Below, piece after piece: positions 1 to 64,000 of a stretch of DNA of 64,000 nucleotides. The DNA lies in the NCBI RefSeq assembly GCF_024448895.1, contig NZ_JAMOIC010000021.1:19095-83094 (forward strand), read 5' to 3'. The notes beneath the pieces are model-generated. The model saw only the letters and a list, made by a program, of their open reading frames with translations, did not search any database and had not been told where the DNA came from. The stretch's first letter is position 1. Each line of letters begins with the position of its first letter. Made by a program: the position numbers and the translations under genes. The stretch is from Stutzerimonas stutzeri (GTDB lineage: Bacteria > Pseudomonadota > Gammaproteobacteria > Pseudomonadales > Pseudomonadaceae).

Positions 1-67
1 ACAGCTGAAGCTGGACGATCAGTTGAAGGCCGAGCTGGAAAGCCAGGTGCGGGGCGTTTCCGCCTGA
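1..67 (+). CDS. C-terminal end of an unidentified gene (partial)
   Basis: Only the last 21 codons are inside the window, read in the frame that begins at base 2 and ends with TGA at 65-67. The tail is hydrophilic (QLKLDDQLKAELESQ...) and I do not recognise a family from it. It runs in the same direction as prfB, but a promoter-like sequence and 158 bp separate the two. In P. aeruginosa, as I recall, the gene upstream of prfB is wspR; this tail does not resemble the WspR C-terminus I remember, so I make no assignment. Confidence 0.5.
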   Translation, partial: QLKLDDQLKAELESQVRGVSA

Positions 68-156
68 GCCGAAGAGGCGGCCATGTCGCCGCCTCGTCCC
101 GTTGCTACCGACAGTTCAATCACTTGACATAAGCTGTGCCGATGGTCCTTTACGGG

Positions 157-185
157 CTGTCAGCGTCTGCCTGCTGCGCTATAAT
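157..185 (+). promoter_or_regulatory. sigma-70-type promoter for prfB
   Basis: A perfect TATAAT lies at 180-185, with CTGTCA (four of six matches to TTGACA) at 157-162 and a 17-nt spacer. Transcription would start near 192, about 34 nt upstream of the prfB ATG at 226. A perfect TTGACA also occurs at 124-129, but I see no suitable -10 at the right distance. Assignment is from consensus match only. Confidence 0.55.
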
Positions 186-225
186 CGCCGGCTTTTCGCA
201 TCGTCCGATTGAGAGCTGCCTACCT

Positions 226-1321
226 ATGGAAATCAACCCGATCCTCAACAGCATCAAGGACCTGTCCGAGCGCACCCAGTCAATTCGGGGGTATCTTTGA
301 CTACGATCAGAAGCATGATCGTCTCGTCGAAGTAAACCGCGAACTCGAAGACCCCAACGTCTGGAACAAACCTGAGTACGCCCAGAACCTGGGCCGCGAG
401 CGCGCCACCCTGGCGCAGATCGTCGAGACCATCGACGACCTCGAGGGCGGCCTGGCCGATTCCCGCGACCTGCTCGACATGGCTGTCGAAGAAGACGACC
501 AGAGCGCCGTGGACGATGTCGCCGCCGAACTCGACCGCCTGCGCGGCATCCTCGAAGGGCTGGAATTCCGTCGCATGTTCAGCGGCGAGATGGACCCCAA
601 CAACGCCTACCTCGACATCCAGGCCGGCTCCGGCGGTACCGAGGCCCAGGACTGGGCCAATATCCTGTTGCGCATGTACCTGCGCTGGGCCGACAAGCGC
701 GGTTTCAGCGCCGAGATCGTCGAGCTGTCCGAGGGCGAAGTCGCCGGTATCAAGGGCGCGACCGTACACATCAAAGGCGAGTACGCCTTTGGTTGGTTGC
801 GCACCGAGATCGGCGTTCACCGCCTGGTGCGCAAGAGCCCGTTCGACTCTGGCGCCCGCCGCCATACCTCATTCTCGGCAGTGTTCGTCTCGCCCGAGAT
901 CGACGACAGGGTCGAGATCGACATCAATCCGGCGGACCTGCGCATCGACACCTACCGGTCCTCCGGTGCCGGTGGTCAGCACGTCAACACCACCGACTCG
1001 GCGGTACGTATCACCCACGTACCAACCAACACGGTGGTGGCCTGCCAGAACGAGCGTTCCCAGCACGCCAACAAGGACACCGCCATGAAAATGCTGCGGG
1101 CCCGGTTGTACGAGCAGGAAATGCAGAAGCGCAACGCGGCCTCCCAGGCGCTGGAAGACACCAAGTCCGATATCGGCTGGGGTCATCAGATTCGCTCCTA
1201 TGTGCTCGACGACTCGCGCATCAAGGATTTGCGTACCAGCGTGGAACGTAGCGACTGCCAGAAGGTTCTGGATGGCGACATCGACCAGTACCTCGAAGCT
1301 AGTTTGAAACAGGGGCTGTAA
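226..1321 (+). CDS. prfB: peptide chain release factor 2 (RF2), programmed +1 frameshift
   Basis: RF2 recognises UGA and UAA in the ribosomal A site and triggers peptide release. Translation starts at ATG 226 and after 24 codons meets an in-frame TGA at 298-300. A +1 shift at CTT (295-297) resumes reading at GAC 299 and continues to TAA at 1319-1321, giving 364 residues, close to the 365 of E. coli RF2. The stop-codon-reading tripeptide SPF is at about residues 204-206, and the catalytic GGQ, where the glutamine side chain is normally methylated, is at 249-251. The gene is autoregulated: low RF2 slows termination at the internal UGA and favours the shift. lysS follows 193 bp downstream in the same direction, as in other pseudomonads and in E. 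coli. An annotation lacking the frameshift would wrongly call a 24-residue peptide or an N-terminally altered protein. Confidence 0.97.
286..301 (+). promoter_or_regulatory. RF2 programmed +1 frameshift site
   Basis: The sequence CGGGGGTATCTTTGAC contains the three classical parts. They are an internal Shine-Dalgarno-like G run (287-291) three bases upstream of the slip codon, the slippery CTT (295-297), and the slow-to-terminate TGA followed by C (298-301). It matches the E. coli prfB site except for C instead of A before the G run. The frame switch is needed to read the rest of RF2. Confidence 0.95.
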
Positions 1322-1514
1322 GCTACTGCGCTTGGCCAGCGTCGGTGGGCTGAAGCGGAACGCCGCCCGGCCCACCTAACCCGAGTTCCAAGCGTCCAGA
1401 TGTAGGGTGGGTTTCAGCCAACCAAAACAGGGGCAGGTACGTGATGGAATGAAGCGAAACGCCTTCCAGCACCCTCCCCAGGATTCATCCATTCGATCCA
1501 GGCATTTTTAAACC

Positions 1515-3017
1515 ATGAGCGAACAACCGCTGAACCAGCACGCCACCCAAGAGGAAGAAAACAGCCTGATCCTTCAGCGTAAGGAAAAACTGGCCGCCGA
1601 GCGCGCCAAGGGCAACGTTTTCCCCAATGACTTCCGTCGCGACAGCTACTGCAATGATCTGCAGTTGAAATACGCCGACAAGACCAAGGAAGAGCTGGCT
1701 GAAGCGGCGATCCCGGTAAAGGTTGCCGGGCGCATCATGCTCAACCGTGGCGCGTTCATGGTGCTGCAGGACATGACCGGGCGCCTTCAGGTGTACGTCA
1801 ACCGCAAGACGCTGCCGGCCGAGACCCTCGAAGCCATCAAGCATTGGGATCTGGGCGACATCATTGCTGCCGAAGGCACCCTGGCGCGTTCCGGCAAGGG
1901 CGATCTGTATGTCGAGATGACCGATGTGCGCCTGCTGACCAAGTCGCTGCGCCCGCTGCCGGACAAGCACCACGGCCTGACCGACACCGAACAACGGTAT
2001 CGCCAGCGCTACGTCGACCTGATTGTCAACGAGGAAACCCGGCATACCTTCCGCGTGCGTTCTCAGGTGATCAGCCATATCCGCAAGTTCCTCAACGAGC
2101 GCGACTTCCTCGAAGTCGAGACGCCAATGCTGCAGACCATTCCCGGCGGCGCCGCGGCCAAGCCGTTCGAGACTCATCACAACGCGTTGGATCTGCCGAT
2201 GTTCCTGCGTATCGCGCCGGAGCTCTATCTCAAGCGTCTGGTTGTTGGCGGTTTCGAGCGCGTGTTCGAGATCAACCGCAACTTCCGTAACGAAGGTGTT
2301 TCGACCCGGCACAATCCCGAGTTCACCATGCTCGAGTTCTACCAGGCCTACGCCGACTACGAAGACAACATGGACCTGACCGAGGAGCTGTTCCGCGAGC
2401 TGGCGCAGCTGGTCCTGGGCAGCACCGACGTGCCCTACGGCGACAAGCTGTTCCACTTCGGCGAGCCCTTCGCACGGCTTTCGGTGTTCGACGCCATCCT
2501 CAAGTTCAATCCTGAGATCAGCGCCGCCGACCTGCATGACATCGACACCGCCCGTGCCATTGCGAAGAAAGCCGGGGCCAAGGTGCTCGGCTTCGAAGGG
2601 CTGGGCAAGCTGCAGGTGATGATTTTCGAGGAACTGGTCGAGCACAAGCTGGAGCAGCCCACTTTCATCACCCGCTATCCCTTCGAAGTGTCGCCGCTGG
2701 CGCGTCGTAGCAACGACGACCCAAGCGTCACCGACCGCTTCGAGCTGTTCATCGGTGGCCGCGAGATCGCCAACGCCTATTCCGAGCTGAACGACGCCGA
2801 AGATCAGGCCGAGCGGTTCCAGGCTCAGGTTCGGGACAAGGATGCCGGTGACGACGAAGCCATGCATTTCGATGCTGATTTCGTCCGCGCACTGGAATAC
2901 GGCATGCCGCCCACTGCGGGAGAGGGCATCGGTATCGACCGTCTGGTGATGCTGCTGACCAACTCGCCGTCGATCCGCGACGTGATCCTTTTCCCGCACA
3001 TGCGCCCCGAAGCCTGA
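1515..3017 (+). CDS. lysS: lysyl-tRNA synthetase, class II
   Basis: Charges tRNA(Lys) with lysine using ATP in the cytoplasm. The 500-residue product has the usual LysRS layout. A helical N-terminal extension is followed by an OB-fold anticodon-binding domain (about 65-150, with [13 protein letters not shown]) and then the class II catalytic core. Motif 1 is around FLEVETPML, motif 2 is [18 protein letters not shown], and motif 3 is [14 protein letters not shown] near the C-terminus. Length is normal for the bacterial enzyme. It follows prfB after 193 bp and is probably cotranscribed with it. A perfect 14-bp hairpin lies just after the stop. No anomaly seen. Confidence 0.98.
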
Positions 3018-3025
3018 CAAGGCGA

Positions 3026-3060
3026 GTCCGGCCGCTCGGAAACGCGCCGAGCGGCCGGAC
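3026..3060 (+). terminator. long perfect hairpin after lysS
   Basis: GTCCGGCCGCTCGG (3026-3039) pairs perfectly with 3047-3060 around a 7-nt loop, nine bases after the lysS stop. There is no T run after it, so it is not a classical intrinsic terminator; it could protect the 3' end of the transcript or assist Rho termination. Confidence 0.5.
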
Positions 3061-3256
3061 GTTGAGAGCCGTCGCGACAGTGGTAAGACACGACGGCAGA
3101 TTTTCCCTTTCGGCACGCTTCGGATCAGAGGCTACAGATCGCCTAGCGGCGGCCGACATGCTCTCGTGATAGCGGCCTTTGGCGAACCGGGCACGGATCA
3201 GCGTGGTCCGCTGGTGTATAAGTTGAAGGCTACGGATCATCACTGACGAGGTACGG

Positions 3257-4552
3257 ATGAATTCCCGTAACAACCTGGACGAATACCAACTAACGGTGCG
3301 CGGCCTGTCCGACCGCATCGTCGATGCGCAGACCCCGGTGCGGGTACTCGATGCGGTCAAGTGGGATGACAGCATCCGTCAGGGCTTTTTCGCCGCCGGC
3401 GGACGTGAGTTGCCAAAAATCGACCGTGCCTATTACGAAAACCGCCCGCTCGGCTTCGATTCCAGCGCAAAGAAAGAAGAATTCCAGAACATCGAGCGCG
3501 ATATCACCCGCCAACTGGGCCAGTTCAACCCGGTCGGGCAGATCATGCGACGCATGTGCAAGGAATACCGCATGGTGATCCGCATGCTCGAAGCACGCGG
3601 CACTGCCGATTTCGGATTGATCTCCCAGGAACTCTATGGCGCCGCCTCAGATGCGTTCCACGCCGGCGACCCGACCCTGGCCGACCTCGGGCTGATGCTG
3701 TCCGATTACCTGAACAACATTGCCGACCGCGGCGACCTGAAAGACGAAGCCAAGATCCTGACCGCACCGCAGGCGGTGGACATGCTGCAACGTCGCCTGG
3801 ACCTGGTGTTCGGCGAGGGTGAAGGTGTGATCCGCGTCTTCGAGTCCGATGGCATCCTCGCCGATGCCGCAGCCGGCGCCGACTACATCAAGATTCGCAG
3901 CGATGCGATGTTCAACGAACGCGACGTGCGTGCCCTGGAAGTCCATGAAGGGCTGGTACACGTCGGCACCACGCTCAACGGTCAGAACCAGCCAATCTGT
4001 ACCTTTCTTGCCAAGGGTCCGCCGTCCTCGACGGTGACCCAAGAAGGCCTGGCGATCCTGATGGAAGTAATCGCCTTCGCCTCTTACCCGACGCGCCTGC
4101 GCAAGCTCACCAACCGCACCCGTGCGATCCACATGGCCGAGGAGGGCGCCGACTTTCTTGACGTATTCGCCTTCTTCCACGACCAGGGTTATGCCCAGGA
4201 TGAGTGCTACAGCAATGCCAGCCGGGTCTTCCGTGGCTCGACGCCCGATGGCTTGCCCTTCACCAAGGACCTGTCCTACCTGAAGGGCTTCATCATGATC
4301 TACAACTACATCCAGCTCGCGGTGCGCAAAGGCAAGCTGGAACATATCCCGCTGCTGTTCTGTGGCAAGACCACGCTGGAGGACATGCGCACCCTGCGTC
4401 AGCTGGTCGAGGAGGGTATGGTGGTCCCGCCCAAATACCTGCCGCAGCAATTTCAGGACCTCAATGCGCTTTCGGCTTGGATGTGCTTTTCCAACTTCCT
4501 CAATCACCTGAGTCTGGATCGGATCGAAGCGGACTACGCCAACATCATTTGA
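3257..4552 (+). CDS. DUF1704 / QEGLA-motif putative zinc tyrosine carboxypeptidase
   Basis: A 431-residue protein of the DUF1704 family, whose bacterial members are often named 'flavohemoglobin expression-modulating QEGLA motif protein'. The HExxxH zinc motif HEGLVH is at residues 230-235 and QEGLA is at 262-266; the glutamate of QEGLA is a plausible third metal ligand. The vertebrate DUF1704 protein MATCAP is an established HExxxH metallopeptidase that removes C-terminal tyrosine from tubulin. This makes a cytoplasmic peptidase activity likely here, though the bacterial substrate is unknown. There is no signal peptide or membrane segment. The gene stands alone, with 239 bp upstream (a possible TATAAG -10 at 3217-3222) and a strong bidirectional terminator downstream. 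Family assignment is firm; the function is inference. Confidence 0.85.
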   Translation: MNSRNNLDEYQLTVRGLSDRIVDAQTPVRVLDAVKWDDSIRQGFFAAGGRELPKIDRAYYENRPLGFDSSAKKEEFQNIERDITRQLGQFNPVGQIMRRMCKEYRMVIRMLEARGTADFGLISQELYGAASDAFHAGDPTLADLGLMLSDYLNNIADRGDLKDEAKILTAPQAVDMLQRRLDLVFGEGEGVIRVFESDGILADAAAGADYIKIRSDAMFNERDVRALEVHEGLVHVGTTLNGQNQPICTFLAKGPPSSTVTQEGLAILMEVIAFASYPTRLRKLTNRTRAIHMAEEGADFLDVFAFFHDQGYAQDECYSNASRVFRGSTPDGLPFTKDLSYLKGFIMIYNYIQLAVRKGKLEHIPLLFCGKTTLEDMRTLRQLVEEGMVVPPKYLPQQFQDLNALSAWMCFSNFLNHLSLDRIEADYANII

Positions 4553-4568
4553 TTAATCGAAACAAAAA

Positions 4569-4594
4569 AGCCGGAGCATCTGCTCCGGCTTTTT
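4569..4594. terminator. bidirectional intrinsic terminator
   Basis: AGCCGGAGCA (4569-4578), a 2-nt loop and TGCTCCGGCT (4581-4590) form a perfect 10-bp stem, with an A run on the left (4564-4569) and a T run on the right. It can end both the DUF1704 gene (plus) and the TRAP transporter operon (minus), which converge here. Confidence 0.92.
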
Positions 4595-4609
4595 CATTCT
4601 GCGTCAATC

Positions 4610-5920
4610 TCAGAACAGCAGGTTTGGCAGATACGTCGCGATCTCGGGGAAGACCATGATGATGCCCAGCCCGATGATGTTGACGATCACGAAGGGGATG
4701 ACCGACCAGTAGATGTCGCGCATGGTGATGCCTGGCGGCACGATGCCCTTCAGATAAAACAGGTTGAACCCGAACGGCGGCGTCATATAGCCGATCTCCA
4801 TGTTGATCACGAAGAGAATGCCGAACCAGATCGGGTCGAATCCCAGCGACGCCACGATGGGCAAGAACACCGGCAGCGTGATCAACATGATGCCCACCGG
4901 GTCGAGCAGCATGCCCATCAGGAACACTATGGCCATCATCGTGATGATGATGCCCCAGCGACCTCCGGGCAGATCCATCATCAACCCCTCGATCAGCGAC
5001 TGCGCACCCATGCCTTGATAGGCCGAGCTGAAGGCGTGGGCTGCGAACAGGATCCAGGCGATCATGCCCGTCAGTTTGAAGGTGCGGATAGCCGCTTCCT
5101 GAACGATCTCCCAATTGAGCTTGCGATAAACGGCTGCCGAGATCAGCGCACCGAGCACGCCCATGGCTGCGGCTTCGGTAGGCGTCGTCATGCCGCCGAT
5201 GATCGAGCCAAGCACCATCACCACGATGCCGATGGGCAGTATTACCGCACGGATCGCTCGTAGTTTGTCGCCCCAGCTGCCGCGTTCCTCTTTCGGCAGC
5301 GCGGGTGCCAGGTGTGGCTGGAAGAAGCAACGACCCAGTACATAGATAACCGTCAGCGCGACCAGCAAGATGCCCGGCAGAACGCCCGCAGCGAACATCT
5401 TGCCGACAGAGACGCCACTGATCATCGCGTAGAGGATCATCATGATGCTTGGCGGAATCAGGATGCCCCAGCCGCCGCCCGTATTGATGCAGCCAAGCAC
5501 CATGCGTTTGTCATAGCCACGCTCCAGCATTGCCGGCAGCGCGATGGTGCCCATGGCCACCACCGCAGCCCCGCTGATGCCGACCATCGCGCCGAAAATC
5601 GCGCAGATGCCCAAGGTGCCGACCGCCAGACCGCCGCGCATGCCGCCACACCAGAGGTGCATCATTCGATAGAGGTCGCGGGCTACCCCGGTGCGCTCCA
5701 GCAGCATGGCCATGAATACGAACAGCGGAATGGCCACCAGGGTGAAGCTTCCCATGGTGCCCCACATCTGCGAGGCCACCATGTAGAAAGCGTCGGCGCC
5801 CCAGGTGAAGTACAGAAACAGCACCGAGACGCCACCAAGCACGAAAGCCAGCGGCAGACCGAGTACCAGGAAAAAGATCAGCGATAGAAAGAACAGCAGC
5901 GTCGTGATCTCGATGCTCAT
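4610..5920 (-). CDS. TRAP transporter large permease (DctM family)
   Basis: Large membrane subunit of a tripartite ATP-independent periplasmic transporter; it carries the sodium-coupled transport path. The 436-residue product is almost entirely hydrophobic, with a dozen or so membrane segments and typical DctM motifs (GMVGISGAAVVAMG, GGGWGILIPPSIMMILY, TEAAAMGVLGALI). I chose ATG 5920 because it follows GAGGGG and overlaps the stop of the small permease gene by 4 bp (ATGA); the reading frame is open further upstream, but that stretch is not DctM-like. It is the last gene of a P-Q-M operon and ends at the shared terminator. The substrate is unknown; the divergent acyl-CoA operon suggests a carboxylic acid. 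Confidence 0.93.
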   Translation of the reverse strand: MSIEITTLLFFLSLIFFLVLGLPLAFVLGGVSVLFLYFTWGADAFYMVASQMWGTMGSFTLVAIPLFVFMAMLLERTGVARDLYRMMHLWCGGMRGGLAVGTLGICAIFGAMVGISGAAVVAMGTIALPAMLERGYDKRMVLGCINTGGGWGILIPPSIMMILYAMISGVSVGKMFAAGVLPGILLVALTVIYVLGRCFFQPHLAPALPKEERGSWGDKLRAIRAVILPIGIVVMVLGSIIGGMTTPTEAAAMGVLGALISAAVYRKLNWEIVQEAAIRTFKLTGMIAWILFAAHAFSSAYQGMGAQSLIEGLMMDLPGGRWGIIITMMAIVFLMGMLLDPVGIMLITLPVFLPIVASLGFDPIWFGILFVINMEIGYMTPPFGFNLFYLKGIVPPGITMRDIYWSVIPFVIVNIIGLGIIMVFPEIATYLPNLLF

Positions 5921-6462
5921 TTGTTCCCCTCCATGGAAGACTCGGGCAGATCCTTGCCGGGTTCCAGGTTCAGCGCCACGAGGATGTCTTGCAGCAGCTT
6001 TGCCACGCCCTGCAGAAGCAACAGGGCCGTGCCTATGGGAATGGCTAACTTGATCGGCCAGATCGGCGGGTTCCAGGCTGAGTAGGAGGTTTCCATGCTC
6101 TGAACCGACTCCCACGCCATGGAGCTACCGAAGTAAAGCAACGCGGCCATGAACAGAAAGAACATCGAGGAGGTAAAGATATCGACCCAGGCCTGAGTGC
6201 GGCGCGAGAGCGAGCTGTAAAGCAGGTCGACGTTGACGTGACCGCGTTGGGCCATCACATAGCCGCCGGAGAGGACGATATAGACGCCGAACAGCAATTG
6301 CCCGAGTTCGTTGGTCCACGAAGTCGGCGCAGAGAGTAGGTAGCGCATGAACACTTCGGCTATCAGCAGCAGGAAGATGACGAAGATCAGATACGCCGCC
6401 CAACGACCAATCAGGTTGTTCAGCCGCGTGATGCCGTTGATGTACGCATGAATGAGGCGCAT
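5917..6462 (-). CDS. TRAP transporter small permease (DctQ family)
   Basis: Small four-helix membrane subunit that partners DctM in TRAP transporters. The 181-residue product has hydrophobic segments at roughly 20-45, 55-75, 95-120 and 140-160 and the family signature RYLLSAPTSWTNELGQ in the first loop. The start ATG at 6462 has GGAG upstream; a longer open frame to 6504 is not needed. Its stop overlaps the DctM start by 4 bp, indicating translational coupling. It lies between the binding-protein gene (116 bp upstream) and the large permease. Confidence 0.93.
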   Translation of the reverse strand: MRLIHAYINGITRLNNLIGRWAAYLIFVIFLLLIAEVFMRYLLSAPTSWTNELGQLLFGVYIVLSGGYVMAQRGHVNVDLLYSSLSRRTQAWVDIFTSSMFFLFMAALLYFGSSMAWESVQSMETSYSAWNPPIWPIKLAIPIGTALLLLQGVAKLLQDILVALNLEPGKDLPESSMEGNK

Positions 6463-6578
6463 CGCTAACTCCAGGGCAGCATGGCGAATCGGGAGCGAAT
6501 TCACACCGGCGGCGCTCGCGCTGGCAGGCCTAGAGACCTGGCCAGTGCGAACGTCTGGTGCGCTGGCGAGCCGTCAGG

Positions 6579-7613
6579 TCAGAGGTAGCCGAGATCACCA
6601 AGCATGGTCTTGAGCATCTGCAGCGCCTTTGCGGCGTTGTCGCTGCGCTTGCCTTCGGCGTCCCAGGTCTTTTGCGCAATTTCCGTCAGACGCTTCTGCA
6701 CATCCTCGGGCAAGGTATTGACCTCGACGCCGTGCTCCTTGATGGCGTTGGAAAGAGCTATCTGCTCCTGATACAGGTACTCGTTGGTGCGGTACCAGAA
6801 CTGCTCATCCAGGACCTGCTTGACTGTCTCCTGGTCCTTCTCGGACAGGCCATCGAGCGCTTTCTGGCTGACGATGATCACATCGGTACCGGCGATATTG
6901 AGTGCCGGCTTGACGTGGTACTTGGTCACTTCATAGAAACTCATGCTCGCCGCGCCTTGTGCGGCACCCCAATGCGCGGCATCGACCACGCCGGTGTCCA
7001 GCGCGGGGTAGAGCTCACTGCCGGGCAGGAACGTGGTCGATGCGCCGGCTTCGCTCAAAAACTTCTGCAGCGCGCCGGAAGAGCGAATCTTCAGCTTGGT
7101 GAAATCTTCCCAGCTGTTGATCGGCTTCTTCACCACCATCTCGGTGGGGTAGACCTTGTCAGTGGACCAGTAGACGTTGTGCTTGGCAGCTTCCTCGCGA
7201 AGCATGTCTTCGAAGCCCATGTGTTTGTGGAAGTACGCGGCTTCCCAGACGTTGCGGAATGCGAAGGGCAGACCGGAGGCGATACCGGCCAAGCTTATTT
7301 TGTCCTGGGCGTAACCGGGCGAAATCGTGCCCATCTGCAAGATGCCGCGGCTGACAGCGTTGAACGTTTCCGTATCTTTGAACAGAGCACCGGCCTCGAA
7401 TAGCTGCAATTGCAAGCGGCCTTCGGTACGCCGTTCAAGCTCGGTCTTCAACCGAACAAGACTGTCTTTATAGGAACTGCTGGCGCTCGGCCAGTGGGAC
7501 TGGACGCGCCACTTGGTGACGTCCTGCGCGACGGCCAGCGGTGATGTCACCGCCGCCACTGCGAAAGCGACCAGGCTGGCCGGTACGAGTAGCTTCTTGA
7601 GCATGGATTTCAT
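6579..7613 (-). CDS. TRAP transporter periplasmic substrate-binding protein (DctP family)
   Basis: Captures the substrate in the periplasm and delivers it to the DctQM permease. The 344-residue precursor starts at ATG 7613 after AGAGGAC and has a clear signal peptide (MKSMLKKLLVPA... ending VAVAQ-like, cleavage near residue 29). The mature part matches the DctP fold: AGALFKDTETFNAVSRG, a 'W..FTKLKIRSSGA' segment, and DAAHWGAAQGAASM. The arginine in KIRSSGA is the position where DctP family members usually bind the substrate carboxylate, so an organic acid ligand is likely. It is the first gene of the P-Q-M operon and is divergent from the acyl-CoA gene cluster across 442 bp. Confidence 0.93.
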   Translation of the reverse strand: MKSMLKKLLVPASLVAFAVAAVTSPLAVAQDVTKWRVQSHWPSASSSYKDSLVRLKTELERRTEGRLQLQLFEAGALFKDTETFNAVSRGILQMGTISPGYAQDKISLAGIASGLPFAFRNVWEAAYFHKHMGFEDMLREEAAKHNVYWSTDKVYPTEMVVKKPINSWEDFTKLKIRSSGALQKFLSEAGASTTFLPGSELYPALDTGVVDAAHWGAAQGAASMSFYEVTKYHVKPALNIAGTDVIIVSQKALDGLSEKDQETVKQVLDEQFWYRTNEYLYQEQIALSNAIKEHGVEVNTLPEDVQKRLTEIAQKTWDAEGKRSDNAAKALQMLKTMLGDLGYL

Positions 7614-8055
7614 AACGCGTCCTCTTGTTGTAATTGTCTGGCTGCGGGCCATCTTTTGTATCACGTGTGTCGCATGCTTGTTTCGCACAGCAGAACTGAC
7701 TTTTGCAAAGCTGATCGAAAGCTAACATAGCTCGGGGCTTTTTCAAGCGCTAGCAGATAGCTATCGCTGCTTCTCTTGTCTTTCAGGTTGTGTCGGTTCG
7801 CTGGCTGCATGATGCCTTCCGGGCTCGCGGTTGAGCTTAGACGGTTCTGTTTGTGGGTCGTCATAATTCTGCCTGATGGAACTGGATTTCGAATTGACGC
7901 ATGGTTTCAAGCGTGCCAGCTTCAAAAGGGAGAGGACTCGCCACAAAAACAATCGAGAGACTCGCTATGCATTCAGGCATCCGCATCACTGACAGGACGG
8001 CACGGGTCCGCTTGCGCGACCTTCTCCGTCTTCTCCGGGCGGGGTAGGGCTGGCT
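7614..8055. other. 442-bp divergent intergenic region (TRAP operon / acyl-CoA operon)
   Basis: Holds the promoters of two divergent operons. It is visibly more AT-rich around 7640-7900 than the flanking genes. A TTGACG occurs at about 7893 on the plus strand without a convincing -10. No regulator gene or clear operator palindrome is seen, so control must come from elsewhere. A 26-codon open frame (7967-8047) sits just before the thioesterase gene. Confidence 0.6.
7967..8047 (+). CDS. possible 26-residue leader peptide
   Basis: ATG 7967 is preceded by GAGAG with a 7-nt gap and reads 26 codons to TAG 8045-8047, ending 8 nt before the thioesterase ATG. The peptide is rich in Arg and Leu (RLRDLLRLLRAG at its end). 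It could be a translation-coupled leader or chance; there is no homology evidence. Reported because of the ribosome-binding site and its exact placement. Confidence 0.2.
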   Translation: MHSGIRITDRTARVRLRDLLRLLRAG

Positions 8056-8559
8056 ATGGATCAACCCACAAGCGCAAACCCTTCTGAGGAACTACCGATC
8101 AGCGGCGGCAAGGACCTTCCCGGTTTCCATCAGGTGCTTGGCTATCGTCAGGTGTCCTGGACGGAAAACGAGGCGGTGATCGAGCTCGACGTGCAGGCCT
8201 GTCACCTGAACATGGGCGGCGTGCTTCACGGCGGAGTGATTACATCGCTGCTTGATGTGGTGCTGGCCGAAGCCGGCACCTACTGCCCTTATTCCGGCCG
8301 GGTGCGCAAAGCGATCACGCTGGTGCTCAACACCACCTTCACCGGGCAGTGCTCCGGTGGAGTGATCCGCGCCATCGGCAGGCGCCGCGCCGGGGGAAGC
8401 CGCATCTTCAACAGCTCGGGTGAAGTCCGTGACGCCGACGACCGGCTGCTTGCCATCGGCGAAGCGACGTTTCGTCTGCGTTCCGGCAGCGAGCAAGCGC
8501 AAGGCGTGCCCCTGGATTTCCTTACCCATAACAACAACAAGGAACACGGCGATGTATGA
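8056..8559 (+). CDS. PaaI-type hotdog-fold acyl-CoA thioesterase
   Basis: Predicted to hydrolyse acyl-CoA thioesters, releasing CoA, in the cytoplasm. The 167-residue product carries the hotdog-fold signature [18 protein letters not shown], with the GGVLHGG turn of the PaaI/YbgC-like thioesterases, and a terminal strand near GEATFRLR. It is the first gene of a compact plus-strand operon and overlaps the acyl-CoA dehydrogenase gene by 8 bp, so the two are probably translationally coupled. In a catabolic operon it may rescue CoA from dead-end intermediates or release a final product. The natural substrate cannot be deduced. Confidence 0.85.
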
Positions 8560-9763
8560 ACTGACCGGTAAAGCGCTGGAGCTCCAGCAACAGCTCACGG
8601 CATTCATGGACGAGCATATCTACCCCAACGAGCACGTTTTCCATGAGCAGGTCGCCACGGCCAGCAATCGCTGGGCGCCACCGCCGATTCTTGAAGAGCT
8701 GAAGCTCAAGGCCCGGGCGCAGGGCTTGTGGAACCTGTTTCTCCCGGAAAGTGAACATGGCGCCGGACTGTCCAATTTCGAGTACGCCCATCTCTGCGAA
8801 ATCATGGGCCGCTCCCATGTTGCGTCCGAAGTCTTCAACTGCTCCGCACCGGATACCGGCAACATGGAAGTGCTCGCGCGCTACGGCACCCCGGAGCAGC
8901 AGGAACAATGGCTCAAGCCGTTGCTTGAGGGCGAAATACGCTCCTGCTTTTCAATGACCGAACCCGAGGTGGCTTCGTCCGATGCCACCAATATCGCCTG
9001 CGAAATCCGTCGCGACGGTGATGAATACGTCATCAACGGGCGCAAATGGTGGTCGTCCGGAGCGATGACCACGACCTGCAAGATCGCCATCGTCATGGGC
9101 AAGACCGACCCCGGCGCGGAACGGCATCGCCAGCAATCGATGATCCTCGTTCCGCTGGACACCCCAGGCGTCGAGATCATTCGGGCGCTCAACGTGTTCG
9201 GTTACGACCACGCACCCCACGGGCACGCCGAAATCCACTACGACAACGTTCGCGTACCGGCCAGCAACATGCTGCTCGGTGAAGGCCGTGGTTTCGAAAT
9301 CGCACAGGGGCGTCTTGGCCCGGGCCGTATCCACCATTGCATGCGCACCATCGGCGTGGCCGAGCGGGCCTTGCAGGCCATGTGTGAGCGCGTACATGAG
9401 CGGGTTGCTTTCGGCAAACCGCTGTCGGACTTCGACTCGATCCGCAAAGACATCGCCCGCTCGCGCATCGAGATCGAACAGACACGCCTGCTGACGCTGA
9501 AAGCCGCGCGGATGATGGACACCGTCGGCAACAAGGTGGCGCGGCAGGAGATCGCCATGATCAAGGCTGCGGCCCCGAGCATGGCGCTGCGCGTGCTGGA
9601 CCGTGCGATCCAGGTCCATGGCGCCAAGGGCGTCTCTCAGGACAGCTTTCTCGCTGCTGCCTGGGCCCACCAACGGACGCTGCGACTGGCCGACGGCCCG
9701 GACGAAGTGCATCTGGACACCATCGCCAAGCTCGAATTGAAGAACTATTCCAGCAAGCGCTGA
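8552..9763 (+). CDS. acyl-CoA dehydrogenase, ACAD11-type
   Basis: FAD enzyme of the acyl-CoA dehydrogenase fold, 403 residues from ATG 8552. Its sequence follows the dehydrogenase half of vertebrate ACAD10/ACAD11 very closely: [58 protein letters not shown], and ADGPDEVHL near the C-terminus. ACAD10/11, and LvaC in bacterial levulinate catabolism, act on a phosphorylated 4-hydroxyacyl-CoA and eliminate the phosphate. Here the partner kinase is a separate gene two positions downstream. It overlaps the thioesterase gene by 8 bp and is 35 bp from the SDR gene. The earlier in-frame ATG at 8420 lies inside the thioesterase gene and is rejected. Confidence 0.93.
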
Positions 9764-9798
9764 GCGCCTGATAACACCAACAAGAAGGACGAAGCCAG

Positions 9799-10566
9799 AT
9801 GACCAATCCGCTGTTCGATCTGACCGGAAAGGTGGCACTGATTACCGGCTCCACCCGCGGCATCGGCCGCTCCATTGCCGAGGAAATGGCCAAATGCGGC
9901 GCGCGGGTCGTGATTTCCAGCCGCAAAGCTGACGCCTGCGACGCCGTTGCCGCTGAGCTGAATGCCGCTGGCTACGAGGCCATCGCAGTGCCTTGCCATG
10001 TGGGTCGCAAGGAAGACCTGCAGCGGCTGGTAGACACGACCCTGCAAACCTGGGGACGCATCGACGTGCTGGTCTGTAACGCGGCCACCAATCCGGTATA
10101 CGGCCCCACCGGCGAGCTGACCGACGACGCCTGGGACAAGATCATGGACACCAACGTCAAGGGCACCTTCTGGCTCTCGAACATGGTGTTGCCGCAGATG
10201 GCCGAGCGTGGCGAGGGGGTGGTGATCATGCTTTCCAGCATTGCCGGATTGCGCGGCAACACTGTGATCGGCACCTATGGTGTATCCAAGGCGGCCGAGG
10301 CGGCGCTGGCCCGCAATCTCGCGGCCGAGTGGGGCCCCAAGGGCATCCGCGTCAATGCTATTGCACCGGGGCTCGTACGTACCGATTTCGCCAAAGCGTT
10401 GCTGGATGATCCGGAGCGGGTCCGCCGCGCCGCAGAAAAAACGCCGTTGCGCCGGATTGGTGAACCGGTGGATATCGCCGGCCTTGCTGTATTTCTGGCA
10501 GCGCCCGCCAGCGCCTATATCACCGGCCAGGTGATCGTTGCAGACGGCGGTGAAACTGCATGCTGA
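9799..10566 (+). CDS. short-chain dehydrogenase/reductase
   Basis: NAD(P)-dependent oxidoreductase of the classical SDR family, 255 residues. The cofactor motif is TGSTRGIG (about 16-23), followed by an NAA turn (CNAATNP), the catalytic Ser in MLSSIAG and the YGVSK active-site motif. The C-terminal ITGQVIVADGGE closes the fold. Position between the dehydrogenase and the kinase suggests that it oxidises a hydroxyacyl-CoA, or reduces a ketoacyl-CoA to the hydroxy form needed by the kinase (the role proposed for LvaD-type proteins). Start ATG 9799 follows AAGGACG. Direction and substrate are inference. Confidence 0.92.
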   Translation: MTNPLFDLTGKVALITGSTRGIGRSIAEEMAKCGARVVISSRKADACDAVAAELNAAGYEAIAVPCHVGRKEDLQRLVDTTLQTWGRIDVLVCNAATNPVYGPTGELTDDAWDKIMDTNVKGTFWLSNMVLPQMAERGEGVVIMLSSIAGLRGNTVIGTYGVSKAAEAALARNLAAEWGPKGIRVNAIAPGLVRTDFAKALLDDPERVRRAAEKTPLRRIGEPVDIAGLAVFLAAPASAYITGQVIVADGGETAC

Positions 10567-10576
10567 GGGCGTGGCA

Positions 10577-11647
10577 ATGAACGAACCCGAGCTGATCGAC
10601 GTACTGCCGGCGCATCGGTTAGATGAACCGGCGCTGGCGCGATACCTGCGCAACCACCTGCCAGGCATTGGCGACGAACTGAATGTTCGCCAGTTTCAGG
10701 GCGGGCAGTCCAACCCCACTTATTTGTTGGAAAGCGCCGGGCGGCGTTACGTGTTGCGCAAGAAACCGCCGGGCAAGGTGCTGCCGTCGGCGCACATGGT
10801 CGAGCGCGAATACAAGGTGATCCGCGCGCTTTCGGAACACAGCCGCGTGCCGGTGCCCTCGGTGCATCTCTTATGCGAAGACGAAACCGTAATCGGCACC
10901 GCTTTCTATGTCATGGATCACGTCGAAGGGCGGATCTTCAGCCATCCGGCGCTGGACGAGTTGGCTGTTGCCGAGCGCGAGCCGATTCACATGGCAGCCA
11001 TCGATACGCTGGCCGCATTGCATCAGGTCGACGTAGAGGCCGTGGGGCTGGGTGATTTCGGCAAGGCCCAAGGGTATTTCGCCCGTCAGGTAAAGCGCTG
11101 GTCCGGTCAGTATCAGGCGTCCCGCACCGACGACATGCCGTCGATGGAAAGTCTCATGCAATGGCTGCCGGAGCAGATCCCGCAGCGTGACGAATGCGCC
11201 ATCGCCCATGGAGATTACCGACTAGGCAATCTGATCTTCGATCCAGCCGAGCCAAGGGTAGCGGCGATTCTCGACTGGGAGCTTTCCACCATCGGTCATC
11301 CACTGGCGGACCTTGCTTACTTCTGCCTGCCGTATCACTTGCCTGCTGGCGTGGAGGGCTTGCGCGGCTTGGTCGGGCTCGATCTGCAGGCGTTGGGTAT
11401 TCCGTCCGAGCAGCAGGTGCTGGCGCGTTACTGCCAGCAGAGCGGACGCGGTTCCATTGCTGACTGGCATGTCTTCGTCGCGTTTTCGCTGTTCCGGCTC
11501 GCGGCGATTCTTCAGGGTGTGTACGCGCGGGCCTTGCAGGGCAATGCCAGTAATGCCGATGCGTTGCAGGTCGGGCAGCGCGCCGGTCTGCTTGCCGACG
11601 CCGGTTGGCGGATCGCCCAGAGCGGCGGCAGCGGGGTGACCCCATGA
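10577..11647 (+). CDS. APH-fold small-molecule kinase, ACAD11 N-terminal-domain type
   Basis: A 356-residue protein of the aminoglycoside phosphotransferase fold. It has GGQSNPTY (nucleotide loop), YVLRKKPPGK (ATP lysine), FYVMDHVEG (hinge), the catalytic HGDYRLGN at about 211-218 and the metal-binding LDWE at 232-235. These details are those of the kinase half of ACAD10/ACAD11 and of LvaA, which phosphorylate the hydroxyl of 4-hydroxyacyl-CoA, and not of drug-resistance kinases. ATG 10577 is chosen over the earlier ATG 10538, which lies inside the SDR gene. It is 10 bp after the SDR stop and overlaps surE by 4 bp (ATGA). Together with the ACAD gene it would make the two-step dehydroxylation module. 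Confidence 0.9.
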   Translation: MNEPELIDVLPAHRLDEPALARYLRNHLPGIGDELNVRQFQGGQSNPTYLLESAGRRYVLRKKPPGKVLPSAHMVEREYKVIRALSEHSRVPVPSVHLLCEDETVIGTAFYVMDHVEGRIFSHPALDELAVAEREPIHMAAIDTLAALHQVDVEAVGLGDFGKAQGYFARQVKRWSGQYQASRTDDMPSMESLMQWLPEQIPQRDECAIAHGDYRLGNLIFDPAEPRVAAILDWELSTIGHPLADLAYFCLPYHLPAGVEGLRGLVGLDLQALGIPSEQQVLARYCQQSGRGSIADWHVFVAFSLFRLAAILQGVYARALQGNASNADALQVGQRAGLLADAGWRIAQSGGSGVTP

Positions 11648-12447
11648 ATGCGCCGTTGCTGCGTCGTGTCCTGCTGACCAACGATGACGGCATTGCCGCG
11701 CCGGGTCTGGCATTGCTCGAACGAATCGCCGCGCAACTGGCAGAGGAAGTCTGGGTAGTCGCGCCCGAGCACGACCAGAGCGGCACAGGACAGGGCATCT
11801 CGGTGCATGCGCCGTTGCGCGTGTATCACCATGGCGAGCGGCGCTTCGCCGTTTCCGGCACACCGTCCGACTGCGTGATGTTCGCAATGGCCGAATGGCT
11901 GCAGGACTCGCCGCCTGACTTGGTGCTGTCCGGCGTCAACAGCGGAGCGAATATCGGCGACTCGGTGCCTTACTCGGGCACCCTCGGTGCGGTTCTCAGC
12001 GCCGACCTGCTCGGTGTGCCGGCCATCGGTCTTAGCCAGGCCTTTCTGGACCGCACACTGATCGACTGGTCCTGCGTAGAAACCTACGCCGCCGTCACGA
12101 TCCGCGCGCTCTGGGCGCGTCGTGAAGAAAACGGTTGTTGCTGGAATGTGAATTTCCCGGCTTGCCCGGCTGGCGCCGTCAGCCATCTGCGGATGACCCG
12201 GCAATCCCGCGGTTCGATCACCCGACCGCGTTTGCAGGCCGGCCACGATGGTCGCGGTCTGCCGTACTGGTGGCTTGGGTTCGAACACTCATCCGCCCAT
12301 ATCACCGACCCCGAACTCGACGTTACGGCGTTGCGCGCGAAACGCATCGCCATCACGCCGCTGCGCGATACCCGGTGCTGGCTCGAGTGGGGCGAAGAGC
12401 GGGCACTGGCCGATCTGGCCGTCAATTGTGATTCAGGAGCTCAGTAA
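11644..12447 (+). CDS. surE: SurE family nucleotidase/phosphatase
   Basis: SurE proteins are metal-dependent phosphomonoesterases acting on nucleoside 5'/3'-monophosphates and short polyphosphate. The 267-residue product has the metal site LLTNDDG near the N-terminus, the conserved Ser in EHDQSGTGQG, SGTPSDCV and the GVNSGANIGD Asn motif, so the active site looks intact. It starts by 4-bp overlap with the kinase gene and ends in a 1-bp overlap (TAATG) with the acyl-CoA synthetase gene. It is therefore embedded in the acyl-CoA operon, not beside pcm/rpoS where the ordinary pseudomonad surE lies. It could dephosphorylate a phosphoacyl intermediate or recycle nucleotides; this is speculation. 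Confidence 0.9.
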   Translation: MNAPLLRRVLLTNDDGIAAPGLALLERIAAQLAEEVWVVAPEHDQSGTGQGISVHAPLRVYHHGERRFAVSGTPSDCVMFAMAEWLQDSPPDLVLSGVNSGANIGDSVPYSGTLGAVLSADLLGVPAIGLSQAFLDRTLIDWSCVETYAAVTIRALWARREENGCCWNVNFPACPAGAVSHLRMTRQSRGSITRPRLQAGHDGRGLPYWWLGFEHSSAHITDPELDVTALRAKRIAITPLRDTRCWLEWGEERALADLAVNCDSGAQ

Positions 12448-14129
12448 TGTTCACTCGTCATCATGGGGTCTGGCCTGAAGATCTGCCCAAGCACCTGACC
12501 GTTCCGGAAACCAGCCTGTTCAACAATCTCGAAGTCTCCGCGCGCCGCTATCCGGACAAGACGGCGATCATCTTCTACGACACCCTGATCACCTACACCG
12601 AGCTGTTGCGCGAGGTTGAAGCGCTGGCCGGTTACCTGCAACACCTGGGCGTGGCCAAGGGTGATCGGGTGTTGCTGTACATGCAGAACTCGCCGCAGTT
12701 CACCATCGCCTACTACGCGATCCTGCGCGCGGATGCCGTGGTGATCCCGGTCAACCCGATGAACCACAGCGCCGAGCTGGAGCACTACCTGCACGACACT
12801 GGCGCGGCCCTGTGCCTCTGTGGGCAGGAGCTCACCGGCTTTATCTCGCCCCTGGTCGGCACAGCGCAGTTGCGCCATGTCGTCGTTGCGGCTTACTCGG
12901 AATACCTTCGCCAGCCCACCGATCTTGCGCTGCCAGCCGAGGTGCGGGCACCAGCCGTAGCGCCGGCTTTCACTGGCGGCATCGCCTGGAGCGAAGCCCT
13001 GCGCGCCGGTCACAAGGCGGGATCGCACACGGCTGGTCCGGACGACCTGTGCGTGTTCCCTTACAGCTCAGGCACCACGGGCGCGCCGAAAGGCTGCATG
13101 CATACCCACCGCTCCGCCATGGCAACCATCATCCATCGCGTGGTCTGGACCAACAGCACCAGCGAATCGGTGATCCTCGCGACGCTGCCGTACTTTCACG
13201 TCACCGGCATGCAAGGCGCCATGAGCGGGCCGATCTACAACGGTGGCACCGCGGTCATCATGACCCGCTGGGACCGCACGGTCGCGGCCCAGCTGATCGA
13301 GCGACACAAGGTGACCGGCTGGGTGAACATCGCCACCATGGCCATCGATTTCCTCTCCGATCCCGATGTCGAGCGCTACGACCTGTCCAGCCTGGTCAGT
13401 GTGGGTGGCGGTGGTGCCGCGATGCCCAAGGCCGTGGAGGAGAAGCTGCATCGGCTCACTGGTCTTCGTTATATCGAAGGCTATGGGCTGTCGGAAACCA
13501 TTGCGGCCACCCACATCAACCCAGTGCCGCGACCCAAAGCGCAATGCCTCGGCATCCCGGTATTCGATGTTGACAGCCGCGTCATCGACCTGAGTGACCA
13601 GCGGGAGCTCGGCCCCAATGAAGTAGGCGAGATCGTCAGCCGCGGCCCGCAGCTGTTCCAGGGTTACTGGAACCGTCCGGAAGAGACCGAGCGCGCCTTC
13701 ATCGAACTGGACGGCCACAGGTTTTTCCGCACCGGCGATATGGGCTACTACGATGAAGAGGGCTATTTCTTCCTCGTCGACCGGGTCAAGCGGATGATCA
13801 ACGCCTCCGGTTTCAAGGTCTGGCCATCGGAAGTCGAAAGCCTGATGTACCGCCACCCGGCGATTCAGGAGTGCTGCGTCATTTCCTGCCCCGATCCCAA
13901 GCGCGGCGAGACGGTTAAGGCCTGTGTGGTATTGCGCAACGGCCAGGCTGGGCTGGTCAGCGAGCAGGACATCATCGACTGGTGCAAGGCGGAAATGGCT
14001 GCCTACAAGGCGCCGGTATACGTGGAGTTCGTCGCGTCGTTGCCACGTTCGTCAACCGGCAAGTTGATGTGGCGCACCTTGCAGGAAGAGGAGAACCGCA
14101 AACACGCCAGTCGCGCTCAAGAGGCCTGA
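12447..14129 (+). CDS. acyl-CoA synthetase (AMP-forming)
   Basis: Activates a carboxylic acid to its CoA thioester through an acyl-adenylate. The 560-residue product has the full set of adenylate-forming motifs: YSSGTTGAPKG (A3 P-loop), EGYGLSET (A5), FFRTGDMGYYDEEG (A7), DRVKRMINASGFKV (A8) and the C-terminal lysine in SSTGKLMWR (A10). Length suits a medium/long-chain or branched acyl ligase. It starts one base inside the surE stop, so it is translationally coupled in the operon. It probably supplies the CoA ester for the downstream dehydrogenase/kinase module (the LvaE role). Chain length cannot be predicted from these motifs. Confidence 0.92.
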   Translation: MFTRHHGVWPEDLPKHLTVPETSLFNNLEVSARRYPDKTAIIFYDTLITYTELLREVEALAGYLQHLGVAKGDRVLLYMQNSPQFTIAYYAILRADAVVIPVNPMNHSAELEHYLHDTGAALCLCGQELTGFISPLVGTAQLRHVVVAAYSEYLRQPTDLALPAEVRAPAVAPAFTGGIAWSEALRAGHKAGSHTAGPDDLCVFPYSSGTTGAPKGCMHTHRSAMATIIHRVVWTNSTSESVILATLPYFHVTGMQGAMSGPIYNGGTAVIMTRWDRTVAAQLIERHKVTGWVNIATMAIDFLSDPDVERYDLSSLVSVGGGGAAMPKAVEEKLHRLTGLRYIEGYGLSETIAATHINPVPRPKAQCLGIPVFDVDSRVIDLSDQRELGPNEVGEIVSRGPQLFQGYWNRPEETERAFIELDGHRFFRTGDMGYYDEEGYFFLVDRVKRMINASGFKVWPSEVESLMYRHPAIQECCVISCPDPKRGETVKACVVLRNGQAGLVSEQDIIDWCKAEMAAYKAPVYVEFVASLPRSSTGKLMWRTLQEEENRKHASRAQEA

Positions 14130-14190
14130 GGACAGCGAATGAACGAGTGCCATGCGCCACGGGCACCTACGTAACCACTGGAGCAAAGCT

Positions 14191-14937
14191 ATGCAAGATT
14201 CAACTTCAACGAATCGGGAAGCGGAATGGCAGGTGCGCAAGGACCTCGCTGCAGCCTATCGCCTGGTGGCGCATTTCGGCTGGGACGATCTGGTGTTCAC
14301 TCACCTGTCGGCACGCGTGCCGGGCCCAGAGCATCATTTCCTGATCAACCCCTACGGCCTGCTGTTTCAGGAGATCACGGCCTCGTCCCTGGTGAAAGTG
14401 GATCGCGAGGGTCAGATCGTCCAGAGCGGCAGCCTGCATCGTGTCAATCCGGCGGGCTTTACCATCCACAGCGCCATTCACATGGGGCGTGAAGATGCCG
14501 GCGCGGTGATGCATCTGCACGCCGCGGACGGTACGGCGGTTTCCGCCCACCGCGACGGCCTGCTGCCACTGAGTCAGACGGCGATGCTCTGTCTCGATCA
14601 CATCAGTTACCACGAATACGAAGGCGTCGCGCTGGATCTGACCGAGCGCGAGCGGTTGATCCGCGACCTGGGCAGCAAGCAAATGATGATCTTGCGCAAT
14701 CATGGTGTGCTCACCGCTGGTAGCACCGTCGCCGAAGCCTTCACCTACCTGTATTTCCTGATGAAGGCCTGTGAGATCCAGGTGCGCGCCCAGTCGTGCG
14801 GGCCGACGCACATGCCCTCGGCTGCAGCCATCGAAACGACCCGTCAGCAATCGGCTGAACTCGGCATGGCCGCCAAGCTCACCTGGCCAGCCCTGTTGCG
14901 TCTGCTGGAGGCCAACGGCCACGTCTATGCGATTTAG
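14191..14937 (+). CDS. class II aldolase/adducin family protein
   Basis: A 248-residue zinc-dependent aldolase/epimerase-fold protein. Zinc ligands are visible as the HLH pair in VMHLHAADG and the later histidine in LRNHGVLT; the N-terminal region WDDLVFTHLSAR and FLINPYGLLF are typical of the family. ATG 14191 follows GGAG at good spacing; an upstream ATG at 14152 is rejected. It sits 61 bp after the acyl-CoA synthetase and 72 bp before a hydroxyacid dehydrogenase. Family members cleave or epimerise sugar phosphates, or act on short hydroxy-acid chains; the exact reaction is unknown. In this context a retro-aldol step on a hydroxylated acid is possible. Confidence 0.88.
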   Translation: MQDSTSTNREAEWQVRKDLAAAYRLVAHFGWDDLVFTHLSARVPGPEHHFLINPYGLLFQEITASSLVKVDREGQIVQSGSLHRVNPAGFTIHSAIHMGREDAGAVMHLHAADGTAVSAHRDGLLPLSQTAMLCLDHISYHEYEGVALDLTERERLIRDLGSKQMMILRNHGVLTAGSTVAEAFTYLYFLMKACEIQVRAQSCGPTHMPSAAAIETTRQQSAELGMAAKLTWPALLRLLEANGHVYAI

Positions 14938-15009
14938 CGGTAGGCTGAGGCGATCACTTGTCCGCCCCCGAGGCGGACGGTCATTCATCCGAGCAAAAGC
15001 AGAACGCCC

Positions 15010-15939
15010 ATGAAAATCCTCTTTGGTGCCGCCGATCCCAAGCCCGAGCGCTGGACCAGTCTGATCCAGCAGCATCTGCCTGAGGCTGACATTCAGGTCT
15101 GGCATTCGGACATGCCGAGCTGCGGGGCCGACTACGCCATCGTCTGGCATCCGCCGGCCGCGCTGTTCGACAAGGAGCCTCATCTCAAAGCCGTGTTCAA
15201 CCTGGGCGCGGGCGTCGATGCGTTGGTCCAGGTGCCCAACCTGCCGCGCGACATTCCGGTGGTGCGTCTTGAGGACGCTGGTATGTCCGTGCAGATGGCT
15301 GAGTACGTCGCTTATCACGCAATCGGCATCAGCCGGGACATGGATTTTTACCGTGAGCAACAAGCCGAGAAGCAATGGAAACTGCGACGCCCCATCGAAC
15401 GCAGCGAGTGGCCCATCGGCGTGCTCGGCCTCGGCCAGATCGGCCAGCGTGTCGCCCGCACACTGGCCGGGCTGGATTACCCGGTGAGCGGCTGGGCTCG
15501 CTCCGCGCATGCTCTGGACGGCGTACGCAGCTTTGCCGGCGCTGCCGAACTCGACGGCTTTCTTGGCGAGACACGCGTGCTGGTCAACATGCTGCCCTTG
15601 ACCGAGAGCACGCGAGACCTCATCGACTATTCATTGCTCGCGAAGCTCAGGCCCGACGCCGTGGTGATCAATGTCGGTCGCGGCGAACATCTGGTAGACG
15701 AGGATCTTTGCCGAGCTATTGAAGAGGGGCGAGTCGCGCGCGCCGTGCTCGATGTGTTTCGTGAGGAGCCGCTGCCTACGTCGCACCCGTTCTGGCAGAT
15801 GCCGCAGGTCACCATCACGCCCCACGTCTCGGCGCGCACCTTGCGCGAGGCCACCATTGCTCAGATCACCGACAAGATTCTCGCCCTGGAACAAGGGCAG
15901 TCCATCAGCGGCATCGTCGACGTCCAGCGCGGCTATTGA
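15010..15939 (+). CDS. D-2-hydroxyacid dehydrogenase (GhrA-like glyoxylate/hydroxypyruvate reductase)
   Basis: NAD(P)H-dependent 2-ketoacid reductase, 309 residues. The nucleotide-binding motif is GVLGLGQIGQRVA, preceded by the substrate-side loop GAGVDAL. The catalytic triad positions are the Arg in NVGRGEHL, the Glu in REEPLP and the His in TPHVSARTL. The shape is that of GhrA, which reduces glyoxylate and hydroxypyruvate. It is the last gene of the plus-strand run and could process a two- or three-carbon product of the aldolase. It ends 31 bp before a convergent acyl-CoA synthetase gene, and no clear hairpin terminator is seen between them. Confidence 0.92.
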   Translation: MKILFGAADPKPERWTSLIQQHLPEADIQVWHSDMPSCGADYAIVWHPPAALFDKEPHLKAVFNLGAGVDALVQVPNLPRDIPVVRLEDAGMSVQMAEYVAYHAIGISRDMDFYREQQAEKQWKLRRPIERSEWPIGVLGLGQIGQRVARTLAGLDYPVSGWARSAHALDGVRSFAGAAELDGFLGETRVLVNMLPLTESTRDLIDYSLLAKLRPDAVVINVGRGEHLVDEDLCRAIEEGRVARAVLDVFREEPLPTSHPFWQMPQVTITPHVSARTLREATIAQITDKILALEQGQSISGIVDVQRGY

Positions 15940-15970
15940 TCCATTCCGTCACGGCGCAGGCGGGCGTCCT

Positions 15971-17524
15971 TCAGTCCGCCGCGCCGTCCTCAGAAAGATA
16001 CCGATCCCGTAACTCGCGCTTGAGCACCTTGCCAATGGCGCTTCGTGGCAGCTCATCGATTAATTCAAGGCGGGCCAAGCGCTGGGTTTTGCCGACACGG
16101 TCGTTGAACCAGCTCAGCAGCGCTTCGGGTGCGTGGGTTGCGTCAGACGCGAGGACGACAAAAGCTACCGGCGTTTCTCCCCAGCGCGTCGAAGCCACGC
16201 CGACCACGGCCACGTCCCCGATGGCCGGATGCTCCCGCAGGATGGCTTCGAGATCGCTCGGGTACAGGTTGAAGCCGCCGGAGATGATCATGTCCTTCTT
16301 GCGATCGAGCAGCGTGAGGAAGCCCTCGGCATCGAAGCGGCCGACGTCGCCGGTGCGGATGAAGCGCTTGCCGCTCGGGTCGAACCACTCGGCTTCGGCG
16401 GTCTTCTCGGGTTTGTTCAGGTAGCCGGTCATCATCGCCGGGGAATGCCCGACGATCTCGCCGATAGCGCCTTCAGGCAGCTCGTTACCGGCATCGTCGA
16501 TCACACGGATGTCATGTCCCTCGGCTGGCTTGCCGACGGTGTGCAATTTGTCCGGATGCTCATGGGCTGCAAGGATGCAGGTGCCGCCGCCTTCGGTCAT
16601 GCCATAGGTGTCGATCAACCCGCCCGGCCAGCGCGCCAGAACATCCGCCTTCAGCGCTGCACTGAACGGCGCGCTGGTGCACATCTTGTAGCGGAAGTGG
16701 CTGAGGTCGTATTGATCGAAGTCGTCGTGGGCCATGATCCGCTGGTACTGCACCGGCACCAGCATGGTGTGCGTGACCGCGTGCCGCTGCGCCAGGCTCA
16801 GATATTCCCCGGCGTCGAACTTGGGCATCAGCACTACGGTGCCGCCGAGGGCCAGCGTCGGCAGAAAGGCCACCAGCGTGGTATTCGAGTACAACGGCGT
16901 GGAGATCAGCGTCGTGGCGTTGTCGCCGTACCCGTAGGCAGCGCTGCGCCGCAGGTGCGCCCAGCGCATGGCATGGGATTGCACGATGCCCTTGGGCTCG
17001 CCTGTGGTGCCCGAGGAATAGATGATGTTGAACGCCCATTCCGGCTGGATCTCGACCGGCTCCGGTGCGGAATCGCTGAGCCAGTCCGCCAGTGTCGACG
17101 ACTGATCCAGGCGCAGGAAAGGGCAGGGTAGTCGGCTGGAGACCCGCTTCAGATGCTCCGCTGCGTTCGCGTCGAGGAAGACCAGCCGAGGCGAGGCGTC
17201 GGCCAGCATCGTCAGCAGACTTTCGGGACTTGCCGAAGGGGCCAGTGGCGCGACGGCGACACCGGCCCGCAAAGCGCCGAGAAACACCGCGGCGTACTCA
17301 ATGGAGTTGTACGCACAGATAGCAAGCACGTCGTCCGGCTTCGCGCCGTCACGTTGCAGCGCCGCCGCAACGCGGCTCATGTAACGGTCGAGTTGGGCAA
17401 AACTCAGCGTGCGGTCGTCCTGGATCAGCGCGGGATGATCTGGCTGATGCTTTGCCCAGTATGCGATCAGATCGGGAACTGCAGCGAAGGGTTGATCCAG
17501 ATCGACGGCGTCGTAGGTTTCCAT
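15971..17524 (-). CDS. second acyl-CoA synthetase (AMP-forming)
   Basis: Adenylate-forming ligase of 517 residues from ATG 17524. Motifs are YSSGTTGEPKG (A3), DTYGMTEGGG (A5), FIRTGDVGRFDAEG (A7), DRKKDMIISGGFN (A8) and SAIGKVLKREL (A10, lysine present). It is not a close copy of the synthetase at 12447 (different A5 and A8 surroundings), so it probably accepts a different acid. The open frame runs to 17671, but the N-terminus METYDAVDLDQPF fits the family better; the ribosome-binding site is weak. It converges on the operon and has its own promoter region of about 284 bp shared with a divergent small gene. Confidence 0.9.
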   Translation of the reverse strand: METYDAVDLDQPFAAVPDLIAYWAKHQPDHPALIQDDRTLSFAQLDRYMSRVAAALQRDGAKPDDVLAICAYNSIEYAAVFLGALRAGVAVAPLAPSASPESLLTMLADASPRLVFLDANAAEHLKRVSSRLPCPFLRLDQSSTLADWLSDSAPEPVEIQPEWAFNIIYSSGTTGEPKGIVQSHAMRWAHLRRSAAYGYGDNATTLISTPLYSNTTLVAFLPTLALGGTVVLMPKFDAGEYLSLAQRHAVTHTMLVPVQYQRIMAHDDFDQYDLSHFRYKMCTSAPFSAALKADVLARWPGGLIDTYGMTEGGGTCILAAHEHPDKLHTVGKPAEGHDIRVIDDAGNELPEGAIGEIVGHSPAMMTGYLNKPEKTAEAEWFDPSGKRFIRTGDVGRFDAEGFLTLLDRKKDMIISGGFNLYPSDLEAILREHPAIGDVAVVGVASTRWGETPVAFVVLASDATHAPEALLSWFNDRVGKTQRLARLELIDELPRSAIGKVLKRELRDRYLSEDGAAD

Positions 17525-17808
17525 CACGGGCTCATCCTGTCGGCGTTGGAAGGCGTGTTGTATGCGGGCAGTCTGACGGGCAACCAGGCATGCTCCGAGC
17601 CTAGCAACCATCAGGGCTAACGGTGGCTGCGTGAAGCGATATTTGCTGCGGCGATGTCGGCCGATCAGCAAGGCGAAACGTTGGAGGCAGATCGCTACTG
17701 CTTTTGGCGTTCAGGCACAGTCAGGCCCGACATGCGCAAACGTATCCTTTCGCCTTGGTCGCCTTAATTTTGCGACAATGCCGGCTCTTAGATCAGACGA
17801 GCCCGTCC

Positions 17809-18138
17809 ATGTCCGAACGCAACCCCATCCCCCTGATCCTGACTGCCATAGGCAGCGTCATAGGCACCGTCGCGGTATTGACCTACTACGGTTATGTGCA
17901 TATCGCAAAACCCGAGGACGCGCTGCTGCTTGCCGACTACACCATGCTCAAGACTATTCCAGGCGAGGACTATCGCGTCTCGCTGAAGCCGGCCCCACAG
18001 GTAGCTGAATGCATCGATGGTGTGCTGGTGCTTTTCGATACCGAGCAGAAGGGACTGACAGGCGTGCTGGTAGATAATCGCAAGCGTGCGATCCGTTGCA
18101 TGGGTCAGCAGGTGCCCGCGCAACCGGCTAATCCCTAA
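17809..18138 (+). CDS. small membrane-anchored conserved hypothetical protein
   Basis: A 109-residue protein. Residues 5-30 (PIPLILTAIGSVIGTVAVLTYY) form one transmembrane helix; the rest is a small soluble domain with two cysteines (VAECIDGVLV and RAIRCMG). I recognise no named domain. Its place next to the OmpA/DUF4398 lipoprotein pair corresponds, as I recall, to P. aeruginosa PA3693. ATG 17809 was chosen because it immediately precedes the hydrophobic segment; the ORF upstream (to 17704) is not hydrophobic. It ends before a strong bidirectional terminator. Confidence 0.75.
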   Translation: MSERNPIPLILTAIGSVIGTVAVLTYYGYVHIAKPEDALLLADYTMLKTIPGEDYRVSLKPAPQVAECIDGVLVLFDTEQKGLTGVLVDNRKRAIRCMGQQVPAQPANP

Positions 18139-18164
18139 TACCCACGCACTGCGTCACGGGCAAT

Positions 18165-18194
18165 AAAAAGCCCGCCATGATGGCGGGCTTTTTT
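18165..18194. terminator. bidirectional intrinsic terminator
   Basis: AAGCCCGCCA / TGGCGGGCTT form a perfect stem around TGA, with a five-A run before and a six-T run after. It serves the small membrane protein gene (plus) and the converging OmpA-lipoprotein operon (minus). Confidence 0.93.
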
Positions 18195-18234
18195 ACTTTC
18201 CCGCATACCGCCGGGACCGTTCAGCCGAGCTGAA

Positions 18235-19038
18235 TCACTGCATCGACGAACGGGGTGCTACGCGCTGATCATCGTTCGAAATTGTCACTTCCACTCGACG
18301 GTTCATGGCGCGGCTGGAAGGCGAGTCATTGCTCGCTACCGGATACTCTTCGCCATAGCCGACTGCCTGGATACGCTGTGGATCAACGCCAGCACGGGTC
18401 AGGGCACGACGCACGGATTCTGCGCGGCGCTCGGACAGTTGCTGGTTGTATGAATCCGAACCAGTGCTGTCGGTGTAACCCTCGACTACCACCTTGCGCT
18501 CAGGGTTCTCTTGCAGGAATTGCGCAAGCTTCTGCACGCCGCGCATGCCCGACGGCTTCAATTCAGACTTGTTTAGATCGAACAGCACGTCGCCGAAGGT
18601 CACCAGCGTGCCACGTTCAGTCTGCTTGGCTTGCAGGTCCTGCTGCAGCTGGCGGATCTCATCCTGCTGACGCTTGAGCTGCTGCTCGCGGGATTCCAGG
18701 CGGGCTTCGGCGCGTTTTGCCGATGCCTTCTCGATGTCCTGCTCGGCAGTACGCAGGGCGATGGTCTGCTCAGCCAGCTCGATCCGGCGCTTGGCCAGAT
18801 ACGACAGCTGATCGACGGTGTTCTCGTCTGCATCCTTCTGGAACGCCTGGTTGGCCTTTTCCAGTGACTTGCCGGCATCTTCGGTTTCCAACGCGGCGAG
18901 CTTGCTGGAGCGCGCATCAGCTTGCAGCTGCGAATATTGGCTGCGCGCCTGTTCCAGATTCTGGTTCGGCTGCGACGAGCAGGCCGCGAGACCGATAGTC
19001 ATGGCCAGCAGGGTTGGGAGGGCGAGTAATTTATTCAT
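18235..19038 (-). CDS. OmpA-family outer-membrane lipoprotein with DUF4398 region (PA3692/LptF-like)
   Basis: A 267-residue lipoprotein: signal peptide with lipobox LAAC (lipidated Cys20), an Ala/Glu/Lys-rich helical coiled-coil region at about 25-140 related to DUF4398, and a C-terminal OmpA peptidoglycan-binding domain at about 145-255. The latter has VEGYTDSTGSD and the diaminopimelate-binding NQQLSERRA...R pattern. It should sit in the outer membrane and grip peptidoglycan. By order and architecture it corresponds to P. aeruginosa PA3692, called LptF (lipotoxin F), which is unrelated to the LPS exporter LptF, so I give no symbol. It is the second gene of a two-gene operon, 45 bp after the DUF4398 lipoprotein. 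Confidence 0.92.
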   Translation of the reverse strand: MNKLLALPTLLAMTIGLAACSSQPNQNLEQARSQYSQLQADARSSKLAALETEDAGKSLEKANQAFQKDADENTVDQLSYLAKRRIELAEQTIALRTAEQDIEKASAKRAEARLESREQQLKRQQDEIRQLQQDLQAKQTERGTLVTFGDVLFDLNKSELKPSGMRGVQKLAQFLQENPERKVVVEGYTDSTGSDSYNQQLSERRAESVRRALTRAGVDPQRIQAVGYGEEYPVASNDSPSSRAMNRRVEVTISNDDQRVAPRSSMQ

Positions 19039-19083
19039 ATCGAATCATCCTGTGTTCAAGGCGTTGAGAGTCGAGCGGGGTGA

Positions 19084-19479
19084 TCACTGCATGCCGCGCA
19101 TGCTTTCCTCGCGCAGTTCCTGGATCCCCTGATTGGCGTCCTCTACGGCCTTTTGCGCCTTGGCGGCCTGGGCCTTGCGCTCCGCTACGCGGGCGTCCCA
19201 CTCGGCCTGCTCGGCCAGTTTGCGTGCTTCGTCGTAATTTTCTTTCTGCATGGCCATTTCAGCCTGCTTCCACTTTTCCTGCGCTGCGCGCATTTCGACA
19301 GCGGCGTATTCGGTGCCGCCTGCACTCACGGCGCTACGTACCGCGGATTCGGTGACGGCGAACTGCTCGTTCGGTGGATTGCCGGCACAACCAACCAGCA
19401 GCAGGCCTCCCAGTGCAACGGCCGCCAGCTTGGGTAGCTGGAATCGCGGAAGGGGGCTTTCGATGGTGTTCATTTTCAT
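19084..19479 (-). CDS. DUF4398 lipoprotein
   Basis: A 131-residue protein starting at ATG 19479 (GGAG seven bases upstream); a second ATG at 19473 is possible. The signal sequence ends in the lipobox LLVGC (Cys31). The mature part is a charged, heptad-like helix (EYAAVEMRAAQEKWKQAEMA...), typical of DUF4398. It is the first gene of the operon with the OmpA-DUF4398 lipoprotein and matches PA3691 in the P. aeruginosa order as I recall it. The two proteins share the helical domain and may associate in the periplasm; the function is unknown. The ORF open to 19662 is not used because the lipobox fixes the N-terminus. Confidence 0.85.
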   Translation of the reverse strand: MKMNTIESPLPRFQLPKLAAVALGGLLLVGCAGNPPNEQFAVTESAVRSAVSAGGTEYAAVEMRAAQEKWKQAEMAMQKENYDEARKLAEQAEWDARVAERKAQAAKAQKAVEDANQGIQELREESMRGMQ

Positions 19480-19726
19480 GGCCAGTCTCCAATGAGGTTT
19501 CGAGAACAGTGCCCGCAAGCCTCGTGCTTGGCCGTCTTCGATGGTCAAGCAATCAGAACGGGCATGTTTTTGTGAGGCCATCTGAGCGTAATCGTTCCGG
19601 ATTATTACCAAACGAAACGTCTGGACGTGGCTCCGTAGACGTGTTTTGGGCGCCAGAATCATGCTTTCGGTGATGATCGGATACCCGCGGAGCGGCCGAT
19701 TTACGGGCCGCTCTGCCGGGTTGGGG

Positions 19727-20071
19727 TCAGGAATCCGCGGCTGATTGCTCGGCTAGCAACCGCTCCAGGTGTTTGCGCGAAAGTGCCAGAAACCGGGGGG
19801 TCGGGCCGACATCTTCGTAAATGGGGTCGCCCTGCTCATCGGTCGAGATCACCTTGGTACCGCGCTGGTAGGGAAGGCTGGTCTCGATGCCTTCCAGTGC
19901 TGCGCCTACCAACTCACCGAGCAGCTCCTCTGTGCTTCGCTTCGGATACATCTCGGCCAGCGCTGCCAGTCGTGCGGCGCTCTCGACGTCCAGCGGAATG
20001 GTGTATTGCGTGCTGCTCATGCGGCCGGTGGCACTGCTTTCCCACTCTTGAACCAACTCTGTGATTTTCAT
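19727..20071 (-). CDS. conserved hypothetical protein (PA3688-like)
   Basis: A 114-residue soluble protein, acidic overall, with no signal or membrane segment. The region at about 20-65 ([23 protein letters not shown]...[12 protein letters not shown]) resembles a ribbon-helix-helix-like or CopG-like arrangement, but I cannot confirm it. It ends in a helix HLERLLAEQ. By position next to ppc it matches PA3688 of P. aeruginosa as I recall. It is divergent from ppc (198 bp) and lies 248 bp upstream of the DUF4398 gene on the same strand. No function is known to me. Confidence 0.7.
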
Positions 20072-20269
20072 CTAGCTCCATCCTTAGCCCGCGTGAGCGA
20101 GCACTATTGGCGGGTATTGCGGACGAACAACGAACAGGCTCGCTCCGCTATGCCTTGTCTTCGACGTAGACGCTGGGCACTCTGTTTGGACGGTTCATAC
20201 AGCGTAGCCGTTCAGCCTCGGTTGCATTTCGGTTGCGAGCTTTTGTTGGTGCGGTCTGGGAGACAGAAC

Positions 20270-22903
20270 ATGGCGCAAATCGACGCGCGACTGCGCGAGA
20301 ACGTTCATCTGCTCGGCGAACTGCTGGGCAATACCATTCGTGAACAACTCGGCGATGCCTTCTTCGACAAGATCGAGCGCATCCGCAAAGGGGCCAAAGG
20401 CGCACGACGCGGGTCGGCCGACGGGGCCCGGCTGCTGCAGGAGACGCTCGATGGGTTGGCAGACGACGAGCTGTTGCCGATGACGCGTGCGTTCAACCAA
20501 TTCCTCAATCTGGCCAATATCGCCGAGCAGTACCATCAGGTGCGTCGACGCCGGCCGGGTGAGCCCGCGCCCTTTGAATTCAGTGCCCTGGGAGGGCTGC
20601 TTGAGCGGCTCAAGGGCGAAGGTTTCGCTCAGGAATTCCTCGCGCGGCAGGTGGGCCGACTGGAAATCGAGCTGGTGCTGACGGCGCACCCGACTGAAGT
20701 GTCGCGACGAACCCTGATCCAGAAGTACGACGCCATCGCTGCGCAGCTGGCGGCGCGTGACCACACCGACCTCGGCGCGGCGGAGCTGTCGAAGATCGAG
20801 CTGCGGCTGCAGCGCCTGGTCGCCGAAGCCTGGCACACCGAAGAGATCCGTCGCAGCCGTCCGACGCCGGTAGAAGAGGCCAAGTGGGGCTTCGCGGTAA
20901 TCGAGAATTCATTGTGGCAAGCGCTGCCGAATGTGCTGCGTCAGACCGACCTGGCGCTCAAGCGCAGCACCGGGCTGCATCTGCCGCTGGACGCCTCACC
21001 GATCCGTTTCGCCTCCTGGATGGGGGGCGACCGCGACGGCAACCCGAACGTGACCGCTGAAGTCTCCCGCGAAGTGCTGCTGGCGCGTTGGGTCGCGGCT
21101 GACCTTTTCCTGCGTGACATCGAAGGGCTGATTGCGGCGCTTTCGATGCAGACCGCCAGCGACGAGCTGCTGCAACACAGTGGCGAGTCGGCCGAACCTT
21201 ACCGTGCCTTGCTCAAGCGGTTGCGCGATCGTCTGGTGGCCACGCGCGACTGGTCGATCAACGCGATCGAACATGGCCAACCAGCGCCGACTGAGGTACT
21301 GCAGGACAACGCCGACCTCCGTGAGCCGCTTGAGCTCTGCTACCACTCGCTGCACGCTTGCGGCATGGGAATGATCGCCGACGGGGACTTGCTTGACACC
21401 CTGCGGCGCGTCGCGGCGTTCGGCCTGTTCCTTGTGCGACTGGATATCCGTCAGGACTCGGCTCGGCATGTCGCTGCGCTGGCCGAGATAACCGACTACC
21501 TGGGGATCGGTCATTACGATCAGTGGGACGAGCAGAAGCGTTTGGATTTTCTCCAGGGCGAACTGAACAACCGCCGGCCGCTGCTGCCATCGCACTTTCA
21601 GCCTTCTGCCGAAACGGCCGAGGTGCTCGAAACCTGTCGCGTCGTCGCTCAGGCGCCCGGTGCATCGCTGGGCTCCTATGTCATCTCCATGGCCAAGGGT
21701 GCGTCGGACGTGCTGGCGGTCCAGCTGCTGCTCAAAGAGGCGGGACTGCAACGGCCGATGCGAGTGGTGCCGCTGTTCGAGACGCTCGACGATCTCAACA
21801 ATGCAGGGCCGGCCATCGAACAGCTGCTGGGTCTGCCCGGCTACCGCCAGCGCCTGCATGGCCCGCAAGAGGTGATGATTGGTTACTCGGATTCGGCCAA
21901 GGATGCCGGCACCACGGCCGCTGCCTGGGCGCAATACCGCGCGCAAGAGAGCCTGGTCGATATCTGCCGCGAACATCAGGTCGAACTGCTGCTATTCCAT
22001 GGCCGTGGCGGCACAGTGGGCCGAGGCGGCGGTCCGGCCCACGCGGCGATCCTTTCCCAGCCGCCGGGATCCGTAGCGGGGCGTTTCCGTACCACCGAGC
22101 AGGGCGAGATGATTCGCTTCAAGTTCGGCCTGCCGGACATTGCCGAGCAGAATCTCAGCCTGTATCTCGCAGCGGTGCTGGAAGCAACCCTGCTACCGCC
22201 GCCGATGCCCGAGCCGGACTGGCGTGAAACCATGGAGCAGCTGGCCAAGGACGGGGTGGCCGGATACCGCAGCGTGGTGCGCGACCACCCGCAATTCGTC
22301 GAGTACTTCCGCCAGGCAACGCCGGAGCAGGAGCTTGGCCGCCTACCATTGGGTAGCCGGCCGTCCAAGCGCCGCGAAGGGGGCGTTGAAAGCTTGCGTG
22401 CGATTCCGTGGATTTTTGCCTGGACCCAGACACGGCTGATGCTGCCGGCCTGGTTGGGCTGGGAACAGGCACTACGCGCTGCGCTGGAGCGCGGCGAAGG
22501 CGAGCGGTTGAAGCAGATGCGCCAGCGTTGGCCATTCTTCAGCACCCGGATAGACATGCTGGAAATGGTGTTGGCGAAGGCTGACGCAGATATCGCCGAG
22601 GGCTACGACGAGCGGCTGGTCACCGATGAACTGCAGCCGCTGGGGCGCGATTTACGTGACAGATTGTCGCAGGCCGTAGCGGCGATACTGCAGTTGACCA
22701 ATCAGTCGGAGTTGCTGGCGCATAGCCCGGCCACATTGGAAGCCTTCAGTCTGCGCAACACCTATCTGGACCCGTTGCATCTGATGCAAACCGAGCTTTT
22801 GGCGCGCTCGCGGCAACAGCAGAGCCCAGCGGCAAGCCCTCTGGAGCAAGCTTTGTTGGTCAGTGTCGCGGGTATCGCGGCAGGGTTGCGCAACACGGGT
22901 TGA
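20270..22903 (+). CDS. ppc: phosphoenolpyruvate carboxylase
   Basis: Fixes bicarbonate onto phosphoenolpyruvate to give oxaloacetate, an anaplerotic step in the cytoplasm. The 877-residue enzyme has the catalytic histidine in LTAHPTEVS (about His140), MGGDRDGNP, the PEP-binding [11 protein letters not shown], the mobile loop [14 protein letters not shown] (around 576-588) and the invariant C-terminal ...RNTG. Length is normal. ATG 20270 is chosen because GGGAGACA precedes it and the family N-terminus ([19 protein letters not shown]) begins there. The frame stays open for another 167 codons upstream, but those overlap the divergent gene. A small hairpin (22957-22974) follows. Confidence 0.97.
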
Positions 22904-22956
22904 TGCTTCCCAGCCTGGTTCATGGGGCGTCTGGCAAACGTCACCATGTGCGGCTG

Positions 22957-22974
22957 GCGGCATTTTTATGCCGC
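22957..22974 (+). repeat. small hairpin downstream of ppc
   Basis: GCGGCAT / ATGCCGC form a perfect 7-bp stem around a T4 loop, about 55 bp after the ppc stop. No T run follows, so a terminator role is uncertain. Confidence 0.4.
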
Positions 22975-23089
22975 ATTGGGCTGCCTGAATGCCGCTACTG
23001 AAGGTGCCGTGGCCGCCGCTTGTCTGCATTCTGTGCGCTGTGTATCGTGTTCAACCTTTTGTCGCATGGCGGCAAACCAGAATTTTTGA

Positions 23090-23806
<717 letters not shown>

Positions 23807-23823
23807 TATCGCTTTGCTAAGTA

Positions 23824-23849
23824 AACGGCCCGCTTGCGGGCCGTTTTCG
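23824..23849 (+). terminator. intrinsic terminator after adk
   Basis: AACGGCCCGC (23824-23833), TT, GCGGGCCGTT (23836-23845) and a short T-rich tail, 17 bp after the adk stop. Confidence 0.88.
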
Positions 23850-23885
23850 TTTCCGGCACACCCCGCATTGATGGCGCGTTCGATA

Positions 23886-23915
23886 TTCAATCGCCGCAAG
23901 TGCTACTGCTACAAT
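23886..23915 (+). promoter_or_regulatory. possible sigma-70 promoter of tsaB
   Basis: TACAAT at 23910-23915 with a weak TTCAAT at 23886-23891 (18-nt spacer), 33 bp upstream of the tsaB ATG. This fits the terminator upstream, which would require a new promoter here. Confidence 0.4.
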
Positions 23916-23948
23916 CGCCGCCCTTTTTCCCGCTGACCGGAACCTCTA

Positions 23949-24626
23949 ATGACCACGCTGCTGGCCCTGGACACTGCCACCGAAGCCTGCTCCGTCGCGC
24001 TGTTGCATGACGGCCGCGTGCTGAGTCATTACGAGGTGATCCCGCGGCTGCACGCGCAACGTCTTCTGCCCATGATCCAGACCCTTCTGAGCGAGGCGGG
24101 CATCGCACTCACGGCAGTCGATGCCCTGGCCTTCGGTCGCGGCCCTGGTGCGTTCACCGGTGTTCGCATCGCGGTTGGCGTGATTCAGGGATTGGCGTTC
24201 GCGCTGGAGCGTCCCGTGCTGCCGGTCTCGACCCTGGCGACCATCGCCCAGCGCGCGCATCGCGAACAGAGTGCGGAGCAGGTTGCCGTGGCGATCGATG
24301 CCCGCATGGACGAGGTGTATTGGGGCTGTTACCGAGCCCAGCAGGGCGAAATGCAACTGGCCGGCAGTGAGGCTGTATTGCCGCCGGAACAGGTCCAGCT
24401 ACCGCTTGGAAACAGCGGCGAGTGGTTCGGCGCAGGTACTGGCTGGGGGTACGGTTCGCGCCTGGCCGTCCAGCCTGCAGCAGCTGATTCCACACTGCTG
24501 CCGCACGCCGAAGACCTGCTTACATTGGCAGGTTTTGCCTGGCGCCGTGGCGAAGCGGTAGATGCCGATCAGGCCCAGCCGATCTACCTGCGTGACAACG
24601 TCGCAACACCGAAGGCCGCTCGCTGA
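23949..24626 (+). CDS. tsaB: tRNA threonylcarbamoyladenosine biosynthesis protein TsaB
   Basis: Non-catalytic partner that forms a heterodimer with TsaD and, with TsaE and TsaC, makes the t6A modification at position 37 of ANN-decoding tRNAs. The 225-residue product begins LLALDTATEACSVAL, the ASKHA-fold N-terminus, and has the family motif FGRGPGAFTGVRIAVGV at about 59-75. The C-terminal subdomain is less conserved. Length is normal. It is downstream of the adk terminator and upstream of a short conserved gene. Confidence 0.94.
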   Translation: MTTLLALDTATEACSVALLHDGRVLSHYEVIPRLHAQRLLPMIQTLLSEAGIALTAVDALAFGRGPGAFTGVRIAVGVIQGLAFALERPVLPVSTLATIAQRAHREQSAEQVAVAIDARMDEVYWGCYRAQQGEMQLAGSEAVLPPEQVQLPLGNSGEWFGAGTGWGYGSRLAVQPAAADSTLLPHAEDLLTLAGFAWRRGEAVDADQAQPIYLRDNVATPKAAR

Positions 24627-24687
24627 CAAGCGGCATTGCCAATTGTCAGGCAGCTCGCTAGAGTCGGCGCACTCGAACAGGTGAATG

Positions 24688-25047
24688 ATGCGCCTAAACG
24701 GTCTCGCCCCCTCAGCCTATCCCATTGAACGTCCTGCCCAGCCCGGCAGCGCGCCGGTCCCTTATCGCGAGAGCGAAAGGGCTGCGGAACAGGCTCGCGA
24801 GTCCATCGTCACCCCGGTCAGCCAGCCCGATTCCACCTACGAGCACCTTTCCCGACCCAGCAAAAGCGAATCGACCGACTATGGTTCGGTCATTTCCGGT
24901 GATTTCATGCCGGCTCGCTTCGAAGCCATGATGGAGCGGCCCCTGACCAGTCGGGCCACCCAGGCGCTGCAGAGCTATGGCAGCACCGCCAGCTTCACGG
25001 CCGACGTAGACGCTCACGAAGTGCTCGGTCTGGATCTCTATGCCTGA
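24688..25047 (+). CDS. conserved hypothetical protein
   Basis: About 119 residues, hydrophilic and rich in Ser, Pro and charged residues, with no signal or membrane segment and probably much disorder (about 1-70). The C-terminal part (RPLTSRATQALQSYGSTASF...VLGLDLYA) may be the conserved element. Two ATGs (24685 and 24688) are possible; 24688 is better spaced from AGGTG. The place between tsaB and a DUF72 gene agrees with PA3684 in P. aeruginosa as I recall. Function unknown. Confidence 0.7.
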   Translation: MRLNGLAPSAYPIERPAQPGSAPVPYRESERAAEQARESIVTPVSQPDSTYEHLSRPSKSESTDYGSVISGDFMPARFEAMMERPLTSRATQALQSYGSTASFTADVDAHEVLGLDLYA

Positions 25048-25064
25048 GGCGTAGTGAACCGCGT

Positions 25065-25934
25065 TTGAATCTTCCCTATTTCCTTGGTTGCCCGTCCTGG
25101 AATGATGCCGCATGGCGCGGTGCGCTCTATGCCCCAGGCTTGCCGGCAAGCGAATTCCTGTCGAGCTATTGCTCGGTTTTCAATACCGTCGAGGGCAATA
25201 CCACGCTTTATGCCTGGCCATCGGCGCAGAAGATCGCGCGCTGGGCGGCGTTGATGCCAGAAGGCTTTCGCTTTTGCGCCAAGCTGCCACGTGAGATCAG
25301 TCAGGCGCCGGATCTGCGAGATGTGGTCGATCTGGTCGTTTCGTTCCGCAATCTGCTTGCCCCCCTCGGCACACGGGTGACGCCATTCTGGTTACAGCTG
25401 CCGGCATCCTTTGGTCCTGCTCGACTTGATGAGGTGTCGCAGCTGATCGAGGCTCTGAACCGGCCGCTCGCTGTGGAGGTCCGGCACGCCGCCTTCTTCG
25501 CCCGCGGCGAGGAGGAGCGGGCGCTGAACCGGATGCTGCACGAGCGGGGTGTGGAGCGAATCTGCATGGACACCCGCGCGCTGTTCAGCTGTCAGTCTCG
25601 CGATCCGGCACTGATTCACGCTCAGAGCAAGAAGCCGCGGTTGCCGGTGCGGCCAACGGCGTTCAGCGATTCCCCGCAGCTGCGTTTTGTCGGGCATCCC
25701 GAACTGGAAGCGAACGACCAATTTCTGCTGCCGTGGCTGGAAAAAGTGGCCGGATGGATCGAGGAGGGCAAGCGCCCGCATGTTTATCTGCACACGCCTG
25801 ACAACCGGCTCGCGCCAGAACTGGCCATGCGTTTCCATGATCAGCTCAGCAAGCGACTGCCAGGCCTGCCGCCCTTACCGGTAGCGCCCATGCAGAGCGA
25901 GTCGCAGTTATCTCTGCTCGGCAGCGAACGATGA
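25065..25934 (+). CDS. DUF72 (YecE-like) protein, longer paralogue
   Basis: A 289-residue TIM-barrel-like DUF72 protein of unknown biochemical function. Visible family elements are LGCPSWNDAAWRG at the start, FNTVEGNTTLYAWP, FRFCAKLPREIS, FWLQLPASFGP, AVEVRHAAFF and YLHTPDN near the end. The frame has no early ATG; a TTG at 25065 gives the expected N-terminus but has no good ribosome-binding site, so the start is uncertain by a few codons. It differs clearly from the second DUF72 protein at 59892 (shorter, with GTAGWS). It is 17 bp after the preceding gene and is likely cotranscribed. Confidence 0.88.
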   Translation: MNLPYFLGCPSWNDAAWRGALYAPGLPASEFLSSYCSVFNTVEGNTTLYAWPSAQKIARWAALMPEGFRFCAKLPREISQAPDLRDVVDLVVSFRNLLAPLGTRVTPFWLQLPASFGPARLDEVSQLIEALNRPLAVEVRHAAFFARGEEERALNRMLHERGVERICMDTRALFSCQSRDPALIHAQSKKPRLPVRPTAFSDSPQLRFVGHPELEANDQFLLPWLEKVAGWIEEGKRPHVYLHTPDNRLAPELAMRFHDQLSKRLPGLPPLPVAPMQSESQLSLLGSER

Positions 25935-25992
25935 TCGCCCTTGCACCGGCAAGGTGCTGCAACCTTGAAGCACCGCCGTTGCCGAAAACTGC

Positions 25993-26685
25993 ATGACGTT
26001 CGGCCGTTTCTTTCTCCTTCTACTGCTCGCGCTGGGCGGTTTCGTTTACGCAGTCTGGCGTGGGCATGTCGACGTCCCGCCAAAGTGGAATCCCTGGGCG
26101 CCGCTGGACATTCGCGAGGCGCCCAATCTGCTGACCTCATACAAGCTCCGCCGGCTGCAGGAGGACCGAAAGCTGTGCGAGATGGCGCTGGCTACGTCCG
26201 ATCTTAAATACGTTGCCGTGCCCGACAGTACGCCGCAGGCGGGCTGTCCGGTTGAAAACGCCGTGCGAGTCACTGGCTCGGCGGTGAAATTCAATAGCGC
26301 CTGGTTGGCGACCTGCCCACTGGCCGCGGCCTATGCGATGTTCGAGCGCCACGGCCTGCAGCCTGCCGCACAGCAGGTGTTCGGGCAGCCGGTGGCGCGG
26401 ATCGATCATTTCGGCAGCTTCGCTTGTCGCAATATTGCGCGCAGCAATCGGCGTAGTCAGCATGCCTCCGCTAATGCGCTGGACCTCGCCGGTTTCAGGC
26501 TGCAGGACGGAACCCGCATTACCGTGGCGCGCGACTGGAAGGGCGACGACGACAAGGCGCGCTTCCTTCGCCAGGTCAAGACTGCTGCCTGCAACGCTTT
26601 CAAGATCACCCTGAGTCCTGAATACAACGCTGCGCATCACGATCATTTCCACGTGGATATGGGCGGCTTTGGCATGTGCCGCTGA
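25993..26685 (+). CDS. extensin-like family protein, membrane-anchored
   Basis: A 230-residue protein with an N-terminal signal anchor ([17 protein letters not shown]) and a C-terminal domain of the bacterial 'extensin-like' family. This family has a D-Ala-D-Ala-peptidase/hedgehog-like metal-site pattern: S..H at [16 protein letters not shown] and the terminal [10 protein letters not shown]. These His/Asp clusters (SxHxxxxAxD and HxH) are those of zinc D,D-carboxypeptidase folds, so a periplasmic cell-wall hydrolase role is plausible. Four cysteines could form disulfides. It lies between DUF72 and rsmJ; the start lacks a Shine-Dalgarno sequence. Confidence 0.85.
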
Positions 26686-26740
26686 GGCATGCTGGGGCTC
26701 GCTCTGGCAAAATGCGGCGTTTTCCGCTCACGAGCCCCGT

Positions 26741-27523
26741 ATGACTTCTTCCCCCTTGGTCCGTATCGAAGTTCTTGCGCCGCAGTATGCCGAGCAGGCG
26801 ATTGCCTGGGCGTCCCGGCTGGGTTTGCCGTTGCAGGTGGACGACGCCGAGTTCGCGCTGCAACTGGGCGAAACGGGACTGCAGCTGCAGTTGCTCGGTC
26901 CGCTGGCGCCTGGTCCTGTGCGTGTGGATTTCCTGGAAGGGGGCGCTGCGCACCGGCGGCAATTCGGCGGCGGCAGCGGGCAGATGATCGCCAAGGCTGT
27001 CGGCATTCAGCCTGGCATCCGCCCCAGCGTGCTGGATGCCACAGCTGGGCTCGGGCGTGATGCGTTCGTGCTGGCAACGCTGGGCTGTGAGATGGTGCTG
27101 ATCGAGCGTCAGCCGCTGATCGCCGCATTGCTGGAGGATGGACTGGCGCGCGCTCAGGGCGATAGGGACGTGCGACCAATCGTGCAGCGCATGCAACTCA
27201 GGCAGGGCAATGCCATCGAGCTGATGACGGCGTGGGAGGGCGAAGCACCGCAGGTCATCTACCTCGATCCGATGTTTCCTCACCGTGAAAAAAGCGCGCT
27301 GGTAAAAAAGGAAATGCGCCTGTTCCGTCCGTTCGTGGGCGATGACCTGGATGCAGGCGCATTGCTGGAGCAGGCGTTGGCGCTGGCGAGTCATCGCGTG
27401 GTGGTCAAACGGCCGCGCAAGGCGCCGACCATCGAGGGTGCCAAGCCTGGCTATAGCCTCGAAGGTAAATCCAGTCGGTACGACATCTACCCGAAGAAGA
27501 AGCTCGCCTCAAATCCGGGATAG
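26741..27523 (+). CDS. rsmJ: 16S rRNA (guanine1516-N2)-methyltransferase
   Basis: Methylates G1516 of 16S rRNA using S-adenosylmethionine. The 260-residue product has [14 protein letters not shown], the SAM-binding [17 protein letters not shown] (about 95-111) and the catalytic/target motif YLDPMFPHR, all typical of RsmJ (YhiQ). The start ATG 26741 gives the family length; the frame is open slightly further upstream, overlapping the extensin-like gene. The C-terminus [11 protein letters not shown] and YDIYPKK are also conserved. Confidence 0.94.
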
Positions 27524-27700
27524 GCCGGGGCCCCTGTATATCCGCGTTGCTCTACCCAGTCTGAACGGCATCCGCACTGGCAATTGGTCTTCGTTACCTG
27601 TGGTTTCGTTGCTTGCTTAATCATCTCAATAGTGGCATTCCTAGCTCAGGCCGTTTGAGGCTGAACGGTGGTTACCCAGATCGTGTAGAAGGAAGAGCAT

Positions 27701-28120
27701 ATGCAGATCCAAGTACATAGCGATAACCACATCGAAGGAAGCGCCCGCCTGGTTGAGTGGGTGAGCGCTAGCGTTGCAGACAAGCTGGACCGCTTCGACG
27801 ACGAGGTCACCCGTGTCGTGGTCCATCTGAACGACGAAAATGGCATCAAGGCCGGCGCGCAGGACAAACGCTGCCAGATCGAAGCACGGCCCAAGGGCCA
27901 GCAGCCTGTATCCGTCACGCACAAGGCAGCTTCGCTTGAGCTGGCCGTCGACGGCGCCATCGGCAAGCTCAATAACGCTCTCAACCATCAGTTCGGCAAG
28001 CTGCGCAGCAAGCGCGCCTCAGCGCCGACGCTAATCGAAGGCGAAACCCTCGAAGTAGAGGGTCGGGATGCGTTGCTGGAAGAAGACTTCCTTGCTGACG
28101 AGCAACTGCGTAGCTCCTGA
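27701..28120 (+). CDS. HPF/RaiA-type ribosome hibernation factor
   Basis: A 139-residue protein of the ribosome-associated S30EA/HPF/RaiA family, which binds the 30S subunit in stationary phase and blocks tRNA and mRNA sites. The beta-alpha-beta core is visible as IQVHSDNHIEGSARLVEWV, VVVHLNDENG, RCQIEARPKGQQPVSVTHKA and LAVDGAIGKLNNALNHQFGKLR. A short acidic tail follows instead of the C-terminal dimerisation domain of long HPF. ATG 27701 follows AAGGAAGAG. It is monocistronic, with a hairpin downstream. It differs from the hpf normally beside rpoN, so this is probably an additional paralogue. Confidence 0.88.
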   Translation: MQIQVHSDNHIEGSARLVEWVSASVADKLDRFDDEVTRVVVHLNDENGIKAGAQDKRCQIEARPKGQQPVSVTHKAASLELAVDGAIGKLNNALNHQFGKLRSKRASAPTLIEGETLEVEGRDALLEEDFLADEQLRSS

Positions 28121-28453
28121 TACTTCTCCCCCGACCGTGACGGCGGCCCCGTAAGCCGGCCGTCACGGTGCTGATCCCCTCGTTTCATCTGATCGCACGA
28201 CCGCATTCCACCGCCGTCTGCGCTGACACTCATCGCCTCGCATCGCATCGCCCCGACATGTCCTCGTAACAGGTCCTTACGACGCCGGGCCAGCGTAACG
28301 CCGAGCCTGTGCTATACCCAATAGAGGCACCGCATGGGGAGCGCTTGTACCGGCGCGCTAGGCTCATGCCGGGCCGTGACGAAAAGGGGGATCGACCTGC
28401 TGCGTGGCATCGCATCGGTGCCATCCGCAGCCAAAGCGCAGAGAGGTAGCACC
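28121..28453 (+). other. 333-bp intergenic region with hairpin and possible RpoS-type promoter
   Basis: A 10-bp perfect hairpin ACCGTGACGG / CCGTCACGGT (28134-28143 with 28160-28169) follows the HPF stop; no T run. Further on, TGTGCTATACCC (around 28309-28320) contains CTATACC, close to the sigma-S -10 (CTATACT), about 135 bp upstream of the next start. An in-frame ATG at 28334 could extend the next gene, but the ribosome-binding site favours 28454. Confidence 0.45.
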
Positions 28454-28714
28454 ATGACCATGATGCAATGTGAATACCGCGATCACGTCATTACCGCCGA
28501 GGTAATGGAACACCCTGGTACACCGACGCCGTGGGCGGGTGGGTGCCGAATCAGCAATCATCAGGGCCAGACCACCCGGCGCATGGCGCTTCCCGTGGGC
28601 CATGCCTTCATGGCAGAGCTGGAACAGGCGCAACGGGCGTCCATCGCTCACGGTAAATGGCTGGTTGATCAGTGCCTGGACAACGGCCGACAGCTATTCG
28701 ACAAAGCTGCTTGA
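28454..28714 (+). CDS. small conserved hypothetical protein, 86 residues
   Basis: Starts at ATG 28454 after a good AGAGG site and encodes 86 residues: MTMMQCEYRDHVITAE, then a Trp/Gly/His-containing middle (PWAGGCRISNHQG) and a helical C-terminus (AFMAELEQAQRASIAHGKW). No signal peptide or membrane segment. I do not recognise a named family. It has its own intrinsic terminator and a possible stationary-phase promoter upstream; the neighbours are also small cytoplasmic proteins (HPF, DUF2789), so a stress or stationary-phase role is conceivable but unproven. Confidence 0.65.
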   Translation: MTMMQCEYRDHVITAEVMEHPGTPTPWAGGCRISNHQGQTTRRMALPVGHAFMAELEQAQRASIAHGKWLVDQCLDNGRQLFDKAA

Positions 28715-28720
28715 GTTTCT

Positions 28721-28753
28721 GCGGGCCGCGCCTGTTGCGGGGCCCGCTTTTTT
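28721..28753 (+). terminator. intrinsic terminator
   Basis: GCGGGCC (28721-28727) pairs with GGCCCGC (28741-28747), followed by six Ts (28748-28753), right after the stop of the 86-residue protein. Confidence 0.85.
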
Positions 28754-28875
28754 AGCCCCATCTCGCCGGAACGGTACGTCCCCTCTGTTGAACTGTTCCC
28801 CTCGCCTAAGCCTCTATTGGAGGCATCGTCCGTTTCTGACGGACACCACACCGATCCAGGCTGAGGAGCTGTTTG

Positions 28876-29121
28876 ATGGAACTTCCAAATAAAGACATGA
28901 CCACACTGTTCGAGCAGCTGGGCCTGCCTTCAGACCCGGCCAGCATCGACAATTTCATCGCCGACCACGCGCCACTTCCCAATCATGTGAAGCTCACCGA
29001 AGCGCCGTTCTGGAGCGACTCGCAGCGGGCGTTTCTCAAGGATGAATTGATGGAAGACGCCGAATGGGCGCCTATCGTGGACGAGTTGAACGTCCGCATC
29101 CATGAGCAGACGACGCCCTGA
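28876..29121 (+). CDS. DUF2789 family protein
   Basis: An 81-residue acidic protein matching DUF2789: MTTLFEQLGLPSDPASIDNF, FIADHAPLP, the aromatic APFWSDSQRAFLKDEL and WAPIVDELNVRIHE. This family is common and uncharacterised in gammaproteobacteria. ATG 28876 follows AGGAG; the overlapping TTG codon just before it is not used. A perfect 8-bp hairpin (29145-29167) lies 24 bp after the stop. Confidence 0.85.
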   Translation: MELPNKDMTTLFEQLGLPSDPASIDNFIADHAPLPNHVKLTEAPFWSDSQRAFLKDELMEDAEWAPIVDELNVRIHEQTTP

Positions 29122-29144
29122 CTTCTGCGCCTTGGCGCTTGAAC

Positions 29145-29167
29145 GAGACGGCTGAGAAGGCCGTCTC
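29145..29167 (+). repeat. hairpin after DUF2789 gene
   Basis: GAGACGGC / GCCGTCTC, perfect 8-bp stem with a 7-nt loop; no T run. Possible transcript-end structure. Confidence 0.4.
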
Positions 29168-29308
29168 CGCTGACATCTGGCTCCGCGCACGCCAACAAGC
29201 GCTGCTGCGTTATGTGCATTCCATCGTCGTGCTCGGTATGCCGGCAACCGTTGATTCACTAGAATCCCCGCTTCCGCGCAGTTCGCGCAGCCGCTTCATA
29301 GGATGACC

Positions 29309-30121
29309 ATGAGTTCCGAGCACTCCCTCGATATCGACGCTCGCCTGGCATGCGCCAAAGCTCTTGCCCTCGAGGCAGCTGAGCTTGGGATGGACTTCTA
29401 CCGCAAGCGCGAGGCGTTGACCGTCGAACACAAAGGCAATGACCTGCAGGATGTGGTGAGCATCGCTGACAAGCAGATCGAAGCCTTTATCCGCGAGAAA
29501 CTGAGCCAGCGTTTCCCTGAAGATGGCTTTCTCGGTGAGGAAAGCGGCTCGGCTGACCTCACCGCGCGCTGCGTCTGGGTCATCGACCCGATTGACGGTA
29601 CGGCGTGCTTCGTCAACGGCTTGCACAACTGGTGCGTGTCGATCGGCCTGTTGATCGATGGCGAGCCGCATCTGGGCGCGATCGCCGACCCGAATCACAA
29701 CGAATTGTTTTATGGCTGCCTGGGCCGTGGCGCATTCGTCAACGACAAACCGTTGAAGGTCAGCTCAGCCACTCACGTTGGCCAGGGCGTAACCGCAACC
29801 GGCACGTTTCACCCACGCGGCAAGGAGCACTTCATTCCGTTCATGGAAAAGCTGCTCGGCGAAGGCGGGATGTTTTTCCGCAACGGCTCTGGCGCGCTGA
29901 TGACCGCGTACGTCGCTGCCGGGCGCTTGCTCGGTTACTACGAGACCGAGCTGAAGAGCTGGGATTGCATGGCCGGGCTGGTGCTGGTGAAAGAGGCGGG
30001 TGGCCTGGTCAATGACTTCTTCCGCAATGACGGCTTGCTGCTCGGCAATCCGTATCTGGTCGCCTGCCCCGGCGTGTATCCGCAGCTAGCTGAAATGATT
30101 GGTCCGTCGCTGGACGGCTGA
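29309..30121 (+). CDS. inositol monophosphatase family phosphatase
   Basis: Magnesium-dependent, lithium-sensitive phosphatase fold, 270 residues. It has the metal ligands in GEESG, the signature WVIDPIDGTACF and the distal aspartate motif SWDCMAG. Family members include inositol monophosphatase (SuhB), histidinol-phosphatase and CysQ/nucleotidase enzymes. This protein lacks the usual SuhB segments I know, and SuhB is normally elsewhere in pseudomonads, so I leave the substrate open; histidinol-phosphatase-like activity is one option. ATG 29309 is better spaced from AGGA than 29303. A TAGAAT at 29260-29265 could be its -10. Confidence 0.88.
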   Translation: MSSEHSLDIDARLACAKALALEAAELGMDFYRKREALTVEHKGNDLQDVVSIADKQIEAFIREKLSQRFPEDGFLGEESGSADLTARCVWVIDPIDGTACFVNGLHNWCVSIGLLIDGEPHLGAIADPNHNELFYGCLGRGAFVNDKPLKVSSATHVGQGVTATGTFHPRGKEHFIPFMEKLLGEGGMFFRNGSGALMTAYVAAGRLLGYYETELKSWDCMAGLVLVKEAGGLVNDFFRNDGLLLGNPYLVACPGVYPQLAEMIGPSLDG

Positions 30122-30466
30122 TCTATAGAAAGACCCTCACTGCTCGGATCGCGAGCAAGCTCGCTCCTACAGCGGCCAGGGTGAGTCATGCTTTTTTAGA
30201 AGCCAGCGGGTAGGCGTGGTGGTCCGACTTTCGTGGGACGCAATCCGTCAAAACGGATTGCGAGCAAGCTCGCTCCTACAGTGGCCACTACTTAAAAACC
30301 AGCTCGGTGGCGAAGCGTTTTGAGTCTCGTAGGGTCGCTCAGCTGATGAATACGGTTCGCGTGCAAGCTCGCTCCTACACCCACGCAAGGTGAGTCAGGC
30401 TTTGTAGGAGCCAGCTTGCTGGCGATCAGCGTCCTGCTTAGCTGGGCTCGCAAGCCCAGCCTCCGA
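30122..30466. repeat. cluster of three REP doublets (BIME-like)
   Basis: No gene. Forward REP copies GCGAGCAAGCTCGCTCCTAC occur at 30151-30170 and 30260-30279, with a decayed one at about 30355-30380. Inverted partners are a good copy at 30403-30427 (TGTAGGAGCCAGCTTGCTGG) and decayed copies around 30195-30215 and 30295-30315. So three head-to-tail doublets lie between converging genes. A separate perfect hairpin GCTGGGCT / AGCCCAGC at 30441-30460 lies just past the stop of the DUF3597 gene and may end its transcript. Confidence 0.85.
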
Positions 30467-30934
30467 TCAGGTCCGCAGTTCAGGCGGTACGGTGCCGCCA
30501 TGCTCGGCGAGCTTGTGCATCACGGTGCGGTGCAGCCAGGTATTCATCTGTGCCGAATCGGCCATCATTTCCTGGGGGCAGCCGAGTTCAGTTGCCAGTT
30601 CCTTGCGCGATTCCAGGCTGCTATCCAGACCCAGAAGCTTGAGCAGGTCGACGATGGAGGTGCGCCAGTTCAACTTCTCGGCGTGAGTGGCGGCCATGCC
30701 ATCGAGCTTGGCAGGCACATCAACCGCGGAGCCGGCAGTCAGGCCGTTTTCATTGCTTGGTGCAGCACCTGGCGGCGTAGTGGTGGCGTTGTGTGCAGCG
30801 GTCGGGCGTTCCGAATCTATAACGGTGCCCGTCGCGTGCTGGTTCGGTGTGTTGCTGGGGTCGACAGGCTTGTGTGCTTCGTTGCTGACGCCGCCCATGC
30901 CGAGCTTTTCTTTGATGGTGTCGAACAGGCCCAT
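30467..30934 (-). CDS. DUF3597 family protein
   Basis: A 155-residue cytoplasmic protein. The short N-terminal helix MGLFDTIKEKLGMG is followed by a Pro/Thr/Ala-rich linker (about 20-85). The C-terminal DUF3597 domain (about 88-155) has LDGMAATHAEKLNWRTSIVD, LLKLLGLDSSLESRKELA and MNTWLHRTVMHKLAEHGG. That domain is found in many proteobacteria, sometimes in LysM/stress proteins; its function is unknown. ATG 30934 after GAGGAAAA is used; the ORF open to 31102 is non-conserved. It lies 94 bp downstream of the RND efflux operon on the same strand and may be separate. Confidence 0.88.
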   Translation of the reverse strand: MGLFDTIKEKLGMGGVSNEAHKPVDPSNTPNQHATGTVIDSERPTAAHNATTTPPGAAPSNENGLTAGSAVDVPAKLDGMAATHAEKLNWRTSIVDLLKLLGLDSSLESRKELATELGCPQEMMADSAQMNTWLHRTVMHKLAEHGGTVPPELRT

Positions 30935-31028
30935 TGCATTTTCCTCAAGTGATTGCGTGTGTAAATGGGACCACTCCAAGCGGCCAGTGATCGCCGCCGC
31001 AGGTCGGGAGAGGCCCGATGTTCCTGGC

Positions 31029-32531
31029 TTAGCGACCAGAGGTCGGGACCGATCCGCCGTCATCAGGTTGCAGCTCGGTTGCCTGCACCGCAGTTCCGCC
31101 ACCCAGCGCGATATAGAGGCTCACAAGATTTTGCACCTGGGCCCGCTGGACCTCGATAAAGGCTTGCTCGGCATCGAACAGGTTGCGCTCGGCATCGAGC
31201 ACCTGAAGGTAATTCACGACGCCCTCGGCGTAGCGGTCACGTGCCAGCTCCGCAATGCGCTGCAGCGTGGCGACGTTCTCCTGCTGTGCGTCGACCTGTT
31301 CTGCCAGATAACGGCGCCCGGCGAGTGCGTCGGCGACCTCGCGAAAAGCCGTCTCGATGGCGCTTTCGTACTCGGCCACCGCCACGTTCTCGCGTGCCTG
31401 TGCGACTGTCAGGTTGCCGCGGTTACGGCCGAAATCGAACAACGGCAGCGAAATGCTGGGGCCGATGCTCCATGTGCGATTGTCGCGGCTGACCAGCCCG
31501 CTTAGCTCGTCGGAGATATAGCCGAAGCTGCCGGTCAGCGAGATTTGTGGGAAGAACGCTGCCCGCGCGACACCGATATTGGCGCGCGCCGCACGCAGGT
31601 CCTGTTCGGCGCCGAGGATGTCCGGCCGTACCAGCAGCAGTTCGGATGGGAGCCCCGCATCCAGTCGTAACGGCTCGATCTGCCGGTCCAGCGGCAACGA
31701 TTCCGGCAGCGGCTGCTGCAGTGGACCGCCCGCCAGTTGCGTAAGGTAGTTGACCTGCTCGGCGCGCGTCAGGCGCAAGCTGGCCAGCTCGGTCTTGGCT
31801 TGCGTCAGCAGGGCTTGTGCCTGGTTGTAGTCAAGCGCCGAAGTGATGCCGGCATCGAAGCGCGTCTGGGCGATGCGCAGGCCATCGCGGCGACTCTGCA
31901 GCGTCGCTTCGGCACGATCAATCCGCGCCTCGGCGCTGCGGATGGCCAGATAGGTCGACGACACGTCGGCGATCAACGACAGTCGAAAAGCGCGTTGCGC
32001 CTCGATCGTCGACAGGTATTGCGCGCGCGCCGCTTCGGTGAGGTTACGCACGCGTCCCCAGAAATCCAGCTCGAACGCCGAGATCCCGAGCCCGACCGAA
32101 AAGCGCTCGCTGATCTGGCCACCCGCACCACCGGACGCGCCAGTCGTGCCAGCGCCTGCCCCTGCAGAGCCGGCACCGGTTGCGCCCGCACCGCTGGCCG
32201 GGAAACGGCCGCGACTGGCGTCGGCATTGGCGGCCAAAGTGGGATAGCGGTCCGCACCCTGTACCCCGAACTGGCCTCTTGCTTCTTCGATTCGTGCCAC
32301 GGCGATCTGTAGATCGCGATTTCGTAGCAGGGCGGTTTCGATATAGCGCTGCAGCCGCGGGTCCTTAAGAAACGCGCGCCAGTCGATTTCACTGGCCGCC
32401 GCTTCGCCCTGACTCGGCTGATACTCGGCCGGATACTGCGCGGCGCTGGGTGAGGGCGGCTGTTCATGGGGCGGGGCGAGCTGGCAGCCGCTTAGCGCGG
32501 CGATCAGCAGCAGGGGTGCGAATTTAGGCAT
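31029..32531 (-). CDS. RND efflux outer-membrane channel (OprM/NodT family lipoprotein)
   Basis: Outer-membrane factor that forms the exit duct of a tripartite pump. The 500-residue lipoprotein has a lipobox LSGC (Cys16) and two OEP repeats: IETALLRNRDLQIAVARIEEARGQ... then ELDFWGRVRNLTEAARAQYL, and later RPDILGAEQDLRAARANIGVARAAFFPQISL. Residues 111-138 (DNA 32118-32201) are an unusual run of Gly, Ala, Ser and Thr in what should be the first surface loop. It overlaps the permease gene by 8 bp and is the last gene of the adaptor-permease-channel operon. Confidence 0.95.
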   Translation of the reverse strand: MPKFAPLLLIAALSGCQLAPPHEQPPSPSAAQYPAEYQPSQGEAAASEIDWRAFLKDPRLQRYIETALLRNRDLQIAVARIEEARGQFGVQGADRYPTLAANADASRGRFPASGAGATGAGSAGAGAGTTGASGGAGGQISERFSVGLGISAFELDFWGRVRNLTEAARAQYLSTIEAQRAFRLSLIADVSSTYLAIRSAEARIDRAEATLQSRRDGLRIAQTRFDAGITSALDYNQAQALLTQAKTELASLRLTRAEQVNYLTQLAGGPLQQPLPESLPLDRQIEPLRLDAGLPSELLLVRPDILGAEQDLRAARANIGVARAAFFPQISLTGSFGYISDELSGLVSRDNRTWSIGPSISLPLFDFGRNRGNLTVAQARENVAVAEYESAIETAFREVADALAGRRYLAEQVDAQQENVATLQRIAELARDRYAEGVVNYLQVLDAERNLFDAEQAFIEVQRAQVQNLVSLYIALGGGTAVQATELQPDDGGSVPTSGR

Positions 32532-35500
32532 TGTTCGATGCCCCCTGATCGTCCGCCGGGTGCGCCTTGTCTTCGGCGGTCGGTGGTCGGCGCTTGGTTA
32601 GCCAGCGGCGTACCGAAAGGTAGAACAGCGGGATATAGAACAGCCCGAGCAGCGTGGCGACGATCATGCCGCCCATGACGCCGGTGCCTACCGCGATCCG
32701 GCCAGCTGCGCCCGCCCCGGTGGATAGAACCAGCGGCAGCATGCCTAGGATGAATGTCAGCGAGGTCATCAGGATCGGGCGGAAACGCAGACGCACCGCA
32801 TTCATCACCGCGTCGGTGAGGCTCTTGCCTTTGCCTTCTTCTTCGATGGCGAACTCGACGATTAGAATGGCGTTCTTGGCCGAAAGACCAATGATGGTCA
32901 CTAGACCAACGTTGAAGTACACGTCCGCCGGAAGGTCGCGGATCATCGCGAACAGCACAGCACCCAGCGCGCCGAAGGGCACTACGAGCAGCACCGCGAT
33001 AGGCACCGTCCAGCTCTCATACAGCGCCGCCAGCACCATCAGCACCACCAGCAGAGAAAGGCCCAGCAGCATCCCGACTTGTCCCGATGCCTGTTGCTCT
33101 TCCAGCGAGGCGCCGGTCCACTCGTAGCTGAATCCACCTGGCAGTTCGGCCGCCAGTCGCTCCATCTCGGTCATCGCTTCGCCGGTAGTCCAGCCCGGCG
33201 CGGCGCTGCCGGAGATCGTCAAGGCCGGGTAGCTGTTGTAGCGCTGCGATTGCGTTGGCCCCTTTGTCCACGCCACCGAAGTGAAGGCGCCGAAGGGCAC
33301 GCTTTCGCCCTGGTCATTGATCACCTTCAAGTCGAGTACGTCCTGCGGCGTCATGCGATAGGGTGCATCGGCCTGCAGCAACACCTGCAGCACCCGTCCG
33401 TCGCGGTTGAAGTCGTTGGCGTAGGCGCTGCCGAAGGCTATCGCCAGTGTCGCGTTGACCTCGTTGATGGAAAGCCCGAGTGCCCGCGCCTTGATGCGGT
33501 CGATATCGACCCGCAGGCGCGGAGCATCATCGGCCCCTTCGGGGCGTACGCTCTCCAGCACGGCGCTTTCGCCGGCCTTGCCCAGCAGCTGGTTGCGCGC
33601 GTCGAGCAGTGCGGCATAGCCCATTCCGCCACGGTCCTCGAGCTTGAAGGTAAAGCCGCCCGCCACACCCAGTCCCGGAATCGACGGCGGATTCAAGGCA
33701 AATACGCGTGCTTCCTTGATCTGCGAGAAGCGACCCATGGCTTCGCCTACCAGCGCCTGAGCCGAACTGCCGTCCTCGGTACGCTGGTCCCAGGGGATCA
33801 AGCGCACGAAAGACATGGCATGGGCCTGTCCCTGGCCGAAGAAGCTGAAGCCGTAGACGGTGATGGCGTCCTCGACAAGCGGGTGATCCGCGTAGAACGC
33901 TTTGACCTGCTCGATGGCTTCCTCGGTGCGTTCGACCGTCGCGCCGGGTGGCGCCTGGATCACGGTCATGAGTGAGCCCTGATCCTCATCCGGCAGGAAA
34001 GCGCTGGGCATGCGCATGTAGAGGAATGCGGTGAGCAGCAGGAGCCCAACAAAGGCCAGCAAGAACCAGAGCGGACGCGCGAGCATGCCGCCCACGGCTT
34101 GGTGATAGTGATTGGTAGTGCGGTCCATCCAGCGGTTGAACGGGCCGAAGACACGCTGACCGAGGCCGGGCTTTTCCTCCTCGGGGCGCGGTTTGAGCAG
34201 GGATGCGCAGAGTGCCGGCGTCAGCACCAAAGCCAACAGCGTTGACGTGCCCACGGCAATCGACAGGGTGATCGCGAACTGCCGATAGATGCCGCCCGTA
34301 GAGCCCGGGAAAAACGCCAGCGGCACGAATACCGCAATCAACGCCAAGGTCGTGCCGATGATGGGTGCGGTGACCTGCCCCATTGCCTTGACCGTGGCTT
34401 CATACGGCGGGAGGCGCTCCTCATCCATGATTCGCTTGACGTTTTCCACCACCACGATGGCGTCATCCACCAGGGTGCCGATAGCCAGCACCATGCCGAA
34501 CAGGCTCAGCAGGTTGATCGAGAACCCGGCAATCCACAGCCCGAGGCAGGTGCCCGCCAGGGTGATAGGAATCACGATGGTGGGGATCACCGTGGTGCGC
34601 CAGCTCTGCAGGAACAGCAGCATCACCAGCACCACCAGTCCCATCGCCTGGAGTAGAGTAACCACCACCTGCTGGATCGATGACGAAATGAATGGCGTCG
34701 AGTCGAACGGGACCGTCCAGGCGACATCTTCGGGAAAGCCTTCGGCCAGGTCGCGCATCCGTTGCTTGACCGCGTCTGCCGTGTCCAGGGCATTGGCGCC
34801 AGGAGATAGCTGCACGGCCAGACCGGCAGCAGGTTGGCCGTTGAGTTCGCTGCGTGAGGTGTAGTTCTGTGCGCCCAACTCGACCCGGGCGACATCGCTC
34901 AGGCGGATTGCCGAGCCATCGGGCGTGGCGCGCAGGATGATCGCCCCGAACTCCTCAGGCGTGCTGAACCGGCCGCGTGTTTCCAGCGGTGCGTTGATCT
35001 CGATGCCGTCGGCCAGGGGTAGATCGCCCAGCGCCCCGCCCGCGGACTGGCTGTTCTGTTCTTGCACTGCAGACAGCACATCCGCAGCTGACAGACCAAA
35101 GCTCGCCAGGCGATCCGGATTGAGCCAGATCCGCATGGCATAGGCGGTGTAGAACTCACGGATATCGCCCACGCCCTCCACGCGCCGCAATTCATCGAGT
35201 ACGCGCGTGGTGGCGAAATGACCGAGCTCCAGGGTGCTCATGGTGCCGTTCTCGGAGAACATCGAGATGATCAGCAGGAAGTCCCGTGACGCCTGGAAAA
35301 CCTGAATGCCCTGACGGCGGACTTCTTCCGGCAATCGCTGCTCAACGCGACTCAGGCGGTTCTGCACTTCCATCTGAGCGATGTCGATATCAGTGCCCGA
35401 CTCGAACGTCAGCTCGATCGAGGCGCTGCCGTTGGAGCGGCTCGAGGAGTCCATGTAGAGAAAACCTTCAACGCCGTTGAGCTCTTGCTCGATCACCTGG

Positions 35501-35688
35501 GTGACGTTGGTTTCCAGCACAGAGGCATCGGCACCAGGGTAGGTGACGCTGATGCGCAACGTCGGCGGCGCGATGCTTGGGTATTGCTCGATGGGCAGCG
35601 AGCGCACCGAAAGCATGCCGCCGAGCAGAATCCCCAGCGCGATGACCCAGGCGAAGACCGGGCGCCGGATAAAAAACGCAGGCGTCAT
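32524..35688 (-). CDS. RND multidrug efflux permease (HAE1 family)
   Basis: Proton-driven inner-membrane pump subunit, 1054 residues, normal for AcrB/MexB-type proteins. It starts MTPAFFIRRPVFAWVIALG (TM1) and has two large periplasmic loops. The TM4 proton-relay aspartates lie in GTLVDDAIVVVENVKRIM (about 405), and there is a second set of helices from about 875 with NVGLVTIIGLSAKNAILIVEFA. The porter-domain SLPIEQYPSIAPP is typical. It overlaps the adaptor gene by 4 bp and the channel gene by 8 bp. No TetR/MarR-type repressor is adjacent, so regulation is not visible. Substrates cannot be assigned from sequence by eye. Confidence 0.97.
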   Translation of the reverse strand: MTPAFFIRRPVFAWVIALGILLGGMLSVRSLPIEQYPSIAPPTLRISVTYPGADASVLETNVTQVIEQELNGVEGFLYMDSSSRSNGSASIELTFESGTDIDIAQMEVQNRLSRVEQRLPEEVRRQGIQVFQASRDFLLIISMFSENGTMSTLELGHFATTRVLDELRRVEGVGDIREFYTAYAMRIWLNPDRLASFGLSAADVLSAVQEQNSQSAGGALGDLPLADGIEINAPLETRGRFSTPEEFGAIILRATPDGSAIRLSDVARVELGAQNYTSRSELNGQPAAGLAVQLSPGANALDTADAVKQRMRDLAEGFPEDVAWTVPFDSTPFISSSIQQVVVTLLQAMGLVVLVMLLFLQSWRTTVIPTIVIPITLAGTCLGLWIAGFSINLLSLFGMVLAIGTLVDDAIVVVENVKRIMDEERLPPYEATVKAMGQVTAPIIGTTLALIAVFVPLAFFPGSTGGIYRQFAITLSIAVGTSTLLALVLTPALCASLLKPRPEEEKPGLGQRVFGPFNRWMDRTTNHYHQAVGGMLARPLWFLLAFVGLLLLTAFLYMRMPSAFLPDEDQGSLMTVIQAPPGATVERTEEAIEQVKAFYADHPLVEDAITVYGFSFFGQGQAHAMSFVRLIPWDQRTEDGSSAQALVGEAMGRFSQIKEARVFALNPPSIPGLGVAGGFTFKLEDRGGMGYAALLDARNQLLGKAGESAVLESVRPEGADDAPRLRVDIDRIKARALGLSINEVNATLAIAFGSAYANDFNRDGRVLQVLLQADAPYRMTPQDVLDLKVINDQGESVPFGAFTSVAWTKGPTQSQRYNSYPALTISGSAAPGWTTGEAMTEMERLAAELPGGFSYEWTGASLEEQQASGQVGMLLGLSLLVVLMVLAALYESWTVPIAVLLVVPFGALGAVLFAMIRDLPADVYFNVGLVTIIGLSAKNAILIVEFAIEEEGKGKSLTDAVMNAVRLRFRPILMTSLTFILGMLPLVLSTGAGAAGRIAVGTGVMGGMIVATLLGLFYIPLFYLSVRRWLTKRRPPTAEDKAHPADDQGASNNA

Positions 35689-36860
35689 TGGCTCTGCTCG
35701 GAAGAGGGCGATGCTTGCGGCGGTGCTTCGGGTTCATAGGGAATGGTGCGTACCGCCGCACCACTGCGTACGCTGCCGCCGCCCTCGACGATCACTACGT
35801 CGCCCGCTTTCAGCCCTTCGCGGATGAGCCACTGGCTGCCTTGCAGCTCGCCGAGCTCCACTTCCAGCGAGGCGACCTTGTTCTCTTCGCCCACCAGCAG
35901 CACGCGAGCGCCTTGATCATTGACCATCACCGCGCGCTGCGGAATCAGCACACCGTTGGGTCGCGTGCCCGCATTGACCCTTGCGCGAACGAACTGTCCG
36001 GGCAGGAGCAGTCGGTCAGAATTCGGAAATTGGGCGCGTACGGCCACGGTGCCGGTGGTTTCATCGATGCTCATGGCGTAGAAGTCGATGTAGCCGGGAT
36101 GCTGGTATTCGCTGCCATTCTCCAGAATCAGCTTAACCTCGACCCGCCCGTCTTCTGACAGCTCCAGCTCCCCCGAAGCGAGCTGTGCGCGGATACGTAG
36201 CAGGTCCGAACTGGACTGAGCGAAATTGACGTAAACCGGATCGAACTGTTCGACCGTGGTCAGCAGAGTGCCTTCACTGCCATTGACCAGCGCGCCTTCG
36301 GTTACTTGGGCGCGACCGGCGCGGCCCTCGATCGGAGACTCCACGGTGGTGTATTCCAGATTAAGCTCAGCCGACTGCACGCTGGCTTCGGCTTGTGACA
36401 CATTAGCCCGAGCCGTGCGCAGCGTGGCGAGTGCGGTGTCGTATTCCTGTTGGCTGATTGCCTGTTTCGCCACAAGCCCCTTATAGCGCCTGACGTCCTG
36501 CGCGGCGTTCTGAGCAGTGGCCTGTGCGCCTTCCAGCGATGCCTTGGCGGCCTTGAGGTTAGCGCGCATTTCCCGTGGGTCGATCTGGAACAGCGGCGTG
36601 CCAACGTGGACGTCGCTGCCTTCCTCGTAAAGACGCTTCTGGATGATGCCGTTGACCCGGGCACGAATCTCGGCGATACGCACGGCCTGGACGCGGCCGG
36701 GGAGTTCGATGATGTTGGCGATCGGTCGTGGTTCGACCGTCATGACCTCCACCTCGGACGGTGGCGGAGCGGATTGTTCGGTTTTTTCTTCGTTGGAGCA
36801 GGCTACCAATAACAGCGCCGTGGCGCTCATCAGCACCGCGTTTTGCAGAAACTGCCTCAT
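35685..36860 (-). CDS. RND efflux periplasmic adaptor (membrane fusion protein)
   Basis: Links the permease to the outer-membrane channel. The 391-residue lipoprotein has lipobox LVAC (Cys21) and the MFP order: first beta-barrel/lipoyl strand (IIELPGRVQAVRIAEIRARVNGII), alpha-hairpin (LFQIDPREMRANLKAAKASLE...), lipoyl return (YTTVESPIEGRAGRAQVTEG) and barrel/membrane-proximal domains (QFVRARVNAGT). The C-terminal tail is Pro/Ser-rich. ATG 36860 follows AAGG. It is the first gene of the three-gene pump operon; 265 bp without a gene separate it from the upstream MscS gene. Confidence 0.96.
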   Translation of the reverse strand: MRQFLQNAVLMSATALLLVACSNEEKTEQSAPPPSEVEVMTVEPRPIANIIELPGRVQAVRIAEIRARVNGIIQKRLYEEGSDVHVGTPLFQIDPREMRANLKAAKASLEGAQATAQNAAQDVRRYKGLVAKQAISQQEYDTALATLRTARANVSQAEASVQSAELNLEYTTVESPIEGRAGRAQVTEGALVNGSEGTLLTTVEQFDPVYVNFAQSSSDLLRIRAQLASGELELSEDGRVEVKLILENGSEYQHPGYIDFYAMSIDETTGTVAVRAQFPNSDRLLLPGQFVRARVNAGTRPNGVLIPQRAVMVNDQGARVLLVGEENKVASLEVELGELQGSQWLIREGLKAGDVVIVEGGGSVRSGAAVRTIPYEPEAPPQASPSSEQSQ

Positions 36861-37125
36861 TCAGTAAGACCTTCTTGGCTCGTGCACCGTCTTCGCCGCG
36901 GTATAGCGCGCTGACCTACACTCGACCGCCAGTGGTAGGCACGGTTCCGGTGAAATCTCCGCTTCGGCCAGGCCGAGGCGGCCTTGATAACTCGTTGCGG
37001 AATGGGACATGGCCGTATCCGGCCCGTACAAAACCGGTCATGAAGCGCCCTGGCAAATTTTTGTGCACCGCCGATCCTGGCAGCTGCGCTTTAGTAAGCA
37101 TTTATGTCGGATCGCGATGTGTAGC

Positions 37126-38412
37126 TCAGGTATTCGGCGTGTGCAGCACCACGTTCTGTCGTGCCTGATCAGGCAGCGAGACCTTTGCAGAGCGCAGTGC
37201 GGCGATCAGGCTCTTGCGGACCTCGGAGGCGGTGGCGACAAAATCCGAGCGCCGCGAATCGCACCAGAACTGCACGTCGAAGACCAGATGTGTTTCACCC
37301 AGGTCGGCGAGGCGCACCGAAGCCTCAGGCGTGCCCAATACACCGCTGGTGCGCTGGGCTGCGTCGCGCATCAAGATGCTGATCGCCTCGATATCAACGT
37401 CATAACCCAGCGTGCAGACCACCTTGCCGCGCCGGACCGGCGCCGCCGTGTTGTTGGTGACCCGCGAGGTGAAAGTCTCGGCATTGGGGACCAATACGCG
37501 ACGGCCATCGTAGGTTCGGATTTGCGTTGCCCGTAGTTCGATGCGTTCGACGCTGCCTTCGGTTTCACCAATGATGATCTGATCACCCAGCTGAAAGGGG
37601 CGCAGCGTCAGGATCAGCAATCCGCTAACGAAGTTAGAAAGGATGTCCTTGAGTGCGAAACCCAGTGCCAGGCTGGTCAAACCGAGGCCGGTGGCCAGGG
37701 TGCCGGGCTCCAGGCCGAAGGCGCTAGCAGCAACGATTAGCCCGATCAGCCAGACGGCGTAATAGCTAACTTGGCGTACCAGGTTTTCTACGGTCAGGTC
37801 GTTCCCCAACCGGCTAACGATGGCTCTCAACAATGCGCGCACCGCAGTGGCCAGGCCCCAGAACAACAGCAGAACCAGCAGCGCGGCGAGTATCCGCGGA
37901 ATGATGTTTATGGCTGATTCGAGCAGTCTGGCGAAAGCCGTTTCGACACTCGACTGCACCGAGGTGACGAAGCGGCCGCGATCCGACTCGCGGCGCTTCA
38001 CAGCGGTGACCAGCGCCCGATCGATCACCGCGGCCCACTCGCGAGCGAGCCGCTCGATGGGCTGGCCGTTGGCCTCGGCATCGGCCGGGGCCACGACCAG
38101 TAACGGGCGCCCGGCCACACTGATCTGCAGGCTTGCGTCCTCGGTTTCGGCCGGGGCGATGCGCGCACGGGTGATGCCCTGAGGAGTTTCCAGCACCGCC
38201 GCCAGCTGCCGTTCGATCTGCCGTGCTCGCGGTCGGGGCTCAAGTTCTTCACTCGGGCCGATACGGAACAGCGCGCGACCATCCAGGCGCACCGTGGCGA
38301 CGCCTTCCTGTGCGGAGACATTCAGGCAAGGGACCATCAACACGCAGATAAGCGCAACTAGCGCAAAGGGGCGCCAGTTAATGCGAGAGATGTTCATGAG
38401 TCGAGCGATCAT
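37126..38412 (-). CDS. MscS-family mechanosensitive channel
   Basis: Opens under membrane tension to release solutes. The 428-residue protein has an N-terminal signal sequence (about 1-40), a periplasmic region (about 40-165), several membrane helices (about 170-280) and the MscS pore and beta domain: GLGLTSLALGFALKDILSNFVSGLLIL, FQLGDQIIIGETEGSVERIELRATQIRTYDGRRVLVPNAE. The start is uncertain: ATG 38412 is about 10 nt from GGAAG, while 38421 is too close. Length and extra domain place it among small MscK/YbdG-like or 'YnaI-size' members, not minimal MscS. Confidence 0.9.
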   Translation of the reverse strand: MIARLMNISRINWRPFALVALICVLMVPCLNVSAQEGVATVRLDGRALFRIGPSEELEPRPRARQIERQLAAVLETPQGITRARIAPAETEDASLQISVAGRPLLVVAPADAEANGQPIERLAREWAAVIDRALVTAVKRRESDRGRFVTSVQSSVETAFARLLESAINIIPRILAALLVLLLFWGLATAVRALLRAIVSRLGNDLTVENLVRQVSYYAVWLIGLIVAASAFGLEPGTLATGLGLTSLALGFALKDILSNFVSGLLILTLRPFQLGDQIIIGETEGSVERIELRATQIRTYDGRRVLVPNAETFTSRVTNNTAAPVRRGKVVCTLGYDVDIEAISILMRDAAQRTSGVLGTPEASVRLADLGETHLVFDVQFWCDSRRSDFVATASEVRKSLIAALRSAKVSLPDQARQNVVLHTPNT

Positions 38413-38541
38413 CGCGTGCATGCTTCCAGTGAACGCGGCAGCCGGAAACGAACAGGCCGCCATGGTAGTAGCGGCCTGACGATGAAACTGTGCAACAAGC
38501 GGCTGTGCGTACCGAATGGCCGTGGTTGCTGTGCGCTTGAG

Positions 38542-38628
38542 TCAGAATACCAGCATGAACAGGCCGATCACGACCAGCAGACCAATAAGAAAAATGATGC
38601 CAATAGTGCTGCCCAGAAACTTCAGCAT
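38542..38628 (-). CDS. 28-residue hydrophobic membrane peptide
   Basis: A very short gene: AAGGAG nine bases before ATG 38628, 28 codons, TGA at 38542-38544. The product begins MLKFLGSTIGII and is one continuous hydrophobic helix of Leu, Ile, Val, Gly and Phe, with only one charged residue (Lys3). It would span the inner membrane once. Size and composition resemble type I toxin peptides or small transporter-accessory peptides, but no antisense RNA is evident. It lies between the MscS gene and a TauE/SafE gene, all on the minus strand. Confidence 0.6.
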   Translation of the reverse strand: MLKFLGSTIGIIFLIGLLVVIGLFMLVF

Positions 38629-38758
38629 GAGGATGACTCCTTCGCAATGGGTTCACTAAATCCGACTGAACAAGCCATGGATCGTTCAGCGAAAATTTGA
38701 AGGTCGGCGTGCGAGGGGGGCGGTGCGGCAGGGTGCTTCGGTAGCACCGGGGCCTTGC

Positions 38759-39493
38759 TCAGAGGTTCTTCCAGATCAGTTGAAGTCCAGCGATGAACAT
38801 GCCCAGACGCGCAATCCGATAGAACCAGGTGTGATCAATGCGCTTGTGTAACCAGAGTCCCGCCCAGACGCCAAACGGCACCACCGGCGCCAGCATCAGG
38901 CTGAGCAGCAGATTTTCGCGGTTGAACTGGCCGAGCGCTGCATAGGGGATGAGCTTGATGGCGTTGGTCATCAGGAAGAAAAGGTTGATGGTGGCCACAT
39001 AACGCAGCTTGTCCAGCTGTTGTGGCAGCAGGTGCATCATGATTGGCGGGCCGCCGGCATGAGCGACGAAGCTGGTGAATCCTGCGATGGACGAGAGCAC
39101 CGTGCCGCGCCCGCGCTGCAGAGGCCGCGGATTGTCGTTGCGCGAGAACAGTCCGAGCAGTACGAAGCCCACGGCGATGGCGCCCATCATCAGGCCAATC
39201 ATGCGCTCATCGAGCATGCCGAAGGTCAGTGAGCCCAGCGCGATGCCGATCAGCGCGCCGGGCATCATGACCTTGAGGTTGGCAACGTCCCAGCGACCGA
39301 CGTAGGCCTTGAGGCCGACGACATCGGCCAGGCAGAGAATGGGCAGCATCACCGCGGCGGCCTGTTTCGGGGAGATGGCGAGCGCCAGCAGCGGCACGGC
39401 GATGCCTCCGAGCGCGCCACCGAAGCCGCCTTTGGACAGGCCGGTCAGAAAGATCGCTGGCAGGGCGAACAGGAAAAAGTCGGATAGGGTCAT
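38759..39493 (-). CDS. TauE/SafE family sulfite/anion exporter-like membrane protein
   Basis: A 244-residue inner-membrane protein with about eight hydrophobic segments and the two-repeat pattern of the TauE/SafE (DUF81) family: GLSKGGFGGALGGIAVPLLAL near the N-terminus and GFTSFVAHAGGPPIMMHLLP in the second half. Members have been linked to export or uptake of sulfite, sulfoacetate and other small anions; the substrate here is unknown. ATG 39493 has no clear Shine-Dalgarno sequence, but no better start exists. No sulfur genes are nearby. Confidence 0.9.
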   Translation of the reverse strand: MTLSDFFLFALPAIFLTGLSKGGFGGALGGIAVPLLALAISPKQAAAVMLPILCLADVVGLKAYVGRWDVANLKVMMPGALIGIALGSLTFGMLDERMIGLMMGAIAVGFVLLGLFSRNDNPRPLQRGRGTVLSSIAGFTSFVAHAGGPPIMMHLLPQQLDKLRYVATINLFFLMTNAIKLIPYAALGQFNRENLLLSLMLAPVVPFGVWAGLWLHKRIDHTWFYRIARLGMFIAGLQLIWKNL

Positions 39494-39646
39494 GAAGGAG
39501 AGTCGGCGCGTTCGGCTTCGGCGCGCATCATCGCACCTTTAGCGTTATCCGCAGAACAGGCGCATTTACCTGGTTGCGCACGATGGGAATGGATCGCTCG
39601 GCGCGCGTCGTGGTCAGCATGACTAATCGCAAACCAATGGTGACGC

Positions 39647-40546
39647 ATGACCGCTTTCAATCCGATTCGAGATCCGGCCGTGCCTGAAGTGCGCCAGACT
39701 TCCCGGCTGGCAACCGCAGCGCTGCTGACCGTTACGATGACCGCCGCAGCTCAGGCGCAGACCCAGGAACCGCCTGAACTGGAGAGCTTGATCAATGAGT
39801 TCCGCGAGGCGACCGAAGCCTGCGGCGGCGGCGAAGGCAGTTCCGTCGGCCCTCTAGCGCCTAATGAGGCACTGGCCCTGCCGCCGGCCACCAGCGGGGC
39901 GCAGCTGCAACAGGCGTTGCAGGCATCCGGTTACCGGCCTTCCAAATTACAGGCGATCTCGGTGTCCGGCCCAGGCAGTGCGCAAAGCGCCATGCAAGCC
40001 CTCAAACAGCGCTATTGCACAGAGCTGCGTAGCCAGCATTTCGCCGAGATCGGCGTTTCGCGAGCCGGCAACACCTGGCAAGTCCTGCTCGCAAAGCCGC
40101 TGCTCGCGCCGGATCTGGGTGACTGGCAACAGGTGGGACGAGACATTCTGGAACGGGTCAACGACGTGCGGGCGAAGCCGCGCAGCTGTGGCAAGGAGTC
40201 CTTCGAGGCCGCACAGGCGCTGAGCTGGAAAGCCGAGCTGGGCAAAACTGCTCTGGCCCATAGCAAGGACATGGCGGAGAAAGACTACTTCAGCCATCAG
40301 GGACGGGACGGTAGCCAGGTCAGTGATCGAGCCAGTCGCGCTGGCTACGGCTGGCAGCGGATCGGTGAAAACATTGCGGCGGGGCAGGGGTCGGCTGAAC
40401 AGGTCATGGCCGGCTGGCTTGCCAGTCCGGGCCACTGCAAGAACATCATGAATCCGGACTTCACCGAAATGGGTGCGGCCTACGCCACCAATCCCGAGAG
40501 CACGGCGACCAGTTACTGGACGCAGGTGTTCGGCACCCCGCGTTAA
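39647..40546 (+). CDS. secreted CAP/SCP-domain protein
   Basis: A 299-residue protein with a longer N-terminal leader (hydrophobic segment about 22-38, ending AAAQAQ) that should be exported. The middle (about 40-165) has no family I recognise. The C-terminal CAP domain (about 172-297) shows DILERVNDVRAKPRSCG, LAHSKDMAEKDYFSHQGRDG, IGENIAAGQG and WLASPGHCKNIMNPDF, with the cavity histidines present. Bacterial CAP proteins are secreted and poorly characterised. It is monocistronic, convergent with the STAS-like gene 13 bp away. Confidence 0.88.
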   Translation: MTAFNPIRDPAVPEVRQTSRLATAALLTVTMTAAAQAQTQEPPELESLINEFREATEACGGGEGSSVGPLAPNEALALPPATSGAQLQQALQASGYRPSKLQAISVSGPGSAQSAMQALKQRYCTELRSQHFAEIGVSRAGNTWQVLLAKPLLAPDLGDWQQVGRDILERVNDVRAKPRSCGKESFEAAQALSWKAELGKTALAHSKDMAEKDYFSHQGRDGSQVSDRASRAGYGWQRIGENIAAGQGSAEQVMAGWLASPGHCKNIMNPDFTEMGAAYATNPESTATSYWTQVFGTPR

Positions 40547-40559
40547 CAGCTAGGGTTGC

Positions 40560-40931
40560 CTACAGGGTCGTCTCCAGCCAGTTGTGCGCCTCGGTGCCCT
40601 GATGTTCGTCGAAGGCTTTGATCGTCAGCCCCGGGATCAGCGCACCTTCTATCTCGCTAGCCTTGCGCACCCAATCCTTCGCGCAGACGACGGCGCAGCG
40701 ATCGAAGCGGCGTATGAAGCGGAACAGCTGCGGCATCCGCGAAAGCTCAACGCCGACCGCGCCGAGCGTGGGCAGGTCGAAGTCACCGACGCGAAAGAGC
40801 ATTTGCCCGTGGCTGATGCCATCGGACTTTCTCATCAGCTCGTCGAGCGCGAAGTGCATCTCGCTGCTGTCGAGCTTGCCGGAGAAGTCCACGTCGATAC
40901 GATTGTCGCCAATTCGAGATACATGAAACAT
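40560..40931 (-). CDS. SpoIIAA-like (STAS/SEC14-type) protein
   Basis: A 123-residue soluble protein that fits the SpoIIAA-like family: a strand-rich start (FHVSRIGDNRIDVDFSGKLDS), helix MHFALDELMRKS, central strand GQMLFRVGDFDLP, RRFDRCAVVCAKDWV and IKAFDEHQGTEAHNWL at the C-terminus. Such proteins have a STAS-like fold with a lipid-type cavity; their role is unclear. GAGGA precedes ATG 40931. It faces the chemoreceptor gene across about 298 bp, which contains a possible ANR box. Confidence 0.82.
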   Translation of the reverse strand: MFHVSRIGDNRIDVDFSGKLDSSEMHFALDELMRKSDGISHGQMLFRVGDFDLPTLGAVGVELSRMPQLFRFIRRFDRCAVVCAKDWVRKASEIEGALIPGLTIKAFDEHQGTEAHNWLETTL

Positions 40932-41042
40932 GACGGGTTCCTCGGTTGATTTCGGGATGAGCGGTTAGCGCTACTCATAGCTGACCATAGCCGCTGGATC
41001 AGGTTCGGGCTGGTCAAATAGGCTGTCCGGTATGCGTTTTCG

Positions 41043-41056
41043 TTGATCTGGATCAG
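41043..41056. promoter_or_regulatory. possible ANR/FNR (DNR) box
   Basis: TTGATCTGGATCAG matches the TTGAT-N4-ATCAA consensus at nine of ten specified positions. It lies about 174 bp upstream of the PilJ-type chemoreceptor start. A TTGTAT at 41085-41090 could be the -10, placing the box near -46, slightly further than the usual -41.5. It also lies upstream of the divergent STAS-like gene. Consensus match only. Confidence 0.45.
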
Positions 41057-41229
41057 TGTATTTTTCAGCGTTCGGTGAGTGGCTTTGTATACCTGAAACC
41101 CTTCTGCCATGCGGCTTCCAGAAAGATGACAAGTGGTATCAAGTTGCTCCGTTTGCCGCCGAGAAGAGGGGCAAGTGCGATGCCATCCCCTGATGGCAAC
41201 GCTTATTTCCCCTGTAGTTGGATACCTCC

Positions 41230-42825
41230 ATGACCAGCACTCTGGCGAACGTCATACAGTCCATTTTGCGTGGGCTGGGTCTGCGCACCATCAACCTGCA
41301 ATTCTTCTTTTCCTACAGCCTGATTTTTCTGTGCGCGGCGCTTACGGCCGGCGTGCTGTTCATGTCCTCCAAGGACGCCGGCCAGATCGACATGGCCGGT
41401 GCCCAGCGGATGCTCAGCCAGAAGATGATCAAAGAGGCGCTCCTGGCCGCAGAGGGCATCGGCGGCCCGGCTGAGGTGGACAAGACCATCGCCCGCTTCG
41501 AGCAATCGCACCGCCTGTTGCTCAATGGTGACCGCAGCCAGGGCATCGCACCGGTTGAGTTGGCCAGCGCCAAGCCGCACCTGCAGCGCGTGGACCAGAT
41601 CTGGCAGCGCTACCGTCCGGCAGTGCAGGCTCTGGCTGCCGGTCAGAACGCCGACCTCAAGGCGGTTGCGGTTGACGCCAATGACATCCTTGCCGCCTCC
41701 AACGAGGTGGTCTCGCTGATTTCCGCCGAGGCCAACCGCAGCGCCTCGCAGCAGCTCTGGGTGGCAATGGGTTCGACCCTGTGCATCCTGCTGCTGGTCA
41801 TCCTTGGACGGATCGCCGGGATGAACTGGCTGATGCTGCAGGTCGACGAACTGCGCGCCCGGCTGGAAAGGGTCAGCCAGGGCGACTTCTCCGCCCCGCT
41901 GCAAGTGCGTCATGCCGACGATGAAATGGGCATGATCACCCTGGCCTACAACCGGCTGCTGGGCCAGGTCGGCGAGATGATTCGCGGTGTACGCCAGGCC
42001 GCTGGCGACGCGGACGACCAGTGTGTGCGTATGGCCGATCTGGCCGGCGACAGCGCCCGCAACGTCGAAGCACAGCAGGCCGAGATCGATCAGGTGGCGA
42101 CCGCCATGAATGAAATGCTCGCAACCTCTCAGGAAGTCGCGCGCAGCACCGTAGAAGCTGCCAACGCCGCGGACATTGCCGAGCAGGAAACCAATGCCGG
42201 CAGCGCCGTGATGAATGAGTCGGTCGGCGCTATCCGCACCCTCAGCGGTCATGTCGATGGGCTGTCCGATGTCATGCAGCACCTGGTGCGCGACAGTCAC
42301 GAGATCGGCAAGGTGCTCAATGTGATCAGTGGCATCGCCGAACAGACCAATCTGTTGGCACTGAACGCCGCTATCGAGGCAGCGCGGGCGGGCGAGCAGG
42401 GCCGGGGCTTCGCTGTGGTCGCTGACGAGGTTCGCAGCCTTGCCAGTCGCACCCAGAGCTCGGCCAAGGAAGTCAGCGTGCTGGTCGAACGCTTGCAGAG
42501 CCAGGCGACACGCGCCGGCGAGGCAATGGACGCATCCCGCACCAGCAGCACGCAAACCCTCGTTCAGATCGAAGCGGCGCAGCATGCGCTGGGTCAGATC
42601 GTCGGTGCGGTACAGACCATTCGCGGCATGACCAACCAGATCGCCACGGCTGCTGAAGAGCAGTCACAGGTCGCAGAAGACATGAATCAGTCGCTAACGC
42701 GCATCGCCCAGGTGGCCGATCAGGCAGCTGGGGCAACCCACGACACGGCCGCGTCCGGCAATACCATCATGCAAAGCATGAACGGACTCAAGGCGCTGAC
42801 GGGGCGTTTTCGTCTGGAGGCGTAA
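41230..42825 (+). CDS. methyl-accepting chemotaxis protein with PilJ-type sensor domain (McpN-like)
   Basis: A 531-residue chemoreceptor: TM1 at about 25-48, a short periplasmic PilJ/type IV-pili-MCP sensor domain (about 50-175) with the motif [17 protein letters not shown]2 at about 178-200, HAMP (about 200-255), and a cytoplasmic signalling domain with the hairpin tip [20 protein letters not shown] and [14 protein letters not shown]. There is no C-terminal CheR-docking pentapeptide. The AGxQRMLSQ helix is the ligand helix (P-box) of nitrate sensors such as NarX and P. aeruginosa McpN, so nitrate is the best candidate ligand. ATG 41230 is used; the upstream TTG 41218 is less likely. Confidence 0.9.
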
Positions 42826-42889
42826 CTGGATGAGGGCGGGGGTGTGGCTGAGCAGCTCACCACTCGCGGCTGGAGCAGCATAGTTGAAG

Positions 42890-42916
42890 AAAAGCCCCCG
42901 CACATGAAGTGCGGGG
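42890..42916 (-). terminator. intrinsic terminator of the parvulin gene
   Basis: On the minus strand CCCCGCAC (42909-42916) pairs with GTGCGGGG (42896-42903) around 5 nt, followed by GGC and four Ts. It lies 11 bp after the peptidyl-prolyl isomerase stop. Confidence 0.85.
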
Positions 42917-42926
42917 AGCGGGAAGA

Positions 42927-43208
42927 TCAGTCCTGGCGGCTGGTCACTTCCAGCAGGTGATAGCCGAACTGGGTCTTGACCGGGCCTTGCACTTCGTTAA
43001 GCGGGGCGCTGAACACGACAGTGTCGAATTCCTTGACCATCTGGCCGGGGCCGAACGAACCCAGGTCGCCGCCCTGACGGCTGGACGGGCAGGTGGAATT
43101 GTCCTTGGCAACCTGAGCGAAATCGGCGCCGCCTTCGATGGCAGCTTTCAGCTCGGTGCACTTTTCTTCAGTGGGAACCAGGATGTGGCGGGCAGTGGCT
43201 CGGGCCAT
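42927..43208 (-). CDS. ppiC: parvulin-type peptidyl-prolyl cis-trans isomerase (PpiC)
   Basis: A 93-residue single-domain cytoplasmic parvulin that catalyses proline isomerisation. Visible features are ARHILVPTEEKC at the start, FAQVAKDNSTCPSSRQGGDLG, FGPGQMVKEFD and the end FGYHLLEVTSR, i.e. the complete rotamase fold with the two histidines and the active-site Cys. Length equals E. coli PpiC (93). GGAGT precedes ATG 43208. It is monocistronic with its own terminator. Confidence 0.95.
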   Translation of the reverse strand: MARATARHILVPTEEKCTELKAAIEGGADFAQVAKDNSTCPSSRQGGDLGSFGPGQMVKEFDTVVFSAPLNEVQGPVKTQFGYHLLEVTSRQD

Positions 43209-43388
43209 GGGGAGTTACTCCGTCTTGAGAAGTCGCTGAGCCTACCGTAATCGGCCCTTCATTCAAACGCTGTCGCCGTGCCTGCGACGGTGTTTGCGCT
43301 CGATCAGTGCCTCTGTGAATAGGTCGGCTCGCTGACACGCTCGCCCGCGCACACCACTCGAATCGACAAAGGACTCGGGTCTGGTGAG

Positions 43389-44357
43389 TTACTGCTCCCG
43401 TTCGGCTGACTGTTGCGGTGGCGATTTCTCCCGCAAAGCTGCCAGGCTACGGCTGTAGTCCTCGGCCCTGAGCGGCATGTAGCCGGTGAAATGCACCCAG
43501 TTCGGCAGGCCCTCCAAATAGTGCTGAACGAAGGCCTGGGTGATCGGCTTGCGTTGCAGACTCTGCTCGTTGATATAGAGGAACAGCGGGCGTGTCAGTG
43601 GCTTGTAGAGGCCCTCGCCGACCGTGGCCAGCGTCGGATAGACCGGCCCGCTGCCGTTGTCGACGGCGAGCAGTTTCAGTTCGTCCCAATGCCGGTGATA
43701 GGCGCCGATGCCAAAGAAGCCGAGCGCATCCGGCTCGGCGGCAATGCCTGCCGCCAGCTGTTCTTCGTCCTCGCTTGCCTCGTAGTCCTGACGGCTGCGA
43801 TGGGTCTCACCAACGATCTCGCGGGTGAATACGTCATAGGTGCCGGAATCCTGTCCGCGGCCAAACAACTTGATCGGGCGATCCGGCCAGTCGGCGCGGA
43901 TATCGTTCCAGTGAGTGATGCGACCCTCTGTTTTCGGCGCCCAGAGACGCTTCAGCTCGTCTAGGGTGATGTCGTTCGCCCAGCGATTGCTCGGGTGAAC
44001 GACCACGGCGATGGAATCCATGGCGATGGGAATCTGCCGATAGCTGATCCCGTTCTTCTTGCAGGCGGCCTGCTCCTCGGCATTGATCTCCCGCGAGGCA
44101 TCGTTGATGTCCGTCTCGCCTGCGCAGAAGCGGCGGAAACCGGCGGTGGTTCCTGAAAACTTTACGTCTATGGCAAGCCCGCGTCGGGCGCGCTGGAAGC
44201 GCCGCTGGGCTTCGCGCGAGAGCGGGTAGACGGTGCTGGAGCCGTCGATCAACAGGCCTTCGGAGGCTGGCTCATCGGCCCATGCGGGCGCGACCACCGC
44301 AATAGACAAGGTGATCGCGAGGCTCGCCAGCAGGCGCGGACCAGATAGGACAGGCAT
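43389..44357 (-). CDS. PstS-like periplasmic phosphate-binding protein
   Basis: A 322-residue exported protein of the PstS/PBP-like family. The signal peptide ends near AWA (about residue 27) and the phosphate-type loops are IDGSSTVYPLS, FSGTTAGFRRFCAGETDINDASR and GRGQDSGTYDVF. It ends with a hydrophilic tail. ATG 44357 is preceded by AGGA at good spacing. Unusually, no pstC, pstA or pstB follows; instead the gene is downstream of a coiled-coil gene and a sodium/phosphate symporter gene on the same strand. It may feed phosphate to, or sense it for, that symporter. Confidence 0.9.
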   Translation of the reverse strand: MPVLSGPRLLASLAITLSIAVVAPAWADEPASEGLLIDGSSTVYPLSREAQRRFQRARRGLAIDVKFSGTTAGFRRFCAGETDINDASREINAEEQAACKKNGISYRQIPIAMDSIAVVVHPSNRWANDITLDELKRLWAPKTEGRITHWNDIRADWPDRPIKLFGRGQDSGTYDVFTREIVGETHRSRQDYEASEDEEQLAAGIAAEPDALGFFGIGAYHRHWDELKLLAVDNGSGPVYPTLATVGEGLYKPLTRPLFLYINEQSLQRKPITQAFVQHYLEGLPNWVHFTGYMPLRAEDYSRSLAALREKSPPQQSAEREQ

Positions 44358-44414
44358 GCGGTATTCCTGTGTTTGGCTCAAGAGGATCGGCCCAAGGAGC
44401 TGGCTGAATGGCGC

Positions 44415-44642
44415 TCAGTGTTTGGCTTTCAGCCATTCCACTTTCAGGGAGTTCCAGAACAGCTGCAGGCTGTTGAAACGGGTGTCCACTGCGTTGATGT
44501 AGTCGTCCAGACGTTCGATTTCGCGGTGTTGAGCCTGTTGCTCCTGGGTGTCGATGCGTTCGAGCTGCGCTTCCAGCTCGTTGAGCGACTCACGCAGTTC
44601 ACGGATGCGATTCTCGGTCTGGATGCGGCGTTCGTTCTGCAT
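44415..44642 (-). CDS. 75-residue coiled-coil protein
   Basis: A very charged helical protein (RIQTENRIRELRESLNELEAQLERID...) with heptad spacing over about residues 5-55, then an amphipathic end NSLQLFWNSLKVEWLKAKH. No signal peptide. GGAG precedes ATG 44642, and it sits 18 bp after the sodium/phosphate symporter gene and 57 bp before the PstS-like gene, so it is very likely cotranscribed. Many NptA-type symporters carry a C-terminal PhoU-like helical domain; this short gene may replace that domain, but this is inference. Confidence 0.75.
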   Translation of the reverse strand: MQNERRIQTENRIRELRESLNELEAQLERIDTQEQQAQHREIERLDDYINAVDTRFNSLQLFWNSLKVEWLKAKH

Positions 44643-44660
44643 GGTGAGCTCCAGGTTGGG

Positions 44661-45824
44661 TCAGAGTTGGCTGCCGCCGATCAGCAGCAAGGGCAGGCCG
44701 AAGAACACCCCACCAATGTACGCGCCGACGTACAGCTTGCTGCGCTGTGCCAGGTCGGCCAGAAAGTTGGCGATGGCCGGTGGAACGCCGCGCAGAAACG
44801 GCAGCACGTAGATGATGGTGATACCGAACAGGTTGAACAGCAGGTGTACCAGTGCGATCTGCATGGCCAGTTCCGCCGTAGGTCCGGCAATGGCGGTAGC
44901 GGCCAGCAACGCCGTGACGCAGGTGCCAATGTTGGTACCTAGCGTGAAGGGGTATACCTGCTTGAGCGTGAACACGCCGGTACCCGCCAGCGGCACAATC
45001 AACGCAGTGGTGGTAGAGGAGGACTGCACCAGAACGGTGATGATGGCGCCTGACGCGATGCCCGACACCGGGCCCCGGCCGACGCTGGCGTGCATTACGT
45101 CCTTGGCACGCCCCACCATGACCTTGCGCAGCACCTTGCCGATGGCCTGCACCACGAAAAGGATCAGGCAGATACCGATCATGATCAGCGCGACGCCTGC
45201 CCATACCTTGCTCGGCAACCAGGCCACGCTGGCTTCCAGCAGGTCCGTAGCGGGCGTAAGCAGGGTAGACATGAAGTTCATGCTCTTCACGTCTACCTGG
45301 ACGCTGTCATGCACCAATAGACCAGCCAGGCCTTCCGACATGCGCTGCAGCGGATGGAACAGGAGCTCCAGCGGCAGCAGGATGGTCACCGCCGTGATGT
45401 TGAATGCGTCGTGCACGGTTGCCGCCGCAAAGGCACGATGAAACTCCTGACCGCTGCGGATATGCCCCAGGCTGACGATGGTGCTGGTGAGTGAGGTGCC
45501 GATGTTAGCGCCCATGATCAGAGGAATCGCCATGGGAATCGGCAGGCCGCCAGCGACCATACCGACGATGATCGATGTCACCGTGCTGGAGCTCTGAATC
45601 AGCGCAGTCGCCGCCAGCCCGATCATCAGCCCCACGAACGGATTGGTGGCGAAGGCGAAGAGTTCCTTGGCGTTGTCGCCAGTGGCGGCCTTGAAGCCAT
45701 CGCCGATGGCGCCAACCGCCGCCAGCAAAAGATAGATCAGGCTGACAACCACTAACCAGGACAGCCACTGGCTGGTCAGTGGCGTTGAGGATTTACCCTC
45801 CAGGGCACCGGTATCCGTCGTCAT
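44661..45824 (-). CDS. sodium/phosphate symporter (NptA/PNaS family)
   Basis: Inner-membrane Na+/Pi cotransporter of 387 residues with two inverted repeats, each with the signature QSSS (TALIQSSSTVTSIIVG at about 60-75 and VLVQSSSTTTALIVP at about 255-270). About eight to nine membrane segments are visible. It lacks the C-terminal PhoU-like domain of the longer bacterial members. ATG 45824 is used (GGAG eight bases before); the TTG at 45827 is rejected. It is the first gene of a symporter, coiled-coil, PstS-like operon. Confidence 0.92.
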   Translation of the reverse strand: MTTDTGALEGKSSTPLTSQWLSWLVVVSLIYLLLAAVGAIGDGFKAATGDNAKELFAFATNPFVGLMIGLAATALIQSSSTVTSIIVGMVAGGLPIPMAIPLIMGANIGTSLTSTIVSLGHIRSGQEFHRAFAAATVHDAFNITAVTILLPLELLFHPLQRMSEGLAGLLVHDSVQVDVKSMNFMSTLLTPATDLLEASVAWLPSKVWAGVALIMIGICLILFVVQAIGKVLRKVMVGRAKDVMHASVGRGPVSGIASGAIITVLVQSSSTTTALIVPLAGTGVFTLKQVYPFTLGTNIGTCVTALLAATAIAGPTAELAMQIALVHLLFNLFGITIIYVLPFLRGVPPAIANFLADLAQRSKLYVGAYIGGVFFGLPLLLIGGSQL

Positions 45825-45934
45825 CAAGGCTACTCCCGTGAGCGTCTAGTGGCTCGACGGTGGGCGCCAGTTGTGAAGACATCGTGACCGGAACGGCGGT
45901 GGGCGACGGGCGGCAGCTGCCGCCCGCGGCGGAA

Positions 45935-46483
45935 TCATTGGAGGTCCGCGAGCTTGCGCAGCGCGCGGGCGTAGTCCTCACGGGGAGAGCCGAGCTCGAA
46001 TGGTTGCGCCATCGAAAGCTGCTCGCCGTAGAGCGAACCGAACTCTAGCGCGACCTCGATTCGATGCTCTGTCAGCAGTTTCAGGCTCTCGTGCAGGCAA
46101 AGCGGCACGCTGACGTCCTGCATGGCCAGCAACGCGATTTCCTGATCGACCAGTATTGCCGCACCCACGGGCAGCCAGGATCGCGAGAAGCAGCCCGGTT
46201 CAATGTCAATGGCCACCAGAGCGTCTTCCCAGAAGTCGGTGCTCAGATCGTAAGCCGTCCCGTCGACGCTGATGCTCGCGCTGCCAAGGAGCGCAGGCCC
46301 CAGCCCGAGATTGACGATGTAAAGTCCGTTGCGCGCGCCTGGCCCTTCCAGGTGAGGCGTACTCACCACATGCGGGCGAACGGATAGGCGGTTGTGCTCA
46401 ACGAGTGCCCAGCCCTGCCATAACGAAATGGCAAGTGCCAGGCTGGAGATGCCGAACGCAGCTGTAGCTAGCAGGTGATTCAT
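45935..46483 (-). CDS. hypothetical membrane-anchored protein
   Basis: A 182-residue protein with an N-terminal transmembrane helix (LLATAAFGISSLALAISLWQG, about 4-24) followed by an extracytoplasmic or cytoplasmic domain rich in beta strands (GLYIVNLGLGPALLGSASISVDG; LLTEHRIEVALEFGSLYG). The pattern of 'N-GLGPA' after a single helix is seen in small pseudomonad hypotheticals whose function is unknown. AGGGGA precedes ATG 46483. It lies 110 bp upstream of the phosphate symporter gene on the same strand and may be its neighbour by chance. Confidence 0.7.
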   Translation of the reverse strand: MNHLLATAAFGISSLALAISLWQGWALVEHNRLSVRPHVVSTPHLEGPGARNGLYIVNLGLGPALLGSASISVDGTAYDLSTDFWEDALVAIDIEPGCFSRSWLPVGAAILVDQEIALLAMQDVSVPLCLHESLKLLTEHRIEVALEFGSLYGEQLSMAQPFELGSPREDYARALRKLADLQ

Positions 46484-46643
46484 GGCGACGGCATCCCCTG
46501 AGCGGGTTGCGGACCGATGCCAGGCACAGCGAATGACGGTGATACGCCGTGTCAGGCCTACTCGATTTCGACCCGGGCATCACCCTGGAGTTGCCACATT
46601 CAAACCGCTTGCGTGGGTTGCCTGTTGGAAAGCTCACCTGGAC

Positions 46644-48170
46644 TCACGCAGCGTCGCTACTCGGTCTGATCTCAGCAGCCGGCTGCGCTTGCAGATACTG
46701 CTGCAGGCGGTCTTTTTCGGCGTCGCTGAATGCCAGGCCGAGCTTGGTTCTGCGCCAGATGATGTCATCAAGCTGCGTAGCCCATTCTTCCCGGCGAAGG
46801 TATTCGACCTCCTGCGCATAGAGTTGCTGGCCGAAGTCTTCGCCCAACGCTTCGATAGAGCGGGCCTCGCCGAGCATCTGCCAGACGCGATTGCCGTAGA
46901 GCGTCGCCCAGCGCTTGGCCAGTGGATGACCAATGCCACGGATCTTGACCGTCAGCTCTTCGGTTAGCGCCTCGGCGGTGCTCATCCCTTCACCTCCCGG
47001 CAGCGTTTCCTTGGCGGTCCAGCTATGACCCATGTTCGGGAAGAAGGGCTTGAGCTGCGCCATTGCCGATTCTGCGAGCTTGCGGTAGGTGGTCAGCTTG
47101 CCGCCGAACACTGAAAGCAAGGGCGCCTGCTTCTCCTCGGCAGAAAGGGACAGGGTGTAGTCGCGGGTCACTGCCGAGGGGTTGTCCGACTCGTCGTCGC
47201 ACAGCGGGCGAACGCCAGCGAAGGTGTGGATGATGTCCTTGGGCTCAAGCTGCTTGCGGAAGTGCGTATTGGCGACGCCCAGAACGTAGGTGATCTCTTC
47301 CTCGCTGATGCTCACGGTCGCGGGATCGCCGTGGTATTCGCGATCAGTTGTGCCGATCATGGTGTAGCGGTCGAGATAGGGGATGGCAAAAACGATACGC
47401 CGATCCTCGTTCTGCATGATGTAGGCCTGCTCACCCTCGTACAGCTTGGGCACGATGATGTGGCTGCCCTGGATCAGGCGGATGCCATAGGGCGAGCGCT
47501 GCTGCAGGTTTTCACCGATGAACTGCGCTACCCAGGGGCCTGCAGCGTTGACCAGTGCCTTGGCGCGCAGAGAGAAACGGCTGCCATCGTGCCGTTGCAA
47601 TTCCACATGCCAGATGCCGCCCGCGCGCTTGGCGCTCAGGCACTGCGTGCGGGTGTGAATGTGCGCACCTTTCTCGCGAGCCGCCATGGCGTTGAGCACC
47701 ACCAGACGGGCGTCATCTACCCAGCAATCCGAATATTCGAACCCGCGCTTGATGACCGGCTTGAGCGGGCTTTCGTCGCCGAATCGAAGGCCACGCGAGG
47801 CGGGCAGCTTTTCGCGCTTTCCCAGGTTGTCATAGAGGAACAGGCCGGCACGGATCATCCACGCCGGGCGCAGATGAGGGCGGTGCGGCAGCACGAAACG
47901 CATCGGCTTGACGATATGCGGCGCCTTCGCCAGAAGCACTTCGCGCTCGGCCAGGGCTTCGCGGACTAGTCGGAACTCATAGTGTTCGAGGTAGCGCAGG
48001 CCGCCGTGGATCAGCTTGCTGCTGGCTGACGAGGTGTGACTCGCCAGGTCGTCGCGCTCGCATAGAAACACCGACAGGCCGCGTCCGGCTGCATCAGCAG
48101 CAATGCCTACACCATTGATGCCGCCGCCAATGACGGCGAGGTCGTACAGCTCGGAGACGGGCTCAATCAC
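46644..48170 (-). CDS. glpD: aerobic glycerol-3-phosphate dehydrogenase
   Basis: Membrane-associated FAD enzyme that oxidises sn-glycerol 3-phosphate to dihydroxyacetone phosphate and passes electrons to quinone. The 508-residue product has the dinucleotide motif GGGINGVGIAADAAGRG near the N-terminus, SSKLIHGGLRYLEH, GTTDREYHGDP and the C-terminal DAO_C domain with GHPLAKRWATLYG. I prefer the GTG start at 48170 because GAGGAG stands 7 nt before it; the ATG at 48194 overlaps a GlpR half-site and lacks a ribosome-binding site. Regulation by GlpR is supported by the operator upstream. Confidence 0.95.
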   Translation of the reverse strand: MIEPVSELYDLAVIGGGINGVGIAADAAGRGLSVFLCERDDLASHTSSASSKLIHGGLRYLEHYEFRLVREALAEREVLLAKAPHIVKPMRFVLPHRPHLRPAWMIRAGLFLYDNLGKREKLPASRGLRFGDESPLKPVIKRGFEYSDCWVDDARLVVLNAMAAREKGAHIHTRTQCLSAKRAGGIWHVELQRHDGSRFSLRAKALVNAAGPWVAQFIGENLQQRSPYGIRLIQGSHIIVPKLYEGEQAYIMQNEDRRIVFAIPYLDRYTMIGTTDREYHGDPATVSISEEEITYVLGVANTHFRKQLEPKDIIHTFAGVRPLCDDESDNPSAVTRDYTLSLSAEEKQAPLLSVFGGKLTTYRKLAESAMAQLKPFFPNMGHSWTAKETLPGGEGMSTAEALTEELTVKIRGIGHPLAKRWATLYGNRVWQMLGEARSIEALGEDFGQQLYAQEVEYLRREEWATQLDDIIWRRTKLGLAFSDAEKDRLQQYLQAQPAAEIRPSSDAA

Positions 48171-48187
48171 GGGGTTCTCCTCAAGAA

Positions 48188-48214
48188 CGAACATTAATTT
48201 TCGAATACGAACAT
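48188..48214 (-). promoter_or_regulatory. GlpR operator(s) of glpD
   Basis: ATTTTCGAATACGAACAT (48197-48214) is an imperfect palindrome whose half-sites ATGTTCG / CGAAAAT match the known DeoR-family GlpR operator. A second half-site CGAACAT occurs at 48188-48194, and a weaker ATGTTCA at about 48248-48254. Placed just upstream of the glpD start, as expected for repression relieved by glycerol 3-phosphate. Confidence 0.7.
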
Positions 48215-48406
48215 CCTAGCGTAGAAGTGAACCCGTCTCTAGAGTCGATGTTCATTTTTTAGATCAAAAGAAAATAATCGAACCGATATGAACTATTAAT
48301 TGGTGATGAGCAGCATGAGCGGCGTTTAACCTCGCGAGATTCTGTAGTGCGAATTCGTCCGCCCGCCGGGCCAGCCCTCGCTCGACGGCTGCCAGTGGCG
48401 CTTTTC

Positions 48407-48522
48407 GGGCGAATAAATTCGCCCCTACGAATCGGACCGCGATGCGATTAAGCCCCTTACGGTATGACGTGGACAGGATCGATGCTCCACCTGCTGTCCT
48501 TGTAGCGGCGAATTTATTCGCC
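48407..48522. repeat. inverted pair of short REP-like palindromes (GGCGAATAAATTCGCC type)
   Basis: Two copies in opposite orientation, each with the 16-nt palindrome core GGCGAATAAATTCGCC (second copy with AATTTATT) and an adjoining CTACGA or TTGTAG. Related copies are at 49501-49524, 49657-49679 and 56093-56115. Confidence 0.75.
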
Positions 48523-48545
48523 AAAGAGAGACGGCCTCGCCTCGC

Positions 48546-49304
48546 TCAGCCGGTAACTTCCAGCTTGACCTTGTTTCGCGTCAGCAGTTCGAGAAAGGCT
48601 TCCGGTGGCTGCGCTTCGGTAAACAGCATGTCGATCTGTTCCAGAGAGCCGAGACGGGTCATTGCGTTGCGGCCAAACTTGCTCGAGTCCGCCGCAAGGA
48701 AGATCTGTCGGGCGTTGTTGATGATTGCCTGGGAAACGCGCACTTCCTGATAATCGAAGTCCAGCAGCGTGCCGTCTTCGTCGATGCCGCTGATGCCGAT
48801 CAGCGCGTAGTCCACCTTGAACTGGCTGATGAAATCCGCGGTGGCCTGGCCGACCACGCCGCCATCGCTGCGCACGTTACCGCCGGCGATGAGCACGTCG
48901 AAATCTTCCTTGGGGCTGAGGATGCTCGCCACGTGCAGGTTGTTGGTGATGATCTTGAGGTCGCGGTGATTGAGCAGGGCGTGGGCGATGGCTTCGGTGG
49001 TGGTGCCGATGTTGATGAACAGTGAAGCCTGATCAGGAATGTGTGCGGCCATGGCATCCGCAATTCGGCGTTTTTCGTCGCGCATCTGGCGGGCGCGCTG
49101 GGTATAGGCGGTGTTCTGAACGCTGGAATCGTGGGCGGCGCCACCGTGGTAGCGGCGCAGCAAGCCGGCTTCGCCCAGCTGATTGATGTCACGGCGGATG
49201 GTCTGTGGCGTCACAGAGAATTGTTGCGCCAGCTCTTCGATGCTGACGTAGCCGCGTTCGCGCACCAGTTCGAGAATGCTCTGCTGTCGTGGGGCCAGAC
49301 TCAT
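48546..49304 (-). CDS. glpR: glycerol-3-phosphate regulon repressor (DeoR family)
   Basis: A 252-residue transcriptional repressor. The N-terminal DeoR helix-turn-helix (about 5-57) reads [21 protein letters not shown] and [19 protein letters not shown]. The C-terminal sugar-phosphate sensor domain has [27 protein letters not shown] and [11 protein letters not shown]. Position between glpFK and glpD and the matching operators upstream of both identify it as GlpR. ATG 49304 is preceded by AAGGAAG. Effector expected: glycerol 3-phosphate. Confidence 0.95.
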
Positions 49305-49550
49305 TGAGGCTTCCTTCTTATCGATATGCGCGGAAGGATGCCGCAGTCTTGCCCTTGATTAAAGAAATGTTGGCTTTGCGAATGTAAGTGTTCGGTGCGG
49401 GACCGATTGAGGCTGGGCGTTTTTTTGAAAAGAAATGGTGCGCTGCCGGCTTGTCATCTCAGCCTTTGCCGCAAACCGATTCCCTGAATTGAGACACCCT
49501 AGGCGAACAAGTTCGCCTCTACGAAGGGCGTCTCGGTGATGCTTACAAGC

Positions 49551-49757
49551 TGGCCAAGTTTTCCTCCTTTAAAGCCGTAGCTGCTTGCGTCGAGTAGTCC
49601 AGAGGCGTCGTACGACGGGCGTCTGCACGCGTCGCGTTGATGGGTACAAGCTGGCTGTAGGGGCGAACTTGTTCGCCCTCCCGGACCACCTCAGGTGGCC
49701 GAGTTTTCTTCCATAAAGGGCGCCGGCTGCTTGCGTCGCGTTGTCCGGAGGCACCGT
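49551..49757. repeat. degenerate direct repeat
   Basis: About 60 bp beginning GGCCAAGTTTTCCTCC at 49551 recurs as GGCCGAGTTTTCTTCC at 49697, with shared GCTGCTTGCGTCG, AGTCCAGAGGCGTCGT versus TTGTCCGGAGGCACCGT. The repeat period is about 146 bp, and related text (ACGA-GGGCGTCT, TACAAGCTGGC) extends it. It is diverged, so an old duplication. Confidence 0.65.
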
Positions 49758-49770
49758 GAGCGGAAAAGAA

Positions 49771-49809
49771 AAAGCCCTGCGACGACGGGCGTCCGCGCAG
49801 GGCTTTTGT
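49771..49809. terminator. intrinsic terminator after glpK
   Basis: AAAGCCCTGCG (49771-49781) pairs with CGCAGGGCTTT (49796-49806), with A- and T-rich flanks; loop of 14 nt. It lies 16 bp beyond the glpK stop (minus strand) and is bidirectional. Confidence 0.88.
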
Positions 49810-49824
49810 TATTGCGTTAACGCG

Positions 49825-51348
<1,524 letters not shown>

Positions 51349-52215
51349 TTAACGAGCTTCGGGGGCAGTGGCATCGTATGTGGTGCTTTCAGGATTCGCG
51401 GGTATATCGCAGGCGCCGGAGCCGAGGCCGGGCAGGTGCTTGCAGATAAGCGCCTTGTAGCCGGCGGCGCCAATGCACGCACCCAGTACCGGGGCAATCA
51501 GTGGAACCAGGAAGTAGGGGATATCCCGTCCGCCAGTGAAGGAGACGTCGCCCCAGCCGGCGAAATAAGTCATCAACTTCGGTCCGAGGTCACGAGCCGG
51601 GTTCATGGCGAAGCCAGTCAGTGGGCCCATCGCGCCGCCGATCACGGCGATCAGCAGGCCAATCAGCAAGGGCGCCAGCGGACCACGTGGCAGGCCGTTA
51701 CCGTCGTCCGTCAGGGCCATGATCATCCCCAGCAGAATAGCGGTAATCACCACTTCCACCAGAAAGGCCTGGCCGATCGAAAGCGAAGCATGGGGATAGG
51801 TCGAGAAGATCGATGCCAATTCGAGGCTGGCGAGGCTGCCGCGGGTCATCTGCTGTGCCTGTTCGAAATCGAAAAACAGGCTGCTGTAAAGACCATAAAC
51901 CAACGCGGCCGAGCAGAAGGCCCCGGCGACTTGAGCCAGGATGTAGGCAGGGACCTTGTTGCGCTCGAAGGTGCCGAACAGCCAGAGCGCGATGGACACG
52001 GCAGGGTTGAGGTGCGCACCGGAAACGCCAGCCGCGAGGTATACCCCCATGCTGACGCCGATTCCCCAGATAATACTTATTTCCCAAAGACCTAGGTCAG
52101 CGCCGCCAAGCTTCATAGCGGCTACGCAGCCTGTACCGAAGAAGATCAGAAGGGCTGTACCGAGGAATTCTGCGATGCATTGCCCCCGTAGCGTCGGGGT
52201 GGACGGAATACTCAT
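51349..52215 (-). CDS. glpF: glycerol uptake facilitator (aquaglyceroporin)
   Basis: MIP-family channel for glycerol. The 288-residue protein has six membrane segments and the two half-helix motifs HLNPAVSIAL and FAMNPARDLGP; the aspartate after the second NPAR is typical of glycerol facilitators. AGAGAGG precedes ATG 52215. It is the first gene of the glpFK operon, with two GlpR-type sites upstream. The C-terminal tail is somewhat long (about 20 residues after the last helix). Confidence 0.96.
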   Translation of the reverse strand: MSIPSTPTLRGQCIAEFLGTALLIFFGTGCVAAMKLGGADLGLWEISIIWGIGVSMGVYLAAGVSGAHLNPAVSIALWLFGTFERNKVPAYILAQVAGAFCSAALVYGLYSSLFFDFEQAQQMTRGSLASLELASIFSTYPHASLSIGQAFLVEVVITAILLGMIMALTDDGNGLPRGPLAPLLIGLLIAVIGGAMGPLTGFAMNPARDLGPKLMTYFAGWGDVSFTGGRDIPYFLVPLIAPVLGACIGAAGYKALICKHLPGLGSGACDIPANPESTTYDATAPEAR

Positions 52216-52273
52216 GCGCGACCTCTCTATGAAGCTGTTGTTTTTATTATCCGAATACTGCGAGGGTTCGGAA

Positions 52274-52334
52274 ATGTTCGGAAGCGAAAACTTAAGGTCA
52301 AATCAGAGCGCTGTCAAAGCTAAAATACGAACAT
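52274..52334 (-). promoter_or_regulatory. GlpR operators of glpFK
   Basis: ATGTTCGGAAGCGAAAAC (52274-52291) matches the GlpR palindrome, half-sites ATGTTCG and CGAAAA(C). A second site, ATACGAACAT with AAAATA before it, is at 52321-52334. A TTGACC -35-like element on the minus strand lies between them. The same half-sites occur upstream of glpD. Confidence 0.65.
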
Positions 52335-52450
52335 CGCAACAAAAAGCTGACAGGTTGAGCTGCGCAGGGGCCGTCGCGTCAGGCCTCTGACGCTGGAAAG
52401 AGAGTTTTGTTTTATCGAACAGCCGTTTTAATTTTGGCTGATGGGGCGGG

Positions 52451-52873
52451 CTAGAGCCTGGCGAGGGTAGCGGGATCGACGTGGCCGTCGTAGAAGTGGT
52501 CGATGATCTGGCGGTAAACGATGGTTTCGGGTGCGGCCGCGCTGAATAGCGTCATGCTCGAACGCAGCTTCATGTCGTCCGGCGAGCCGAGGATCTGCTG
52601 GGCCGAGCGACCCTTATGCTGCAGCAGCGCCGCGGCGCATTCCTCGAGACGAGGCCCTAGCAGCGGGTGCTGCAGATAGGCAGCCGCTTCGTCGATGCTC
52701 TTTATGCCGTAACGCTGAGCCATCGCGCTGTGACCGAGCCCGGCGAGCTGCGGAAAGATGAACCACATCCAATGGCTCTGTTTGCGCCCGGCCAGCAGTT
52801 CGGCAAGCGCTTGGTCGTAAGTCGAGCGCTGGACGTCGACGAAGCGTTGCAGGTTGTGAGGGTCGTCGCTCAT
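52451..52873 (-). CDS. DUF1810 family protein
   Basis: A 140-residue soluble protein of the DUF1810 family (alpha-helical; members are sometimes called 'calpastatin'-like by older annotation). Visible are LQRFVDVQRSTYDQALAELLAGRKQSHWMWFIFPQLAGLG at the N-terminus, with the aromatic WMWFIFPQ signature, and LGPRLEECAAAL. The family is uncharacterised. It lies alone between glpF and a REP array. A weak 5-bp hairpin with a T-rich flank follows it at about 52420-52440. Confidence 0.88.
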   Translation of the reverse strand: MSDDPHNLQRFVDVQRSTYDQALAELLAGRKQSHWMWFIFPQLAGLGHSAMAQRYGIKSIDEAAAYLQHPLLGPRLEECAAALLQHKGRSAQQILGSPDDMKLRSSMTLFSAAAPETIVYRQIIDHFYDGHVDPATLARL

Positions 52874-53481
52874 GGTGCACCCCGCCTGTTTTTTTATCAG
52901 AGTGGCGAACGCTAAGTTGATTCAGCCCGGCGAGACGGAGCCGCTGGATGGCTACTGATCGCCAGCAAGCTAGCTCCTACAGGTACGGTGAGCGCCGGAG
53001 CTTTTCGTAGGAGCCAGCTTGCTGGCGATTCGGGGCAGGCATGAGGCCTTGGTTGCGTGCACCGCAGGACATCTGATCGCGAGCAAGCTCGCTCCTACAG
53101 GTCCAGGCACGCCGCAGCCTTTCGTAGGAGCCAGCTTGCTGGCGATCCGGGGCAGGCATGAGGCCATGTTGCGTGTACCTCAGGACATCTGATCGCCAGC
53201 AAGCTAGTTCCTACAGGTACGGTGAGCGCCACAGCTTCTCGTAGGAGCCAGCTTGCTGGCGATCCGGGGCGGGCATGAGGCCATGGTTGCGTGCACCTCA
53301 GGACATTTGATCGCAAGCAAGCTCGCTCGTACAGGTCCGGGCGCGCCGCAGCTTTTCGTAGGAGCCAGCTTGCTGGCGATCCGGTGCAGGCATGAGGCCT
53401 TGGTTGCGTGCACCTCAGGACATCTGATCGCGAGCAAGCTGACGCCTACAGGTCCGGGCGCGCCACGTCTGCCTTTGCCAC
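52874..53481. other. 608-bp non-coding region filled by a REP array
   Basis: No gene. Bases 52874-52954 show nothing in particular; 52955 to about 53465 are the tandem REP array described separately; the helicase gene ends at 53482. Short frames here are just the repeats translated. Confidence 0.85.
52955..53465. repeat. tandem array of a 117-bp REP doublet, about 4.4 copies
   Basis: Units start at 52955, 53073, 53189, 53307 and 53424 (spacing 118, 116, 118, 117). Each unit has a forward REP (GATCGCGAGCAAGCTCGCTC or a variant GCCAGCAAGCTAGCTC, then CTACAGGT), about 30 bp, an inverted REP (GTAGGAGCCAGCTTGCTGGC), and a linker with GCAGGCATGAGGCC and GCGTGCACCTCAGGACAT. Copies differ by a few bases. 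The last copy is truncated against the helicase stop. Related doublets lie at 30147-30427. Confidence 0.9.
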
Positions 53482-55917
53482 TCACCGCTTCTCGTTGAAG
53501 CAACTCTGACACAACCGGAACTGCCTGCCGGCAACCGGCATTGCCTTGCCGCATTTCTGGCATTGGCGGCTACCTCCGGCCAGGCGTCGGCGGTCGGAAC
53601 TGCGTGGCTTGCGCTGCCGCGACAACTCACGGGTGATGGCGCCGTTGAGCAGGCTGCGGTGTTGTTCGGCCTGCTCCAGTGCTGGGAAATGTGCGGGCAG
53701 AGTGCGTGCCAGATGCAGGTAGGTTTCGATGACGTGTAGCGAGCTTTCCAGCGTCGCCAGGTCGGCATCGATCACCAGCCGCGGCAATGGATTCTCTTTA
53801 TCTTGCGCGACCTTCTTCAGCCATTGCTGGGCGAAGACTGCGGCCGGGCTGTCGAGGCCGCCGCGGATCGGTGTGCAGGCGAATATCCAGCGCAGCGGCA
53901 GATTGATGGTGGGGTCGTCGATCAGCTTGATCCACTCAGCCAGCTCGTCCGGCAGGATGGAGATGAACTCGTCACCGTAGTTGATGTTGCGGTTGAAGGT
54001 CAGCCAGGCGCGCAGCAGGCTCGGCTCGTTCATCAGCTCCGAGATGGCCTGCAGGTGTTCGATCGAGGGTCGCACCTGGAATTGCGACAGGTCCACCGGC
54101 AGATCGTCGCTGTGGAACAAGCGCTTGATCGACTGCAACGTCTGCCCGTCGAGCGCAGTGATGAGGCCGCTGTCGTGATGGCCGAAGCGCCCGGCGCGCC
54201 CGCCAATCTGCTTGACCTCCTGCACCTTGAGCTGGCGATTCTGGATGCCGTCGTACTTTTCATCCGTATAGAAGCACAGCGTATGCGCCGGCATGTTGAG
54301 GCCCATGCCCACTGCATCGGTGGCGACCATGATGTCCGCCTCGCCTTCACGAAAGCGGCGCGCCTGTTCGCGGCGCACTTCCGGCGACAGAGCGCCGTAG
54401 ACCACTGAGACGCTCTTGCCGGTCATCTCCAGCATGGCCTTGAGTTCCAGCACCGTTTTGCGGCTGAAGGCGACCAGCATCGAGCCGGCGTCGAGCTGCT
54501 TCAAGGTGGTCGAACGGCGCGCCACGTCGACCGGGGAAAGGCGAGTGGTGCGCTTGACCTCAAGATGGTCCTCACACAGGTCGCAGAGTGTTTGCAGTGA
54601 CGGCCGGATCAGCTCCGGGCCGGTCATGATCAGGTCGTGGGTATAGGCACTGACCAGCGCATCGACCCAGGCCCAGCCGCGCTGCGAGTCGGCCATCATC
54701 TGCACTTCGTCGATGACCACCACGTCCCAGGATTCACTGCGGAAGCGGGAAAATTCCTCGACCGTACAGCAATAGTGAGTAGCGCCCTCGCGGATGATCT
54801 CTTCCTCGCCGGTGACCAGTGAGCAGGGCACGCCCATGGACTCGATGCGCTCTTGATTTTCCAGCGCCATCAGGCGCAAAGGGGAAAGGTAGATTGCCTT
54901 TCTGACAGCGGTCATGGCTTCGATGGCGCGATGCGTCTTGCCGCTGTTGGTGGGGCCGAGCAGGGCGGTCCAGGTGCGGGTGATGCTTCGTGCGGCATAC
55001 AGCTTGTGGTAGTGGACGAAGCGAGGATTGTTTTCCAGCAGCACGGCGAAGGCCATCTTCTCCCGGTTGTCCTCGCGGGCGAAGCGGATGGTCCGACGGA
55101 GCTTCTTCGGCTCCATCATGAAGATTTCGGTCAGGCGTTTTTCGCCGAGCAACTGCAGGTCGAAGTCCTGCGCTTCCTCGATCATCATTTCGAACTTGGC
55201 GTTCATCGCCTGGCGATCATCTTCCTTGAAGTCGGCCACTTCGCGCTCGCTGAGCGCGTGACCTTGCCCGCCCGGGATACGCCGCTGCATGTCCAACGCC
55301 ACTTCGCCGTGGCGCAGCTCGACCACGTAACGCAGCTCGTGGATGGCCTCGTTGATGGTGTCTACGGCGCGTGCGGCAAAGTCGTCGATGCGCGACAACT
55401 TTGCTGGCAGGCGATCCAGTACGCGGGTTTTCTGCTCGTCGCTCATGCTTGCGAAAGGACGTTCGAGCAGGTGTAGACGATCGCGCACCAAGGCTCCAAC
55501 GGCGTCACACACGTTGCGCTCGAAATCCTCGCTGGAGGTGCTGTCGGCCAGGCGCAATGCGAAGTCCGGTTCCAGCAGATTCTGGATCTGGCCGCAGTCC
55601 AGGCTTTTCTCGACGCCGAACACATCGACCTGACAGCTGAGTTCGTCGACGTCACGATTGAGCAGCCGACCTATCAGCGAGGCTGGGTCGCTGCCTTGCA
55701 GGTTGGCCTCCACGGTCGGTTCATCGAGACCGATCCAGAACAACCGCGCCGCGCGGCCGATTTCCGGAGGCTGATGACCGAGGTAGGTCGAGAACCAGTT
55801 CTCCTGATGATTCTTCTTTGGTACGAAGTCCGGATGCCGCTCCGTTGTCCAGGTCAGAAAGCGTTGCAGGCGTTCGAGCTTGACGGTATTGCGGTGTTTG
55901 ACTTCGGCCTTGCGCAT
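53482..55917 (-). CDS. SUV3-like superfamily 2 RNA helicase with C-terminal zinc-ribbon
   Basis: An 811-residue ATP-dependent helicase. The motor has Walker A GPTNSGKTHRAIEAM at about 320, the Suv3-type SLVTGEEEI, DEVQMM (motif II, about 402), VAFSRKT, VVYGALSPEVRREQARRF, VATDAVGMGLNMP and QIGGRAGRFG (motif VI). These are the motifs of the SUV3 family, whose eukaryotic members work in mitochondrial RNA turnover. The N-terminal 300 residues and the C-terminal CQKCG...CQSC zinc-ribbon (about 785-806) are features of the bacterial branch. ATG 55917 is used, after GAGGCG. Nucleic-acid target and partner nuclease are unknown. Confidence 0.9.
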   Translation of the reverse strand: MRKAEVKHRNTVKLERLQRFLTWTTERHPDFVPKKNHQENWFSTYLGHQPPEIGRAARLFWIGLDEPTVEANLQGSDPASLIGRLLNRDVDELSCQVDVFGVEKSLDCGQIQNLLEPDFALRLADSTSSEDFERNVCDAVGALVRDRLHLLERPFASMSDEQKTRVLDRLPAKLSRIDDFAARAVDTINEAIHELRYVVELRHGEVALDMQRRIPGGQGHALSEREVADFKEDDRQAMNAKFEMMIEEAQDFDLQLLGEKRLTEIFMMEPKKLRRTIRFAREDNREKMAFAVLLENNPRFVHYHKLYAARSITRTWTALLGPTNSGKTHRAIEAMTAVRKAIYLSPLRLMALENQERIESMGVPCSLVTGEEEIIREGATHYCCTVEEFSRFRSESWDVVVIDEVQMMADSQRGWAWVDALVSAYTHDLIMTGPELIRPSLQTLCDLCEDHLEVKRTTRLSPVDVARRSTTLKQLDAGSMLVAFSRKTVLELKAMLEMTGKSVSVVYGALSPEVRREQARRFREGEADIMVATDAVGMGLNMPAHTLCFYTDEKYDGIQNRQLKVQEVKQIGGRAGRFGHHDSGLITALDGQTLQSIKRLFHSDDLPVDLSQFQVRPSIEHLQAISELMNEPSLLRAWLTFNRNINYGDEFISILPDELAEWIKLIDDPTINLPLRWIFACTPIRGGLDSPAAVFAQQWLKKVAQDKENPLPRLVIDADLATLESSLHVIETYLHLARTLPAHFPALEQAEQHRSLLNGAITRELSRQRKPRSSDRRRLAGGSRQCQKCGKAMPVAGRQFRLCQSCFNEKR

Positions 55918-56092
55918 GATCGACGCCTCACTGATCAGATGACTGCGAAGTGTGGACAATCCGCTGGCGCAATACGAGCGCAACGGACCTCGTCATAATT
56001 TGAGCGGGCTAAGAGGTGCAAAGTTGCTCACGCACGGGCTCAGCCTGCCGAACCGCTCGGGTCAGAGCCAGTCAGGCGCGGCATCGAGCCTA

Positions 56093-56115
56093 GGTCAATA
56101 AATTCGACCCTACAG
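56093..56115. repeat. single REP-like palindrome
   Basis: GGTCAATAAATTCGACCC followed by TACAG: a variant of the GGCGAATAAATTCGCC palindrome seen at 48407 and 48507. It sits in the 257-bp gap between the helicase start and the serine-hydrolase stop; the rest of that gap shows nothing recognisable. Confidence 0.6.
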
Positions 56116-56174
56116 GTGACTGCGAGCTAGACCCAAGGCAGGTAGGCCTCCCGTGTTGCGCAGCGGTCAGGTCC

Positions 56175-57257
56175 TTAATCAGCCTTACTCAGCAAGGCCT
56201 TGGTGATCGCTTCGCCCACCTGCTCGAACGCCACGCCGGCTTCCTTGTTTTCGTCGAGCGCTTCGGCGCAAACGACGATGACGATGGTTTTGGCCTGTTT
56301 TTCCGACAGTGGCTCGATTACGCCCATGTGGCAGGCGCGCTCCAGCTGGGTGCCTGTTTTCTGGATGAAGGCCACGTCGCTGGGCAGACCGGCTTCGAGT
56401 CGGTAGGCGTCGTAGCGGTCGATCTTCATGTCCTTGAATAACAGCTCGCGACTGGATTCCGAAAGCAGTTCGCCTTCTGCCAGCTTTTCCAGCAGGGCAC
56501 CGTAGGCCTCCAGAGTGCTGGCGTTCAGGTTGCGGGCGTAATAGCGCTCGTAGGCCTGCTCCATGCTGTCAGCCTTCAGCTCGCTGGTGGATATGTTCAG
56601 CACGCGTGCGACCGCTTCGTAACGGGGCTTGCTGAAGCGTGCCGAGGCGAGTTTCACCAGTTCGATGTTGTCCAGCTCGCGCGCGTCCGGGTGGAGCTCG
56701 CCGTAGACATCGCGGCGCACCTGGGTGAAGTCGGTGATGCGCTCGAAACCCTTACCGCCCATGATCGTGCGGGTGCGTTCGTTCAGCTCCTCCTCGCCGA
56801 TCAGGCGGATCAGCATGTTGGCGGCCGTGTTGTCGCTTTCGATGAGCATTTCATTGAGCAGGCTACGCAGCGAGTAGGCGACGCCTTCGTCCTGCCAGAC
56901 CAGATCACCGGAACCGTCGACCTTGTCAGTGGCTTCCAAGGTCATCTCTTCATCGAGGCTGTGCTTGCCCTCGTCGATGCTCTGCAGCACGGCGACGGCA
57001 ATGGGCACCTTGACGGCCGAGCCCAGATACCAGAAGCGATCGGCCTCGTGGCTGAGCGCTTTGCCGTCGCCCAGATGCTTGACGTAGACGCCGAGCCTGC
57101 CCGGAGTCTGTTCGTCGATGCGGCGGATATCCTGCTCTAGCGCGTTGCGCCAGGAGTTCGAATAGGCCTGCTCTTTGTAGGCCCAGAGCGCAAGGCCCAG
57201 GCCGACCAATACCGGAAGGGCAAGCAGTTTTTTGCTGCGCAAGCTCGTGGCATTCAA
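56175..57257 (-). CDS. class A beta-lactamase-fold serine hydrolase, copy 2
   Basis: A 360-residue protein with a signal anchor (about 10-27, LLALPVLVGLGLALWAY) and a class A beta-lactamase/PBP-like domain. The nucleophile motif is SAVK (80-83, with Ala where the usual STxK has Thr), SDN is at 141-143 and KTG at 300-302. An omega-loop Glu166 equivalent is not obvious (the region reads GELHPDARELDN). It could be a divergent D,D-peptidase/esterase or a beta-lactamase; resistance cannot be claimed. Its start overlaps the stop of the paralogous upstream gene by 4 bp. Confidence 0.85.
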   Translation of the reverse strand: MNATSLRSKKLLALPVLVGLGLALWAYKEQAYSNSWRNALEQDIRRIDEQTPGRLGVYVKHLGDGKALSHEADRFWYLGSAVKVPIAVAVLQSIDEGKHSLDEEMTLEATDKVDGSGDLVWQDEGVAYSLRSLLNEMLIESDNTAANMLIRLIGEEELNERTRTIMGGKGFERITDFTQVRRDVYGELHPDARELDNIELVKLASARFSKPRYEAVARVLNISTSELKADSMEQAYERYYARNLNASTLEAYGALLEKLAEGELLSESSRELLFKDMKIDRYDAYRLEAGLPSDVAFIQKTGTQLERACHMGVIEPLSEKQAKTIVIVVCAEALDENKEAGVAFEQVGEAITKALLSKAD

Positions 57258-58345
57258 AGGCGTAGCACTCCAGAGGCGGTGATCGCTTCACCCGTGCCGC
57301 GCAATGCGCGCTCGGCTTTGGCGGTGGATGCGGCGCCGCGCACGCAAGCGACCACCACGATCTGGCCCGCGGGTTCGGCTTGGCGGTAGGGCGGCGGGGC
57401 AATGAGCCCGGCATCGCAAATGCGCGATACCTGGGTGCCAGTCTTGTGTGCATAGCCGACGGTCTTCGGCAGCCCGGCTTTGATGCGCTGGGTGCCGGTT
57501 TCGACCCGGTTCATCACGCTGATCAGGTATTCGGTGCTGGCGCGGGATACGGCCCGGCCTTCCAAAAGGGCGGAAAGCAGATCGCCGTAAGCCTGGAGGG
57601 ACGCCGAGTTGAAAGGTGTCGCGTAGTAACGCGCGTAGGCCTCGCTCAAGCTGATCTTCTGAAATTCGCTTTGCTGCACGCCCAACAGCTTGGCCAGCGT
57701 GGCGAGCCTTGCGGCTTCCTTGGGCTGTTGCTTGAGCCGCAGGAAGTCGCGCCCGGAGAGCTGCTGCGCGGCGGGGTGAAACTCGCCGTAGATCAGCCTG
57801 CGAACATCTGCCAAGCGGGTGATCGGGCCAAAGCCCTGCGGCACCAGTTCGGCGGTGACGGCGTTGATGGCGTCGAGCCCGACCAGGCTGATCAGCATGT
57901 CGCTTGCCGTGTTGTCGCTGTGGATCAGCATTTGATCCATCAGGTAACGAACGCTGAGCGTGGTGCCCGGTGCGTGGCTGTTGGTCGGCCCGGCCCCGTC
58001 CACGTAATCAGACTCCAGCAGGCGCACCGTGGTATCCAGACTCATGGTGCCCTGATCGATGCGTCGCATGATGGCAATCGCCACGGGCACCTTGACCGTC
58101 GAGGCGAGGTACCAGACTTCCTCGCCGTGGTAGGACGCCGACACGCCGCTGTCCAGATCCTTGATATAGACGCCCAGTTCGCCGGAGGTCTGCTCGTCGA
58201 CCTTGGCGATGCGTTCGAGAAAGTTTTCGGCCCAGCTGAACCCCTCCTTGGCGGACGCGTGCGATGGCGCTGTAAACAGCATCGCAGCCATCAACACTGA
58301 TGCTGCGAAAGTCGAGGAGGACGTTTGTTTGAATCGGGACAACAC
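57254..58345 (-). CDS. class A beta-lactamase-fold serine hydrolase, copy 1
   Basis: A 363-residue exported protein: signal peptide (about 1-31, ending SHA), then the same fold as its downstream neighbour. It has SxxK as STVK (82-85), SDN (143-145) and HKTG near the end. The omega-loop region reads GEFHPAAQQLSG. GTG 58345 is chosen because GAGG lies 10 nt upstream and the signal peptide then begins at once; the longer frame to 58531 is not signal-like. The two proteins share order and many motifs (ELGVYIKDL / RLGVYVKHL; GTQ after KTG), so they come from a tandem duplication. Confidence 0.85.
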   Translation of the reverse strand: MLSRFKQTSSSTFAASVLMAAMLFTAPSHASAKEGFSWAENFLERIAKVDEQTSGELGVYIKDLDSGVSASYHGEEVWYLASTVKVPVAIAIMRRIDQGTMSLDTTVRLLESDYVDGAGPTNSHAPGTTLSVRYLMDQMLIHSDNTASDMLISLVGLDAINAVTAELVPQGFGPITRLADVRRLIYGEFHPAAQQLSGRDFLRLKQQPKEAARLATLAKLLGVQQSEFQKISLSEAYARYYATPFNSASLQAYGDLLSALLEGRAVSRASTEYLISVMNRVETGTQRIKAGLPKTVGYAHKTGTQVSRICDAGLIAPPPYRQAEPAGQIVVVACVRGAASTAKAERALRGTGEAITASGVLRL

Positions 58346-58618
58346 TGCGGGCGTACCTCTCTTGCGGGCGTGGACAACAGGTATTGACCCTTCCTGTTCA
58401 GGCACGTGCGAAAGGAGGACGTGACTAAATATTGTGGCGAGCGGCTCCGGCCGGTACGGGCGCAGGAGCATTACTTGCACGGGGGCGATGGCTGAGACTC
58501 GTCGGCGTCCGTTCTCGCCTCCAGCGGGCAATCGATACGCAAAACATCGAACGACTGGCCGCAGCGCAACGTCCTACCCCTTGATGGTACTTTGCAAGCG
58601 ATAGGGCAGGAACAGTGC

Positions 58619-59878
58619 GTGGGGCAGGTCAGCAAGGAAAAATTCATCGGGCTCGAATGGCTGCGCTTCTCGCTCGGCATGTACATCGTGTGCTTTCACA
58701 CGCTTCACAACTATGCCGACGAGTACCTGCCCGGTTGGCTGGCAGACATGGCTGGTGTGGGGTTCTTCGCGACCAGCAGCTTCTTCGTGCTGTCGGGTTT
58801 TCTGCTGGCTCATGTCTATTGCCAGCAGGGGCAATTGCGCGAGCCGGGGCGCAGCTTTCTCAGCAGGCGCTTTGCCAATCTCTACCCGCTGCACCTGTTT
58901 TCCCTCGCGCTGACCGGCGTGGTGCTATTCATCATCGCCAAGCTTGGCATCCCACCTGATGACGTAAAAGCCACGCTGCGCTTCGTCGTCTACGACACCA
59001 ACGAGGACCTGGGCGATGCCTCGCGTGAGGCGCTTGAGCATTTCATGGGCAACGGCGAGTTACTGCTCAACTTCGTCTTGCAACTGTTCATGCTGCAGGC
59101 CTGGAATCCCTACTACCTGACGTTCAACCCGCCGTTGTGGTCGATCTCCACGCTGTTCTTCTTCTATCTGACGTTTCCGCTGCTGGCCCCGCGATTGATG
59201 AACCTGCGGCACAAGGCCGTGTGGCTCGCAGTGATCATCGTGATCTACCTGATACCGCCGCTCTGGGCGATCCAGCAGCAGGAATATGGCATCCCCTTCA
59301 CCGGCATGCTGCACCGCATGCCATTGCTGCGCCTGCCTGAATTTCTCGCGGGCATCCTCTTGTACGGCTTGTTCCGTGAGATGCAGACCCAGGAGCGCTT
59401 GCCACGACTTGGCGGCCGGTTGCTGCTGGGTGGTTTCGTCGTGGCCTGCTTCGTCGCTGCGATCTGGCTGCTCAAAGGCGATAAATTCTGGTATTTCCTC
59501 CTGCACAACGGCTTGTTGCTGCCTTCGCAATTGGCGCTGATTTACCTGTTCGCGCTCATTTCGGCGCCGGCCAGCGCAGGGGTCAATCGCTGGTCGCAAC
59601 GCCTGGGCGCAGCTTCATTGCCCTTGTTCGTGCTGCACATTCCGGTGTTCATCCTGTTCTCCCGTTCGGAAAAACTGCTGAGGGTCTTCTCGCCCGGCTG
59701 CATCGAGGCCTGGAGCGAATGCGCCGCACAGGCGGGCGAACAGAGCCTTTCACTATGGTTTTATCCGCTGTATCTGCTCGTGACCCTGGCGATCTGCATC
59801 TGGGCTCAGGAAAACGCCGTTGTGCCGACACGCAAACGGTTGCTCAAGCGGCTGCCGGTGCAATCGAAGCCGGCGTGA
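58619..59878 (+). CDS. acyltransferase 3 family membrane protein
   Basis: A 419-residue inner-membrane O-acyltransferase-type protein with about ten hydrophobic segments. The N-terminal motif EWLRFSLGMYIVCFHTLHNY contains the catalytic-type His of the family, and FFVLSGFLLAHVY is the next conserved block. Members O-acetylate sugars in LPS, capsule or peptidoglycan; the target here is unknown. GTG 58619 (AGGA 8 nt upstream) is preferred to the TTG at 58592. The DUF72 gene starts 13 bp after its stop, so the pair may be cotranscribed. The upstream 273 bp separate it from the divergent serine hydrolases. Confidence 0.9.
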   Translation: MGQVSKEKFIGLEWLRFSLGMYIVCFHTLHNYADEYLPGWLADMAGVGFFATSSFFVLSGFLLAHVYCQQGQLREPGRSFLSRRFANLYPLHLFSLALTGVVLFIIAKLGIPPDDVKATLRFVVYDTNEDLGDASREALEHFMGNGELLLNFVLQLFMLQAWNPYYLTFNPPLWSISTLFFFYLTFPLLAPRLMNLRHKAVWLAVIIVIYLIPPLWAIQQQEYGIPFTGMLHRMPLLRLPEFLAGILLYGLFREMQTQERLPRLGGRLLLGGFVVACFVAAIWLLKGDKFWYFLLHNGLLLPSQLALIYLFALISAPASAGVNRWSQRLGAASLPLFVLHIPVFILFSRSEKLLRVFSPGCIEAWSECAAQAGEQSLSLWFYPLYLLVTLAICIWAQENAVVPTRKRLLKRLPVQSKPA

Positions 59879-59891
59879 ACGAGGCGCGGTG

Positions 59892-60623
59892 ATGAAAGAT
59901 GCAGCATCGATCTACCTCGGCACCGCCGGCTGGAGTCTCCCGCGCGAGCAATGGCCCGCGTTCCCCGCTGAAGGGACGCACCTGCAGCGCTACGCAGGTC
60001 GATTCCGTGCGGTGGAGATCAACAGCTCCTTCTACCGACCCCATCGTCCAGCGACCTATGCCAAGTGGGCCGCAAGCGTGCCGGAGTCGTTTCGCTTTTG
60101 CGTAAAGGTGCCGAAGCAGATCACCCACGAGCTGAGGCTGATCGGCTGCGAAGCACTGCTTGAGCGGTTCCTGCATGAATGCGGCCATCTTGAGGAGAAG
60201 CTCGGATGCCTGCTGGTGCAGCTGCCGCCATCGCTGGCCTTCGACTCCGCGAGCGCCTGCGACTTCTTCGACGCATTACGCGCGCGATACGGTGGGTTCG
60301 TCGCCATCGAGCCGCGTCACCCGAGCTGGCTGGAGGCCGATGGCCTGTTGCAACAGGCGCAGATCGCCCGCGTCGCTGCCGATCCGGCGCCTTTCCCTGA
60401 AGCTGCCGAGCCGGGCGGCTGGCGCGGGTTGCGCTATTACCGCCTGCATGGCTCGCCGCGTGTTTATTACTCGGCTTATGAAGCCGAACATCTCGATGCC
60501 TTGGCCAAACGGCTGGTGGGCGAGGGCGGCGGCGCGGACTGCTGGTGCATCTTCGACAACACCGCCAGCGGAGCAGCGACGGCCGATGCGCTGGGGCTGG
60601 AGGATCGCTTCCGTCAGGGCTGA
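59892..60623 (+). CDS. DUF72 (YecE-like) protein, shorter paralogue
   Basis: A 243-residue DUF72 protein with the YecE-type features LGTAGWSLPREQWPAFP, FRAVEINSSFYRPHRPATY, FRFCVKVPKQITH, LLVQLPPSLAF, FVAIEPRHPSW, YRLHGSPRVYYS and the terminal CWCIFDNTASGAATADAL. It keeps the conserved Glu in VEINSSFY and the Asp in FDNT. ATG 59892 follows GAGGCG. It differs from the DUF72 gene at 25065 (no YRLHGSP block there). The function is unknown. Confidence 0.92.
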   Translation: MKDAASIYLGTAGWSLPREQWPAFPAEGTHLQRYAGRFRAVEINSSFYRPHRPATYAKWAASVPESFRFCVKVPKQITHELRLIGCEALLERFLHECGHLEEKLGCLLVQLPPSLAFDSASACDFFDALRARYGGFVAIEPRHPSWLEADGLLQQAQIARVAADPAPFPEAAEPGGWRGLRYYRLHGSPRVYYSAYEAEHLDALAKRLVGEGGGADCWCIFDNTASGAATADALGLEDRFRQG

Positions 60624-60763
60624 CGCGCTGGCCGTGACAGTCCTGCAAAAGCGTCAGCGCTTCGTGTGACACATACCGAAACGGTCCGAAATGTGGCGTC
60701 GGCGGTCAGGCTGAAATTTTCCGCTACTGTTGATCAGTCGTCTCATTGAGCAGGAACGGATCC

Positions 60764-61546
60764 ATGAACAAGACATGCATTGCCCTGGCGCTGGCCGGAA
60801 TGGTCGGCGCTGCCGAGGCCGCAGTGGTGGTCAAGCCGCACGCCTACGAAATTGACGGCGAGGCGTTCGAAGGCTTGATCATCTACGACGATGCGGTGAC
60901 CACGCCGCGCCCTGGCTTGATGATGGTCCCCAACTGGCTGGGGGTGACCGAGCGTTCGGCGGAAAAGGCGGCGCGCGCGGCGGGCGACAAATACGTGGTG
61001 TTCATGGCCGACATGTATGGTAAGTCGGTGCGGCCGTCCAACCCGGACGAAGCCAAGGCCGCGGCCACCTCGGTGCGCAGTGATCGCGCGCTGATGCGCA
61101 AGCGGGCGCAGGCTGCGGTCCACGCGTTCGAATCACAGAAGGTCGTGCCGGTGGATACGGCCAAGATGGCGGCTATCGGATTCTGTTTTGGCGGCGGTGC
61201 AGTGCTCGAACTGGCGCGGTCCGGTGCCGATCTGGATGCGTTCGTATCCTTCCATGGCAACCTCGATACGCCCAACCCGGAGGACGCCAAGCAGATCAAG
61301 GCGCCGGTGTTGGTGCTGCATGGCGCCGATGACCCTGCCGTGCCGAAGGAGCAGGTCGACGGCTTTGTCGCGGAGATGAAGGCCACAGACGTCGACTGGC
61401 AGATGGTTGCCTACGGCAATGCCGTGCACTCGTTCACCGACCCTTACGCGAACGTGCCGGGTCGCAATGAATACCATCCAGAAGTGGCGAAGCGGGCGTT
61501 TCAGGCGATGAACGATCTGCTTGATGAGACCTTTGCAGCGCAGTGA
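60764..61546 (+). CDS. periplasmic dienelactone-hydrolase-like protein
   Basis: A 260-residue alpha/beta hydrolase of the dienelactone hydrolase family. It has an N-terminal signal peptide (MNKTCIALALAGMVGAAEA), the nucleophile elbow GFCFGGGA (Cys as nucleophile), the acid in DDPAVP and the His in AVHSFTDP. Exported members are common in pseudomonads but their substrate is not known. ATG 60764 (after AGGAACGG) gives the signal peptide; the earlier ATG 60746 is not needed. It stands 140 bp after the DUF72 gene, probably as its own unit. Confidence 0.9.
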   Translation: MNKTCIALALAGMVGAAEAAVVVKPHAYEIDGEAFEGLIIYDDAVTTPRPGLMMVPNWLGVTERSAEKAARAAGDKYVVFMADMYGKSVRPSNPDEAKAAATSVRSDRALMRKRAQAAVHAFESQKVVPVDTAKMAAIGFCFGGGAVLELARSGADLDAFVSFHGNLDTPNPEDAKQIKAPVLVLHGADDPAVPKEQVDGFVAEMKATDVDWQMVAYGNAVHSFTDPYANVPGRNEYHPEVAKRAFQAMNDLLDETFAAQ

Positions 61547-61613
61547 TAGCGCTCAGGGCCGTCCAGCAGTGGCCGGCGGATGTCCCTACGAGGCATCCGC
61601 CCGATAGGCTTAT

Positions 61614-62210
61614 CTAGCGCGGAATAATCCGCACGCGGCCAGCGGTGTTGTCACGGCGGGCCACTTTTTCATTCTCCGCTCGGCCGGGGATGGTGCCATC
61701 GTCGGCGCCGCGGTCCGGGGTGGCCATGCCATTGAGCTTGCGCTCGTCCTCGCTGATGGAAGAGGCATCGGGGTAGCCGGTGGTCAGGGTCTCGGTGCTG
61801 GCGGTAACGGGTGTGGCGTCGTCCGATCCCCAGGCCGCACTGCGCTCGTCGATATCGATGGCACCGTTCTTCTCCATCACCTGTTCCACCGTGGCGATCT
61901 GGCTGTCATCGTCCAGCGTAACGGTGACCACCGTCGAGCCGCGACGGGCTGCTTCCGGGTAGCGTCCGGCGTGCTTGCTTGAATCGTCGCCGAAGACCTT
62001 GCTGAAGAAGCTGCCGAGCTTGTCGGCGACGGTGGCGTCTTCGTCCGGCTCTTCTCCAATGACTTCGACGCGACTGCTATCGACCGTCTCGGGGTTGGAG
62101 GATGCAGAGATCTGGATGGCAGAACCGTCCACACCCTTGCTCAGCAGTTCGGCTTTGACTTGCTCGGCTTCGGCGTAGCGGTCGAAGGCCGCGATGAGAA
62201 TCTGGGTCAT
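61614..62210 (-). CDS. general stress protein YflT-like, hypothetical
   Basis: A 198-residue hydrophilic, acidic protein. The N-terminal part (about 1-110; ILIAAFDRYAEAEQVKAELLSKGV, GSTVVTVTLDDDSQIATVEQVMEKNGAIDIDER) fits the 'heat-induced stress protein YflT'-type domain, a small alpha/beta fold that also occurs in YsnF-like proteins. The C-terminal part (about 115-198) is low-complexity and probably disordered. AAGG precedes ATG 62210. It lies just downstream of a stress-type SDR gene (62407-63270) on the same strand, 196 bp away. Confidence 0.7.
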   Translation of the reverse strand: MTQILIAAFDRYAEAEQVKAELLSKGVDGSAIQISASSNPETVDSSRVEVIGEEPDEDATVADKLGSFFSKVFGDDSSKHAGRYPEAARRGSTVVTVTLDDDSQIATVEQVMEKNGAIDIDERSAAWGSDDATPVTASTETLTTGYPDASSISEDERKLNGMATPDRGADDGTIPGRAENEKVARRDNTAGRVRIIPR

Positions 62211-62406
62211 GAAGTTACCTTGATGGCGTGCAGCGTGGCTGCGTTAACAATGTGGCGAGCGCTCGATCAGTCAGGCGTGCCGTCCTGTCTATTGGGCGCA
62301 GGAGGCGGGGTAATGGTTCCGGCTGTACTCATTACCCGATGCGTCGGGATGGTTGCTTCGGGCCGCACCGCCCTGGCGCGGCTCCGTTCTTTCAACTGCG
62401 CGTTGC

Positions 62407-63270
62407 CTAGCCGTTGACCACCTTGCCGCCGTTGATGTGGATGGTCTGCCCGCTGACGTAGGACGAATCCTCACAGGCCAGGTAGACGTAGGCCGGGCCC
62501 AGTTCGGACGGCTGACCACAGCGGCCCATGGGCATCTGGCTGCCGAAATCTTCAAGCAGTTGCGGGTCGTGCTTGCCCAGGGTAGCCGGTTGCAGCGGCG
62601 TCCATATCGGGCCGGGAGCAATCTGGTTGACGCGAATGTCGCGCTCGATCAGCTGCTGCGACAGGGCGCGGGTAAAGCCGTCAATGGCACCCTTGGTCGA
62701 GGTGTAGTCGACCAGCATCGGATTGCCGATGAAGGAGTTGATCGACGTGGTGTTGATGATCGACGCGCCGGCTTTCAGATGGCGTAGGGCGGCGCGGGTG
62801 AGATAGAAGTAGCCATGGATATTGGTGGCGAACGTCTTTTCCCACTGCTCATCGGTGATGTCCTCGAGCCGCTCTTGGACTTCCTGTCGACCGGCGTTAT
62901 TGACTAGTACGTCGAGCCGGCCAAAGGTTTTCACGGTCTGCTCGACAGCGTCCTTGCAGTAGCCGCTGTCTCGGATGTCGCCGGGCAGCAGCAGGCAACG
63001 CTGGCCCTCGGCTTCAATCATGCGCTTGGCTTCTTTGGCGTCATCATGTTCATCGAGGTACATGATCGCGACATCGGCGCCTTCGCGGGCGAAGTGAACG
63101 GCGGCGGCACGACCGATGCCGCTGTCGCCGCCGCTGACCAGAGCGACCTTTCCTGCCAGCTTGGCGCTGCCCTTGTAGCTGTCACGGATGAATTCGGCCG
63201 CTGGCTGCATCTCGCTTTCGAGCCCGGGTAGGCGGTCCTGCTTCTGCGCGTGGATCTTCGGGTAGCTCAT
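62407..63270 (-). CDS. SDR family oxidoreductase (YghA-like)
   Basis: A 287-residue NAD(P)-dependent short-chain dehydrogenase with an N-terminal extension of about 40 residues (PKIHAQKQDRLPGLESEM...) before the Rossmann motif SGGDSGIGRA. NNAG, the catalytic Ser in TTSINSF, YTSTK and the end YVSGQTIHINGGKVVNG complete the fold. The pattern equals the YghA/YdaD/GspL-type 'general stress' SDRs. GGAG precedes ATG 63270. It is upstream of the YflT-like gene and possibly cotranscribed; the pair suggests stress induction, but no promoter is resolved. Confidence 0.93.
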   Translation of the reverse strand: MSYPKIHAQKQDRLPGLESEMQPAAEFIRDSYKGSAKLAGKVALVSGGDSGIGRAAAVHFAREGADVAIMYLDEHDDAKEAKRMIEAEGQRCLLLPGDIRDSGYCKDAVEQTVKTFGRLDVLVNNAGRQEVQERLEDITDEQWEKTFATNIHGYFYLTRAALRHLKAGASIINTTSINSFIGNPMLVDYTSTKGAIDGFTRALSQQLIERDIRVNQIAPGPIWTPLQPATLGKHDPQLLEDFGSQMPMGRCGQPSELGPAYVYLACEDSSYVSGQTIHINGGKVVNG

Positions 63271-63509
63271 ACATTCTCCAGTCGTGTGAACGGTGCTGTA
63301 GATACGGCCGGTGCCTGAGCGGAAAAGTTTCGACTGGATGCCGAGCGGTGGTGAGTGCCGACCGATGATCGGGAAAGGCTCTGTCTCGGTAGATGGCGCT
63401 TGGCCATGAGTGCTGGCTGGCCTATAGTGCCGCCCGCCAAGGACGGCCGCCGCACCCCAGCGTAGGGTTGGTATGGCCGTTCACGCTTACCACCTGCAAG
63501 GGAATGATG

Positions 63510-63947
63510 ATGAAAACCAAGCAACTCCTCGCTCTGCCACTCATCGCGGCACTGCTGTCCGCCTGTACCGCCACCACAACGCTGCGCTCCAGCGACCCGA
63601 GCCTCGCCGTCAAGATCAATGACGATGCGCCGCTGGTGCTCAAGACCCCGGTAAACAAGACCTACAAGGCCACCAGTTTCGGCCAGTACCGCTTCCGCGC
63701 CACGCAGGAAGGCATGGAGCCGATGTATGGCCTGGTCCCGCTCAAGTTCAATAGCGGTTATCTGGTCGCCGATATCCTGTTCTTCGCGCCGGCCGCCTTC
63801 TACAACTTGCGTGAGGTCTATCCGTTCTACGAATTCGATGTGGCGCAGGGCGTGATTCGCTACAAGAAGAAAGAGCAGGACCAGTGGACAAGCTACAAGC
63901 CGACGGCTGCCGAGGTCGAGCGTGCCCGCGCTTACTTCAACCAATAA
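63510..63947 (+). CDS. small lipoprotein
   Basis: A 145-residue lipoprotein precursor starting MKTKQLLALPLIAALLSAC with the lipobox LLSAC. ATG 63510 is 6 nt from AAGGGA (ATGs at 63504 and 63507 are also possible). The mature protein has the motif TTTLRSSDPSLAVKINDDAPL, a segment YRFRATQEGMEPMYGLVPL and a hydrophobic patch ADILFFAPAAFYNLREVYPFYEFD. I do not recognise a named domain. It resembles small pseudomonad lipoproteins of unknown function. Only 53 bp of the window remain after it and hold no gene. Confidence 0.75.
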   Translation: MKTKQLLALPLIAALLSACTATTTLRSSDPSLAVKINDDAPLVLKTPVNKTYKATSFGQYRFRATQEGMEPMYGLVPLKFNSGYLVADILFFAPAAFYNLREVYPFYEFDVAQGVIRYKKKEQDQWTSYKPTAAEVERARAYFNQ

Positions 63948-64000
63948 CGCTCACGCTTGAACCGCCCCTAGCAGCGCCACGACTACCTTGGCTGGCGTTA

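Follow-up and report, generated by a model that had tools for sequence, protein, structure and literature searches.

The phospho-elimination route for 4-hydroxy acids has been described in mammals and in bacteria, and its mammalian enzymes were assigned only in 2024–2025 (PMC11342911, PMC12440821). The phosphate-pocket arginine, the HCMR motif and the catalytic residues of the ACAD10/11–LvaC dehydrogenases and of the kinases have been named (PMC12440821), and free 4-phosphohexanoate was detected in mammalian cells, where the CoA adduct was taken to be hydrolysed to it (PMC11342911). A phosphatase role was first expected of the HAD domain of ACAD10, for which its authors found negligible activity (PMC11342911).

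Here we describe a region of a 64,000-nucleotide stretch of Stutzerimonas stutzeri DNA (contig NZ_JAMOIC010000021.1, positions 19,095–83,094), termed the window. Its operon probably encodes an ACAD11-type route for the breakdown of 4-hydroxy or 4-keto acids, with the two ACAD11 halves as separate genes, in which a dedicated SurE protein clears dead-end 4-phospho acids; the kinase and elimination steps are assigned by homology, the roles of SurE and of the thioesterase and the substrate from gene context. Gene content, residue conservation, co-occurrence and the recurrence of unrelated phosphatase families beside the kinase are established directly.

Gene content of the region

Genes were called as open reading frames at the positions listed in Table 1, a codon-usage gene caller returned the identical set, and families were assigned by Pfam and NCBIfam. 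The gene layout of the original prediction, a thioesterase, an SDR, SurE, a synthetase, an aldolase and a GhrA-like reductase flanking the kinase–dehydrogenase module, with a divergent TRAP importer and a convergent second synthetase, was recovered in full. The kinase stop and the SurE start overlap by 4 bases (ATGA); an alternative, longer start of the kinase lies at 10538. The nearest solved relative of the SDR is DHRS4, and the DctQ gene is kept beside the module in other mapped loci. The nearest solved structure of the solute-binding protein is 2zzv (98 bits, PDB), and naming the TRAP ligand from it was abandoned, this score being too low to name a substrate.

Table 1 Genes of the analysed region with their positions in the window and supporting matches
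Gene product	Position	Strand	Evidence
TRAP large permease (DctM)	4610..5920	-	TIGR00786, 331.8 bits (cut-off 268)
TRAP small permease (DctQ)	5917..6462	-	Placed between DctM and DctP; weak NCBIfam match, 20 bits
TRAP solute-binding protein (DctP)	6579..7613	-	NF037995, 103 bits (cut-off 50)
Hotdog-fold acyl-CoA thioesterase	8056..8559	+	TIGR00369, 51 bits (cut-off 36.6)
ACAD11-type acyl-CoA dehydrogenase, LvaC counterpart	8552..9763	+	ACAD11, 497 bits
SDR, LvaD counterpart	9799..10566	+	PF13561, 223 bits
ACAD11-type 4-hydroxyacyl-CoA kinase (APH fold), LvaA counterpart	10577..11647	+	ACAD11 kinase domain, 298 bits
SurE phosphatase, second copy, operon-specific	11644..12447	+	PF01975, 182 bits
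AMP-forming acyl-CoA synthetase, LvaE counterpart	12447..14129	+	NF006181, 878 bits (cut-off 705)
Class II aldolase/adducin protein	14191..14937 (or from 14152)	+	NF005451, 359 bits (cut-off 207)
GhrA-like 2-hydroxyacid dehydrogenase	15010..15939	+	NF012013, 274 bits (under cut-off of 403)
Second acyl-CoA synthetase, convergent	15971..17524	-	PF00501, 262 bits

Conservation of the block and co-occurrence of SurE with the kinase

From the TRAP genes to the second synthetase the region forms a block of about 13 kb, which is missing at this site in all seven readable genomes lacking the operon. Across genera the core consists of SDR, kinase, SurE and synthetase, usually accompanied by the dehydrogenase, the thioesterase and the TRAP system. 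The dehydrogenase is not counted as core because locus maps show no ACAD near the kinase in three Alloalcanivorax loci and because one genome of the genus (G002), whose locus has kinase, SurE, SDR and synthetase, is without ACAD, thioesterase, aldolase and GhrA there. The core proteins are 61–84% identical in Marinobacter, Vreelandella and Alloalcanivorax loci, where, as in Stutzerimonas, the synthetase comes after SurE; Alkalilimnicola has an ACAD–SDR–kinase–SurE arrangement with a SurE of 48% identity. In Marinobacter and Vreelandella the TRAP importer likewise adjoins the module, and DctM is 80–83% identical in three of these loci (L016, L018, L022). In one genome (G001) SurE lies on a separate contig, adjoining the second synthetase. 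The downstream genes are distributed differently: GhrA is confined to loci of the window's genus (among 80 loci), as is the convergent second synthetase among the mapped loci, and in three Marinobacter loci the aldolase gene sits elsewhere, in the reverse orientation. Since none of the three is tied to the core outside the genus, they were rejected as later steps of the same path, and the data give no support to the earlier proposal of a complete route from uptake to central metabolism.

The SurE family is known as a stationary-phase nucleotidase. The operon protein contains both motifs of the family, NDDG and SGxNxGxN; among the SurE proteins compared, SGxNxGxN is present in 24/24 and NDDG in 22/24. 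Within 56 genomes of the genus, the operon-type SurE occurs in all 23 that have the kinase and in none of the 33 that do not, and the canonical SurE of the genus, 30–35% identical to it, is encoded at a separate locus. In ten other genomes with a kinase of 65–71% identity, five of which had been mapped beforehand, the operon-type SurE adjoins the kinase in every case; it was not found in the four genomes of family f18 that hold solely a more distant kinase. In G175 some 24 kb separate an operon-type SurE (58%) from a more distant kinase. The operon-type protein is the only SurE shown by four genomes of the G175 family (f40), so that it may serve the ordinary SurE function there. As judged from these co-occurrence patterns, the operon SurE is most likely a dedicated partner of the pathway.

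Kinase and dehydrogenase of the ACAD11 type

The dehydrogenase is 60% identical to the dehydrogenase half of ACAD11 and the kinase 43% identical to the kinase half, in agreement with the original prediction that the two genes represent the halves of this protein. In PDB searches the dehydrogenase scored 497 bits with ACAD11 vs 141 bits with the best ordinary ACAD, and the kinase matched 3dxp (367 bits), ACAD11 (298) and 9o56 (212) before the score dropped to 58 bits, so that both matches are more specific than a generic family relationship. In the alignment, R254, H262-C263-M264-R265 and D381 of the dehydrogenase correspond to R626, H634–R637 and D753 of ACAD11, and the equivalents of R626, R631, H634, C635, M636, R637 and D753 are all identical. 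In the kinase, R170, D213 and N218 correspond to the CoA-contacting R176, the catalytic D220 and the assisting N225. With a single exception, each residue tested in the two proteins could be placed and is identical; as to Arg86 next to the alpha-C glutamate, the numbering used puts position 86 on Phe in ACAD11 and on Tyr in the window kinase, with an Arg-Glu pair just before it in both. By sequence, the kinase and the dehydrogenase are members of the ACAD10/11-Lva families.

In a quick kinase tree, which left out 21 named loci and kinases below 270 residues and did not include LvaA itself, the window kinase falls into an ACAD11-like half, and the other half holds 9o56 and loci of the type kinase–histidine phosphatase–SDR, which resemble the published P. 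citronellolis cluster. This placement, away from 9o56 and the lva-like loci, bears on the question of whether the region is in effect an lva operon with levulinate or 4-hydroxyvalerate as substrate and SurE as an inconsequential neighbour. All four enzyme types of such an operon, i.e., synthetase, SDR, kinase and ACAD, are present, but none of the genes called in 4610–17524 is a small lvaB-like gene, a sigma-54 regulator (LvaR), a symporter or otherwise an LvaF/LvaG transport gene, and the co-occurrence of SurE with the kinase is too strict for a passenger, which makes this explanation unlikely.

Phosphatases and other neighbours of related kinases

Of 182 loci, 36 have a histidine phosphatase in the same-strand run of the kinase and 24 have SurE there, no locus having both and 122 having neither; of 40 regions from a phylum-wide search, just 4 have either one in the kinase run. 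A linked phosphatase is thus far from universal. A third type, ComB, directly adjoins the kinase in all four ComB-bearing genomes among 99 genomes of one family. When 20 near-duplicate loci were dropped, the partners within three genes of the kinase in the 162 dereplicated loci were SDR (75, the commonest neighbour), the ACAD cluster (71), histidine phosphatase (33), synthetase (21), SurE (13) and thioesterase (12, tied with two other clusters). Counted over all 182 loci with near-duplicates retained, 24 have a thioesterase of the window cluster or of the TesB type within four genes of the kinase in its same-strand run.

A profile search found histidine phosphatases among 61 of 1033 genes within three genes of the kinase vs 7 of 942 further away (44/893 vs 7/715 without near-duplicates and L005–L017), a comparison that is biased towards linked proteins because the profile was built from the cluster found in kinase loci. 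A PF00300 count is free of this bias, but its 20 genomes were picked after their maps had been viewed; among kinases not mapped beforehand, three of five were near a histidine phosphatase, and two further ones had no listed place. The profile recovered 44 histidine phosphatases, some of which do not adjoin a kinase, and 42 of them carry the motif RH[GAS] near the start. For loci without a linked phosphatase, 64 neighbouring proteins were scanned out of 117 candidates of 140–320 residues, and the best 25 of 85 family tallies were considered, so that weaker phosphatase matches may have been missed. Four clusters first considered as possible phosphatases (c37, c70, c220 and c133) turned out to be Crp-like, DSBA, TetR and DSBA proteins, respectively. 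A bacterial counterpart of the ACAD10 HAD domain beside the kinase was also rejected: a motif search within four genes gave HAD-like starts in nine loci, of which eight were encoded on the opposite strand and the remaining one belonged to a protein of 472 residues. That kinases of one kind have unrelated phosphatases as neighbours may point to a clean-up step of the 4-hydroxy acid pathway that has gone unnoticed.

Proposed pathway and role of SurE

In the proposed pathway, a carboxylic acid would be imported by the TRAP system and converted to its CoA thioester by the synthetase encoded at 12447–14129, and the SDR would interconvert the 4-keto and 4-hydroxy forms. By homology, the kinase is expected to transfer phosphate to the 4-hydroxyl group and the dehydrogenase to eliminate it, yielding a 2-enoyl-CoA for beta-oxidation. 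Judging from gene context, the thioesterase may cleave stalled 4-phosphoacyl-CoA, which would release CoA and free 4-phospho acids, and SurE most likely dephosphorylates these off-pathway products, leaving the acid ready for renewed activation.

SurE could instead have a regulatory or structural role, restraining or stabilising the kinase, with its own catalysis dispensable. A parallel would be the HAD domain of ACAD10, which reduces the output of the kinase although its phosphatase activity is negligible (PMC11342911). LvaB was recovered with LvaA in a pull-down, and the kinase gene of P. citronellolis, where no lvaB was found, is adjoined by a histidine phosphatase gene (PMC6692424). The overlap of the SurE and kinase genes would suit such a partner, but the catalytic motifs are retained in the histidine phosphatases (42/44) and in SurE (24/24 and 22/24), and shared chemistry explains three unrelated families more easily than shared binding; we regard such a non-catalytic function as improbable. 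The neighbourhood evidence is identical for a SurE that acts on the on-pathway 4-phosphoacyl-CoA and sets the balance of hydroxy and phospho forms as an overflow control, and dephosphorylation of 4-phosphovaleryl-CoA was proposed for the P. citronellolis histidine phosphatase (PMC6692424). Such an activity implies a futile ATP cycle, however, and the thioesterases near the kinase point to free acids, so that we consider it quite unlikely. That SurE is an ordinary nucleotidase placed here by chance gene order is very unlikely: it passes the NCBIfam 5'/3'-nucleotidase SurE equivalog model (259 bits, cut-off 233), but the gene order is maintained across several families, its presence and absence follow the kinase and the canonical SurE is held separately in the genus.

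Beyond the removal of free 4-phospho acids by SurE in this operon, we tentatively suggest, at somewhat less than an even chance, that dependence on a partner phosphatase against such dead-end products is common among 4-hydroxyacyl-CoA kinases, that bacteria recruited this partner at least three times, each from an unrelated family (SurE, histidine phosphatase, ComB-type), and that the ACAD10 HAD domain is a worn-down fourth version which passed from catalysis to restraint. A phosphatase as a regular pathway member in many bacteria would explain the fate of free 4-phospho acids like those seen in cells. It would also allow the unexplained ACAD10 HAD domain to be studied in a bacterial setting, offer a gene to include in engineered versions of the route that use levulinate or lactones, and give SurE a second, pathway-specific job.

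Comparison with known systems

Both catalytic domains of mammalian ACAD11 and ACAD10 are shared by the window pair. ACAD11 carries kinase and dehydrogenase in one chain, whereas the window has two genes with the SDR gene between them, and in contrast to ACAD10/ACAD11 the operon has no HAD domain and includes SurE and a thioesterase. With the lva operon of Pseudomonas putida (lvaABCDE) it shares the grouping of kinase, ACAD, SDR and synthetase (lvaA, lvaC, lvaD and lvaE types); where that operon has LvaB and an ActP-like symporter, the window has SurE and TRAP. The earlier statement that lva operons lack such partners is qualified by the P. citronellolis version, in which the LvaA homologue has a histidine phosphatase as its neighbour (PMC6692424), where the window has SurE; a phosphatase partner is therefore not foreign to lva clusters. 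With the canonical SurE, a 5'/3'-nucleotidase, the window protein has the family, the motifs and the NCBIfam SurE model in common; unlike the canonical copies, it is tied to the kinase.

Gene content and genomic setting of the block

The gene assignments of the original prediction were confirmed in both position and family (see table), and the nearest named relatives of the operon are for the most part from Stutzerimonas. The genome containing the window comprises 5.39 Mb on 78 contigs; the window yielded no tRNA, and none of the Rfam families attained its gathering score there.

Genes of the block, with their occurrence in the ten long loci of the genus
Gene	Position in window	Strand	Long genus loci (of 10)
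TRAP importer genes (divergent)	7613-4610	-	10
Thioesterase, hotdog-fold	8056-8559	+	9
ACAD (LvaC counterpart)	8552-9763	+	10
SDR	9799-10566	+	10
Kinase (LvaA counterpart)	10577-11647	+	10
SurE	11644-12447	+	10
Synthetase	12447-14129	+	10
Class II aldolase	14191-14937	+	10
GhrA-like reductase (GhrA)	15010-15939	+	10
Second synthetase (convergent)	15971-17524	-	9

The segment from the TRAP importer to the second synthetase (~13 kb, 4610-17524) is an accessory block that occupies a fixed site, because in all seven readable operon-less genomes of the genus the block-flanking genes lie side by side, 0.04-1.6 kb apart, and none of the block's proteins matched at that site. An eighth operon-less genome stands outside this count, its flanking gene being unmatched. 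The block is bordered on one side by a QEGLA-motif gene, and on the other by a small ORF/ompA. Three of four more distant genus members considered were mapped: in the stretch examined, G052 has all genes except the second synthetase; the G001 locus lacks SurE and the second synthetase; and that of G002 contains TRAP, SDR, kinase, SurE, and synthetase without thioesterase, ACAD, aldolase, and GhrA. The SurE match of G001, which reads through one TGA, is located on a separate contig, where its neighbours are an SDR and the second synthetase.

The kinase and dehydrogenase compared with ACAD11

The predicted correspondence of the two enzymes to the halves of ACAD11 was borne out. In PDB searches, the ACAD scored 497 bits against ACAD11 (8v3u), 466 bits against 4hr3, and 141 bits against the best ordinary ACAD, and the kinase 367 bits against 3dxp, 298 against ACAD11, 212 against 9o56, and 58 against the next entry. 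The ACAD is 60.1% identical to ACAD11 over 386 residues, and the kinase 43.2% over 340. Residues named in PMC12440821 are, for the ACAD domain, R626, H634, and R637 (together with the HCMR motif), D753 as the catalytic residue, and R631 as a general one, and, for the kinase domain, D220, N225, R86, and R176. Identical equivalents of R626, R631, H634, C635, M636, R637, and D753 are present in the ACAD, and of D220, N225, and R176 in the kinase; for R86 the numbering gave no placement in the alignment. The numbering itself is fixed by two deposited mutants, which show Ala at D220 and Asn at D753. Homology thus lends good support to phosphorylation and phosphate elimination as the predicted activities of the pair.

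The closest solved relative of the SDR is DHRS4 (212 bits), a peroxisomal carbonyl reductase. ACAD11 is likewise described as a peroxisomal protein in PMC12440821, and DHRS4 might therefore work together with ACAD11.

A rapid maximum-likelihood tree was built from 165 kinases, LvaA not among them. SurE-linked kinases lie together, with two label changes, in a set also containing the ACAD11 kinase; the positions of ACAD11 and 9o56 are unsure because their branches are long. The histidine-phosphatase label changes ten times (at least nine forced by starred branches) and is found in both deep halves.

Conservation of the neighbourhood and of SurE

Among 80 mapped loci, ten were long loci of the genus (two titled Pseudomonas). 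The original prediction had read the whole gene set as one path; TRAP and the series thioesterase-ACAD-SDR-kinase-SurE-synthetase indeed recur in four loci, three from Marinobacter and one from Vreelandella, whereas GhrA was seen only in the genus and, in three Marinobacter loci, the aldolase has a different place on the opposite strand. In two, a synthetase of 46-47% identity lies upstream on the opposite strand. SDR-kinase-SurE-synthetase is retained in three Alloalcanivorax/Alcanivorax loci, without a nearby ACAD and with branched-chain-type ABC permeases after the synthetase (PF02653 in one), and an Alkalilimnicola locus retains ACAD-SDR-kinase-SurE. Such permeases, a second importer type, follow the synthetase in six loci from Marinobacter, Vreelandella, and Alloalcanivorax.

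SurE is tied to the kinase. The kinase (E <= 1e-80) occurs in 23 of 56 genus genomes, and operon-type SurE in exactly the same 23 (0/33 others), adjoining the kinase in 22. Its identity within the genus is 74-100%, G022 having a contig-end fragment only; canonical SurE (30-35%) is present in 55 of the 56, the exception being again G022, a 71% complete genome. In a further 24 genomes of our own choice, all ten with a kinase of 65-71% have an adjacent SurE of 60-65% (five of the ten already mapped), and one of the other 14 has a 58% SurE ~24 kb away from a more distant kinase. Family f18, placed with Marinobacter by the tree, has SurE in 6/6 genomes with a close kinase and lacks it in 4/4 with a distant kinase only; family f40 groups with Alloalcanivorax. 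Four f40 genomes possess operon-type SurE alone, no canonical one being detected at E <= 1e-10.

Other phosphatases beside the kinase

Genes were called in 183 loci: the 80 mapped ones, three paralogue regions of the window's own genome, and 100 regions of our selection, mostly one per genome, from matches of an order search (kinase at E <= 1e-50 in 133/245 genomes) and a phylum search (E <= 1e-60 in 78/249). One region had no kinase called, leaving 182. Within four genes in the same-strand run, 36 loci have a histidine phosphatase (5/5 tested match PF00300), 24 have SurE, none has both, and 122 have neither. Histidine phosphatase and SurE were counted 27 and five times in 59 order regions, compared with four and zero times in 40 phylum regions; the phosphatase-kinase association is therefore strong in Pseudomonadales and weak elsewhere. 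After removal of 20 near-duplicates, the most frequent families within three genes in the run were, of 162 loci, SDR (75), an ACAD cluster including ordinary ACADs (71), histidine phosphatase (33), synthetase (21), and SurE (13), followed by three clusters at 12 each, one of them the thioesterase.

The base rate was obtained with PF00300 instead of our own profile in 20 order genomes picked after the maps were seen. The 93 match rows represent ~85 genes once split rows were joined by eye, of which 20 lie <= 2 kb from a kinase with a listed place (27 of 29 kinases). Of five previously unseen kinase surroundings, three contain a PF00300 gene; by our rough estimate, a chance neighbour is expected for ~0.5% of kinases, at ~4 genes per 4 Mb. 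The window's genome has four PF00300 matches, one beside its second kinase. This paralogue (35%, contig 6) has a histidine phosphatase two genes off, a small SCP2-like-cluster protein, and an SDR, and no ACAD was labelled in the 4.2 kb mapped to either side. Another genome has two kinases, one with SurE and the other with a histidine phosphatase.

A third phosphatase family was found without being sought: in a MAG named Luteimonas, the kinase neighbour is a ComB-type 2-phosphosulfolactate phosphatase (PF04029, 145 bits). ComB-type relatives (E <= 1e-15) occur in 2/274 gammaproteobacterial genomes, with no kinase within ~1.5 kb on each side. In the MAG's own gammaproteobacterial family, 4/99 genomes (the MAG counted) have a ComB-type gene, which in 4/4 directly adjoins the kinase, in the order divergent ACAD11-type ACAD, ComB-type phosphatase, kinase.

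Proposed function and comparison with known systems

The operon is a real, well-defined variant of the ACAD11/Lva route, novel mainly for its phosphatase partner and less so for the aldolase and reductase at its flank. A literature search of listings and abstract openings, touching few subscription journals, yielded nothing about SurE or ComB in an ACAD11/Lva setting, nor about the general pattern of kinase-linked phosphatases. According to PMC6692424, a histidine phosphatase adjoins the LvaA homologue of P. citronellolis, where lvaB was not found, and may dephosphorylate 4-phosphovaleryl-CoA.

Starting from the observed genes, residues, and co-occurrence, a route can be proposed in which TRAP would import the substrate, the synthetase would activate it, the SDR would work at C4, and kinase and ACAD would, by homology, phosphorylate and eliminate. 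SurE would probably strip phosphate from dead-end 4-phospho acids. This clean-up role is favoured because the ComB family takes its name from a hydroxy acid in phosphorylated form, the catalytic motifs have been retained, and a thioesterase lies near the kinase in 24/182 loci (half of these in or close to the genus). It is also favoured by free 4-phosphohexanoate in mammalian cells, ascribed to hydrolysis of the CoA adduct in PMC11342911. The main rival is that SurE acts by binding, as a regulator. PMC11342911 also reports that the HAD domain of ACAD10 restrains the kinase and has negligible phosphatase activity; unlike this domain, the phosphatases considered here have kept their catalytic motifs.
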